From: Eucommia ulmoides
Lineage: Eukaryota; Streptophyta; Magnoliopsida; Garryales; Eucommiaceae
Direction: 5' to 3'
Assembly: GCA_016647705.1 (NCBI GenBank)
Contig: CM028329.1
Location: forward strand, 13,107,910 to 13,171,909
Length of the DNA: 64,000 nt
Shown: positions 1-64,000 of the stretch, piece after piece
Position numbering within the stretch: the first letter of the stretch is position 1
How the letters are laid out: every line of letters begins with the position of its first letter
Notes under the pieces: generated by a model
Database searches by the model: none
What the model saw: the letters and a program-made list of their open reading frames with translations, nothing else
Told to the model about the DNA's origin: nothing
Program-made: the position numbers and the translations under genes

Positions 1-1400
1 AACAACTAAGGACGTAGAAGTGGCCATTTTAGCGCCTCCGCCACTTGGAGGAGCTTCGGGTCCTTTTTGTTGGTCTGGAGGGTTGCCAGTATAAGGCAAT
101 GGCCGAGGGCCAGGACACCTTGGAGCTTCTAGAGATGAAAGAGATGAAGTCTGCCAAACTGAGGCTGGAAGTGCTCCGTTAATCGACGGCGAGGGCAACA
201 GCAAAGGCAAAGAGCGTCGCTCAAAAAGCGAAGATTCGTAGCCTCTTTGGCGTTCTCTCAAACTACACTTCTGTAGAGGGGATCGAATCATATTCTAACG
301 AGGAGGCTGGACCAAACAGCTAGGCTCCCCCTATATTTCAGTGGTAAAAGGGGGCGACGCTCTCTCCCAACCCTCAGCAAGGCAGGACCTAAGGCATGCC
401 AAGGGGCATTGACACGACAAGGCAAGGTGTAAGGTATGGATTATACATGGTGGGAAGCTTGGGGTAAGGATTACCTACTAATATTGATTTGAGGCATAAA
501 CCAAGGCGCGGTGCATTGGCAGACAAGGGCGTCATAAGACAATACCAATGGGCATTGGACATTGTTAACCTAAGATCAAGGACATTCTACACACCACGCA
601 AGGATCGGGGCCATAAGTGTGGCATGACATTGAAAAAACCTTGGTACAGGGTCAAGACAACAAATGTCAACATGCGACAACAAGCGTTGGAAAAACGGGA
701 AGTCATTGGACAATGCTGGTGGGTATTGGGTAGCGTTGGAACAAGGTTTTGGGCATACGTTGGCAAATTGGTGCGTCATTGGACAATGTTGGTGCACATT
801 GGCGGCGTTGTCATATGGTAAAAGACAATCCTAGGAGCAACATAATTGGTTTTCATGGATGCGACATGAAACCAATTAAAGATCTTGGTGTTGTACCAAG
901 GCAAGATGGATAGAATGTGGGATTAATGCCACATTTTAATCACAGACAGACCATTGGAATCAACAATGCATTCTTGTTTAAAAAATACATACGGCATCGC
1001 GAGTTGTTGGGCGTAGTAAAGCAACGAGACGCAACGGAACAAGTAGAGTTAGTTGGGTAGCTGGTGCTTAGCCAATGTGCGAATTTGAAAATTTCATTGT
1101 TCGAATATGTGTATTTTAGATTTGTTGGGTTGTGAAGTAAATTTCATTGTTCTTGCAACCTCTTGACTAGAATTATAGTGTGTGTTTCCTAGTTTTTGGC
1201 TGAGTAATAAAACATGGTTGACTTTGGCTCTAAATCATTGTACTTTCTTAATGTTTCTAGTGTGTGTGTGTGCGCTTGTTGCATTGATTTGACATTGTCT
1301 TGTCTAATAACACTTGAGCAATTGATTAGTTGATAAATAACTAGGCTATCACAGGTGTAACAAAAATTAAACTGGGACAACTACGATAATCGACTAGGTT
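1..1400. other. Unrecognised repeat-like region at left edge
   Basis: No gene is recognised here. A + strand reading frame at 489-821 has no familiar motif. It lies in DNA with recurring words built on cattgg, acaatg and ttggac, which looks like degenerate retrotransposon LTR or untranslated DNA rather than coding sequence. Around 190-325 there is a short open stretch ending in a stop at about 322 that could be the tail of a retroelement protein, but I cannot assign it. From about 1100 the sequence becomes AT-rich with a short GT run near 1260. Confidence 0.3.
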
Positions 1401-1609
1401 AACGGTGCGTTTGGTTGGACGGAGTGGGGGTGGAATGGAATCACAATTCCATCTTCCATTCTGATTCATTTGTTTGGTTATCTTAATTCTATTGGAATAA
1501 AAATAGATGGAATTAGATTCCATATTTCATGGGGCGGAATCAGATTCCATAGTACACATTTTTATTTATTTATTTATTATTTATTTTTTGGGTTACACCT
1601 AGGGGTGTG

Positions 1610-2184
1610 CAACGAATCGGGTCAACCCGCCAAACCCACCCAAAGCACCAAACCCGCCCCTTAAAAACAAATTGCCTAATACTAACCTGCGCATTGCGTG
1701 GGTGTTAAATCTTGAAACTCGCACATGTGTGGGCGGGTTACGGTTTGACCCATGTTCTTACGGGTTCAACCCACCCGCCCGAGTAAACACAAAACGACAT
1801 CGGTTTAGACTTTATTACTTACATTTGTAATTTTTTTCCTATTTTTGTGATGGTTTACAAATTACATTATAGTTTTTTTTTCTTATTTTTGTGTTACTTT
1901 AATTTTATTGCAATTTTTCTACAAATTTTTGTAATGTAATGGTTTTTATTTTTAACAACATTTATTATATTTCAAGAACAATCTACGGTTCTAATTAATC
2001 CAACCCAAAAATAGGCTCAACTCGTATACTATTAGGTAGTTCATGGTTTAAACTAACCAACCCGCACAATCTAACCCACCTCAACCCGCACATCATTGGG
2101 TGGTCCACGATTCAAACTAATCCAACCCGCTTAGTATTGGTTTGGTTCGCAGTTTTAGCCCAATCCGCCCGCTGCCCACCCCTA
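1610..2184. mobile_element. Non-autonomous hAT-type DNA transposon (575 bp)
   Basis: The element starts TAGGGGTGTGCA and its right end, read on the other strand, starts TAGGGGTGGGCA, so the terminal inverted repeats match at nearly every base. It is flanked by a perfect 8 bp duplication, GTTACACC, at 1602-1609 and 2185-2192. An 8 bp duplication with short TIRs is the hAT signature. The inside is AT-rich apart from ends rich in CCCGCC-type words, and no transposase is present, so it must have been moved by an enzyme made elsewhere. It belongs to the same family as 48065-48841. Confidence 0.85.
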
Positions 2185-2192
2185 GTTACACC

Positions 2193-4928
2193 TAAAATAC
2201 CTTACTTCACCTCATTTTGGCTAATAATTCTCAATTTGAAAATGATTTAATATTCCTATAAATTAATTTCATCAGATGGAAATAAAATATTTTGTTATCA
2301 ATTTTATATTTTTATTTTGAAAAAGAAAATAGATTTTTTCCCTAACATGTTGTTTTTGTTTTGAAAATAGAAATATATTTTTTCTGTCTTGATTTTTTTT
2401 TAAATAAAAACGTGTTTTTTGTTTCCAAATTTTTGTTTATGAAACCCTGAAAAAAAAATATTTTCTCGTTCACAAACTTATATTTTGAGCAAAAAATAAA
2501 ATTTTGAAAGCAAAAAAATCAATTCATATTCCGAAAATAGAAACATAAACTCGATAATGAAAAATATGTTATTGTTCTCGAAATAGAAAAAAAATGGGAA
2601 CAAAAAATTTAATTGTTTTCCTGAATCAAAAGTAGAAATTTGAGAACAAAGAAAAAACTATGTAGGAAATGGAAGTGAAAATCTGAGAACAAAAAATATA
2701 TTTATATTCATAAACAAAAATAAATATTTGAGAAAAAAAATCTATTTATGCTCTCAAAGCGAAAATAAAAATTTAAGAACAAAATAATTTTATTAGGAGT
2801 ATTTATGAATGAATTTGATTTCAAAATTAATATATAAAATGACATTATTTTATTTTAATTTTTAAAATATATAATAACAACCAAATAAAAGAATAAAATA
2901 TTATAGATCATGTTTGGTTAGTGTTCCTACTTTTCTCAACCCAACTGAGATGGGTTGAATTGAGTTAAGAATTATATTTCCTGCTGGGAACAGAATTGCG
3001 TTTGGTAATAATAATTTTTCTGTGTTGGGAAGATAATCGCGTTTGGTAACGTATAATTCTAGAATTGTTTCCTCAACAATTGTTATTTATTTATTTATTT
3101 CAAGAAAATGAGAAATTTTTCAGACCTTAAGAATAAGAAATTTTCCAGATGAAACCGTTCTAGTTCAAATATGAAATCCAAGAAAGATTAAACAAAAGCA
3201 GTTTCAGTAAATCTAAGCAACAGAAAGACAACAAATATCATTAATTGGGGAATTAAAAACCCTCAAGCATTACAAAAGATGTGGATACTATCCAAGCCAA
3301 CAAAGATAGCAAAACAATTGGACTGTCTACATTAACAAGAACTACAAAAGCATCAAAACATAACTCAAAATACATTGCCTCCATGCCAATTAGCTGCTAA
3401 ACGACTTGCTGAGGGTAAACCCCTATCACTGGCCAAAAACAACAAGAAAATAGCAACAATAAAGAGGGAGAGGAGAAAACAGACTACCTGCATATTGCCT
3501 GCCCTACACCTATCCAATTGTTGCCATAAAATTTGTAGGAGCAACAAAGACCAACAACAACAAGAATGGAGGGAAAATAGCAAGACAAACATAGCCTGCA
3601 CCACAATTGCAACAACGAAATAAAAGAAACACAAGAAAGAATCTGCAGCTACCAAGATCCGAGAACAACAATAGCAGCCAAAAAGGCCAATTCAAGTAAT
3701 AATGTATGAAATTACCCAATTGAAAATAAAAAACAGAATTTTTCAGAGCTTAATTGAAAGGAAAAATGGAAATGAATAGGAAGAAGAAGAAGATAAGTAA
3801 CCTTCACCTTCTCACTAATGGCGTCTTGGTTTAGAGCAGCTTCCAAGTATTTGATCCTCCTTTTTGTCGATTGGCTTTCTCCAATCCACATCCAACACGA
3901 TATCTCTGCAACCCAATTCATGTTTTTTTTAGATCCCAATTAAGAAAAAAACCCAAATCAAATTTGATATTATAGAGAGAGAAAACCCTCCACCAGAAAT
4001 CGTCCCACGCTGCAGAAACTCCACCGCCTAGCCAACCGAGAAATTGAATCGGGGATGGAGGAAGCCTAATCGCCACTGGAGAGGCTTCAAATCAACAATA
4101 ACAATTGGACTCTCGCAACGACGAACAACGAAATCGAAATGAAAACCAGAACAACTGGTTTTCGATTTTGATTAGAGCCTCGCAACCCAGAACAACGAAA
4201 TCGAAATGAAAACCAGCGAAATCGAAATGAAATCAAAATCAAAATAAAAACCAACGAAAACGAAATGAAATTGAAATCGATTTCACGAACCCTAGCTAGT
4301 TAACGAAATCGATTTCCTGAACGAAATCAATTTTATCATCGACCTAGGGTTTCGATTTCGTAGGCGATGGCGATTTCGTTGGCCTCCTGAATGACGAGTT
4401 CATTGTTCTTCACCATTGTTTGTCGTTGGCTAGGCGATGGCGAGCAACAACGAAACCAAGAAAGCAGTGACGGCGAGAGTGATGGAGTAGTGAGATGACG
4501 AAAATGATGATGGCAACGAGAAAACGATGACGATGATGGTAGCGGAAGACAAAGACAATCACGAGGAGGTAGATGGCCAAGACGATTGCGAGGAGGAAGA
4601 ACGAGCGAAACAATGAAAAGAATAAGGACTCACAACAACAAAAATGATAAAGAAAAGAAAAATGAAATGAGTCTAACAAAAGTAGAACACGGGAACTCAA
4701 TAACTATTGAATAAATTTCGAGCGTATCCTTTTTCATGGGTTCAGTTTTTTGGGCACAAAAAAAAGATAAGTTTTTTTTGTTTCTCATTTCCTTAGGATT
4801 TTGAGAATCAATTCTCATTTTTTGGGTTGGGTTGGGTTGAGTTGAGTTTTATATTGCCAAACGCGTTCCCAAAAATTAATCCCAGAATTTTAGGGTTGAG
4901 TTGGGTTGGGTTGGAATGGAAACTCTAA
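2193..4928. other. AT-rich repeat DNA, possible non-autonomous transposon at about 2911-4926
   Basis: No coding gene is supported. The stretch 2193-2900 is very AT-rich. From about 2911 a segment opens with a TTTGGTTAGTGTTCC-type end, followed by CTCAACCCAACT and GTTTGGTAATA. Near 4830-4926 the reverse complement shows similar words (CATTCCAACCCAACCCAACT and GCGTTTGGCAATA). This suggests a roughly 2 kb element with imperfect inverted ends. The middle (4000-4640) carries more complex, partly GC-richer sequence with repeated AAATCGAAATGAAAACC words. No clean target duplication was found, so the borders are approximate. Confidence 0.35.
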
Positions 4929-5894
4929 GGGCCCGTTTGGTAACCGTTTCGTGCTCATCCCATGCAGTGAGATGGGATAGGATGAGAATTCTATTTCCTT
5001 CTTGAGAACAGAATCGCGTTTGGTAACGAATTTTTTTTTTGGAGCTGGGAACAAAATCGTGTTTGGTAACGATTTTATCCAAGAAATCAAGAACGAACTC
5101 TAAACCACAATCAAGAAATTATCATGCAATCAAACCCTAATTTACAATAAAGAAATCATCAAGCAATCAAACCCTAAACTCCAATCGAAATCCTAAAATC
5201 TAATCGAAATCAAAATTGAAATCTTAAACCCCAATTGAAATCAAAATCCTAATATCCAATTGAAATCGAAACCATTTCGACAATCGAAATTCGATTTGGG
5301 TTTCGAAATTGAAATTGAAATCGATTTCGAAATCCGATTTCAATTTCGAAATGGAAATCAAAACCATTTCTACAATCAAAATCCTATTTGGGTTTCGAAA
5401 TCGAAATCGATTTTGAAATCAAAACCCTAATTCGAACCAAGAAGCAAACGAGTGAACGACGAAGAACCAGACGACCGAATGATGAGCGAACCAGATGAAC
5501 ACGAAGAACAACGATGACGAAGGATGCGAAGAGGCAAAGGCAATGGCGAAGAACACGGTTAAAGAAGAAGAAGAAGAACGGAGGAGGAGGACGACGACGA
5601 TGCCTGGATATGGAGGCTTGGAGAGACGATCGCGAAATGAAGAAGAAAAGAGGAAGAAGACGATGGCAAAATGATGAAGAAAATGTAAACTTGAAAAGAA
5701 TGGGATGAAATGACTTTTTTGGGATTGAAACTTTTTTATTTCTCAATCTCTTAAGAAAAAAAGAATCAATTCTAACTTTTGGGATGAGAATGAGAACATA
5801 AATAATTTTAACAAATACTATGCCCAAACAAATATCCTAAAAATCTGAGAATGCAATAAGAATTTTAGGGATGTGAATAGTTACCAAATGGGCC
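4929..5894. mobile_element. PIF/Harbinger-type non-autonomous element (966 bp)
   Basis: The left end reads GGGCCCGTTTGGTAAC and the right end, on the opposite strand, reads GGCCCATTTGGTAAC. It is flanked by TAA at 4926-4928 and 5895-5897, the 3 bp duplication typical of PIF/Harbinger elements. The inside has many AATCGAAATC words and a purine-rich stretch at 5540-5700, but no transposase or DDE motif. Open frames on both strands of 5384-5827 are low-complexity (poly-Lys/Arg/Gly one way, poly-Phe the other) and are not genes. The element ends about 210 bp before the ACD11-like start codon, so it forms part of the upstream region of that gene. Confidence 0.75.
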
Positions 5895-5897
5895 TAA

Positions 5898-6102
5898 TCT
5901 AAGGATGTCACATTAGTTCCATTTACAAATTTATTCTATTTTTTATTTTAATTTTAATTTTTTTTAAATTTACTCCACCCTGATTCCCACGTCAAATAAG
6001 ATCCCGTCTATATCCGCGTATTCGGGTGTTTTAAGAGTACGCAATCACCAGGTGATCATTCCTCTCAAGCCACGGGGGAGAGAGAGAGAGAGAGAATCAG
6101 CC
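5898..6102 (+). promoter_or_regulatory. Putative promoter and 5' UTR of the ACD11-like gene
   Basis: Only about 205 bp separates the Harbinger-type element from the start codon. It contains a T-rich tract (5930-5970), a CCACGTCA box near 5987 resembling an ACGT-core element, a weak TATA-like CTATATCC near 6009, and a (GA)8 run at about 6079-6094 just before the ATG, as often seen in plant 5' UTRs. The transcription start cannot be fixed from sequence alone. Confidence 0.4.
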
Positions 6103-6315
6103 ATGGCCACTGCGGACACGGAAGACAAACCCCTAAAAAAAATAGCAGAGGCTTTCAAAGGCTTGGCTAACTCCATAGATTCCGAAAACCCGGTAGATAT
6201 GGATCTAACTCATCTCAAGGTCGCCCCTTTCTCCCACGCTTGCTCTCTCGTCTCCCCTCTCTTCCGCTGCCTTGGCATCGCCTTCAAATTTGCAGAAATG
6301 GACTACGTCTCTAAG
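6103..6315 (+). CDS. ACD11: ACD11-like exon 1
   Basis: This exon encodes residues 1-71, from MATADTEDK to EMDYVSK, and ends in phase 0 at AAG followed by gtaatt. The conserved [12 protein letters not shown] helix and the lipid head-group aspartate D67 are here. Intron 1 is 119 bp (6316-6434) and ends catag. Confidence 0.92.
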
Positions 6316-9300
6316 GTAATTGAATTTTCCCACCCCACATAATTCTGCGAGAACTATACATTTGTGTAGGTTTGTGTGTTATTTAATTGATTGACTGGTT
6401 GATTTTTTAATTTTTTTTTTGTTGGTGATCATAGGTCGACGATCTTGTGAAGGTGTCGAAGTCGGGTTTGACATTACAAGCCATGGTTGATAGTGATGTT
6501 GAGGCAAATTGTGCGAGGAAAGCTGGGAGTCATACGAGGAATTTGTTGAGAGTGAAGCGCGGTTTGGATATGGTTCGGGTTTTATTTGAGCAGATTATAG
6601 TTTCAGAGTATGTTCTTTTGACTTAACTTATTAACTGTTACTGAAATGTTTTATCTTTAGTTAATAGTATTATGTGGTTTGTTGTTGGTATTTATCTAGT
6701 TAAATTGTGTGACTTGGAACTTCTACTTGTGAAACAAAGGAAGGTCAAGATCAAGAGCTTTTTTGTAATTGCATTGCTGGTAGAGCCCGAACATAAATCC
6801 CAATCGCAAAAAACCCTCCAAGAGATCAAATGCAAGGTGAAATCGTGGGAGGGGTGAAGAAAATTTCTAATTTCACTATACATTGTTTTAGGGTGTGTGT
6901 GAAATTGATCATGGACTTTGATAAGAAATTCTCACAAAAAGACAAAGAACGAAATCCCTAGAAGTTTAGTGAAATCAAAATGGTTAAAGAGATATTTGAT
7001 CTGGATTTGAACTCTTGGGTGCATAAGTCTTATCTCTTCATAGATAAACTTATCATTTGTCAACCATAGAAATAGTTGTTGCTTGTTGTTTGCAAGCTGT
7101 CTTTGGCATTGAAAGAGTTTTTTTAGCTCTATGGAAGAGCAACACCCCAATGCTTCATGTATTCCCAATTTTGAGAGAGAAAAAAGCTAGAGAAGCTTTT
7201 GAGGGAGAGAATTTTAGTGGAAAAATTCTCGTGTGAAATTGCGTTATGAGTTGATGAGTTGAGTATTGTAAACACTTGTATAATTTTCTCCTCTTAGTAA
7301 AGATATGCAGCAGTTCGTGAATGTAGCTTAAATTGGGCGAAATTTGTAAATGTAGTTGTTAAAGAGAGAAATGAATGAGAAGATTTGACCATTGTGTTAA
7401 CCTCTCCATCTATTTATAATAATAATTAGGGAACGATACAAGAGACCCTAAACAATGTGGGAAATTCTAAACAGTACTGGTAAGACATAATTACCCTTTT
7501 TAATACTCCTCTCAAGCTGGAGCATATATATTGTATGCTCCTAACTTGTTACAAATATACTTTATCCTTGAGCCCCCAAACGGTTTAATGAACAAATCAG
7601 CTAACTGATCAACTGACTTTACATGTTTAGTCTCAGTCTACTTCTGCAATACTTTTTCTCGAATGAAGTGGTAATCAACTTCAATATGTTTTCCTCTCAT
7701 GGAAGACTGGATTGGATGCAATATGAAGTGCTGCTTGATTATAACATACCAGATCCATCATGAAGAATGTTCGAATCCGAGTTCTTCCAACAAATGCTTC
7801 AACCAAGTTAACTCACAAGGAGTATGGGCCATCGCCCTGTATTCCGATTCTGCATTTGACCGCGCCACAATTGTCTGCTTTTTACTCTTCCAAAAAACGA
7901 GATTACCTCCAACAAACACACATTACCCAGTAGTGGACTTCCTATCCAAGGGAGATCCGACCCAATCTGTATCTGTATATCTCTTAATTTGAGTGCGACC
8001 GAAGTTTTGGTACAATAAATCACGTCATGGAGAACCTTTCAGATATCAAAGAATACGAATTATTGCATCCCAGTGATAAGTCGTGGGAGGATCCAAGAAC
8101 TGACTGATAACACTCACAGCAAATGGAATATCTGGTCTAGTAACTGTCAACTCAAGTAGTTCAACTTCCCAACTAACCGTCTGTATTGCGCTGAATCTGT
8201 CAATAATACACCTTGATCTGCCAATAGTTTGTTGTTTGGATCCATAGGTGAATCAATCGGTTTAGCTCCTAGCATTCATGTTTCATTCAACAAATCGAGA
8301 ACGTGTTTCCTCTGACACAGGTAAATACCTTAACTTGATCGAACAACTTCAATCCCCAAAAAATACTTCAATTGACCCAAATCTTTGCTTTGAAACTTGC
8401 TATGCAAAAACGTTTTGAGTTCCAGAGTACCCTGGTGGTCGTCTCTGGTAATCACGATGTCATCCACATACACAATCAACAATATTTGCCCGACTTTATT
8501 GTGCCTATAGAATACAGAGTGATCGACTCCACAACGACGAAGATCAAATTCAGTGACCACTTCACTAAATCTCCCAAACCATGCTCGAGGAGACTGCTTG
8601 AGTTCATAAATGGATTTCTTCAAGCGACATACCAAACTAGACTCCCCCTGAGCAACAAACCCAGGAGGTTGCACCATGTATACTTCCTCAGTCAAATCAC
8701 CATTTAAGAACACATTCTTGATATCAAGTTGATACAACGGCTAACGAAAGGTGGCAATCAAAGAGATGAACAAGCGGATAGAAGCGAGTTTGGCAACAAG
8801 AGAAAAAGTCTCAGAATAATCAAGACTATATACTTGAGTGTAACATTTGGCAACTAAACGAGCCTTGATTCAATCAATGGTGCCATCCGGATGAACTTTG
8901 ACTGTGTATACCCATTTACATCCAACTATTGTTTTGTAAGGTAGAAACGAGACGAGATCCTAAGTACCATTCTGACTTAAGGCTAGCATTTCCTCTTCCA
9001 TTGCGGTCGTCCAACCAGGGTGAGTAAGAGCTTATGTGACCGACTTTGGAATAGAAACAGAGGATAGAGAAGTAACAAAAGAAGAATATGAAGGAGATAG
9101 CTGTGCATACGAAACAAAGTTAGAAATAGGATGTTGAGTACATGTACGCTTACCCTTCCGGACAGCAATGGGTATGTCCAAGTTAGACACGGATGGATGA
9201 ACTGGAGAAGAATCTGAAGACACAGAGACGATTGGCTCAACGGCGGGAACTACCTTTTGGCGATGAGAGTATACATGTAAAGGCGGTGAAGAACGACTAG

Positions 9301-12300
9301 ACGGGACAGGTTTGGGAGCGGAAGGAGATGGTGTCGGGTCTGGGAGACTTGGTAGAGGAAGAGTGACATCCAGATCATCCCGAGAGGATAGGTCAGAAAA
9401 GTAAGAGGTGGACTCAAAGAAGGTGACATATGCACAAATGAAAGTGACATAAAGAAGGACTATAACACTGATAATCCTTTTGTGTGCGAGAATAGCCAAG
9501 GAAGACATATTTTATGGCACGATGATCTAACTTATCCTTGCCCAGAGTCAACTGGTGGACAAAACAGACACATCCAAAGATACAGGAAGGTAAAGCAAAC
9601 CAGGGTGATCGAGGAAAAAGAATAGAATGAAGGACTTTGCCATTCAGGGTAGAAGACGACATTCTATTGATCAAGAAGCAAGCTGCAAGAAATGTATCTG
9701 CCAAGAAGTGTCTGAGAACATTCATCTCGAACATTAGAGTTTGAGACACTTCTAGGAGATGTCAATTCTTACGTTTAGCGCCTCTATTTTGCTTCGGTGT
9801 GTGAGGACAAGAAGACAAATGCAGTATACCAGATTGTGACATGAATGAAGTAAAAGGCTGAGAAAAATATTCTCGAGCATTGTCACTACGAAGTATACGC
9901 ACAGGCACATTAAATTGAGTTTTAATTTCAGTACAGAAGACAGAGAAAATGGAGAACCATTCAGAACGATCTTTCATTAAGTAGAGCCATGTAACTCTAG
10001 AGAAATCATTGATAAACGTGACAAAATAACGAAAGCCAAATGTAGAGGCAATACGAGAAGGACCCCAAACGTCTGAATGAACTAAACTGAAAGGACTTGA
10101 TGCTCGAAACTGAGTTGGGGAAGTAAATGAAGTACGATGATGTTTTTCCAACTGACAAGACTCACAATCTAAGGAGGACAAATGACGTAAATTAGGAACA
10201 AATACTTTTAGATTGGCAAGACAGGGATGACCTAGGTGACAATAAATTTGGTGGGCAGATGCAACGGTAGGACAGGCAGAGGGCGGGATAACTGGTGTCT
10301 CGTCATGATTATTGAAGTGATAAAGGTCATTTTTCTCACGCCTTACGCCAATCATCTTCTATGTTTTCAAATCTTGGATAATGACAGAATCAGGAAAGAA
10401 GCAAACAAAACAATGAAGTTGTTGAGTAAGCTTACTAACTGATATCAAATTAAAAGCAAACGAGGGAATATACAACACAGAGGATAAAGAGAAAGATGGT
10501 GAAAGTTCCATAGTGCCAATACCACGAACAAGGACGGTGGAACCATTAGCAACAGTAACAGGGGACATTGAGGGAGATGACTGAATATGTGTAAATAGAT
10601 AAGAGGTACCTGATATGTGTTCGGTGGCAGCGGAGTCTATGATCCAAGGTATAGAAGTGGAAGGATGTAAAGAAAGACATGTAGTATGGTTACTTCATTG
10701 AGCTAGTGAAGTAATGGGGGTAAATGTCTGCTTGGACGCCTTAAACTGGAGGAACTGAACATACTCATCATCATAAATTGTCTTGGGAGTTGAAGAGTTG
10801 GATGCTGAAATGGGAACAACTTGATTATAAGTTGCCACATGAACAGACTTAGGAGAACGACTAACTTTGTACCAACAAGTATCTTGGGTATGATTTTCCT
10901 TGTCACAAAATGAGCAGCGATGATGTTGACTATGACAATGGCCACGTTGGCCACCTCGAAATTCATTACTACGACTTCCTCGGTTACCTCGTTTCCTTTG
11001 ATCAGTAACAACTTGTACAACTTTGGACTATTGTAAGTAATTGGTCTCATTTAATTTGAGGGTTGTTAACGGTTGGGGGGTAGCCGTCAACATTAGTCCC
11101 TGCTAATACAATAACAAATACAAAACAACTTGACAAGGGAAACAAACCAACAACACAAACAATTGTAGGGCTTAAATAAAGAACATTATAAGCAAAACAA
11201 TACTCACGAACATCCTGGACATTAGATCTGGTCCAGAATACTTTCGCAAATCTGGACAATCGAACGAACAGTACTCACGAACAATACTTTCTCAGATCTG
11301 GTCCAGAATACTCTCAAATCTGGACAATCTGAACAACACTCACAAACAAAATCCTTGTGTTACCATCGGATCTTGACAAAAGCAGCAGCGGCAAAGGCCC
11401 TGAGTCTGAAATCAGAGCAATCGATGGGCGGCAAACCTTGGCGAAGCGCCGGTGATGGTCAGCGAGGTTGGACAGAGGTTGTAGCGAATTAGATATGTGA
11501 AACGACAGCTGGGAGAAGCAAATCTTGTCAAGCGACGGCCAGAGAGGCACTGGGTATGGCCGGCGAACGTCGTGCTAGGGTTGCAGCGAGATGTGGGCTA
11601 GGGTTTTGGACTAGTTTTTTTTTTTTTTTTTTTTTTTAAACGAAGGGAAGGAGAGGAAAAAAATAAATAAATGATGGTTTGAATAGAACTACAGGATTAG
11701 TATCATATAACCTGTTCTCGATACTATGTTAAAGAGAGAAATGAATGAGAAGGTTTAATCATTGTGTTAGCCTCTCCATCTATTTATAATAATAATTAGG
11801 GAACGATACAAGAGACCCTAAACAATGTGGGAAACCCTAAACAGTACTAGTAAGACATAATTACCCTTTTTAACGGTAGTGATGAGAATAAACGAGCACC
11901 ATCAAAGGATCCACTGCATATGCCAGTCGGGTCTATTACTAGGGTAAGATCCAAAAGATTCAAAGAAACACTTAATAGATTAATTCAAGAGTTTTGGGCT
12001 GAGTCTACAATAGTGAAGCCCAAATTAGGTTCAAATGATGATCAAGGCCTAATCCATTTCATCAAGGCAAGCGAATGGGCTTAGGCGTGAACTTGAATAG
12101 GCCTAGGCATGAGACCCACCTCCTAGGTGTGAAAGCTAAAATTGGTTCCTCACCAAGAATTAGTGAGGCCTGAAAACCAATTTATGGTATCTTTACTAGG
12201 ATCAATCTAAAATCCAGATTTATAAACGAAGAAAAAAGAACAAAATATAGAATTTTTTATAGACAACCTTGACCCAACGTTTATGAATGAAACGTGAACC

Positions 12301-15123
12301 GAATGTATAAAGTACCAAACCTCGACCCAATGATTGTAATGGAATTACGAACCGAATGTATAGAGTTTGAATGCCACAGAAATTCTTGATAAGTTCAAGA
12401 ATTTTTTTTTGAAGAACTCAAGAACAAAAAAGAAAAGAAAAAAACTCTCTCAATCTGAAATGTTATTCAAAGTAATGTGTTTTTCCCATGGGATACAACT
12501 CTTTTAAATAGGCAACCAACAATAAAGGAAAACCTAGGTTAGTGGGTGGTCAAGCATACCCCACCATAGATAGGGGGTGACCTTTCGCACGTAGGGGTGG
12601 CCAAAGAGAACAAGAAGTCTTATCTTTAGCACAACCTACCCTAGATAGGGGTTGGCCTTTCACATCTAGGGGAAGGCCAATAAGAACAAGAAGTCCTAGA
12701 TGCCTTTCACACCTACTACAAGGCAAAAACCAGAAAATGAAAATACTAATTGGCATTCATACCTTACAAAATGACCTAAATTAAAATAAATAAACTAAAT
12801 TAATAAAATAAATAGGCTGAAAATTCGTGGGTCTCATGCCTAGGCCCATTCGAGTTCACGTCTAAATCTATTCACTTGCCTTGATGAGATTGATTAGATC
12901 TTGATCGTCATTTAGGCCTAATTTGGGCTTTACTATTGTAAGCTCAATCCAAATCTCTTGAATTAATCCATTAAATGTTTATTTGAATCTTTTGGTTCTT
13001 GTCCTGATAATAGACCCAACTGGCACATGTAGCGGATCCTTTGATGGTGCTCGTTGATTCTCATCATTCCCTCTCTCTTAAAAAATATTCATCCTCGAAT
13101 CTTCACCATAGTGTTGTTAATAGCTCGGCAATCAACATACATTCACCAAGTTCCATCCTTCTTAGGCACAAGTAGCACCGATACTGTGCACGGACTCATG
13201 CTCTCTCTAACTTGTCCTTTGGCCATCAACTCTTGAACTTGCTTTTGAAGTTCTGATGCGAACCTCTTTTTAGTTCTTTATTGAACTTAACTAATCTTAA
13301 TCAGAATTTCACGCAACAATCAAAACTCAATAATTCACTTCACTAAGAATAAGATTTAGGAAAGAACAAACAAAGTGAACAAGAAGGACAAAAATGATAA
13401 GTTATGGAATAAATCAAGATAAGGAAAATGTCAATTAAGTGTTGCTGATTTTTTTTCCCTTTTTTTTGTTTTTGTTTCAGTTTTATTTTTTTGATGAAGA
13501 TAAATGAGATTTGACCAGAACGAAGATGCACTTTGTTTTGATCAAAATCCGACCAGATTTGGCGATAAAATTCGGCCAAGTAGGAATTAAAGTAGAAAAG
13601 AATAAAAATAGATATCGAACAATAAAAATATGGAAAGAAGGAAAAAAATCTGATTTTAGAACCTTGCTCTAAACCAAATGATGCGAACCTCACAAAAAAT
13701 TAGTGAGACCCGAAAGCCAATTTATGGTGTCTTTGCTAAGGTCGATCTAAAATCGAGATTTATAAATGAAGAAAAAAGAACACAAAAATACAGTATTTTT
13801 TATAGACAACTTTGACCCAACATTTATGAATGAAACGCGAACCGAAGGTATAAAGTAACGAACCTTGACTCAATGATTATAATGGAATCACGAACTGAAG
13901 GTATAGAGTTTGAACGCCATAACAAATTCTTGATAAGTTCAAGAAAAGTTCCAAGAAGAATTCAAGAGAAAAACTCTATCAATCTGAAATGATATTCAAA
14001 GTAATGTGTTTTTTCATGGGATACAACTCTCTTAAATAGACAATCAACAATAAAGAAAAACCTAGGTTAGTGGGTGGTCAAGCACAACCTACCCTTGATA
14101 GGAGGTGGCCTTTTACGCCTAGGGGGTGGCCAAAGTCAACAAGAAATCTTAGCTTTAGCACAACCTACCCTAGAGAGGTGGCCTTTCATACCTAGGGGAA
14201 GGCCAAAGAGAACAAGGAGTCTTAGATGCCTTTCACACTTACTACAAGACAAAAACCAGAAAATGAAAATACTAATTGGCATTCATGCCTTACAAAATGA
14301 CCTAAATTAAAATAAATAAACTAAATTAATAAAATAAATAGGATGAAAATTCGTGAGTCTTATGCCTAGGTCCATTCGAGTTCACACCTAAGCCCATTCG
14401 TTTGCCTTGATAAGATGGATTAGGCTTTGATCGTCATTTGAGTTTAATTTGGGCTTCACTATTGTAGCAGGGTTTTAAATATCGGCTGTTACGTATTGGA
14501 AAATGAAGCCTCCGATACCGATACACGGCCGATTCCGGAGTCTAGGACTGAATCGCACCGTATCGGGCCGTTACGGGCCGATACGGGCTGTTAACGGCCG
14601 TTACAGACGTTACAGCCTGTAGAGGTCTAATTTTTGCCGACACCCATGTGAGGAGAATCTCTCAGCTTTCTTCAGAGAATCTACCATATAATTGAGCAGA
14701 GGAGAAGAAAAAAAATAGTAGAAGACAAACAAATACTTACCAATTAGCAGAAAATCAAAGAGCTCCTCGTCAAATTTTGAGATATCATATCAGTCGCGGC
14801 GTTGCCAAACCCTAACAGAAACAATTCGTTGCCGAACTAGCTCTCGCCGTCGCCGGCGATGTCACAGTCGCAGCTCCTCTCCGTCGCGTCGCAGCTCCTG
14901 GTCGTCGCGATGTCGCCTCACTCCGTTCGTCTCTCTCTCTCTCTGCATCTTATTTGGGCGTGAGTGAGTGTGTCGGTTCATTGAATTGGGTGGGTGTGTT
15001 TGGTTGATAATTAGGGGGGGTTAGGAAATAATAATGATTTATAAAATGATGTTTACAATTTAGTTCTCAAATTTTCTAACTTCTATTTTTATAGCCTTTT
15101 TTTTTGTCATTATTATTTATGAC

Positions 15124-15159
<36 letters not shown>

Positions 15160-18100
15160 GGTTAATTTAGTATTAATTAACTTTAATTATGATTTTAATA
15201 AATAGTATGAATTAAATTTGTGTATGTAAATTGCAAAAAATTAAAATTTAATAATGTCGGGTGAAGAATGATCTATTCCTCCTTTATTATGTTTGTGTAA
15301 TATGATGTAGAAGTACAATTTACTTTTTTATTATATTTGTGTAATATATTTTTATTAAGTATTGTGTGCATCATTTTATTTTTTTTAAATTGTTAAGTAC
15401 GACGGTTTTTTCGTCTTTTTTTATATCTTTATTGTGTTGTATATAACCCTAAAATGTCATAATACCTATTATAATGTGTTTATTAAAGGTTAAATGAGTA
15501 AAACAATTACTCTTATTGAGTTTTTGAGGATGTTCTAGTGATTTTAAAATATTTACGACCGTTACGGCCGATTTCCGTTACGGACAGGCTGATACTCCCA
15601 ATACCGTTACACCGCGACCATTACCGTTACGTAACCCAATACCGCGATTTAAAATCTTGTATTGTAGACTCAACCTAAATCTCTTGAATTAATCCATTAA
15701 GTGTTTCTTTGAATCTTTTGGATCTTACCCTAGTAATAGACCCAACTTGCACATGTAGCAGATCCTTTAATGGTACTCGTTGATTCTCATCATGTAGCCT
15801 AAATTGGGTAAACTATGTTAAATTGTATGTGTTTTTCGCACAATCATTAATTTGGTTGATTGGGAAATTTGCTATAATTTTTCTAACCAGTACAACTGAT
15901 ATCAGAGCTCTAGTGGTGACAAGTTTTTGTCAGTCATTTTGCATGGTCACTATTCACATTGAATAGTAAAATTTTGTCGGCCATAGTGGTTTGTCGACAA
16001 AGGTGTTCTAATACTCGTGGGTTCGTAGAAATATTAAAAAACGACCGAGAGGAAACTAGATTCGAGTGAGAGCGATGTTGGTAGACAAAAGGAAAGTGAA
16101 AATTGAAAAGTTCGATTGTGCAGACTGGCTTTTCGAAGGTGCAGATTGAAGATTATCTGTACCTGAAAAAGCTATATCAACCTCTCTCAGAAAAGAACCA
16201 GAGGGTGTGAAGGATGGAGATTGGGCTCTTCTCGATGGACAAGCCCTTGGAGTTATTTGATTAACTTTATCTTGCAACGTTGCGTTCAATATAGCAAAGG
16301 AAAAGACCACGACGGGTCTTATGGCGTTTCCTCCAGTTTGTACGAGAAGCCATCGGCCTCAAACAAAGTTCACCTAATGAGGCGGGTTATTCAATTTGCA
16401 GATGACGAAAGGCGCTTGGTAGCTCAACATCTTAATGAGCTCAACACGATCACAACCCTATTGAGTTCAATAAAGATCGATTTCGATGATGAAGTTTGAG
16501 CATGGATTCTCTTATCATCTCTACTAGAAAGTTAGAAAGCTACTGTTAATGGGTATTTCTATCATTCCCGTATTGTTAAGTGTTTCTATAATGTTTCTTT
16601 ATTTCTATTATAAACAGAAGGAGAGGTTGACAAAGAAGTTAAGCTGACTCATTCTTTTCGTACTTTTTTTTTTTTTTACTTTAACATAGTATCAAGAGCA
16701 GGTTATGGGACATTAATCCCATAGTTATGTTCAACCTATTTTATTGTTATGTTATTTTCTTTTCCTTTTTTTTTTCCCCACTCAAAAACAAAAAACTAAG
16801 AAAAGAAAGAAAACCTTGATCTTGTCTTCACTTTCCGCCGCCGTAGCTGCTCACCTCTCCTTGCTGGACCTTTTTGTAGTCGTTCGCCGACCTTCACCGA
16901 CTCACCGTCGCTGACGCATCTCTTTGCAGCTGCAATTTGTCTGATCAGACCCTTACAACCCTAGCCGTTTCTGACCATATCTCCCATCGCTGCTGCCGTT
17001 CTGACCATTGCTCTATTTCGACCTTCGCTGGCCCTCCTTCGACCTCGTTGCCATTGTTCAGCTCCTCGCCGGCCCTCCTCCGACCTCGTCTAGATCCGCC
17101 AAATCGTGCCTTCCTCTGAAACGCTAAGTTCCCCCTTGTTTCCCTTTGTTTTTGTTTTTTCATTTCCTTTTATTATTATTTTTGTTATTATTATTATTTT
17201 CTCACTTTCTTTCTAATTATTTGTTATTGAAAAAAAAAAGGAATAGGAAATAGAAAAAAAAATGTTAAATGTCCCTTACCTAAGGTATATCACTCCATCA
17301 TGTTTGTTCGTTTTCCTTGGCATATAATTGTTTTTTCCCAAGTTATAGTTGTTTTGGTGTGGAGTGCCCCTCCCCCAATCTCCTCTATATTGTGTCATAC
17401 TTTTCGTAGGGCACTAATGTCGACGATTTCACCTCAATTGTTAACAACATGAAAGTTGAATTGGACCAACTATTCACAATGGTCCAAAGCAGTGAAAGTT
17501 TGCCCTTACCGAACAAGGGAAACATTTTCATGGCACTGAATCTGTTCCGACACAAGATGATAAGGAGTATGAGGAGTGGATTAAAGCTAATGTGCTTATT
17601 GTGTCCATGTTGTGGAATTCGATTGAGCCTCAAATTACTAATATGTGTACTCTTTTGTATACGTGCAAAGCGATTTGAGAATATCTTCGTTTGCTATATT
17701 CCAGTAATCTTACATGGATATACGATTTATTGGTCAAGTATTTTCAGCTCCATCAAGCCATACAATCTGTTACCGATTACTTTGCTACGTTCAAAAGGCT
17801 TTATGAAGAGTTAAATACCATCCTCCCAATTACTACTGATATGAAAGAAATGTTGAAGCAGCGTGAGCAGATGGTCATCGTGAAATTCTTTGCAGGATTA
17901 CGACCATAATTTGAGCTTGTCCAATCGCAAATCCTTGCCAGTGCTATTCTTCCCTCTATCACTGAAACCTATTCACGAGTTTTGCGTAGAACAAGCAGAG
18001 AAAGTATATCTCTAGTTCATCTGCGATGTTTGAGTATTCGGCTCTTGTTACACAAATAACTCCACGAGATTGTGGTGATAAACCTAGTGGTGGTCCCTTG

Positions 18101-21100
18101 GGTGGTGACCGTGGTATGGTCCTCAGGTTGGATGCAGTGACCGTGGTTGTGGCCAATATTGTTTGTACTCACTCTGTGGTATGGAGAATCATACCAAGGA
18201 AACTTGTTGGGACTTAGTGTGCCGTTTACCATCCAAGTTCGCCAACGCTGTGACATCTGATCCAATTGATTCCATTATAGTTCTGGAGTTTCAAGCGGCC
18301 AAGGACATCTTCAATGAGGAATATCCCCAATTTCTTCAATAGAGGGCATCTCAATAGGCCTTTATCCCCATTGCTTCTTTAGCTCAACGAGGTGCTTCTA
18401 CCGTTTGTCTTTTGATTTCCCCTTCCCCTCCCACACCATGGGTTATAGATTCTACTTCCATTGACCACATGTCAAGTACCTCTTTCCTATTTACACTATT
18501 CAGTCATCTCCCTTATTGTTCCCTTTTACTGTTGTTGATGGTTCCACAATCCCTATTTGTGGTATCAATACTATGTAACCCTCACCCTCCTCTTTATCTT
18601 CGTTTTGTATATTCCTTCTTTTTTCTTTTAATTTGATGGCAATCGATAAACTTAGTAAACATCTTGATTGCTCTATCATTCTCTACGATTTGAGGATGCA
18701 AAAGACAATTGGCGCAGGGCTTGAGGAAAATAGCCTTTACTACTTTCATGATCACGACAAGTCCTGCTATCTCACCACTGCCTGTCCTGTTGTTGGGTCA
18801 ACCCACCACATTCATTGTTTCCTGGCTCATCCATGCCTTGTAAATCTCAAGGTACTTATTTGTGGTTTACGTCATTTGTCTTTCTTAGATTTCTCGTCAG
18901 ATTCATTGTTTCCAAGCTCATCCATGCCTTGCAAATCTCAAGCTACTTACTCCTAGTTTACGTCATTTGTCTTCCTTAGATTGAGTCTTATCAGTTGGAC
19001 AAGCATCATCATAGTTCATTTGCTTCCCCGGCTCATGTTTGAGCATCAAGTCCTTTTAGTTTATTTCATTTAGATGTTTGGGATCCTTCTTGTGTTGCAC
19101 CTAATTAGGTTTCATTATTTTGACACATTTGTGGATGATTTTTCAAGAGTTACATGACATTATTCATGAAAGATTATTCTGAATTCTTATCCATTCTTTC
19201 TGCCGTTTGTGCTGAAATTAAAAGTCAATTTAATATGCCAGTGCATATGAATATTTTTCTCAGTCCTTTACTTCCTTTATGTCACACTCTTGGCATCTAG
19301 CATTAGTTCTCTTGTACTCACACACCGCAGCAAAATGGAATAGTTGAGTATAAGAATCGACATCTCATGGAAGTGGCTCGTACTTTACTTTTTGAAATGA
19401 AAGATCAACATCTCGTCCTTTGTCTGGTCACTTCTGGAAGATGAGACTTTGAAATTCGAGAAGATTTGTGGACTCAATAATCTGAAGATATGCTAATAAG
19501 GACAATGACGATTGATATGTTCAGCCTCAATTGATCTGCAAGAATGACGAGACCGTGGAAGTGTTGCTAGCTGCTGCATCAATCAAGTGTGAAGATATGA
19601 TTAAAATCATTCTTCAAGTAGGAGATTGTTAAAGAAATTGTCACAAAAAAACAAAAAAGAAATCCTTATAAGTTGGTGAAATCAAAGTGGTTAATGAGGT
19701 ATTTGATTTGGATTTAAATTCTTGGGTGGATAAGTAATATCTCTTAATACTTAATAGATAAGCTTATCATTTGCCAACCAAATGAATAGTTGTTGCTTGC
19801 TGTTTGCAAATTGTCTTTGGCGGTGGGGAGTTTTTTTTTAGCTCTATAAACAGAGCAACATCCTAATGCTTCATGTATTCCCAATTTTGAGAGGGAAAAA
19901 AGCTTGAGAGATAAGTTTGTGAGAGAGAATTTTAGTGGGAAAATTCTCTTAGGTGTAAAATTGGATTATGGGTTGATGAGTTGAGTGTTGTGAACACTTG
20001 CACAATTTTCTCCCTCTTGGTAAAGATTAGCAGCAGCCCGTGGGCGTAGCCTAAATTGGGTGAACCACCTAAATTGTGTTTGTTTTTTGCACTCTCGTTA
20101 TCTATTTGATAAGGAATTTGCTATGATTTTCCCAACAGGTTTATATAGTGGGTATCTTTGCCTCATGCTGTAAGTTTGTCCAGTGCATGTTTTCACACAT
20201 GGCCACTTACCCATAAACCCATTTATTGTATTTTCTGGTGTAGTTCACTTTTATTTTTGTATTTCTTGTAATCAGACACTATTATGTCTCCTCGAGCATA
20301 ACAATGTCTACTATCGTCGCTTTGATATTTTTTGCTTAAAGTACTTTGTGTGAGGACATGCCATTGAAACCTTTCACACCTTGTAGTATACTTTGTTGCT
20401 ATTAATGTAATTGTTGTTGTTGTTCACAAACACTGTTTGTGTCTTATGGTGAACCTTGTTGCTTTCGAGATCATCTAATCTCAAGACTTGCTACTAAACA
20501 CGAGCTCTAGATACTGCTGCATGACCCGTTTTCCAGCCTCAAAATCGGCCCATGACGCTGGGCATGCTGTCTCTTTGCTGCTGCTCTTTTACTAGGAACA
20601 TTAGAGTTGTAATCTAAGCAGATAAATGTTACTCCCTTGTTTTACAGCATAGAGTGGAAAAGGTATGAACTTGAAAACCCCTAATTAGAAAAGGAAGACC
20701 ATATGGCTCCCAGATTATAATTTTCGATGTTTTAATTTTAAAGGTAACTAATGGAGGGTTTCTAATTTACAAATCTTGAGGAGAAAGGTGAAGTAGTATA
20801 TCCGGTTTGTTGGCAATTGTAAGCTTGCTGAGTGTAGTATCTTTCCAAGTATATTCAACATATGATACATTATCTCGATGTTCTTAAAGCCATGTCATTG
20901 CTTTCTATTGATTTTTCATGGCCATATATTCTTCTCCCTTATTGATAAAAAGTGCTGGACCAAATGCAGTTTCTCTTTTGATTATGTTGTCCTTATTTTT
21001 CTTTTTATTTCTTTCTGAAGTATATTATGTTTATCTCTTTTACCTAAGTTCAATTGAAGGATATGATTCCATTTTGCTTGGTGAGGGGCTTGTAAAACAA

Positions 21101-24100
21101 TTCAAAACTAGAAAAGAAAGGTTGATTAGCTTTACTATCCAAGTATATCATATGTGCAAAGAAGCAAGGATCCTTAATTGAGAGTACCGTACCAATGCTT
21201 TGGAGGATAAATAGTTCAAAGTGGCGGGATTGGGCTTGCTTATTGTGTTGGGTTTATCTGGGGAGGCCTGTCCGATACTTTTCTTTTGCATGTGTGACAT
21301 TTTTTTACCATTTCTTTGACTTTACATTACATTACTTCAAATTTAGAAAATATGTTTTTAGCTAAAATTCTTGCTTTTGATGACATATGATGTAGTTGTT
21401 TATACTAAGTAATATACCGATACCGACAATGTTATCTTCATTTGTTTAGTGTTAGTTTGACCAAGTTTTAGCTTTTGACAACAAGAACTGCCTGTGAAAA
21501 TCAATTAAAAGTGTTGGTGTAAGACTCATTTTGCAAAAACCAGATTAGTATTTGGATATGCTATTCGAATGTGCTATTTGTGAAAATCAATTCAAATGAG
21601 GGCGTCTGGATTTCAAATATAAAAGTGAGTTTAGATTGTGCATTGCCATGTATGCCCTTGAATAAATAATATGATTGCTAATTTGTTCATTTACAGTTTA
21701 CTCGATTCATACTAAAATGTTATTTTTGGTTACTAATTTGGTATAAGTTTTGTATGGTTAATTTGTCATTTTTTGGGGGGTAATGAGAGTAGGTGTATTT
21801 ATAAGAATTTAAACTTGATTTGTCATTTAGTATTTTGGTGGCATTCTCAAATTTAAAATTAAGATTTTGGATGAATGAAAGAGAAACTTGACTCCAAAAG
21901 AGAAATAAAAAAGAAAAAAAATCAAAGATGAACAAGAGACGAAGTGGTAGATCAACAATAGGCAAAAGATTTTGGATCCCATATTGGCTAGGAGGAGGAG
22001 GAATGGATACATAATGCCTCTATATATATTGGTTTTGTGCTTACCGAAACAAATAGAGTGCCTTGGTCATCTTTCTTGATGTTCTGTAGCTAAAAGCTCC
22101 ATATCGGGCCGTGGTATCAAAGGTCCGCTCTAGGCCAAAGGCTCATCAATTCCCAACTGTGGTGTCTTGCCTAGGTCAAGTCCCATCTCTTTTAGTACGG
22201 ATCGCACCTCATGGGCTTAGGTTTAAATCCCAAGGCTTACGCAAGGCGTGCTTTGTTAATATCACATGTAGATTATGGAGAAAACATTAATTGTTTTAAA
22301 TTTATGATTTTTTATTTTTTTTTTAATAATGTTTGTCATACACTAGAATAATTTTTTATTTTTTTATTTTTGTTTTCAAATAATGCTTACTAATGCAATA
22401 AATATTAATATTAGTTACATTTTAATTGATAATAGAATTCTCTTGTAATTAAATGTTATTGTATTTAATCGATTTATAATTCTTTTTGGTTGATTCATTT
22501 GAAATTGTGGATGCTAGATTGCTTTGCATAGATTTCAATTCATTACTTGCTTAGTTTGCTTTGTTGCGTAATTTGTTCAATCTTTTAGATTATTTGATTT
22601 ATTCATTGAAATTGTTATTATGGTCTGAGTTCTAACAGATAGAAATAGTCGAAGTGTAGCATGAAAAGCCTGAAAAATCTCATCCACATAGGCTACTCTA
22701 TTTGTTATTCCTTAAACAGTATTTAAAGTATAATATATTAAGTATTCCCCGTCCTAAAGGCACTTTTATTTTCGAATTTATAAGTGTAAAAGGATAGTAA
22801 ATAATAGAAGCATTAAAGGGTATAAAGTATAATTTTATTTAACGTCATAGAAGTTGTGGTGCGAATCCTTTGTATGAGATATTTTAGAATATGTTGTTAG
22901 CTTGTTAGAGATATTGTACGGTATAAGATCATTGAAGGTTTAAAATGTTGTTTGATCTCAAGCATCGTATCTAAAATTGATGCAATGATAAAAGTGTCTC
23001 AAATGTAAAATATGTCTTGATTTATGGAATAGATTTTTAAAATTTAGGCTCCAAGAAGATCTTGGTGCCTTAATAAGCCTTGACTCTTAAATAACAAAGA
23101 TTGGGCATTTGTCCCCCTAATATTATTTAACCAAAGCGCCCATAATTTAAGGGCACGGTCGTTAAAGTACACACACATATTTGATAAGGACCTGAACGCC
23201 GATTTAGCAGCCTAGTAGAAACACATTGTATGTATTTTCTGTCCACCGCCGCCAATTGCGGTTTGGCCCAAACACGTGGGTTAGGAAATAACCTATTGTT
23301 TTCTTTGCTTTGTTTATTTATTTATTTATTTTGGGGATGCAAAATCAAAGTGCAGTTTGCAACACATTTTGGGAACCTCAGTGTGGTTTGGGCCGCACTC
23401 CCAATTTTTTCCCTTGGTACTTGGCGCAAAAGAATGGCGATGAAAAGACTAGATATCATTCTAGTAGACAAAAAAGGGCTAGCTAGTGTTGTCGCGGACA
23501 AGGGGGCGGGCCTTTTGAAACCACGAGAAAGAGAACAATCTCAAATTATATTGAAGTTAAATAATTGAATGAATAACAAGAGATTATCAATGGTGTATTT
23601 ATAACCTTCAACTAATTCATAGATTAGTAGGAAAAGAAAACCCTAAGCCTCTAAGAAAAGGAAACAAACCAGTCCAAATATTTGTAGAAAAAGAAAATAT
23701 AATTTAAGGAAAAACTAATCTTAATACTTCTAGGAAAAAGGAAAACACAAAAAATGGAAAAACTGGAAATCAAATCTAAAGTTCCCTAAACGGAAAATTT
23801 AGGAGCTTGATTATCCTACATCAGTCCGCTCCACTTGTAAAGAACTCGCCCTGGAGTTAAGATGTTGATCCTCTTCCACCTTACACCCAAGTACGCATTG
23901 TGTAAAAATAGTTAGGATGAAAAGAGTATTGAGGAACTATTGGTTTTAAATTGGTGTACTATGCAATTGAAATGGGATGCAAATAATGTCAGTGATTAAT
24001 CTGATGTCATGTTCATTACCACTGTCAAGTATGAAATACTTGCATCTTTCCTTTTGCAGAGGAAATTCCTTAAAAGGTGCAGCATCAACAGCTTATGGAC

Positions 24101-24647
24101 AGGTTTTTGCTCCCTACCATGGATGGGCCATCAGAAAAGCTGTTGCCGCAGGGATGTATGCCCTTCCCACAAAAGAACAACTCTTGAAGAAGCTAAATGA
24201 AGACGGTGAGTTTCATGCTTCTGCAGCACTTCATATACCTTGTTTCTATCATTTTGCTTCTGCTAGGTATTACAAAATAGCATTCCAGCTGATGATTTCA
24301 CGTTCATCATAACTAAATTGATTTTTCAATGGTTGAATTTGGCAATCTGCCTTCATGTCACTGAGGTTTGTTTGGCACTTCTTTGCCAGCGAGCGTTGAC
24401 CCAATGGCATTTTTCCAAATTCAGGCTTCACACATACTAACTCCTCTCTCATCCCAAAAAAATATATTAGCCATATATAACTTTTTTATAGTTTTGATGA
24501 TTCTTCTTCTTTTTTGTTTTCGTATGTGACTTTTGTGTAGAGATCTCAGCTAGGGTTCAGATGCAGAATTATATTGCTACATCTGCACCTGTCATCCTTT
24601 ACATTGACAAACTATTCCATTCAAAAGAATTGGGCATAGACTGGTGA
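6103..24647 (+). CDS. ACD11: ACD11-like ceramide-1-phosphate / glycolipid transfer protein, four exons, 212 residues
   Basis: Exons 6103-6315, 6435-6607, 24060-24205 and 24541-24647 total 639 nt, giving 212 residues and a TGA stop. All three introns are GT-AG and the phases join cleanly. The protein has the GLTP fold seen in Arabidopsis ACCELERATED CELL DEATH 11, a cytosolic carrier of ceramide-1-phosphate and phyto-C1P between membranes whose loss triggers programmed cell death. From memory of that family, the head-group residues are present: D67 in FAEMDY, R106 and R110 in [10 protein letters not shown], and H149 in APYHGW. The C-terminus ends SKELGIDW as expected. The length fits the family (about 206). 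ATG 6103 is in a good plant context (GCCATGGC) and begins the conserved N-terminus. Intron 2 is about 17.5 kb and full of retrotransposons, which is unusual for this gene. There is no frameshift or lost catalytic residue, so it looks functional if the intron is spliced. Confidence 0.93.
6435..6607 (+). CDS. ACD11: ACD11-like exon 2
   Basis: This exon encodes residues 72-128 plus two bases of the next codon, from VDDLVKVSK to FEQIIVSE. It contains [16 protein letters not shown], with the two arginines that bind the phosphate of ceramide-1-phosphate in the family. The donor is gtatgt, which opens the giant intron. Confidence 0.92.
6919..7356 (+). repeat. 5' LTR of outer copia, left part
   Basis: It aligns with 19627-20070 of the 3' LTR, including the shared words CTTCATGTATTCCCAATTTT and GGGTTGATGAGTTGAGT (with changes). 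It breaks off at 7356, where the - strand copia is inserted, and the rest of the LTR resumes at 15796. Confidence 0.8.
7357..7505 (-). repeat. 3' LTR of the - strand copia
   Basis: 149 bp, differing from 11727-11875 at only a few positions, so this insertion is clearly younger than the outer copia. It contains TATTTATAATAATAATT, which read from the - strand gives a TATAAATA-type box. Confidence 0.85.
7506..8320 (-). pseudogene. Copia RNase H and RT C-terminal region (degenerate)
   Basis: Read on the - strand, this shows [10 protein letters not shown] and [19 protein letters not shown], the RNase H motifs with catalytic Asp and Glu. Before these lies the typical RT end with the [11 protein letters not shown]-type region. 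Stop codons and frame changes occur, for example near 7740 and 7990. It continues the RT open frame at 8330-8737. Confidence 0.75.
8330..8737 (-). pseudogene. Copia reverse transcriptase domain
   Basis: A 135-residue open frame begins near [13 protein letters not shown] and contains [21 protein letters not shown] and the catalytic YVDD ([14 protein letters not shown]), all signatures of Ty1-copia RT (RVT_2). The YVDD box is intact, but upstream and downstream frames are broken, so a full polyprotein is not made. Confidence 0.88.
9032..9508 (-). pseudogene. Copia integrase-RT linker region
   Basis: A Ser/Pro-rich open frame contains [19 protein letters not shown]. This is the characteristic low-complexity linker between integrase and RT in plant copia, ending in the HPISNFVSY motif. 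It joins the integrase C-terminus (9414-9749) after a frame change. Confidence 0.7.
9414..9749 (-). pseudogene. Copia integrase C-terminal part
   Basis: The frame reads through [17 protein letters not shown] and [11 protein letters not shown] to KYVFLGYS, the conserved copia post-catalytic integrase region. It is separated from the catalytic core by a frameshift near 9760. Confidence 0.8.
9762..10355 (-). pseudogene. Copia pre-integrase zinc finger and integrase core, catalytic Glu lost
   Basis: 197 residues. The zinc-binding pre-integrase part ([28 protein letters not shown]) is followed by the rve core. The first Asp is in LVHSDVWGP and the second in [10 protein letters not shown]. The third motif, which in the family reads QNGVAERKN, is QNRGAKRKN here, so the catalytic Glu of the D,D-35-E triad is gone. 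The integrase would be inactive. Confidence 0.88.
10359..10568 (-). pseudogene. Copia protease-end fragment
   Basis: The - strand frame holds [17 protein letters not shown] and [19 protein letters not shown], matching the end of the copia aspartic protease and its spacer. The active-site DSG-type motif would lie near 10620-10650, where the - strand reads a [10 protein letters not shown]-like sequence, a common plant copia variant. Confidence 0.8.
10703..11050 (-). pseudogene. Copia Gag C-terminal fragment with CCHC zinc knuckle
   Basis: In one - strand frame at about 10865-10925 the sequence reads [15 protein letters not shown], a CX2CX4HX4C zinc knuckle that binds retroelement RNA. The longest open frame here is in another phase and is not the coding one. 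N-terminal gag is absent upstream. Confidence 0.7.
11051..11726 (-). other. Replaced or untranslated part of the - strand copia
   Basis: This lies where gag should be but shows no Gag homology. It contains a degenerate tandem duplication (about 11225-11335) of AGATCTGGTCCAGAATACT followed by CAAATCTGGACAATC, with a period near 70 bp. A poly-T tract follows at 11613-11637. It may be a foreign insertion or an expanded leader. Confidence 0.4.
11727..11875 (-). repeat. 5' LTR of the - strand copia
   Basis: 149 bp partner of 7357-7505. It is followed on the right by the GTAGT target duplication at 11876-11880. Confidence 0.85.
11881..12130 (+). pseudogene. Gypsy pol C-terminal tail remnant (inverted copy)
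   Basis: Translation gives [20 protein letters not shown] followed by [20 protein letters not shown], the well-known tail of plant gypsy polyproteins. It is inverted relative to the copies at 12830-13060 and 14346-15795. No complete polyprotein is attached to it. Confidence 0.55.
12140..12830 (-). repeat. Gypsy LTR-like direct repeat, copy 1
   Basis: It aligns with 13690-14340 in the same orientation. Shared words include TTATAGACAAC and CTTGATAAGTTCAAGAA, then GGGATACAACTCT and AATAAACTAAATTAATAAA. It contains GGTGGCC/GGGGTGGCC-type internal repeats at 12580-12690. Position next to a pol tail suggests an LTR. Exact borders are not certain. Confidence 0.55.
12831..13280 (-). pseudogene. Gypsy reverse-transcriptase start and pol tail fragments
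   Basis: Between 13070 and 13250 the - strand reads [20 protein letters not shown] followed by a [10 protein letters not shown] motif and a DCRAINN motif, the N-terminal part of gypsy RT. It then jumps directly to the pol tail (12830-13060), so most of RT, RNase H and integrase are deleted. Confidence 0.7.
13281..13689. other. Spacer between gypsy fragments
   Basis: AT-rich sequence between the RT fragment and the second LTR-like copy. A - strand open frame here is low-complexity and Phe/Ser/Tyr-rich, and I do not support it as a gene. TGATGCGAACCTC occurs both at 13255 and at 13680, hinting at a second duplicated edge. Confidence 0.4.
13690..14345 (-). repeat. Gypsy LTR-like direct repeat, copy 2
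   Basis: Partner of 12140-12830. It is followed on the right by the - strand pol tail segment interrupted by the hAT at 14468. Confidence 0.55.
14468..15659. mobile_element. Non-autonomous hAT element (1192 bp) inside the gypsy block
   Basis: The left end is CAGGGTTTTAAAT and the right end on the other strand is CAAGATTTTAAAT. A perfect 8 bp duplication TATTGTAG lies at 14460-14467 and 15660-15667, and removing the element restores the gypsy sequence. Subterminal regions are rich in GGCCGTTACGG-like words on both sides. The middle holds a GC-rich segment (about 14800-14940) followed by a CT run, then AT-rich DNA with an (AT) run at 15126-15157. No transposase was seen. Confidence 0.9.
15796..15889 (+). 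repeat. 5' LTR of outer copia, right part
   Basis: ATGTAGCCTAAATTGGGTAA continues into TTTGCTATAATTTTTCTAACCA, matching the end of the 3' LTR (20045-20137). Its first 30 bases also occur at 7325-7356, so the insertion complex is flanked by a duplicated LTR segment. Confidence 0.75.
15890..16543 (+). pseudogene. Outer copia leader and Gag remnant
   Basis: After the Met-tRNA primer site the + strand encodes, across several stops and frame changes, [10 protein letters not shown], then [20 protein letters not shown] and [12 protein letters not shown], then FDDEV. This is the copia Gag domain found in plants. It stops abruptly at 16543, where another LTR begins within a motif of the form ESW-AT. 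Confidence 0.75.
17400..18020 (+). pseudogene. Copia Gag of the second element
   Basis: Across two frames the + strand encodes [20 protein letters not shown], then [20 protein letters not shown] and [14 protein letters not shown], the retrotransposon gag (UBN2-like) pattern. Internal stops at about 17668 and 17908 and a frame change near 17690 disable it. Confidence 0.75.
18633..19440 (+). pseudogene. Copia pre-integrase and integrase remnant with internal duplication
   Basis: The + strand reads [10 protein letters not shown] and [13 protein letters not shown] (pre-integrase finger). After stops it continues with FHLDVWDPS (first Asp of the core) and [20 protein letters not shown], where the catalytic Glu is retained but in a broken frame. 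A roughly 91 bp segment covering the finger is duplicated in tandem (about 18810-18980). Confidence 0.7.
19627..20137 (+). repeat. 3' LTR of outer copia
   Basis: 511 bp, starting TGTTAAAG directly after a purine-rich GTAGGAGAT tract and ending TTCCCAACA or similar at 20137. It is the partner of 6919-7356 plus 15796-15889. Confidence 0.8.
24060..24205 (+). CDS. ACD11: ACD11-like exon 3
   Basis: The acceptor is CTTTTGCAG. The exon completes E129 and encodes residues to KLNEDG, including [14 protein letters not shown] with head-group His149 and [11 protein letters not shown]. The donor is gtgagt. Intron 3 is 335 bp (24206-24540). Confidence 0.92.
24541..24647 (+). CDS. ACD11: ACD11-like exon 4
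   Basis: The acceptor is TTGTGTAG. The exon encodes [20 protein letters not shown] then [15 protein letters not shown] and the TGA stop at 24645-24647. The C-terminal LGIDW ending is conserved in ACD11. Confidence 0.92.
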
Positions 24648-27600
24648 AGCCTGGTTCTATGTTGTTCTTTACTGCGATGACATACTTTGGTAATTATTAC
24701 TGTCTTGGATTTGAAAGGAAACTAGATATCACTAATCCCCTTTCCCTTTTTTTGTATGTTCATAACGTACATTATCCCGCAAGCTATGTATAATGGAATT
24801 ACTTGTACCTTTCGTGGGTGAACTTGCATTTGCTATGTTTTTTTACTTCTGTGTGAACATTGCTGTCATGCCAGTATAGGACACTACAATCAGCGAGCTT
24901 GTATCTAAGAATATAATGCTAGTTTGTGACCATAGCTGTCATGCCGCTATGGGACCCTTCATCATAGAGCTTGTACGTAAAAATATAAGAATAGATCAAT
25001 TAAGTGAAAAACAGCCAGGAGAGCCGTAACTTCGAGATCAATGAGGCAAAAACCCAAGGGCCAAACAATTGTAAATGTAACGGTATCAGAGACTGCCCAT
25101 GTTAGCCTTCTTATATAGACGGTGGATTTGAACATCACTGGCACATAGCAGCATAGTTTCATAGTCAAACTAAAGTAAGAAAAAACCGGATAGCAACTAT
25201 TTGACTGTAATATGAAAAAACTTAAGTTCAAAATAATTGTAATGATATCCTTGATTGCCCATACTTCACCTATAACAGTATATACAGTGTTGATTGTTTG
25301 GGTAAAACCAATAACCAGTGGCCCTCTGAATTGCAGAACATATCAGCACAAACAGCAAACCCAATATTAGAAAAACACCAGCGTTAGTCTGTGGGAAGGG
25401 GGAACCTATTTTTTTTTTTTTGCTATAGCTAGGAATTTTATAACAAGGACACGAGGATGTCCACTTTTAAATAACCATGAAGTTCCATATTTTTCAAGAA
25501 AATCCGAGATTCAATGAAGTGTAATGTCCATGTTTTTAATGTATGCTAAATTCAGTGACTGTCAGTCCATAATTTAATTTTACATTGTGCGAGTATGAAT
25601 GTTAGATGTTCCTATTCTTTTGGAGATCTTTATGTGGATTGTGTGTCTTCATTGATTCATCATTCCGCGTTCAAAGCACGAAATCATAATTGCATGCAAT
25701 GCTCACTCGCCATATCACTTGCATGCCCTACATTTTTTTTTTATAAACGCAAAACCTATCCAAAATCGGTTTTTTTCTCTAAACGTTTCAAGTGTCTGAA
25801 CAAACGATTCAACCACATAAAAATCTAGAACGCCCAACGTTCGAATGCCATGTACGATTGACTAGACGGCAAGGCCTCTGGAATTTTGTCATCCAAATGG
25901 TTGAAACACGCTTCCTAACGACCAAAGGTGGTGTACTCTGATTTCAGGAGGTTTCCCAAAAAAGCCTAAAGTGTTTTAGGGTGGAAAATCTCTATAAATC
26001 TGCGATTTTGTGATAATTTGTGTCTAGCCTACCTTGTTTTGTATGTGAAACATTAGGGAGTTTGGCTTTTCTTTGCAAATCATTCTTCTTCAGTTAGCTC
26101 TCTCATTGAATCAATCTCACATCTTGGAGCTTAAGAGTCTAGGGATTGAGGATCTTTTTGAAAACTACCATTCTGAGTCCCTGACACTTGCATTCCATTT
26201 GTGAGTTGTGCTTAGTTGCCCGCTTGTCAAACAAGATATGATTTTGCGAGGTTTGTGAAGCACACTAAGCCAAGCTAGAAAGAAAGATTTCATTTCAAGG
26301 CCATGACTAAGGAGATCTACAAATTGATTTGGAGTTGATGTGGGTGGGGATCGGAACGAGGAGGCTCCGTGGATTGAAATTGAACAAGACTTGAACGACA
26401 TGTCTCGTGGAAGCCGTTTAGGATGCAAGTGAAATCGATTTTAGTCCCAACTAGGCTAGAGGTGGGCTTGAATGGCAAACGATTTTTTTTAACCCTCTTA
26501 AAAATCAATTTTAATCTCTATTTTAATCTTTAATTCGGATTAGCATATGAGAACATCAACATTAAATTAAGGGGCACTCTGTGACAAGACCCAATAGAGG
26601 GGAAAAAAAAACTCACTTTTAAAAACACTATTGCATAACCTGTGTTCAAAGGCACAGACTAAAAATGATAAGCTTAATTTGGAAAGAAAAAAAAAAGTAA
26701 TATTTGGGCAATGAAACAATAAAATCAACTTTACTATTCAACAAATTTTTGTATACAAAAATATCTTTTGAAAATATAGTTTGAATCTATACTCTTTTAC
26801 ATTCAATTGTATAAATATATAATAAATTGTTTTGTTCAATTGTATAAATATATAATAAATTGTTTTGTTATTTGTTAAAAAAGGAAACTAACTGCACAAT
26901 ATTTTACCCTTTTTTTTCTTTATTTTTAGTCATTTTATTTTATTTTTCAATCCTATTTAATATTAATCATATGAATTTAATATTTAATTGATATTAACTG
27001 AAAAATTAAATAATTATTTAAAAGTATCTTGAAGACTAAAAAATATCAAGAAAATTATAAGTGACTTATTTGAAAGGCAATCCAACATTTTTTTAAAAAT
27101 ATTTTTATTCTTATTTTAAACAACAAAAAATATGAAAAAAAAAAAGAGGTTAAAAAGTAAATAAGAGAGGAGGAGTAAACTCAGATACTTGTCCGACAAA
27201 GATAAAGATATAGAGAACGAGGTCCACCTTCTTTTTGTTTGGGTGGGAATTTAAGTTTTTGCTCAAATTCAGTTTTCATCTTTGCTATTTTATTTTATTT
27301 TCAAATCTAATGGATAATAATTTCCCTTAGAAATGTTACTATTTAAAAAAAAAAAAAAAAAAAGGTGAAGGATTTTGGATTTTTTTTGGATTAAAAGATA
27401 AATCAAAGATAAGTGATTTGGATACTTCACCATTGAAAATAGAAAGAATAAGATAGATGGAGTCCACCTGATCTGAAAATGTCTTTTAAAAAGATGTTTC
27501 TAAAATATATATAAAAAAATGTATACCAAGTTGTTTCTTATTTTTAAATCTAATGATCGATAATATCTCTAAAAAATATCTTTTGAAACTATAATATTTC

Positions 27601-28202
27601 TATTTTTATTAAAAGAATCACAAAAAAAAAAAAAAAAAAAGTGAGTTGATGGAATTTGAGTTGTTTTGAATTAAAAAAAGAAAAAAAGTTGGATTTGGAA
27701 AATAAATAAGAGAGATATAGAGACTTTAAAATACTTTCCATTAAAAAAAAGTTAGGGCTTGAGAGAATAGAAGGTTTGTGGGGAATGAAAATATGAGAGA
27801 GTTATTGACTAAACTTGTTCCTTAAAATATCTAAGCAAAATATATAGTTAAAATATATCCAAAAAATATAAAACGAATTGTTTTATAATATAAATGTAAA
27901 TTCGAACTTTGTCATTCGTCAGGCTATGACACCCCGCCATATGAATGTAATGATTCCCTAATTTGACTTGTACCTTCATTAATTTATAAGACTCATGATT
28001 CCCGATTACGAGGGATTTGAACTGCAAAATTCAACTATGAGAAAATTAACAATAGATTATGATTTAATGATAATTTTGATGATTCAAACACATTTTTATA
28101 TTTGTCATAAAGATAGCTTTAAAGTAACATGTCTGTATATTTCATTTACAAGATTTGGAACTTTGTTGAATTCAAGGAGATGTTGTATTCATTATGACTT
28201 AC
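24648..28202. other. Intergenic region, AT-rich, no gene seen
   Basis: 3' UTR of the ACD11-like gene, then spacer. At 25840-26450 a more complex stretch with ATCTCTATAAATCTGC (TATA-like, near 25990) and CATTGAATCAATCTC resembles an old retrotransposon LTR, but no partner was found. From 26530 to 27900 it is very AT-rich with poly-A tracts (27346-27363, 27620-27640). Open frames here are short and unlike any protein I know. Confidence 0.5.
26804..26869. repeat. 33 bp tandem duplication
   Basis: Two perfect adjacent copies of a 33 bp AT-rich unit starting CAATTGTATAAATATATAAT. Likely a recent slippage event. Confidence 0.9.
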
Positions 28203-30087
28203 TGTTGGCCCAAAGATCTACCCAAGAAGGGGGTGAATTGGGTAGTTATAAAAATTTAAACAATAAATTCAAACACAAATAACCAATTTTCCTAAATTGA
28301 TTATTATCTTGTTACACAGCGAAAATATGTTTATCTAGATGCACACCCAAATAATCAAAAATAAAATAATGCAGTACACAACTATATATCCTAGTTCGGT
28401 AAGTTGCTTTTACCTACATCCAGTCTCCCGAACTCCACGGAGATTCGCAATCCACTAAACCCCGATTCTTTTCACAAGTAAGAATCAAACCCTTACAATT
28501 TTTTTCATAGACTAAAGACTAACCTAATTATTTTTCCATGCTCAAAATCAAACCCTGACTATCCTGATTCTTTTCGCAAGAATCACCCTTTACAACCTTG
28601 ATTCTTTTCACAGGTTCAGAATCAACATATCACTCTCTCACGCTATTACATTTATTTTTTTTGCAGACTTAAGAAGAACCTTTACAATCACTCAATTCTA
28701 TTACAGGAAGAATTAAAACCAAATCTTTTTAAAGGATAAAGACTAACCTAATTTTTTTGCGGGCCAAAAATCAAATCCTAATCTTTTTCTCAGGCTAGAG
28801 ATTGAAACCTAACTACTTTGATTAAACACTGACCCAAACGTGTCTAATCTGCTCAAACTCGCCAATACAGAAAATCAACAAGTTTCTCCCCACAAGGCCT
28901 CAATATAATTATACTCAATTAATGTCCCGAAATTACTAAGTAATAGATTTAATGTGCGCCACAAATCTGATTTAGATAATTTAACACACAAGTAGCATGT
29001 AATTAGATGTCTCAAATAAAAATCGTTTTAAAATATTTTCACAAAAATTAAGTTTGAAAACGTTTTTTTTCAAATAAGTTATCCAAGTAATTAATCAAAA
29101 TAATATAAGAAAGTAAAACCCATAGCTTGAAAAGATCTCACTAGGATTTGTCGAAAACGATTATGATAGCACGATAAAGAACACAAACCGATGACCCAAA
29201 AACACTTAGTTCTTCGATCAAGAACTCTTAATAATCTCATGTATGAATTTCAGCGAAAGAATCTCTCTTGGAATAGCAAAATCTGAATGTTCTTGTGCCC
29301 TTTTTCTTAATCTCATAGGTTTATATTATTAGATTTAGAACTAGACATTCAACTACTAGTTTTCAAATGTCATGACTCTAAATGATATCGCAAGACCCCA
29401 TATATCATATATATTCAAAATAGATATATTTCATTAAAAACTACTCTTGGAAAAATTCATTTTAGTCCTTAAAACTTTTTTAAAACAAAATCCTTAGAAA
29501 TAAGAGCTATTTATCACTTTAATTAAAAGAATAATTAAATTAATGGATCAATTAATTAAGAATCTTTTAATATATGATATATATCTGAATTACACTTAAA
29601 TCTCTCCAAACACTCACTTGAAATCATAAAAAATGAGATGATTTGACCAAAAAAATAAATCAGTCAAATACTTTACTGACGCCGTCGGTTGGCAGTCAGA
29701 CCTTCCGGTTGACGACCCCTCACAATGACTGCATTTTTTACCGTTGTATTGGTTTGATCGGTTGACCAGCCACTTTGGTCGGTCGATTGATTGGTCTAGT
29801 AGGTTTCCTTTTTTTTTTTTTTTTTTTCCGTTTTCAGCTATTGGATTCGTTAGTCAACCGACCGAACTTATTGGTTGACCGAATTGACCAGTAGGTCACC
29901 CATTCCACTTCTTAAATACATTGTTTTGGTTAGTCGACCGACCCCTTTCGCCGGTTGACCGAATTGACCCGATAAACTACCATTTTAAGTATTAAAACTA
30001 TTTTTTCAATTAGGTTCTTAGCCAAAAACATTTCAAATACTTAACACATCATAAAACAAACATTAGAACTCTAACATTATCACAACA
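28203..30087 (+). repeat. LTR-like repeat (TGTTGG...CACAACA), probable solo LTR
   Basis: It begins TGTTGGCCCAAAG and soon reads AAGAAGGGGGTGAATTGGGT, a start common in plant LTRs. Then come TAGTTCGGTAAGTTGC and repeated TTCTTTTCACAAG/AGAATCAA words, and it ends near ATCACAACA. At 29670-29960 are many copies of GGTTGACC and GTCGACCGACC words. A related start occurs at 63209. No 5 bp duplication was found, so both borders and solo-LTR status are inferences. Confidence 0.5.
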
Positions 30088-30480
30088 CACATAATATTAA
30101 TTTATTTTAAAGTATCATGTGTGATCCTAATTCGGGTTGCATTAAGAGTATAAAAGTAAAGAGTTGTTTTTACCTATTTGTCTTCAATGTCTTCAATACT
30201 ATTCAAATCTTCATTATCTTCAAATCTTCATTATCTCTATTTTACACCTGCAATATATTCTTGAATGATTCTTCTTCTTAATCAATTACATGGAACTTTA
30301 AATTTTAAATCACTCAGTAAAAACATTAGTTACATAAAAGATCAACATTTAATTGCCCATCAAAACATTGGATTCAACACTTACATTTTTTTTTTCACAA
30401 GAGACCTTATTGAATTCAACAAGGTGTTTTCTCATTTTTTTTTTAGTATAGAAGGAAAATGAAAAAAAAAAACAAAAAAA
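30088..30480. other. Spacer, nothing recognised
   Basis: AT-rich sequence with a short duplication of TCTTCATTATCT words near 30205-30240 and A-rich runs at 30460-30480 next to the RNase H-like remnant. No gene is supported. Confidence 0.5.
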
Positions 30481-30869
30481 CTAAGGCCTACGATCAAAAG
30501 CCTCCGCTTTCATCTTTTCTAGGACCAAACTTGTCATCTCAGTTAGAGGTGAATCCAGGTATTTGAGGTCCACTCTACCATCTGTTCCTTTCCTAGTGAG
30601 AAAACCAACACACTTGTTGTTTTCTCTTGGGGTGAACTGGAGTTTGTAGTTGTTATTCAAAGAAATCTCTTGCAGTCTTCCACCCATGGCTTGTAACGAT
30701 GGGTATCGAGGCAATCCTTAAGAATTAGGGAGGCCGCCTCTGCCAAATCTGTTGCAACTGCGACCCTTAGGTAGTCTCTAGCTGCAATAATTAGGATCTC
30801 AGTATATGTAATCTTGAGCTCTGCTTCATGGCCCATGCACGAAGGAAGTTGTCCGCAATACCCGATCAA
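30481..30869 (-). pseudogene. RNase H-like retroelement remnant (probable LINE)
   Basis: Two overlapping - strand frames (30869-30657 and 30714-30481) join by one frameshift. The first reads AELKITYTEILIIAARDYL and then VATDLAEAASLILK. The second reads LQFTPRENNKCVGFL and ends YLDSPLTEMTSLVLEKM. This fits the RVT_3 RNase H domain at the end of plant non-LTR polyproteins: Glu and Asp motifs, then a REGN-CADFLA-type motif, here altered so the last Asp is lost, then an LDSPP-type tail. No RT was found upstream. The A-rich run at 30460-30480 just past the stop could be a poly-A tail read on the - strand only if reversed, so I do not rely on it. Confidence 0.5.
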
Positions 30870-31324
30870 TCAGACACCTTGATGATCACAGAGAAACCCT
30901 CATATACCTCATTTCCCTAGGTTCCAATTAGAAAAATGAAAATGTGTGGGATCACCTGGGGTGTATGTAGGATAGTAAGCTTGCAAAAGATCTCTGAAAA
31001 GTGGAGATAATTTGGAAGCGGACTCAAACGATTCCCTAAATGAACCTTCGATCATTTCCTTATTTTCATATTTTCACACCTCTTAGATGATTGTAATTAA
31101 ACAGAGCACTTTACGAGAGTTTAGAGAACTCCCTTTAATGGTTTTCATAATCAAATCCAATATATCAAGATGAACGTTCCGCTTTAAGTTTTTTGGGTCT
31201 CGAAAAATGGATCAAATCGCATGCCTTAGGGTATTTTCCTACAAGGTGTTATATTTATTAAGACACTTGCATCGTATTTTTTAGCTAAAAACATACACTT
31301 GTTGAGCTCAACACATGAAAAATG
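30870..31324. other. Spacer left of the Tat element
   Basis: No coding sequence recognised. It ends in AGATC, which forms the left target duplication of the gypsy element. Confidence 0.5.
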
Positions 31325-31329
31325 AGATC

Positions 31330-32060
31330 TGTTGGTGTCAAAAAATAGGCCAACCAGCAATATGGTTTGGTCACTGCTGACGTGGAGGATAGGAGCTGAT
31401 CTGGAGATTGACTTCTGTTGGGCTGAAATTTTCAATCCGTCTGGAGCTCGGTCCTGCGCATATCCGAGCTATTTTAGGCGCTATCCGACCTCACCTTTCA
31501 GGCTGGAACCTACACACAGGACTAGCCGGGGTGTGCCCAGCGTGTCTCATCCGACGTAAGAGTAAGAGCTCGGGGGAAGAAAAAAAAGTCGCTTAGATAA
31601 AACAAAGTCGTTACCTCAAGTTTTTTCACCTGCTGAATGGCTTAGCAAAGCCTTCTATTTATAGGTGATGACGTTATTAGCATCTCGAAAATTAAGGCCT
31701 TAAATTCGGTTATTCGTCCTAATCTGTCAGGCACGTGGATAGTGTGTGGAGGATTAGAGCCGTGGGCTTAGGCTTTTGTATGCTGATGGAGAAGACCATG
31801 GACCAAGCTTGTTAGGGAATGCAGGCCGGCCTGGGCACCGAGGTGCAAGTCGGGACGACTGCACTGACCTGCTCTTTAGTGGCGATATCAGAGGGGAACG
31901 TTGGAGATTAATGCTTGGCGATTGATCAAAGGGCTTCATTCTAACCAACCCGAGGATATATTTAAGCTATTGAGCAACCGGGCTCACTAGGTCATTTGAT
32001 GACGTGACACTTTTAATCTAGGAGGCAAACATGTGGCAGGGGTTGGAATTTTACCTCCCA
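31330..32060 (-). repeat. 3' LTR of the Tat element
   Basis: It starts TGTTGGTGTC on the + strand (ACCAACA on the - strand) and aligns with 41898-42616 throughout, for example GGCCAACCAGCA and TTGGCGATTGATCAAAGGGC. On the - strand a TATAAATAG box lies at 31655-31665, the likely LTR promoter core. The inner border near 32060-32070 is uncertain by about 10 bp. Confidence 0.85.
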
Positions 32061-32324
32061 AGCCTCAGCACAGAGAATGAACATAAGACGTTGAGGGTTT
32101 TGTTCACGGATTGCTGGAGAATGGAGATCCGGGCTCAAGGAGATTCTGCTTGAAATCCCAAAAATAGCTTGGCATTGAAAATTAGTTCGATCGATCTTTT
32201 CTTGGATTCCGCAAGAAGTTTGACTGGCACTTTGACCAGATGTGCGACACGTGGCCAGACAACATGCGGATCGAAGCTCTGGCCGCCATTTGATTATCAC
32301 GACGTTTCGACTTCTTGGTCAGCC

Positions 32325-32332
32325 TATAAATA
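32325..32332 (+). promoter_or_regulatory. TATA box for the antisense gene of the Tat element
   Basis: TATAAATA in GCCTATAAATAGGC lies on the + strand 97 bp before the ATG at 32429, with a pyrimidine-rich CTCTCTCTCTTCTC leader in between. This is the layout of a plant pol II core promoter, located inside the element and outside its LTR. Confidence 0.6.
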
Positions 32333-32428
32333 GGCACTTTATTTCTCTCATTTTTCTCCTTACCAGAGTATTCGTGAAAGCTCCATCCAACCTCAAAGCA
32401 CGCTACTCTCTCTCTTCTCTTTCCAAAC

Positions 32429-34627
32429 ATGTATGAGTCTTATTCGCTAGGGTACGACCTGTCTGAATCCAAGAGGACTAGGGATGAATCTCATCTTCAG
32501 CAGATCGAGCTTAGCTCATATGCTACAAAGGTCGATAAACCAGAGGTGGTCATCGAATGGAGGACCTCTTCTTCTTAGAGAGCCTGCAGGGCTGTTGGAG
32601 CGAGGACTTCCCAATCTCTCGGCGAAGTCGGCGTCTCTCGCCGTAGAAGGGTAAGAAGTGAGACAGGCTCTTCTGGGGCCCCGATATTGAGCTTGGAATG
32701 GATCCCACCATGGAGCTTGATATTGAGGGCCTGTCCACCACAGATGATGAAGCCCAGCCATCCACGTCGGGTCAGCCCAGCCTGTAAATGGCTTATATGC
32801 GAGGTTCCACAAGACGCCTTAGTTTGAGGGTAGAATCCGAGCTGTCAGAGAAGGATGTGAGGACCCTTCATTCTACGTAAGCCTTCTCCAGCACGGTGGA
32901 TACGCTAGTTCCTGGGGAAGAAGACCGTGTTTGTGCTCCTCCGAAGGGGTACATCACGGTGTATAAGAAGTAGATGCTTGGCGGCGTGCGCTTCCAAATT
33001 TATCCTTGGGTATGGGCTGTCTATTGGGACATTGGGCTGTGTCCGTCGCAGCGCGAGCCCAGCATCATGCGAATAGTGGTGGCCTTCCACGTTATTTGTA
33101 TGGCTAAGGGTATTGAACCAACCCTAGAACTGTTCTGGGCTGTCTTCCTGGCGAAGTCGATGCCCGGTGGAAGAAGTTGGTGCTACATAATAGCCAGGTA
33201 GATATTCCTCACTGGCTACGTTGACACCATGAAAGATTGAAAGCCCAACGTTTTCTTCCTTGGAGGGAAGAGTTGGGAGTTCAGCTCGGCAGAAGATGAA
33301 AATGAATACCCGGTCCAGATGCATTGGAGGATCGTGGGTAAGTCTAACAGTCCTGTGTCATTCTGACTTTTCTTCTCGGTCTCCTTTTTTTACTAGGTCT
33401 TTTCTCTTGTTTTCTCAACCCTAAAGAAGAACAAACCGAGCGTTGAGATCATTAAGCTGAGGGACCGGGTGATAAGCACATGGTTTAGCAATGTCAGGGC
33501 ATTGTTGACGTCGTGCTTGTTCGACATGTAGTTTTGGAGTGATCATTCCCTGCCACCACCAGTCTTGAAGAGAAACTCTAAAAACAGTAAGTGAATACAC
33601 CCTGGCTCGGTGATTTTATCATACTTGGCTTTTTGTAACTTTCTGATTGTGGTTGTCTCCTCTGTGTAGTTATGGATATTGAAGCAATAGTGAGGTTGGC
33701 TATGGAGCGGACTGAGGATGAGGCCGCGGAAGAGGCTTCTTATCAAGCTGGGCAGAAGGCTGCTAACTAAGGCTTACAGTAAGGCCCTTAGCAGGGCTTT
33801 CAACCCAGAAGGAAAAGCCAGGAGACGGAACACACGTCTTCCCAGTCAACACCCTAGGCAGCCCCCGTGAGGTCGGCACTGATGGGGATAGTCCAGCGCC
33901 AGCGGATGCGAAGAGCCCAGCCCTGGTTGAGAAGAGGGACAAGGGCAAGCGCAAGGTAAGCACAATGGAGGTGGACACCGGCCTTCAGCTCGGACGAAGT
34001 GTCTTGGACACACTAGCCACCCTCCCAACTTTTATCCACAAAATCATGCCTCCAGAGGATCAGGCCCAGTTCAGCGCGAAGTCCACCGATAGGCTTGCCT
34101 CCGACCTGTACAAGGATCTTCTATCAGTAAGTTTAAGTCCTGGTGAAACTTCTGAACGTATTTTCTGTTTTTCTATTGTTGCTAAACTCTTGTCTGTGCA
34201 GGGCCTCTACGCAGCAGTGGAGCTAGGGTTGCACCACTACCGGACTGCCGAGAAGTCCGGGAAGTGGGATGATGAGAAGACCTTGTTGATCAATAGCTGA
34301 ACCGTAATCGTGGAGAGGCAGCACGAGTTGGAAGGGACAGAGGAGAAAGATCGAGCAGAGATCGAGCATCTGAGGAAGAGGGTCGAGAACTTGCATAAGG
34401 ACAAGGAGACCATGGCCAGGGCGATCGAGGACTACAGGGCTTACACTGAACAAGCCATGGAGCAGTCCACCACAACTATCAGTGAGCTCAAAAGGATCGT
34501 TGCCGAGTAGGAGAAGATACTAGATGAGGCTAGGGCCGGCACTGTAGAAGCTTGGAAGAATAACCAAGACTACCGGGTCCTCAAGACCAAGATTGAGGCG
34601 GCTGTGATGAAGTTAGGCTTCAGATGA
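32429..34627 (+). pseudogene. Antisense spliced gene of the Tat element (PF04195-like, putative gypsy-type protein)
   Basis: It runs opposite to gag-pol, between integrase and the 3' LTR. It starts MYESYSLGYDLSESK. At 32974-33201 it encodes MLGGVRFQIYPWVWAVYWDI, then MRIVVAFHVICMAKG and PTLELFWAVF, which fits the putative gypsy-type transposon domain (PF04195, Transposase_28). The end (34310-34510) is an E/K/R-rich probable coiled coil, DRAEIEHLRKRVENLHKDKE. Plausible GT-AG introns are 33338-33396, 33597-33669 and 34137-34201. The last one joins DLYKDLLS to GLYAAVELGLHHY in frame. Several stops (for example 32576) show decay. Function in Tat elements is unknown. Confidence 0.75.
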
Positions 34628-35990
34628 GCAGTCAACTCTGTCTAGCGCCAGTTCTCTGAGGTGGATATAAGAAGATAAGAATGAATCTTGATCCCTCACA
34701 GGTCCGGGGTGCCTAGGTCGGCAGCACCGAGCCCAGCGTTGGCGTCGAAGGTTAGGTCAGACCCCTTGTTCCTGTTGGTGGCAAAACTCAGACTGGGCCA
34801 ACTACATAATCAGCTCTTCCTTAGCCCGGCACCAAATCAAAACATGCAATTTTTTTCTTCTGTTTCGTTTTCTTTTCTTTCACTTCAGTCCAGAACAGGC
34901 TTTATAATGATTGCACATTTGCACGAATAGTCGCTAACAATCATTGCAACTTAATAAAAATAATCGACCTCATTTGCCTTAACTTTTAAAACTGTAAATC
35001 AGCTTGGATGTTGTTGAACATAATAACCAAGATGACTTAATCAGCCCGGTTATCTAAAGGAACAGTCACACCGGACTTTTTGCAATGCGCTTTGGCCCTT
35101 TTTGTCAGAGCAAAACGGCGGCACCAACATGAGACATCAGGTCAGCGAGACGCTGACAATCAGCTCGGCCACTTCTAAACACTTGGCAACAGTCGCCTAA
35201 GCGTGAAATTTTTTAAAATCGGGCATATTTTACACCGGCTTTGATTCTAGTGTCGAGTTGTTTTTACTTGTAAATTTTTTGGGCTTAGGACTACACCGAT
35301 CATCATCACAACACTAAGAGGTCGTACCTCAATCAAGCAGAGCACCGGAAAGAATTCAACCTTCCACTGGACGCCCAACCAAGTAGACGTCATCTCACTC
35401 AAGTGCAGGAGATCAAATCGGTCTGCCAACCTCTACCATTCCTTGACTGTCCTGCCCCCCAGCCAACTGGATGAGCTCGGATTAACCATGATCGTGTGGT
35501 CGGCTTACTAGAGGGGGTCCGATTTTGGTTGGGTCTTCTCGGTCCATGAGTTTGACACCTCGGTAGAGTCACGTAGCTGGTCATTGGTGAGTTCTCCTTA
35601 ATCAGGCTCGTTCTCGAGCCCTTTCGGGTTATCTCAATTCCCCTTACAGGAGCATCATCCCTTAGGTCGTTTGAGCTCTGCTCGGCTGTGAGGGAGTTAG
35701 TTAGTCCCCATGCTAACACTATTGACCTTCTTAGCGGGCCGGTTATCACCCTTAACGATTGCACCGGGATGCCATTTAGAGATTCGGCTAGAAGGCTGCT
35801 TATCTCCACCTTCGCTCGGAGATTGGTTGGAGGGTAGCTCATATCTATCCTTTAAGGCCGGAAGGTTGCTCGTCTCTACCATTACACATAGATTTTTGGA
35901 TATTGGGGAATACATTGAACCGAATACCTTTTTCATTGATTGAAAATTTCATTACAAGTTTCAGACATCCGAATTTCTACAAATCTAGGG
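34628..35990. other. Tat element 3' non-coding region
   Basis: Between the end of the antisense gene and the integrase end. It contains scattered AGCTCGG/CAGCCCGG-type words but no recognised domain. Open frames on both strands at 35399-35943 are not conserved in any family I know and are likely shadows. Confidence 0.5.
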
Positions 35991-35999
35991 AGATGGCTC

Positions 36000-37200
36000 C
36001 TCTCTTGGATAATAGCACTTTAGGTGCTCGATGTTCCAGGGGTGTTTCAGGGGTACTCCTTATTTGGTCTGCAAGTTGTATGTGCCAGGCCGGGCTATTC
36101 GCGTAACTTGGTAAGGTTCTTCCCAGGTGAGAGAAAGCTTACCATCATTCTGGTCCTTAGTGGCCAGAGTGACCTTTTTGACGACGAGGTCTCTGACGTC
36201 AAAAGAATGAGGTCGGACCCTCCTGTTGTAGTATCGGGCTGCTCTCTACTGATAGGCAGCCTGGTGCACTCGGGCTCTTTCCCTTCTCTCTTCTAGCAGA
36301 TCCAGGCTCAAGGCTAAACTTGTCTCATTTTCAGCTCAGTTAAAAGGAGCTACAATCCAGGGTGAAGGTGGACCGATTTCCACTGGGATGACAGCCTCGG
36401 ACCCAAAGGCCATGGCGAAGGGCGTCTTACCTGTGGGGGGTTCGAGTTGTCTTATGGTAGGCCCATAGCACGGGATGGAGGTTTTCCACTCACAACTCCT
36501 TGAACTTGTCTAACCTTATCTTCAGATTCTGTAGAATGGTCCAGTTGATGACCTTAACCTAGCTATTAGCTTGGGGGTAGCCGGGGGAAGACAAATGTGT
36601 GTTGATGCCCAGCCCGGAATAGAATCGGCAAACAGGTCATTGTCGAGCTGTTTTCTGTTATTGGAGACGATGGCTTTGGGGAGCCGAATCGACAAATTAT
36701 GCTCTTTCATACAAAGCCTCGAATTTTCTCCTTGGTGATCTTGGCAAGGGGCTTGGCTTCCACCCACTTGGTGAAATAGTCGATGGCAACGACGAGGAAC
36801 TTTCTCTGGTCGGTTCTTTGAGGGAACGGACCGAGGAGGTCGATGTTCCACTAGGCAAAGGGCCACACGCTGGTCATCGGCACCAGCTCGGTTGGAGGTG
36901 CGTGAGGGTGCACGGCAAACCTCTGGCACTTATCTCATTTCTTCACGAATTCTTCTGCGTCTTTAAGCATCTTTGGCCAGTCGCATCTTTGGGCTAACAA
37001 CATGCCCCTGATGGTTGCCACAAAAGCCTTTGTAGACCTTTTTCATTATGTATTCGGCATTCTTAGATCAGAGGCATTTGGAGAAGTGGCCAGAGAAGGA
37101 TTTGCGATACAAAATTCCATTAAGAATGACGAACCTTACAGCTCGATATCGCACATTCTGGGCCTCAGCCCGATCTACGGGCAGCATTCCATCGGCGAGG
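36000..37200 (-). pseudogene. Gypsy integrase of the Tat element, catalytic Asp altered
   Basis: On the - strand the core shows WNIDLLGPFPQ, then FTKWVEAKPLA. The second catalytic motif, usually VSDNG, reads VSNNRKQLDND, so Asp became Asn. The stretch continues with NLHPVLWAYHKTTRTPTGKT and TPFAMAFGSEAVIPVEI, then a VTLATKDQNDGKLSLTWEEP GPY-like region. Stops in several places make it inactive. Confidence 0.85.
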
Positions 37201-37284
37201 TAGTCCCTGATCGGATCCATCCAGGTCAGATCAAAGCTAAGGGTGTATATAATCTCGACCTCATCCAAGGTGGTAGTGCTCGGC

Positions 37285-37860
37285 TCAGTACTCTACGGGT
37301 ACTGTGTGCTTGAGCATGTATTCAACCGCCGAGGCCAGGTTAGCCCAAGTATCGGCATGCTTGTTTTCTTCTTGGGATATTTGTTTTACTTGAACCTTTT
37401 CGAAATTATCTATCAAAGCCTTCACTCTCTCTAGGTAGGATATTATGCTTGGGTATTTGGCCTGGTATTCACCGTTCACTTGATTGACCACGAGCTAAAA
37501 GTCGCTTAAGACCTGGAGAGTCTTCACATTAAATTCTTGGGCCAATCTCAGCCCGGCCAGGAGGACTTCGTATTCAGCTTCATTGTTCGTAGATCATAAC
37601 CCGAGCCTGAGGGCGTATTCAACCTCTTATTTGTCTAGAGCAACAAGAACCATCCCAGTACCGAAATTATTTTGATTGGAGGAACCATCGGTGAAGAGCT
37701 GCCAAGAGTCAGGCCCCAGGTCCGTATCCATAGCTTGGGCTTTATCGGCCTCTCTCATTGATGGATAGGTATTCTCGGCTGCTTCTAAGTCAGTGTTGGT
37801 CTCTTCATCTGAGAAAGTCAACTCGGCTATGAAGTCAACCATGACATATCCCTTTATCGC
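37285..37860 (-). pseudogene. RNase H of the Tat element
   Basis: The - strand reads WQLFTDGSSNQNNFGTGMVL with first catalytic Asp, then STNNEAEYEVLLAGLRLAQE with Glu, then LQVLSDF followed by a stop, VVNQVNGEYQAKYPSI, and EENKHADTWANLASA. This archaeal-type (second) RNase H is a hallmark of the Tat lineage. Two internal stops are present. Confidence 0.85.
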
Positions 37861-39110
37861 CTTGTTGGGGGTGATATTTGATGTGAAATTGGCCCATTTT
37901 GAGGCTTTACTTCATTAATCTCCCGAAAACGTCAGGAGAGTGGAGAATCTGCCTCAAAGGCTGGTCGATTAGCAGGATGATGGTATGAACCTGAAAGTAT
38001 TGCCTTAGCTTTCTCGAAGCAACCAACAGGGCGTAGGCCAACCTTTCAAATTTTGAGTATCTCGTCTCGACATTGGTGAGCACTCTGCTGGAGCAGTATA
38101 CCGGGCTCTAGGCACCACCCTCTTCCCTGACCAGGGGGTGCTGACAACCGTAGTGGAGGCCATGATGTAGAATAACAAGTTTTTCCCTCTCTTTAGCGTG
38201 CTGAGCAGAAAAGCTGAGGAGATGTATTTCTTTAGTTCCTAAAACGTATTACCGCACTCCTCAGTCCATTCAAAGGCCTTGTTCCCTCGGAGGATCTTGA
38301 AAAATGGAAGGCACTTCTCGGAGGATTGGGAAATGAACCGATTCAGGGCGGCCAACCAGCCTGTCAGTATTTGAACTTCTTTCTTATTACGAGGGGACGC
38401 CATACCGGGCATCGCACTGATCTGGCCAGGGTTTGCGTCGATGTCGCGCTGTGAGACCATGAAGCCAAGAAACTTTCCAGTAGACACCCCAAAGATGTAC
38501 TTGTTCGGATTCAACTTCATACGATGAACTCGGAGTTTGTCAAAACAGGCCTGGAGGTGCCTAAGGTAATCTTAAGCCCTACTGCTCTTGACAAACATGT
38601 CATCGATGTATACCTCCATTGTTTCCCTGATCTCCTCCTTGAATATTTTGTTCACGAGTCCCTGGTAGGTCCCCCCCGGCGTTGCGTAGGCCGAAGGGCA
38701 TGACCTTATAGCAGTAGGTGCTTCTGTCCGTGATGAACGAGGTATTATTCTTGTTAGACGGATACATTAGGATCTAATTATAACTGGCATAAGCATCCAG
38801 AAAGCTCAAGTGCTCGTACCCGGCCATGGATTCGATCACTATGTCGATTCTAGGGAGGGGGAAGAAGTCTTTCGGGCAAGCTTTGTTGAGATCTTTGAAA
38901 TCTACGCATAGATGCTATTTATTACTAGTCTTTGGAGCCAGGACCACGTTAGCCAGCCAGACCGAGAACTTGACCTCCTCCACAATATTCGACCTGATGA
39001 GCTTGTCCATCTCCTCTTCAATGATCTTTTGTCGATCTGGATGAAACTTCATTTTCTTTTGGCGAATAGACATGTGGTGCACGTCGACATGGAGTCGGTG
39101 CATAGCCATA
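37861..39110 (-). pseudogene. Reverse transcriptase (and first RNase H) of the Tat element
   Basis: The - strand open frame 39109-38915 reads MKFHPDRQKIIEEEMDKLI and then VVLAPKTSNKWR-like sequence. After stops come NKACPKDFFPLPRID and then the catalytic VYIDDM near 38590-38605. The frame 38520-38239 holds MKLNPNKYIFGVSTGKFLGF and WTEEC, the RT thumb and start of the first RNase H. Several frameshifts, for example near 38670-38690, disable it. Confidence 0.88.
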
Positions 39111-39539
39111 CTGGGATCAATCCTGGGAAGATCGTTATAAGACTAGAAGAAGACATCGTAATTCCTCTTCAACAGTCCAGTGAGCTCGGTACGCTGATCC
39201 GGGCTGAGTTTGGCTCTGATTCTCACCGTTCTTTATTCGATGGTTGGGTGAATGGGGACCTCAAGGAGGTCTTCGGGGGACCAGACTCTTCATTTTGTGG
39301 ATCATCAATTGGGATGAGCTCGGCCTCGCCGGCCAGGGCCATGAGCTCAAAAAATGACTGGCGAGGTTTCCTAGGCTCAGACCTGCACAGTAATTGCTAT
39401 CTTTTCTCCATTGCCCTCCTCGTACAAGCTCGAGCAACTTTCTGGTCTTTGCAGACCTCTCCCACCCTGGAGTTGGTGAGAACTTCATCATTTGGTGATA
39501 AGGCGAACTGACGGCCTTTAGGGAGACTACAGTAAGCGG

Positions 39540-39800
39540 GCCCATGATGGCATTGTAGGTTGACGGTTTGTCCACGATGAGAAATTTTAACCACATGGTG
39601 GCCATTTTGGGCTGGATCCCACGATGACGGGCAAAGAAACCCATCCTACTGAGCTCACAACGTCTCCTCCAAAATCGACGAGATGAGACTTTACGGGCTG
39701 AACAACGCTGGAGTCCACGTTCATTCTGTCGAAGGCCCATTTAAAGATGATATTGGCAGAGCTTCCACCATCGACCAAGATTCTTCCTGTCTTGAAATGA
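39540..39800 (-). pseudogene. Aspartic protease of the Tat element
   Basis: The - strand open frame 39778-39587 begins MVDGGSSANIIFKWAF. VDGGSSA is the Tat-type variant of the retropepsin DSG/DTG active site. The following part is shifted into the frame 39740-39261 (TYNAIMGP). Confidence 0.82.
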
Positions 39801-40099
39801 TTGATCAGGGTGGAGATAACTAGGGCATCATCGTGGGGGATATGTACCCCTATGAGGTCGGCCTCGCTGAAGAAGACGACGTTATGCGAGGCGACATCGA
39901 CCGTGCTGACCTTGTATATGTCCTACTTGGCCTTCCTCTTACCCTTCTGCTCATATCTCTTTCGGGAGGAAGGCGTTTTGCCCCCGAGACCCAGTCCACC
40001 GTGGATAATATTTATCTTATCGTCCACTCTCAGGTCGACATCATCACCAAGGTTGTCGTCATTGGGTAGAGATAGACTGTTGTTCCTCATACGTCACTA

Positions 40100-41200
40100 A
40101 CCTCGGTGCTCGTCCCGGCGGTTGCCCCCCCGTACTGGGGCTCCTTGTTTGTTTAGCGTATATAATTACCGAGGTAACCCCTCTTTATGAGGGCCTCTAT
40201 TTTCTCCTTTAGATGGAAGTATTCCTTGGTGGTGTAGCCACGATCATAATGAAATTCACAGTATTTAGCGACCGACCTGCCCATAGGCTTCCCCCTCAGG
40301 GGTGGGGCAGGTGGGAAGATCCCCTTCTTGGAGTTTTTCGCAAAAATGGTGGCGATTAAAGCTGTCAAGGGGGTAAACCTGTGCTAGTGAGGCCCTATGG
40401 GTAGAAGAGGTCTCTTGTCCCCGGACAGAGGTCTCAATCGTCTTTCAACTTGGAGTCATCTTGAGGCTTGAGACCGACTCAGGCCTTCATCGCCCCGACC
40501 TTTCTTTTTCAAGAATCCTTTTCTTTTTTTCTTCACCATGTCGAGGAGGTTGGCTTTATAGTAGCTAGTACCAAGATCCAAAGCATCACGCAGGCACAAG
40601 GCTGGTCGTGAACTCAAGTCATAGGATAATCTTTTGTACCTCAACCCGTCGATGAAGGCGTTTAGGGCCACCATATCTGAGACCCTTTCACAGGCGAGTG
40701 ACTCCTTCCAGAATCTATCAACATAATCACCCAAGTTTTTGTTGACCTCTTGCCTGAGAGAAAGGATATGGGTCACAGTTTTTTTCCTGCGCCTCGATCG
40801 ACTGAACCGGGTGAAGAACTGTTGTTCGAGCTGGAGGAAGGTCAAAATCGAGGCTGGAGTCAGGTCATTGAACTAGGTCCGAGCTGGACCGATCAAGGTG
40901 AGCGAGAAGAACTTATACTTTACCGTTGTGGAGGCAGTGTGCATATCCACGTGGGACGCAAAAATAGAAAGGTGATCCACAGGATTAGTAGTCTCATCAT
41001 ACTGGGCTACCGGGGGATTGGGGAATTTATAAGAAATAGGTTTATTTACGATCTCATCGATAAAAAGAGATTTTACCACAGAAGAAAGCCCGACGGCACC
41101 TCCAGTACCCTGTATCTGGTTGAGCATGGCCTCCATTTCGGCCATACAATGTTCCATTGCTACTTTTCCTCTAGCTGGTGCTACAATCTGACTGACAACA
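40100..41200 (-). pseudogene. Gag of the Tat element
   Basis: The frame 41157-40873 reads YKFPNPPVAQYDETTNPVDH and HVDMHTASTTVKYKFF. The frame 40845-40456 reads MTFLQLEQQFFTRFS and LRQEVNKNLGDYVDRFWKE, the retrotrans_gag domain. The frame 40368-40153 holds YCEFHYDRGYTTKEYFHLKE, the degenerate zinc-knuckle region usual in Tat Gag. Frame changes separate the three parts. Confidence 0.87.
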
Positions 41201-41897
41201 GCTTGGGGTTCACACCTTCGAGCTGGTGGGGGAGAATGGGAATCTATTTCCCGAGTCTGACGGGAACGACGTTCAAACTGGGCTTAGCAATTAGGCGCCC
41301 AAGCTGGTGACGACCCCAGTCTCTCTTCAAATCGGCTTATGCTAGATGGCTAAGATAAGAACCTCGACGCAGCAGGGGATCGAAATCCCTTTCTCTTACT
41401 GCGCAGTTGTGTGAACGAGGTCAGGCCTAGGGCATATGTTTGTGAGAGTAAATTACTCAATTATCGGACTCCTAGGTCGATCATCTCCCCCTGCATTCTG
41501 GTGGTCCAGTCCCTCTTGCGCTGGGGCCAGAGGTAGACGGGAGAGAAGGACTTGGAAATAATTCTGTAATTTACGAAGTTGGCCTTCCAAATTATCGAGT
41601 CTGGAAGCGTCAACGGCCCCAGAGGTTTGGCCTACGAAGATGCCTAAGGCCGGGACAGCTAGGCTGGCCTATCCCATGATAAGGATATTCTCTACTTCAG
41701 CAGGGGCACGGGCAGTTGCCCTGGTATCTGGACTCGAAGCTCTGGACATGTCTTGAGTGGGGTTGCTATTTATTGTGGCATTTTGATTCCTCAATCGCAA
41801 AGAGTGACTAGACCTTGTGTTCATCAAACCTTAGCGAAGCATGCAGCTGATGACTCGGAGAAGGCTTTTTGTGTGCTTCCCACAAACGACGCCAAAC
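41201..41897 (-). other. 5' leader and primer-binding site of the Tat element
   Basis: Between the 5' LTR (right side) and Gag. Next to the LTR the - strand reads TTTGGCGTCGTTTGTGGG, close to the TGGCGCC-type primer site used by many plant gypsy elements. The rest may encode the N-terminus of Gag in broken frames. Confidence 0.55.
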
Positions 41898-42621
41898 TAT
41901 TGGTGTCGAAAAATAGGCCAACCAGCAGTATGGTCCGGTCACTGCTGACGTAGAGAGCAGGGCCTGATCTGGAGGTTGACTTCTGCTGGGCTAGAATCTT
42001 CAATCTGTCTTGAGCTCGATCTTGTGCATAGGCGAGCTACTTTAGGCGTTGCCCGACCTTACCTTCCGAGTTGGAACCTGCACACAGGACTAGTCGGGGT
42101 ATGCCCGACATGTCCCCTCCGGCATAAGAGTAAGAGCTCAGGGGAAGGAAAAAAGGTCGCTTAGATAAAACATAGTTGTTAACTCAAGTTTTTTCAACTG
42201 CTGAATAGCTTGGCAAAGCCTTCTATTTATAAGCGAGGACGTTATTAGCATCCTGTAAATTAATGCCTTAAACTCGGTTATTTGTCCTAATCAGTCAAGC
42301 GCATGGAAAGCGTGTGGAAGATTAAAACCATGGGCCTAGGCCTTTGTATGCTGATGGAAAAGCCCATGGGCTAAGCCTGTTAGAGAATGCAGGCCATCCT
42401 GGGCACCAAGGTGTAGGTCAAGATGACTGCACTGACCTACTCTTTAGTGGCGATATCAGAGAGGAACGCTGGAGATTAATGCTTGGCGATTGATCAAAGG
42501 GCTTCATTCTAACTAACCCGAGGATACATCCGGGCTGTTAAGCGACCGGGTTCACCAGGTCGTTTGATGACGTGGTGCTTTTAATCTAAGAGGCAAAGAG
42601 GGTGGAATTTTACCCATATCA
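41898..42621 (-). repeat. 5' LTR of the Tat element
   Basis: Partner of 31330-32060, with perhaps 10-15 percent differences by eye. A TATAAATAG-like box lies at 42223-42233 on the - strand. It is followed by the AGATC duplication at 42622-42626. Confidence 0.85.
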
Positions 42622-42843
42622 AGATCCAAAATAAGATTGTAATTACAATTGTTTTAAAAAAAAATGTTTGTGTTGAATTCAATAAGGTGCGTTCTGTTCA
42701 ATTTAATTATTGAAAGGAATATATGAAAATAAATTAAATGAGCATGCTATAATGAACTATGATTTTTCTCAAAATTTCGAATCAAAATAAAATATTGTTT
42801 AGAATATGATAGAAAGATAAGGTGAATTTAATTATATAATTAT

Positions 42844-44138
42844 GAGTTTATACCATTTACCTCTCTTGTCATTTTATTCAAAACCAGAAATCTCCCTTAT
42901 TATTTTACAAATACCAATCAACCGACTTATCATTTTTTATCAAAGATCACTTACCTCCTTTATAAATAAAAAATTAATAATTTTTTTATTGTAATGACCA
43001 TTTTACCCTTAGCCATTTAAAAATGACTAAATAATTAAAAATTAAAATACATAAATGACCCTTTAAATTTGTTTTATATATATTTTCATCTTTTATTTTT
43101 TTACACGAACATCTGTATTTTAAAAAATATTATTTTTTTAACCCTTATTTTTAACAAATTAAAAAAACAAGAAGAAGACCATATGTCTTATTCTCTCTCT
43201 CTCTCAATGATCAATCCATGTATTTGTTCTTCTCCTGTATACTCGTTTTCGGATCTATAAGTGAAATACATACAACACAAATAAAGAGAACAAGGAAGCT
43301 AGAAAACAAAAATTTAAGTGAAATCCATTCTTGTCTATCTGCACTTCCTTCTGTACAAACTATAGAGAGAACAAGGAAGCTAGAATACAAAACTCACAAA
43401 AACCTACCAACAAACCCAAAACGGAAGACAACCAAGAACGCATTGCTAGCCAAGAAGATGATTTTACAAACTGTTGCATGATAATAGCCCTTTTCACAGC
43501 CTGGTTAGACGGTATGCCTTTCTATTGCTGTTGACCTGCAGCAAACCCCCCCCTCTCTCTCTCTCCCTCCCCCCATGGATTTGTGCTCACGGCACAAATC
43601 CATGGAGGATATGTGCCTGCAACACAGATCCTTGGAGCATCTGTGCTGCGCGCATAGATCTTCCATCGATCCATGCCGTGAGAGGGCACAGATCCACCAC
43701 GGATCTATACTGCGAACACAAATCCATGGGGATCTGTGTTAGCCCATATATTCTATATTCGCCAATTTATGTTCCAATCCATTTTTTTTTGTTGCCAGCA
43801 GGGATGGTGGTAACAAGGGAGCAAGTAGAAAATGGAGGAGACATGGAAGTAAAGAGGAAATGGAGGAGGGATGAGCTAAGGAAGATAATGAATTTGGAAA
43901 AAATATATTATTACCCCTAAATTTTGGATTAATTTTAAATGGTGAAAAGTAAAATTAAAAATAAAGAGGGTGTTAGTGAATTTTTTTTAAAAAGTAAAAG
44001 AATAAAAATATATTTTGCGGGCATTTATGTTTTTTTACAAAAAAAAAATGGTCAAAAAAGATGACTGGTATTTTGCGAAAGATAAGAGAGATTTTTGGTT
44101 TTGAACAAAATAACACCGGAGGTAAATTGTATATACCC
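42844..44138. mobile_element. Mutator-like non-autonomous element (1295 bp) with long TIRs
   Basis: The left end reads GAGTTTATACCATTTACC and the right end on the other strand GGGTATATACAATTTACC. The inverted repeats run for about 100 bp (TTCAAAACCAGAAATCTC against TTCAAAACCAAAAATCTC). Flanks share ATATAATTAT at 42834-42843 and 44139-44148, consistent with the 9 bp duplication of Mutator plus one ambiguous base. The core holds a set of small palindromes (43573-43740) and an unassigned + strand frame (43474-43920). No MURA transposase was seen. Confidence 0.8.
43573..43745. repeat. Cluster of ATCCATGG palindromes
   Basis: A perfect inverted repeat (CCATGGATTTGTGC, loop, GCACAAATCCATGG) at 43573-43605 is followed by variants at about 43606-43650, 43655-43715 and 43716-43742, built on the same CACAGATCCATGG word. 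Each can form a hairpin. Confidence 0.75.
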
Positions 44139-46270
44139 ATATAATTATTATCTTCTAAGGTCAATTGCTTTTACCCTATTCTATGGACCATTTTCGATTT
44201 ACCTCCTTGTATTTTGAAAACAGGCCCTTCGCATCTTTAAACTTTGGATTAATGGCAATGACATCCATGTTATTACATTTGAATAAAGAAACCATGTAAT
44301 ATTATGAATGCTTCGAAGTCTTGTCATTTAAACTTTAGTGTTTTCCTTATTTTTGTAAGATTCCATTTTAGTATGTACGTCATTATAGTTGTATTTTAGA
44401 ACATTTGGGAAAAATACGGAGAAAAATTTATCCAAATTAAAAGTTATTGGGTCAAATTGTAAATTTAGAAACACTTATTCTAAACTTGGGATGCAAAATT
44501 GTTAGTTAAATTCAAAATTTAAAAGGTTAGGGGTGAAATTGCAATTTAAGAAAATTATAAATGAGGAATTGGACTAAAAAGAAGATTTTAAGAAATTTAG
44601 TGGGAGATTAGTGTAATTTGAAAAAAAAGATTTTCATATGTATATAATATACATACCAATATGTTCAAACGGAAGTGGGAGGAAGAAACGCAAAAATCGG
44701 AAGAAGAAATTAATGTGACAAGCTAGGAACAACTTTTCCCACTCAAATCATGCGTATAAAATGATCCATGCAAGTTTAACTTTCCCAAAAAAAAAAATCA
44801 GAAGAGAAATCTAGAAAACTCAGAGGAGAGAGAGAGGAACGGAGGATGATCGGCGTTCCTCCGGCAGGTGTAGGTTGGGCGTCATCTTTCGGTGTGTGTT
44901 CTTCGTGTATGTATTTTGTTGTGTGTGGTTGATCCGGCTGTGAGTGTGTGTGTGTCTGTCACCCGTGGGGGTGTGTGTTCCGTTGTGTGTGCATGACCGT
45001 CGCCATTTGATGGCGTGGTTGTTCAGTCGTCAGTCGTCGTTGTGTGTAAGGTGGTCGCCGGCTGGTTGAGTGAAGTGTGTGTGTGTGTGTCGGCGGTAAA
45101 TCAGGAGCCAACAAAAACAGAAACAGAAAAACCAAATGAAGAAAACGTAGAGAGAGAGAGAGGTCTGGCGGTGTCGTTGGGTCACCGACGAAGTGGGTAT
45201 ATGTGTGTGTGTGTTGTTCAATGTTCTCAGTGTTTGTGATTGTCTGTGTGTGTATTCCCTGTTCTGACCGATGGTGACGATCGACTGCATGTACGACGGC
45301 CTGTATAGGGGTCTGCTCTGCTCAACCGTGTGTGTATGATCGTGAGTGTGTGTGTGTATGTGTGTGTATGTTTGACAGTATGGGTGAGCGTGTCTGTGCG
45401 ACCGACGATCGTGTGAGGGTGTGGGTGCGGTGATCGACTGGTGAGTGAGAAGGGGGGGTGTATGGTTGGTCGGCAGAAAGCAAAATAGAACAGAAAAAAG
45501 AAAAATAAAGAAGAAGATGAGAAGAATAGAAGAAATTACACAAATAACCCCAACAAAATTCAAAATTCATCTCGCGACCCGTGAACAATTCGGAACGGGT
45601 AATGTTTTTCGTTAAGTTTATTTTAGTTTTATTAAATTAAATTCTAACATCAAAATTTTATAACCGGAATAATAAATTTGGGACCCTTAGTATTACTAAA
45701 TTTTATGCAGTAAATTTTTAACGGAACGAAATTAACCGAATAAAAATTTTACATAATAAAATGTAGGGACTAGAAAATTGTGGAACTTAGAGTTTGAATT
45801 GCATGACTAAGTTATTTTAAATACAATATTAATTTAAGCCCTATCACTATTAGGTTCGCAGGCACTGGAGTTTCGGTAGAGTATAGTCAGTGAAAGTTTT
45901 GCGGAACGGATAACCAGGTGAGTGTACTGTCTTCTTGCCAAACTATTTATATATATATATGATGGAAAATAGTTGTATTTAAATTAGATGTTTTTACAAT
46001 TATGTGGATCAAACAGGTTTTAGGTGAGTTGGTAAAATGAATTTTCGTTGAATTATGTTGGTTAAGTAAAAAACATGATTTTTGAACTAAATTGGTTTTG
46101 GTAATGAAGGTTGAGATTTGTGATTTGACGATGTGGATTGACGATATTGATTAGACGATTATTTATTGAGTTGTAGTTTGATGATATTGTTGATTATGGA
46201 TAAAGTTGTTGTTGTTGAGGTGGGAATGAGTTGTTGTTGTTGAGGTGAGGTGGAAGTTGGTGTTGGATAT

Positions 46271-46405
46271 TCACCTGCTTAGCATAGTCCAGCAGAGCGG
46301 TGTTTCACCTGCTTGGCATAAACCAGCAGAGCATTGTTTCACCCGCTTGGCATAGTCCAGCGGAACGTTGTTCACCTACTTGGCATAGTCCAGCAGAGCG
46401 TTGTT
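46271..46405. repeat. Minisatellite, four 33-34 bp copies
   Basis: Four tandem units, each starting TCACCTRCTTRGCATA and ending near AGAGCGTTGTT, at 46271, 46305, 46339 and 46372. Units differ at a few bases. A GTGATGTGGTGTG-type simple repeat follows at about 46497-46585. Confidence 0.9.
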
Positions 46406-46735
46406 ATGTCCCACTAGGAAGACATATCCTACGAGTAGTACGGTACCGTTGCAACTCCCGATCGTGAGGTTAAAACGATCACATGGCTAGCCGGGGCATG
46501 GTGTGATGTGATGAGGTGTGGTGTGATGTGGGGTGGTATGGTGTGATGTGATGTGGTGTGGTGTGATGTGGTGTCGTATGTGGTGTTTTGTCGTATATAG
46601 CGTTTTGTCATATATGGTGATTGGGATGAGTACATTTATACATATTCTTTTATACTAGATTAGTATTTTCTGATTTTATTATACTATATGGTTAGTTGAA
46701 TTATTCTGGTTAATTTTCACTGTTTAGTTGAGGTG

Positions 46736-46736
<1 letters not shown>

Positions 46737-46779
<43 letters not shown>
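46737..46779. repeat. (TA)n microsatellite
   Basis: About 20 TA units followed by a GTATATAGATG break. Confidence 0.95.
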
Positions 46780-46786
<7 letters not shown>

Positions 46787-47145
46787 GATGTCGATTCTGT
46801 GGTGACAGGAAAAAAGTGTTTTTCCTTGTGGTATGAGACATTTATATATTATGGTGATTTTTATTAGATATGTAATGTTTGTATACTTATACTTGATCCA
46901 TTCAAATGTGGTATTACTCAGAATGTATTATTATTTTAAAAATATTTTTATTAAAAAGACAGTACACTCGCAGATACAGTAGCTAAGAGTCGGTCTCCTA
47001 CTGGCATTAGGTAGAGTCCGGCAATGCGATAGTGAGAGAGTATTTTAGGAAGTGTTGGTTGAGGCAAACTGATGAGAGGTTCATGATTATTTTATCTTTA
47101 TTGTATTTATAATTTTGTAGGGACGAGTATGTCCCCAATTAGAGA

Positions 47146-47146
<1 letters not shown>

Positions 47147-47238
<92 letters not shown>
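47147..47238. repeat. Compound (TA)n(GA)n microsatellite
   Basis: About 36 TA units, then about 10 GA units. The exact length may be unstable or affected by assembly. Confidence 0.95.
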
Positions 47239-47379
47239 TGGTCTGATTTGGTAGTTGTACATTTATGTATGCATATTATCGTTTTCTAGTTGGTTGGACG
47301 TCCAGGTGATGTCATGTCGCCGTCACGCCGGCCCCAAGATGACGGGTGTCTGGGGTGGGGTGTGATAATTTTACTCTTA

Positions 47380-47427
<48 letters not shown>

Positions 47428-47864
47428 TTCAATTGTAATTTGTGTTTTAGTCTCAGACAGTAAAAAGAAGTGGAAGGCTCAATAGCCCAACACTTCGCCA
47501 TTGTTCTTCTTTGTTGCAGCACCTTCTATCTAGCCTCATTTATCTGCCACGACCCCTTCTTCGCAATCACTAAGCTCAAATATTACATATCCCAAAAAAA
47601 GTAGTTACAAACAAAATTTCTCATTTCTCTTCATTAAATACTAGAACTAAATTCTATAAACAATTCTCGACAAAATCATTAGTCCCATAAAATGTTCAAT
47701 TTAATTGTTTCATCAAAACATCAAATAATACCTTACAATCAAAATATATTAATTCTTAAAAATTAAAATTCACTTCAAAACTAATGAAAAAAAATTATTT
47801 TTTATGTCCAATGTCTATGTGGTTTCTTATAAATTAAAATTGTTAAATGAAAAAATAGCCTGAC

Positions 47865-47919
47865 CTTCCCAGGCTTTCTAGAGAAAAGGCTCGCCTATTC
47901 TCTAGAAAGCTTGGGGAAG
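47865..47919. repeat. Short perfect-stem hairpin
   Basis: CTTCCCAGGCTTTCTAGAGA (47865-47884) and TCTCTAGAAAGCTTGGGGAAG less one base (47899-47919) are near-perfect inverted repeats around a 14-base loop. Stem pairing is about 20 bp with one G-T type change and one extra G. Confidence 0.85.
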
Positions 47920-48064
47920 ACAATCAGCAACATCAGTCCATCTTGGGCCAATGCTATCCAAGTGCAGAGAACATCGGCCCAAGGTTGGCCGATTCTAGTG
48001 CATCAACCAGTTTGGACCATTTCTTTGAAATTGGTTGCTTCTTAAATTTTGTTAAAATTGGAGC

Positions 48065-48841
48065 TAGGGGTGTGCATGGGTCGAGTGGGATTTTTTTTGG
48101 ACAAATCGGAGACCTGACCAAATTATGTTCGGGTGACGAAACTACAGGCCCGATTTCGACCAAAGGGTTGCTAAAAACCGGTGTTGGGCGAGTTGATCGG
48201 ATTATGGGCAGGTTCGGTCAGGTCCGGTAGGTTTGTATGTTGAGATGGAGTAATGAAGTAGAATCAAAACCCTAATCAAAACAAAAACCCTAATCGAAAC
48301 AAAAATCAAAACCCTAATCGAAGTGGAAATCAAAACCCTAATCCATACAAAAATCAAAGAGCAAATAGAACCATAGAAGTAATGACCGAAGAGCTTGGCC
48401 GACGAATAATGATCAAAGAGCAAATAGAACCATAGAAGTATAGAAAACTTACCTTCTGAGTCTCTGAATAATGATCGACGACGACGTTGCGAGTCTCGCG
48501 ACAAAGAGCTTGGCCGACGATGGATGACGAAGAACTTGGCCGACGAAGAGCTTGGCTTAGATCTGGACAGCATGAGACGATGCGATGAATGAAGCAGCCG
48601 CAGAAATCGGTCGAAATGAACGAAAGAAACCCTAAAAAAAGGTTATTTACTTGCCACTTCCGGTCAGGTCGAGTGAGCTTTGGGTGGGGGATCCAAAACC
48701 GAGGCCCGATCGGCAAAGCTTCCGAGCGGATCGGGTCGTACCCAATCTGAACAAAAACATATCACAGGCCCGAAGCTTTCGGGCCGGGCCGATCGGTTAT
48801 GGCGGGTGGGTTGGGCCCATCGGGCTTTTTGCACAACCCTA
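48065..48841. mobile_element. Non-autonomous hAT element (777 bp), TAGGGGTGTGCA family
   Basis: The left end is TAGGGGTGTGCA and the right end on the other strand TAGGGTTGTGCA. A perfect 8 bp duplication ATTGGAGC lies at 48057-48064 and 48842-48849. Ends are rich in GGCCCGAT/GGGTCGG words, as in 1610-2184. The middle has repeated AAAACCCTAATC units and a duplicated AAGAGCAAATAGAACCATAG segment (48357 and 48416). No transposase. Confidence 0.9.
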
Positions 48842-48951
48842 ATTGGAGCATCAACCCACCTATGGTCGATTTTAATAAAATCGACTGCCCCGTAATTGAT
48901 TTATATTTTTTGTGTAAATAAGTTGGAAATAACATGTGTCAGGTGATTAAG

Positions 48952-48956
<5 letters not shown>

Positions 48957-48994
<38 letters not shown>
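48957..48994. repeat. (TA)n microsatellite
   Basis: About 19 TA units. The repeated IYIYIY frame on the - strand comes from it. Confidence 0.95.
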
Positions 48995-48998
<4 letters not shown>

Positions 48999-49152
48999 GT
49001 AAAGAACTTTTTATTTCTGATGTGATTACCAAATTTAATAAATATTTGAATATAAATTGTCGTGAAAAATCTTGTACATCGTGCTTCGCCCTCACTCTAT
49101 CCAAATATATTGGAAGGGTGACTAACGTGCATTGCATGTCAACTTACATCTA

Positions 49153-49576
49153 ATGTAATAAGAATACTCAAAAATTGAAGTTTAGAGAATGAATGAAAGA
49201 GGATAGAGAATTGTTCTTCTTTACCTCCTGCTACTTTTAGAGACACCTTTCTTTAAATTGGGTAAGTTTTTTCATTTATTATGTCTTCTTTCTTTTAATA
49301 ATCTCATGATTTTTTAATTTGTACTTTAAATGCAATTTTTCTCTTCATCTTCGTCCAACATTCCAACTGATTATCGCCCCCACAATTGCCTTTTCGACTT
49401 CCAATTCGTTGTATGTGTCCTTTCATGCACCAATCTATTGCATCGTTATAAACTTCTATCTCAATTTGAAAATCCATGCAATTAGGGTTTTTCAATTGCA
49501 CCTCTAAAGTTTGAATTTTACAGCAATCAGATCATATTAAAGCAAGTGATTGTTATACCTTCGTAAAATATATTAA
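49153..49576. repeat. Tandem duplication, copy 1 (about 0.42 kb)
   Basis: It aligns with 49675-50096. Shared words include CCAACATTCCAACTGATTATC, of which the first 20 bases suffice to see the match, then TGTCCTTTCATGC and TAAACTTCTATCTCAATTTG. Divergence is moderate. Confidence 0.85.
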
Positions 49577-49674
49577 ATATAAAATTAAAGGATCAATTGT
49601 GCGTCATGTGTAAAATTCAAATAAAAAAATAAATACGAATAAATTTTTCTAGACCCGAATTATATGCGGGTCTA

Positions 49675-50096
49675 AATTAATATGAACACTTAAAAGTGGA
49701 AGCTTAGATAATAAATGAAGGATGATAAAGAATTGCTCTTCTTTTGCACCTGATGCTCCTAGAGGCACTTTTCTTTGTATTTGGATGAGTTCTCTAATTT
49801 ATTTTTTCTTCTATTTTAATCATTTCATGATTTTTTGTTTTTAAATTTGTGATTTAAATGCAAATGTTCTACTTCCAACATTCCAACTGATTATCACCAT
49901 CTCAATTATCTCTTCGACTTTCATTTCATTGTACATGTCCTTTCATGCTCTAATTCATTGCACAGTTATAAACTCCTGTCTCAATTTGAAGAGTCATGCA
50001 GTTAGGGTTTTTAAATTGCATCTTTTAAGTTTGAATTTCATAGCAATTAGATCAAATTAAAATAAGTGGTTTCTACATTTTTTATAAAATATACTA
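49675..50096. repeat. Tandem duplication, copy 2 (about 0.42 kb)
   Basis: Second copy, separated from copy 1 by about 100 bp that includes TAGACCCGAATTATATGCGG. Unit spacing is about 521 bp. Confidence 0.85.
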
Positions 50097-50691
50097 GCGG
50101 ATAACCCGTCTCTGAAGGCATAAACTAATAAAGATAACTTTAATTTAAAACAAGAAATTATCTTTAATATTTAGGCAATGAAATACAACAATCAATAGTA
50201 ATATTCAACATATAGTATTGTACAAAAAAAAATATTTTGAAAATATAATTGATCTTTTTCAATACTTCAAATTATCTGTTTGAAGGAAAATGTGTGATTC
50301 CTTTAAAATAGGTTTCATTTTCAACCATGTTGAATTCATGAAATACTATATAATTAGAAATGTTGATTTTCAAATAAACAAAAACTAACAAAAATCTATA
50401 TGACAATTCAAGAAAACAGATAGCAAACAAAGTAATTTTTGACAAGGTAATTTACATTCGATTTTCGCCCATTTGCCAGAGAACAAAATAAGACCGATAT
50501 CAAATTTGGAACTAATATTCACTTATCACCCACTACAAAATAAAAACTAATCATTTTTATTTAAACTACAAATATATTATAAGTAAAAGAATCAAGTAAT
50601 TGAATTTACAGAAAGCTGAAAGGATAAACATCATATAGAGCTTATTGTTGACACTAATTCCATATATATATATATAGATAGATAGATAGAA

Positions 50692-50757
<66 letters not shown>

Positions 50758-52046
50758 CATATATGAATGACACGTATAATAATAATAATAATAATAATAG
50801 TAGTAGTAGTAGTAGTATGGATTTGAAAATTAGCCTTTTTATATACACATATATATCATATGTGTTTTGGTGGCTGTGTGTGGCTTGTGGCGAGCTATAT
50901 ATATACACATATATATTATATGTGTTTTGGTAGAGATTTCGGCTCGGATTTCAAGTAGAATTTCTAACTCTTTTAATATATGTATTTAATCTCTCCATGT
51001 ATCATGTGGTTTATGTTATTACTGTTATAAATGTTATTTTCATGAAATATTTATGATCACGTATTATGTGAAAATTATATGTGAAATATGTCTATGTGTT
51101 TATTTGTTGTATTAATTAAATATACGTATTAGAGGGATTGAAATTCTACTAAGTATTGACTCACAATCCCACAATTTTTATTTTAGAGTTGGTGAAAAAT
51201 GGAGTTGCACCAGAAATTATAATTTTATTTGAATTTCTATTTAATTTGTAATAGTTGTATTTATTATTTACTAATATAGAATTGACTTGGTAAATTGATA
51301 ATTATCGCCGTCACATTGTAAAATTTCTTAGATTTATTCTTTTTGGGAGAAATGCGTGGCTGCCCTGGAAAACCGGGTCATTACAATAATACAACATAAT
51401 AACCAGTTAGAAAAATTGGTAATTTGTGTGTTTGATATTTAATTGTATAAATTTTTATCACTACTCAATTCACCTTCCTCTTGGATAGATTTGTGGGCCA
51501 ACAACTACGTTTACCCGTTACCCTAAACTTATACACTATTATGAATGCTAAGGCCTAAAACATGCACCTAAATCCACTTTCCACGGGAAAATAGTAGATA
51601 ACAAAAAGATATACAGAAAATGTAAGAAGAAGAAGAAAAAACACATATACCCTGTTATCTCACCGTTGTCTAAAGGTCAGATTCTGATTCAACTATTGGC
51701 CCTCGCATTTGATAGCTCCTTTTCAAAACATAGGTGATCTAAATGGTAAAACAAAACCCAACATTCACATCAAATAACAATTATGCACCAAATTGGTTGC
51801 TAAATCGAGGACAAATGAGCATATATCTAAGAAATAAAGCATCAGGAAATAAATTCTACGTCAATATCTCCTCAGGTAGTTGATACTTATGCGGATATAA
51901 AGAAAGACAATGAAATATCCTATAGAGGCAAGTCAATTATTCTAAATCTAGAAAAAAAAATATTAACTCCATGCTCAATTGCAAACAATGGATCAGTGCG
52001 AAAACTTAAACATACACTATGTTAGTCCAAAAATAATATGAATCGA
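50097..52046. other. AT-rich spacer with microsatellites
   Basis: No gene. Microsatellites: (GATA) near 50675-50690, (AT) 50694-50756, (AAT) 50777-50798, (AGT) 50799-50816. A 30 bp word TATATACACATATATAT followed by ATATGTGTTTTGGT occurs twice (50839 and 50896). The segment 50096-50255 matches 26629-26780. A sequence ending GGAAAACCGGGTCATTACA at about 51386 looks like an LTR end, but no start was found. Confidence 0.5.
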
Positions 52047-52051
52047 AGCTC

Positions 52052-54171
52052 TGATGAGCCCCGTTTTTCCATCAAAGGTAAATGATATTAAATAATAAAT
52101 TAGCTTAAGGAGAGGAGTTTTTTAAAGCACCGGTTTTCTAAAAAAAAAAAATACTTAGGCCGTTTTAAAAATTGAGGAGTCACCACCTAGCATTGAGTTT
52201 AAATGGTATGTTAGATCACCGAATTTTAGAAAATAAATTTAAAAGGCCTAAGTAAAAATTGATTCCAAAAAACACAGTCAAACCAAAGATTCATTTAAAA
52301 GCTCGGGAGTCAGTTACGCTCGGGGAAGGTGTTAGACACCCCAAGACGCTCGTCCGAAAATGGCACCTTATGTCCAATTAATTTAAGTCCAAATGTTTAT
52401 TATATTTTAAAATATTTTCCTTCTTATAAAATATTTTTAGTATTTTTTAAAAATAAGGTGGGACAAGTTTTTGCATTTTTTGGGAATGTTCCCCCAATAT
52501 AACCTCTTATCGAATATTAAGAATTCGATAAGGATGGTCCCGGAGGGTTTTATATATGTTTTCGAGAGATTTCTTTAATTTAAATAGGCAAACTAAAAAT
52601 AGGTAAATAAAAATGAAAACAGGAATGCAAAACTAACATCTATATGATTTTTTTTATGCAAAAGCGACCTAAAAAAATAAAGGATTTAATTCAAATATGT
52701 CATTGCCAACTGATATGAATACAGGAAGTGAATAAGGAACATTACGTGAATTAACGTGATCATACGTGAGAATGGTTTAATTATTTAATATAAAAATATA
52801 AGTGGTGCACATGCCGTGACTAGATGTGAAAAGTAGCGTGGATTCATGAAATAAAAAACTAAACTATATGTATAAAAAGTGTAAGTGGTAAGAGTGTCCT
52901 AAACATGCCATCTAAATGATATGAAAAATAAACATGCTAAGTGGATGCAAAAAAAAAAATCTACTTTGAGTTTGCCCGATTAATTTAAAGAAATCCCGTT
53001 TTGAAATTTCCTCAAATTCTATGGACATAAGAATGAAGGGAAGGATTAAACAAACAATTTTGTTGAAATTAATCTTTTTGAAACTTAAGCGAAATTCCAC
53101 AAAAAATTTGCCGAGGGAAGAGATTTCCTAAAACTGTTCGTTTCTAAATTCCACTTGAGTTGGAGAATGAAAACGAAGCCATGGAAAACTCTCACACGAT
53201 TTATCGAATCGTCGGATTCACCTTAAGGTTCATAAGGATTAATTCCTACAAACAAAGATTTTATTATTTTGGGGATTTTTGTTTTTTTTTTTTTTTGTTT
53301 TTTTTAGGGTTTTGATAATAGGAATAAAAATAAAATAAATTAAAAATACAGAAAAATAAATAATGAAACATCTTTTACCTAACGCTCAGAGTTAAGTTCA
53401 ACACAAGAAATCCACCCCGGCGTTTTCATCAGATCATCAGACTACTTATTTTTTTAGTTTTTTTTCTCTTAATGAATTACAAACAAAATAAATAAATGCA
53501 TAAATAAAATAAAATAATTTTTAAAAAAAAAAAAAAAAGGGTCATCGTCTAAACACTCGAAGGTTCAAATTGAGAATGAAAAACCTCATCCCAATGTTTT
53601 TCATCGAGTCATCGAACAATTAAAAAAATAAAGTTTGCAAGAATTTAAATTGCGAATAGAATAAAATAAACTGAAAAAAAAAAAAATCAGAAAACATACC
53701 TGTTATAAGCCAAGAATCTTGATACTCGGACTTTTTCTCTCTTGCAGATAGCTTCCTGAAAGGGTTTACGATGAGAATCACTCTTTAATGGATTTTTCTC
53801 TCAATTTTTTAATGAATAAATTAGGAAAAAGAGGGTCATATTTATAGGAGAAGATTGGGAGTGAAAAACACTTAGGAAACCCTAAAAATTATGTCTGGCC
53901 GCCAAAACCCAGTCCAAGTTGGACTGGAAAAGAGTAAAATTGAGAAAATGGCAAAAAATCACATTCTAGGGTTGCGAGCGCGTGAAATCACGTGCCCCCA
54001 ATCGCTGCCACAGGTGCTGCCACTTGGCAGCCGCCTGCGGTCCAAATTTTGACCGCCTACATAGCGGTGGGCCATTCCCTAAGGCCACCTCTCTCTTTCT
54101 CATGGCTGACCAGCGGGACCCGCCACTTTTTCTCTCTTTTCCTTTCTTGATAGAGGCCCCACTCCCTTCTA

Positions 54172-54219
<48 letters not shown>

Positions 54220-54513
54220 TTCTCTTTCTCTCTCACGATTTGGACCAAAAAAGAGGAGGCCACTCCTTTTCCCCTTTCTCATTTTGCTCCTCATTTTTCA
54301 TCTTTCTCAATTCTTACCTCATTTTTCTTTTCTTTTCTTTTAATTTCATTCATTTTCTTTATTTTGATTTTTTGTTTTTTTTTTCTTTTCTATTTTTATC
54401 AATTATTTTTGTATTTTATATTTTTTGAAATAAAATTAAATATAATAAAATAAAGTTAACTATAAAATAAAACATAAAAAAATTTATGGGGCGGTCAAAA
54501 TGTTGTGTCTACA
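52052..54513 (+). mobile_element. Solo LTR, 2.46 kb, Ogre/Tat-like
   Basis: It starts TGATGAGCCCCGTTTTTCC and ends GGGCGGTCAAAATGTTG then TGTCTACA, flanked by AGCTC at 52047-52051 and 54514-54518. An early block (52170-52370: GAGGAGTCACCACCTAG, GCTCGGGGAAGGTGTTAGAC) is found in large plant gypsy LTRs. A TATTTATAGG box at about 53839 may be the LTR promoter core. A (CT)n(AT)n run at 54176-54220 and a T-rich tract follow. There is no internal domain, so it is the product of LTR-LTR recombination. Confidence 0.85.
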
Positions 54514-54518
54514 AGCTC

Positions 54519-57500
54519 GTAATGAAAAGGAACAATCAAATGAAAAAGAACAATTAAAGCAAATGCAATTAAAAGGAGATTATGTTGCGCTAATCAACGA
54601 AATCATAATTCAAGAGAGGAACAAACAATGAGTTAGGGCAACATAACTTACATGCCTCCATTTATGAGATTATTTTAGTCGCATTGTACAGTTCCTTGAG
54701 GATTAATTCTATGACTCAAAAGCTGGTCAAAACATCAAATTACAACAACCAAATGAAGTATCAAACATTAACACATAACATAATTTCAACATCATTCATA
54801 CATACCATAAATCAAAGTCAGGTCAGATTGGAATCAAATCATTCATCAATGAATCCTGCATACGAAAAAAAAAAAAACATTTACTCAAAAAATTACAATA
54901 TTGAGAGAGAGAATTATAAAATGTAGAATTGAAATTATTTTTAAAGTTAGATATGACAGAATAATTATTATATCTGGTCGAATTAACACAAAATCCTACA
55001 AAATAAAACTAAAATTGGGATAAATTCTCTTCAAATTAGGTATATTGATGGCATGTATTGTTGTTGTGTAGAAGAGGGAGTTGACGTGGATTGCGATGGT
55101 TGTTGTTGTGGTCTATTGATTTCTTTTACTAAAGGAAAAGTAAACTCCTTCAAAAGATAAATTATAAATTAGGATGACTTTTTTGTCGATATGTTTAAAT
55201 TGTTCAATCATCTTACTAAATTTAATCAACAATAATTAACCATTCAGAATTACTCTTACAAAATTAAATTAAACAAATATTTCCCTAATTATAAAGACAG
55301 ATGGAACGTGCAAATTTTTCTACTAAACATATTTATAACCCTAAATATTTATTCAGAAGTATTTATAATGAACATGCAAATAGGAATTAAAATGGATGAA
55401 ATTACTAATTTATAATTCTCTCAATATAACCCTAATTATAAATACAAACTATTTCTAATTTATAATTAACATTTAATTTCTTCATACCAAGCATAATGAA
55501 TCATCTCAACAAATTAGTTAAGAAATCTCTATTTACTCTTACCAAGACAACTAATTAGCTTGAACACTATGCAATCAGAGGAAAAAGCAAAAACTGACTT
55601 TTGCTTAGCAGAAAACAAAATTACTATAATCGTAATTCAATTGGGAAAACAAAAACAAATGAAGATAAAGCAATTGAGAGAAAGAGAATTAGTACCTTAA
55701 TTTTGAGTTTGAGAAGATGTGTCAATCTAATCGTGTAAATAGAATAATCTATGAAAGGCAGTAATAAAAATAAACTCCATACACTACCCAAAAAAATAGG
55801 ACCTTCCATATGGGATACCAAAAACCAAATGATTATACGCCAGACGCTACCCAAACAAATATGACTTTATTCTTGAGGAAAAACAATTATACACCAGTGG
55901 AATTAAATATGTTTCTATTTTGTTCTTAAAATTTTGGAACAAATGGGAACATAAAAACAATTCATCACTCTATTGTCTAAGAGTTAATAAAACAATTCCA
56001 ATAGTTAATCAAAAGTTATCATAGACAAACCCTAATTCTAAATTGAGGAAATCAACATAACAGAGACTTTTAGATTATGAAAACAACAACTAATCTTGAC
56101 CAAACAATTTTATCAACCAATTCCAACAGTTAATCAAACAATTATCTATGACAAACCCTAATTTTAAATTAAGAAAATCAACATACAAAGACTTTTAGAT
56201 TATGAAAACAACAATTAATCCTAAACAAACAATTTAATCAAACAATTTTAAAAGATAATCAAATAGTGATCTAAGACGAACCCTAATTCTAAATTAAGAA
56301 AATCAATATAATAGAGAAAAATATTGAATCATATGCGAAAATTATTAATGATCCAATAAAAAACCAAAATTTGCATAACCAAAATCTAAAGAACAAAGAT
56401 TGAGGGGGAAAAAAAAAAAGTAATCCGAAGAACTGAGGAGATAGAGAGATATTGGGTAAGGGAAGAGAGATATTGGGTAAGGGAACAAATAAATTGAATT
56501 AATTATAATGAAACCGAGGAGATAGAGCTGAACATTAAGGAATTAAAAATGGTATTGATTTGTCTCAGTGCTCATTTGGTGCCTGAAAATGTGTCTGCAA
56601 ATTGTCTTTGAAAAATGTAATATGTATTGTTTTATTAAAGGAAAATCTATTATATAGTCCTTAAAAAATATATAAATCGAAAAATGGACCTCCCAACTAC
56701 TATAATAAAATTTTCAGTCCTAAGAGATTTTTAGAAAACAATCCTCTATTTGTTGACCATATTTTTTCTATTATTTACATACAATGTCGTTATATTACAA
56801 ATCAAGCCGTGAATATTCATATTTTCATTCTGCTATTTTTTAATATTTTAATATATTTTAATTCTGATTTTGCTGTTGTGAATATTCATTGTTCTTTATA
56901 TGAACAAATCAACAAAATACAATCCTGGTATGAACATTTACTAAAATCACCCGAAATCAAAAAAATTAAAAAAAAAAAAAAAAAAAAAAAAACAAAGATC
57001 AACAAAAAACAAATGAGTGTGAACATTTCATCGAACCACATGAATGTTCACCCCAACACACCACGAATAACAAATCAAGACATCAAAATTCCCCTAAAAT
57101 CAACAAAAACAAAATCAGTATAGACATGCACCAACCACAAATGACACATTCAAGCCATATCTGAAAAATTCTAGATCTGGAATTTTCCAAATCTGATTTT
57201 GGAGAGAGAAGAAGAGAGAGAGAATGAAGGACTCTAGGCTGAGGACGGCGGAAAACTCCAACCGACGATAGAAAACAAAAAGACAAAATATGGCAATAGA
57301 GAGTAGATTTGAAAACACGATGATGGCTGGCTATGGAGAGAGAGATTTGGTATGTCGGAGGCGGGGTTAGTTGAGCGAAGGACAGACACAATTGGGCATG
57401 TCAATAAGGTTATAAATAAGAGGAGAAGACAAATCACAACGAAAAAGGTTGTGCTGATGACAGCTTTTGGTGGCATTGGAGCAACTGTTCCTATCTTGTC

Positions 57501-57930
57501 AGGACGTGTTCAGAGGGTCTGATGTTATTCCTTCCCCAATTGATGTCCAAAAACTTTGTCGCATTCTGATTTTGTCTTTGAATGATGCAATGCCACCGTT
57601 AGGCGATAGGGTTTGCGAGCATATCGCAATTCACAGGCACCGTGAAAGAGCATGGGATGGTTGAAAATGAAAATGGTGAGAGAGAGTGGCTATGAGAGAG
57701 TAAAAAAGTTTCATATTTATATAGGGGTGTTATTGTCCGTTTGTTATTTTTTTACTTAATAAAAGATTAAATAATAAAAAGTAATAATAAAAGGATTAAA
57801 TAATAACCTTTTTATTTAAAAAGTTAATTTAGAGGAGAGAAAATCAAATTAAATTTAAACAATTTTTTTTTTTATTAAATGTAAAATTAAGCAATGAGGT
57901 GAACATTGTGTAATATTCAAATTAAAAAAA
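54519..57930. other. Intergenic AT-rich spacer
   Basis: No gene is recognised. It holds the 125 bp tandem repeat at 55975-56325, an A tract at 56970-56991, and short open frames without known motifs, such as 57467-57664 (+) and 57083-57391 (-). The last overlaps a possible GAGAGAGA-rich transcript leader, but I see no conserved protein. Confidence 0.5.
55975..56325. repeat. Tandem repeat, about 2.8 copies of 125 bp
   Basis: Units contain ACAAACCCTAATTCTAAATT, then GACTTTTAGATTATGAAAAC and CAAACAATTTTATCAA. Occurrences of the first word start at about 56025, 56151 and 56275. Confidence 0.85.
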
Positions 57931-57940
57931 ATAAAACCAA

Positions 57941-58130
57941 CATGAGTTGGTACAATTGGAAGGGATTTGACCTCTTTAAGGAACATATTCAGGGATCGAA
58001 CCTCGAGGGCTGTAAATGAAAAATATTTTGCTGAGAAAGGTGTCCTGCTTTTGGTGTCCAACAATACCTCAAGGGATCGGCTGTGTGGTGCGGGATACTT
58101 GGGAATTGGAAAAATAAATTAAAAAAATAA
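57941..58130 (+). mobile_element. SINE candidate near the prefoldin 6 promoter
   Basis: CATGAGTTGGTACAATTGG resembles a pol III A box, and GATCGAACC (57994-58002) fits the B box consensus GWTCRANNC about 45 bp later. An A/T-rich tail follows near 58107-58130. No target duplication was confirmed. It would sit within about 100 bp of the prefoldin 6 start codon. Confidence 0.35.
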
Positions 58131-58235
58131 ATATTAATATATATTTTTTTCTTTTCTAGACCCGCTTGCTGTTGGTCGTCTAAAAGTACTTCATACAAAA
58201 TCTGAGAAGTTTCAAGGTTGAAACGGAGACCGGCA

Positions 58236-58314
58236 ATGGCGTCGTCATCTGCTTTACGAGAACTACAGCGAGAATTAGAGAACAAAGCCAACGATCTCAG
58301 TAAGCTTCAAAAAG
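58236..58314 (+). CDS. PFD6: PFD6 exon 1
   Basis: Encodes residues 1-26 and one base of D27. ATG 58236 begins the conserved N-terminus. The exon ends CAAAAAG and the intron starts GCAAGC, a GC-AG intron of 119 bp whose acceptor is CTCGCTCAG. Confidence 0.9.
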
Positions 58315-61300
58315 GCAAGCTTTCAAACCCTAATCCTAGAGATGTCTCGCCCTTTCTTTCTCTTTGATTTGTTGGCATTCATACTCTTGGATATAATATA
58401 CGAACCTTAAATAATACACTTTTCCTCGCTCAGACATAGCAAAGAACCACCAAGTGAGAAAGAAGTACACAGTCCAGGTTGGTGAAAACGAGCTTGTCCT
58501 CAAGGTATTTCTCCCTCCTTCTCCCTCTTTATTAAGATTGATTTTTGAATTGAGGATGATGTTCAATACATTCTTATTTTCTTATGAAGGAGTTGGATTT
58601 ATTAAACGAAGACGCAAATGTGTACAAATTGATAGGACCGGTGTTAGTGAAGCAGGATTTGGCGGAGGCTAATGCTAACGTTCGCAAGAGAATTGACTAC
58701 ATCTCTGCTGAATTGTATGTATATTTTGTATTTTTTTTTTATTTTTTTTTTTAACTCCTGCTTTATAATGGACCTGATTTAGCTGTGATTGTGGGTTTAT
58801 CAGATGTTAAAAATCTTTGCGTTTATTATATATTTTTAAAAGGCATTATTAAGACACGAGTGCGGCTCCATTAGTTTTTCCTATGATAGCTCACAGAGTT
58901 CCTGTTGATGATACTGCACTATTTCGTCAGCCATCCAATCCTTTTAGCCCTAAATAACGCCTGCAACACTTAGGATCAATACTTGGGATATCGGTGTGGT
59001 ATCGGCCAAATACCCTTCGGCGTGAGAATAAGTTAAACAGGTCTATCAGAGATATTAATTTTTCATAGCCGTTTTGGCCTAAATGTAACAATATTTATAC
59101 AGTAAGAATACCTTCTTTACCATGAATCTCGCCATGATCTCAACCGATCCAATGTTCCTCTAGAAAATCTCCATTTTGACGTTATGGTTAGTTGAGAGGA
59201 GTATTGGTGGGCCTGACATTATAAGATCTCCCATGGGTCATTTTTTCATGGACCCTTGTTCCTTATCATTTGTATATGCTTGGCTGTCCAATGGGATTGG
59301 CCTTCCGAATGACAATGGGCCCTCGTTGAACTGGCCTATCTTCAATTGTTTTTAGGCATGCGTTGAGTCGTGGGGAAAACCACCCGTATCAGTAGAAGAT
59401 CTCTAGACTTGAAAATTTTGGGTTGTTACAAACCAAAAAAGTGGCATTAGCGACTTGAGTTTATATAATGATGATTTTGTAGGTTGTAAATGAAATTCCT
59501 ACTACAGAAACTCCAACGGAGTATGATATAATGTAGTTTCTACACCAAGGCTACATATTCGAAGTCCAAATCTTTCCTTCAGTGCAGTATGCATTTCGCC
59601 TACTCTTCGATGATAGGATGCAATTTTGCTTCCCATAGAACAGAAATCTGCCAAAAGTGTTGGAAAAATTATGGATAATAAGATGCAAAATGTAACTAGA
59701 GGGCCTCAATTTAATGAACAATGGGAATATTCTTAGGGTAATCTATTCTACCTGTTGGAGTTGCTTTTGTCCTGTACATCACATATTTGTCAAATTTAAC
59801 TCAAGATTGATTTAGAAAATTGGGTAAGTTTTGCTATGAATATTTGGATGCAAGTAGTGCTCATCTGCAAATTCTCCCTATTGGCTTTATTTCTTGGTTA
59901 TCAATTTGTTTTATTGTCTCACACATCAAAGCTTGGTATCTCCTTCAGTAATAGATTTTTGGTCCATGAAGTACTTATATGATGATTATCCGGCATATTT
60001 TAGTTGTTACCATTGTATGAGGGCGTCTATACCCTGAAAGTGTTGAAGGAGAATGTGCTCGGTTTCTGACTTTTTCTGATGCTTTGCTATTGCAATATGT
60101 GAGTGAAATATGTTAACCTTGGGAAAATGTATTTGAAAGTCGAGCTGGGAAACTCGAAAAATGGATGGTGGAATAGTGGATGGCGCGTTAGTTTAGAAGA
60201 AAAATTTTCACTGTCAATTTTTTCACCATTCTCTTTATATTTGCATATTTTCATCTGATGGTTCTTTTCCTCGAAATGTGCAAGATTGTTTAATTCGCAG
60301 TTGTCCTGATGAGCCTACTTGGGTTACAGACTATTTTCACTTCTTTCTGTTTGGTCGGCAGCTGCTTCACTTATTCAAATTGTTTTTGGAAATTAAATGA
60401 AACAGATTCTCTCAGAATGTGAAACTATTTTAAGAAACTCTGTCTTGTTTCTGATTGCAAAGCGAATCGACCCATAATTTTTGTCTCTAGTCTAATTATG
60501 TAAACTAATTCAACTATGAGAACTTGCTAATAGTTGAAACTTGTGCTATTGTCTAGTTATAAAGATCACATTTGCATATTTTATTTTATTTTTTGCGCTT
60601 CCGAATTATGTTAGTTATACTATTTCCTCTTGTTATACTATTTATTTTTTGGACTTTTCTGCGAGGGTCCCTTATGTAAGAACCCATAGACTAAACAAAC
60701 CTCTAGTGAGATTTTAATTTGTGAACTCCGATTATATTTGTGAGTTGCCATGGACAAATATTCCCTTGCATGAAACTCGTCCGTAACGCAATGTCTTCTA
60801 TCTTTATTCCAAGTTACATCCCCCAAATTTAGGGTTTCAATGTGAACCTAAATTTGTGAAGGGAAATTATTTCATGTCAACCAATTAAAAAACAGGGCGT
60901 TTCTTCATATGGGATATGCCCCATAAATGAATGTAATCAGCAATAAACCCTACCTTATAACTAAGAAACCCTTATTTTTATAATTATTAATTTTTTTGAT
61001 AGGTCTTTGTAATATTTTCAGCAAGATGGAGTATAATCTCTATTGGTTTCTTCCTACTAAAATTGAATTGTAAATGATCTTTCCCACTTTGAGGATGTTT
61101 GTTTCCTGCTGATTTAATTCAATTTTTTTGCCTGGTGGATTTTCTCAGCAGTTCGGTTTGAAGCCAGGAGTTACTTTTTCCTTCTTGTCTTTTACTTCTT
61201 TTCTCAGATTCTTCTAATCTTCTTGTTGCTGTTTCTACTTTTAACTACTGGTAAGTGCTAACTAAAGGAATATTTTTGCCAATAGGAAGCGATTGGATGC

Positions 61301-64000
61301 AACTCTTCAGGATTTGGAGGAAAAACAAAATAGCAAGAAAGAAGCGGTTTGTACACACTCCTCTTTTCCCCTCTGTTTTAAGGAGTTTTGCTTCTCACAA
61401 TACGTGTGACGCTTCTAATACATATATGTTTATGGAGTTTATGGAAATTCTGATGCTAACTATTAAAAAATCCTGAATTTTAGTCAACGATGTTAGGCAA
61501 TTGAAGATTTGTTAATCACATTTTAATGAGAATCTGAATGTGATGAATTACTTATTCACCCTTATAAAAATCTAAACTGTATATTTTCAATTTAATGTAA
61601 ATTTAAAAAATACGAAAAATGAGACAAATAACATAAAGTGACTTCAAGCATGTGAAATCACTATTATATATAACAAGGAGAGAATATTGATTGTAGCACA
61701 AAGTTTATCCTAAATGTTAGTAAGGGAGTAGCAAGTTTTGGACCTTGGTTGCAGGATCCTTCTAAAACGGGCAGGTTTTAGACTTGCAATTCACGAGCTA
61801 CATACAGAGAACATGGTTCCACACTCGCTTCTCTCATGTAGAACCTCGCTCCTATCATAACTGCAACAATAACAACAGATTTATCCCATTTAACTAGGGT
61901 CGACTACATAAATCTGCTTGTGCCATGAAGATCATTGTAGGATCATCTTCATTAAGTTAGCCATCAAATCAATCCTAATTGTCTATTCTCAAGTTTTCTT
62001 AGGCCTATCTCGTCCTCTTGTAGCACTGTCTACTTTTTTGAATCACATCTTCTAATTGGTGTTACTGCAGGCCGTCTATGCACATGTCTAAAGCATCTTA
62101 AACAATTTTCTCTTATTTATACTTGATGGGTGCTAATCCTAACTTGTTATTTAAAGCTCAAGGCATTTAAGGCTCAAGGTGCACTACAGCACCAAAATCT
62201 CCTCGGAGCCTAAGCGCGAGGAGGAAGGCGAGGTCTATGCTTTATTGAATTAAGATTCATATGCACAAAATTGATTTTTTATGAATATTTACAGAATGTA
62301 TTATATTGTATTTTGTAAATATTACGTAAAATTTATTTTTAAGGCTTACTATAAAAATCTTTCATTGAATTTAAACCTGAGACACTCCCTTTCATTTCAA
62401 CAATACTAAGGAAATCCCTTGTTATTTTATTCGTACCTGAGACACCCCTTATCGTTTCATTCTGGTTACCTGAGATACTCCCTACTATATTTTATTGATA
62501 ACATAATATTTTCTCTCTTTTCTTACACATTTATATATATTTCCTATTTTCTTTTCTCTCTTCTTTTCTATTTTATATCATTTTTTTCAATTTTTATTTT
62601 CTTGTATGGTATTTATAGGGAAAAAAATCAAAAGCAAAAACTTGAAAAAAGGTTGAAATAAAAAAAAAAATCAAACATAAATAACAATGCCAAAAATAAA
62701 AAAATAAAAAAAAATTGAATTTGAAAAAAAAAAAAAAAAAAAAAACAATAAATAAAAGCGGAAAAAATATTGTTTTTAAATTTAAAGTTTTTGATTTTTT
62801 TGGCCTTCTATTTTCTAGTTTGTTACTTTAGATTTCGTTTATTTTTTATAAACACCATACAAAAAAAGTAAAGAAATACAAATAGGTAAAAAAAATAAAA
62901 CAAATGAAATAAATAATACGGAAAAAAGTAAAAAAAAGTAAAGAATAGAGAACAAGAGAGAGGAAGAGACTAGAAAATAAACACAAAAAATAAAATAATA
63001 ATTAAGAAAATAGAAAATATTATGTTGTAAGGGTATTTTTGTCAACAAAATATGATAATCCGTGTCTCAAGTATTATTAAAATGATTTGGGTGTCGCAGT
63101 TTTAACCTCATATTTTATTTGTATGAACTTTTTTGCATGCCACTAATTGGCTGTAAAATTTAGACCATAGTAACATTTCAATAAATTCGACAGTTAGAAA
63201 TATTGAATTGTTGGTTCAAGTCTACCCAAAGGGGTGAATTGGGCAATGCAAATAATTTACTGGTTTTTACTCTCTTTTAATTATCTCTTTAAAACTCACT
63301 TAAGTAGTATAAGTGCTAAAGAGGTGTAGCGGAATTTATAAGTAAACGGTAAAAGCACAAGCACACAGATAGAGACAATGTGGACACAAAGATTTATGGT
63401 AGTTCGGCAAGACCCCTCCTTGCCTACATTTACTTCCCCAAGCTCTTTGGAGATTTTTAACCCACTAGTATTCAAATTTTCTTCCTCAGTGAAGACCAAA
63501 CCATTACACTCTTACAAAATAACGTATGTTTATATCTTGCTACTCTCTCACAAGGTAAGCTACATTTATACCTTGCTATTCTCTCACAAAGTAAGGTATG
63601 TTTATACTTCGTTACAATCTCACATGATAAACTATGTTTATGCCTTGCTACATTCTCTCACTTAAACCGACACCCTGGTTTAAGTTACAGTTATATCCGC
63701 ATATTGGTTGTTATCTACATCACCAACCAAACAGATGAATTGGGCCGACATATAGTGGACGTCACATCTTTGAGTAGAGGATGTTGTGAGAGCCCTTATC
63801 GAAAATATTAGAAAAGATTGTCCAATATATAAAGTATCATATAGGCTACTACTAATACCTTGGATTAAGCATTTTAGGCCACGTGGACCCTGTTCAAAAG
63901 GTACCATGCGGGCTACTACTAGTACCTTCTTCTAATAGTTTTGATGTGGAATCTCACAGAGTTTTTTTAATAATGGAATGGTCGACTGGTTGAGGTCTAT
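58236..64000 (+). CDS. PFD6: Prefoldin subunit 6, exons 1-4, 3' end beyond the window
   Basis: Exons 58236-58314, 58434-58504, 58590-58714 and 61286-61346 join in frame to give 112 residues, about 85 percent of the usual 126-130. The protein is a beta-type prefoldin subunit, part of the cytosolic hexamer that hands unfolded tubulin and actin to the CCT chaperonin. MASSSALRELQRELENKAND is followed by SKLQKDIAKNHQVRKKYTVQ and VGENELVLKELDLL, then YKLIGPVLVKQDLAEANANV, the conserved hairpin, and RKRIDYISAELKRLDATLQD. The coiled-coil arms flank the hairpin. The remaining C-terminal residues (IMKLQQ-type in plants) are not found before 64000, so the last intron is at least 2.65 kb. Intron 1 uses a GC donor. 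Confidence 0.92.
58434..58504 (+). CDS. PFD6: PFD6 exon 2
   Basis: Encodes DIAKNHQVRKKYTVQVGENE then LVLK and ends in phase 0 before gtattt. Intron 2 is 85 bp. Confidence 0.9.
58590..58714 (+). CDS. PFD6: PFD6 exon 3
   Basis: Encodes ELDLLNEDANVYKLIGPVLV and KQDLAEANANVRKRIDYISA, with the beta-hairpin typical of prefoldin. Intron 3 is 2571 bp and contains an unassigned TE-like stretch around 58900-59400. Confidence 0.92.
61286..61346 (+). CDS. PFD6: PFD6 exon 4
   Basis: Completes the last Leu of exon 3, then KRLDATLQDLEEKQNSKKEA. The donor is gtttgt, weaker than consensus. Confidence 0.88.
61347..64000 (+). other. PFD6 intron 4 (incomplete) with foldback and LTR-like start
   Basis: Mostly AT-rich. 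It contains a foldback element (62371-63105) and, from 63209, a TGTTGGTTCAAGTCTACCC start followed by GGGGTGAATTGGG and TAGTTCGGCAAGACC, similar to the LTR-like repeat at 28203. Motifs at 62160-62240 (GGCTCAAGGTGCACTACAGC) are repeat-like. No further PFD6 exon was found. Confidence 0.6.
62371..63105. mobile_element. Foldback / MITE-like element, about 735 bp
   Basis: The left arm (TAAACCTGAGACACTCCC, TGATAACATAATATTTTCTC) is mirrored by the right arm on the other strand (TAAAACTGCGACACCC, TACAACATAATATTTTCTAT). The arms span most of the element and meet near 62730, with A/T-rich, imperfect pairing throughout. No target duplication was resolved. Confidence 0.6.

Follow-up and report, generated by a model that had tools for sequence, protein, structure and literature searches.

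The 64,000-nucleotide stretch of Eucommia ulmoides DNA analyzed here (the window) contains an 11.3 kb element that is probably, judging by its sequence, a dead Ty3/gypsy retrotransposon of the Retand type (Tat clade), with a putative accessory gene for a TRP28 domain (PF04195, Transposase_28) lying antisense to it; this gene is predicted to have four exons and a TATA promoter of its own, placed in the internal region close to the 3′ LTR. Comparison with other copies in the genome supports reading it as an antisense gene that contains introns and has a TATA box outside the LTR. The original prediction, made from the letters of the window alone, is partly confirmed: it recognized a real gene in the right general layout, erred at one acceptor, two donors and the gene's end, and did not mention that the copy is dead. 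Its interpretation of the gene is partly supported.

The element occupies approximately positions 31329–42616 and is bounded by two LTRs identified by self-comparison, as predicted, with gag-pol on the minus strand. The limits of the 5′ LTR (41897–42616, minus strand) and the 3′ LTR (31329–32056, minus strand) come from self-comparison and an alignment of both LTRs, the right end of the latter being taken from the alignment; no clear target-site duplication was seen. The pair is 85% identical over 701 aligned bases, with a K2P divergence of 0.175 (92 transitions and 16 transversions at 718 sites). With 1.3e-8 and 7e-9 substitutions per site per year, this divergence corresponds to an age of 6.7–12.5 million years, a figure probably inflated by deamination. 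The differences between the LTRs show a strong transition bias (92 vs. 16), which fits decay of methylated cytosines.

Pfam profiles recognized gag and both RNase H domains on separate stop-free pieces of the minus strand: a gag piece at 40459–40872 (PF03732, 34.9 bits), a first RNase H piece at 37910–38107 (PF17917, 33.9 bits) and, after it in pol, a second RNase H-like piece at 37288–37494 (PF13456, RVT_3, 30.7 bits), the two RNase H matches both exceeding their cut-offs. The reverse transcriptase is broken, one piece matching PF00078 at 15.1 bits, under the cut-off, and no integrase profile matched the pol pieces searched. The gene had been placed between integrase and 3′ LTR; its position relative to the pol pieces agrees with this, while the integrase itself is without a Pfam match on those pieces. 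The Tat clade is defined by an additional RNase H (aRH) besides that of pol, according to PMC6317226, and the window element carries two, reading 38107–37910 and 37494–37288, in line with its original description as a Tat-type element. In PMC6317226 and PMC11963269, the Tat clade is marked by a second RNase H, and in its Retand lineage an antisense TRP28 gene lies between pol and the 3′ LTR. In Retand elements the extra RNase H is expected between the RNase H of pol and the integrase; of this order, the window element shows the second RNase H piece following the first. The TRP28 frame in the window lies in just that interval, on the strand opposite gag and the RNase H domains. A minus-strand ORF of 147 codons (35399–35842) is located in the spacer separating pol from the antisense gene. 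No tandem repeats were reported in 31000–43000. Elsewhere in the window, two directly repeated copies of about 800 bases (12148–12940 and 13688–14466) share 86% identity, and four self-complementary simple-sequence tracts (46737–46789, 47149–47220, 48957–49001 and 50662–50764) match one another on both strands.

All features of the antisense gene are on the plus strand. The TATA box TATAAATA at 32325–32332 is situated about 270 bases into the internal region from the 3′ LTR, outside the LTR, and is identical in 25 of 30 copies; the copies support the non-LTR TATA box that had been proposed. A pyrimidine-rich leader follows and precedes an ATG at 32429, both present as originally described. Exon 1 (32429–33337) runs from this start codon, an ATG in 18 of the 30 copies, to the first donor, and includes the TRP28 domain at 32974–33201 (profile match 32986–33156). 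Predicted intron 1 (33338–33418, 81 nt) has a GT donor in 25 of 27 copies; at its acceptor, 33417–33418, AG is found in 14 of 27 and AA in 10 of 27. Exon 2 (33419–33586) is followed by intron 2 (33587–33669, 83 nt; GT in 21/26 copies, AG in 21/26), exon 3 (33670–34126), intron 3 (34127–34201, 75 nt; GT in 15/20, AG in 14/20) and the coiled-coil-like exon 4 (34202–34669), whose true end is farther downstream than 34669. A possible polyadenylation signal, AATAAA, at 34953–34958 is found in 8 of the 18 rows shown, the window included. Within exon 3, the stretch 33770–33970 is poorly conserved, many copies having a match that ends at about 33730–33890 and restarts at about 33970, with an intervening segment of differing length.

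While the existence of three GT-AG introns is backed by copy comparison, several of the boundaries first assigned to them were misplaced. An acceptor for intron 1 at 33395–33396 was rejected: AG occurs there in 1 of 27 copies, the window alone, and the family acceptor is 22 nt farther on. The donors at 33597 and 34137 were each off by 10 bases, the true ones being 33587 and 34127. The gene does not end at 34627 as proposed; the stop there is a product of decay, and in 12 of 18 sister rows both that codon and the preceding one are free of stops.

The antisense gene in the window copy is dead. Its frame segments contain 12 in-frame stops in 621 codons. The other two plus-strand frames contain 30 and 41, but a minus-strand frame likewise has 12, and the stops of the window copy therefore leave the strand undecided. 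Exon 1 is broken by stops and a frame change, the frame also changes inside exon 3, and the acceptor of intron 1 has been lost (AA at 33417–33418). The PF04195-like domain of the original prediction matches its profile at 17.4 bits (E = 0.0053) on a stop-free piece and at 16.3 bits with X put at the stops, both below the 26.2-bit family cut-off, although a sister copy (L043, which occupies the place of L025) scores 43.5 bits; the PF04195 check proposed along with the original prediction is passed by this sister, the window copy itself remaining sub-threshold.

Sister copies were sought in the whole genome (947 Mb, 391 contigs). With the antisense gene as query, a DNA search returned 448 candidates; 40 were scored, and the best 30, window included, were aligned. 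Directly upstream of the gene, all 30 have an LTR match in the same orientation, which is no unbiased count because the copies were picked by their similarity to the gene. A separate search for PF04195 scored 150 of 2445 candidates, and the matches listed exceed the cut-off. A set of 48 PF04195 loci in this genome (L001–L008 and L039–L078) forms 29 clusters at 80% identity, indicating that the domain is present in many diverged lineages of this genome.

To judge from these copies, the antisense frame is under purifying selection. For exons 1–2 (28 rows, L031 and L033 excluded), dN/dS (Nei-Gojobori with Jukes-Cantor) has a median of 0.34 and is below 1 in 378 of 378 pairs; exon 4 together with the end of exon 3 (19 of the 30 rows) gives a median of 0.31, with 171 of 171 pairs below 1. 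For both values the pairs are not independent, the copies being related and decayed, and the segments 32429–32509, 33672–33770, 33771–33899 and 34202–34309 are omitted. Exon 2 by itself has a median of 0.18 (330 pairs). Constraint on the frame among sister elements, proposed as a check along with the original prediction, is found. Alternative frames give 0.79–1.05; the exception, with 0.41 and 0.43, is the minus-strand frame whose wobble position coincides with that of the plus frame. Pseudo-frames in the introns give 0.61–0.86. The stop-codon fraction of the wobble-sharing frame exceeds that of the plus frame in both comparisons (0.041 vs. 0.029; 0.054 vs. 0.035); another minus-strand frame over exons 3–4 has a fraction of 0.030, slightly below the plus frame. 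Many exon stretches show codon periodicity in 60-base windows, with a ratio of the fastest position to the others of up to 2.78, and several exon windows show little; periodicity is low in the windows of introns 2 and 3 (1.29 and 1.13), with some in that of intron 1 (1.46). Relative to the window copy, and with gap runs longer than 30 bases excluded, indels number 4.0 per kb in exons vs. 24.1 per kb in introns. Lengths in multiples of three are rare in both (24 of 173 exon and 11 of 109 intron indels), so the kept frame is backed by indel density and not by indel lengths. The antisense gene appears to be a long-standing component of the element that has been kept by selection.

GT-AG boundaries, T-rich sequence and in-phase joining of open frames, the features of spliceosomal introns, are all present at the three predicted gaps. 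The T fraction is 0.43–0.48 in the introns vs. 0.19–0.31 in the exon immediately upstream, and each gap connects the phases of open frames, exon 1 ending in phase 1 and joining the frame of exon 2 without a frameshift. Both splice dinucleotides are intact in 12 of 27 copies for intron 1, 16 of 26 for intron 2 and 10 of 20 for intron 3; 31 of the 36 departures are a single G to A, the change expected where methylated copies decay. Splice sites are conserved no better than the intron interior in close copies, so the conservation of these dinucleotides alone proves nothing, and the case for the predicted introns is made by phase linkage, composition, indel density and distant relatives. Among 18 distant relatives, both flanks could be aligned in 10 for intron 1 (GT in 9/10, AG in 9/10, one miss, L060, being a one-base alignment offset) and in 10 for intron 2 (GT in 8/10, AG in 10/10); two of the 18 were testable for intron 3 (GT in two, AG in one). 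Exon flanks in these relatives are 60–63% identical, compared with 42–48% for intron interiors (identity times coverage). Intron 3, at 75 nt, is open in the window copy, and read-through is also possible there.

Two further searches bear on the same question. GTAAG occurs 100–199 nt past the TRP28 domain in 9 of 25 clusters outside the window's family vs. 37 of 550 cluster-bins elsewhere, an enrichment that is only supportive because the control word GAATG, in one bin within the coding domain, attains 9 of 25 as well. Across the 30 aligned copies, the only places where GTAAG is present in at least 35% of rows are donors 1 and 2 (23/28 and 21/28), donor 3 falling short; several of seven control words also have conserved places in this alignment. 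In a search for intronless copies, the spliced exon 2/exon 3 pattern had no exact and one one-mismatch place in the genome, and the unspliced donor pattern had 5 exact and 31 one-mismatch places; two-mismatch places were mostly noise (spliced, 237 vs. 143 for a backward control; unspliced, 274 vs. 464). This search covered one junction, and an old, decayed retrocopy would escape it. The lack of an intronless copy at this junction fits introns that cannot be removed from the gag-pol strand, and it would also fit gaps that are not introns.

For the proposed coiled-coil C-terminus, the profile search gave only weak matches to coiled-coil families, none of them over its cut-off. Both structure models had low confidence and gave no significant match; the first returned many MarR winged-helix rows (best E only 0.53), a pattern that did not recur with the deeper alignment. 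A loose nuclear localization pattern is found in 11 of 20 rows. Neither the structure-model searches nor the localization-motif scan supports DNA binding or a nuclear location, and with models of such low confidence DNA binding is neither supported nor excluded. PMC11963269 gives DNA binding as predicted for TRP28. The likeliest role, weakly supported, would be that of a nuclear protein, expressed without recourse to the LTR promoter, which binds DNA and has a regulatory or protective effect on the element.

Other readings of the antisense region have to be weighed against a split protein-coding gene. It is unlikely that the region consists of two or more separate unspliced ORFs, with the gaps as spacers and their GT-AG motifs arising by chance. 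The openness of intron 3 in the window copy would suit such an arrangement, as would the 104 antisense ORFs reported for representative elements of 63 clusters by PMC11963269, whose main text does not contain the word intron. However, the gaps are 75–83 nt long, T-rich, bear GTAAG-like donors and AG acceptors and link the exon phases, their indels are six times those of the exons, and their boundaries are kept in distant relatives. We also consider it improbable that the transcript acts mainly as RNA, pairing with the 3′ region to form dsRNA and bring about silencing or self-limitation, with an incidental frame. The gene is entirely antisense to the element's RNA, and this possibility has been raised for antisense transcripts of such elements (PMC7264820), but a dN/dS of about 0.3 on the amino-acid sequence is unexpected for a pure RNA function. 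An RNA antisense to the element's 3′ end is a possible product of the predicted gene, and RNA and protein roles could coexist.

The original prediction had seen a passenger. Host-gene capture by LTR elements is documented in literature cited by PMC7264820, yet a recently captured gene, useless to the element and carried by chance, is very improbable here: the frame is under apparent selection, an LTR adjoins the gene in all 30 copies, related antisense TRP28 genes populate the 29 clusters of the same genome, and such ORFs are characteristic of Retand, being reported in all but two of 63 clusters (97%) in PMC11963269.

Under the preferred reading, that of a split, protein-coding antisense gene, RNA polymerase II would transcribe from about 32325 toward pol, splicing would remove all three introns, and the mRNA would encode a protein with a TRP28 domain near its N-terminus and a coiled-coil tail. 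Introns are normally lost once a gene passes through RNA. In the life cycle of a retroelement, the transposition intermediate is the gag-pol strand, which would hold these introns only as reverse complements and hence in a form that cannot be removed; they may survive retrotransposition because antisense splice sites are unreadable in the packaged RNA.

A broader proposal, on which we are evenly divided, is that the Retand antisense TRP28 gene was ancestrally one split gene whose introns outlasted many rounds of retrotransposition by facing away from the packaged RNA, that the surveyed TRP28 and SMC-like ORFs are its exons, and that low detection of Transposase_28 is partly an artefact of searching for uninterrupted ORFs. 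PMC6317226 reports Transposase_28 in 23% of Retand elements, with extra ORFs predicted at no fewer than 250 uninterrupted codons; PMC11963269 took ORFs of at least 600 bp first and then shorter ones. A split gene could explain part of the gap between 23% and 97% detection, and a multi-exon structure could explain why contiguous-ORF surveys recover the gene in pieces. If the proposal is true, a selfish element keeps an intron-bearing gene by carrying it backwards, so that a split gene is inherited via an RNA stage; this would supply a reason for the antisense orientation, and annotation would shift from several short antisense ORFs to a single protein that begins with TRP28 and ends in a coiled coil. 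A 2020 review called for examination of possible antisense and spliced transcripts (PMC7264820), and the predicted junctions 33337/33419, 33586/33670 and 34126/34202 are exact places to seek them.

The literature already describes antisense TRP28 ORFs, as well as a related antisense gene that has a promoter of its own; what is new is the conserved split structure. Among the titles listed for the open literature searched, there was no report of spliced antisense genes or of a conserved multi-exon structure in such elements, the original Grande gene23 and Steinbauerova extra-ORF papers being outside that search, so that an earlier description is possible. The closest relatives are the antisense TRP28 ORFs of Retand (PMC11963269) and ORF4 of Silene Retand (PMC7264820), which share the place between pol and 3′ LTR, the orientation and the PF04195 domain. 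Some published Retand elements also have extra coiled-coil or SMC-like ORFs (PMC11963269). Published Retand ORFs are described as uninterrupted, whereas the window family appears to have one gene with a conserved TATA box and three introns.

Maize Grande gene23 (Gomez-Orte 2013, as cited in PMC7264820 and PMC11963269) is likewise antisense between pol and the 3′ LTR; it is reported to be transcribed from its own promoter and to have a nuclear product, a location that is conjectural for the window gene. Ogre, another Tat-clade element with an intron, differs in that its spliced intron is on the sense strand, between GAG-PROT and RT (PMC6317226), and those of the window element are on the antisense strand. 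Deltaretroviruses provide a further parallel, proposed in PMC11963269, in antisense genes such as HTLV-1 HBZ, which codes for a protein and is found close to the 3′ LTR on the opposite strand; the HTLV antisense promoter is within the 3′ LTR (PMC7264820), in contrast to the predicted promoter about 270 bases into the internal region here. Finally, in intron-bearing retrotransposition reporters (PMC12786077), gene and retroelement are on opposite strands and an intron is carried, as in the window element. The reporter intron lies on the sense strand of the element and is removed, whereas the predicted introns of the window lie on the strand of the antisense gene and would persist.
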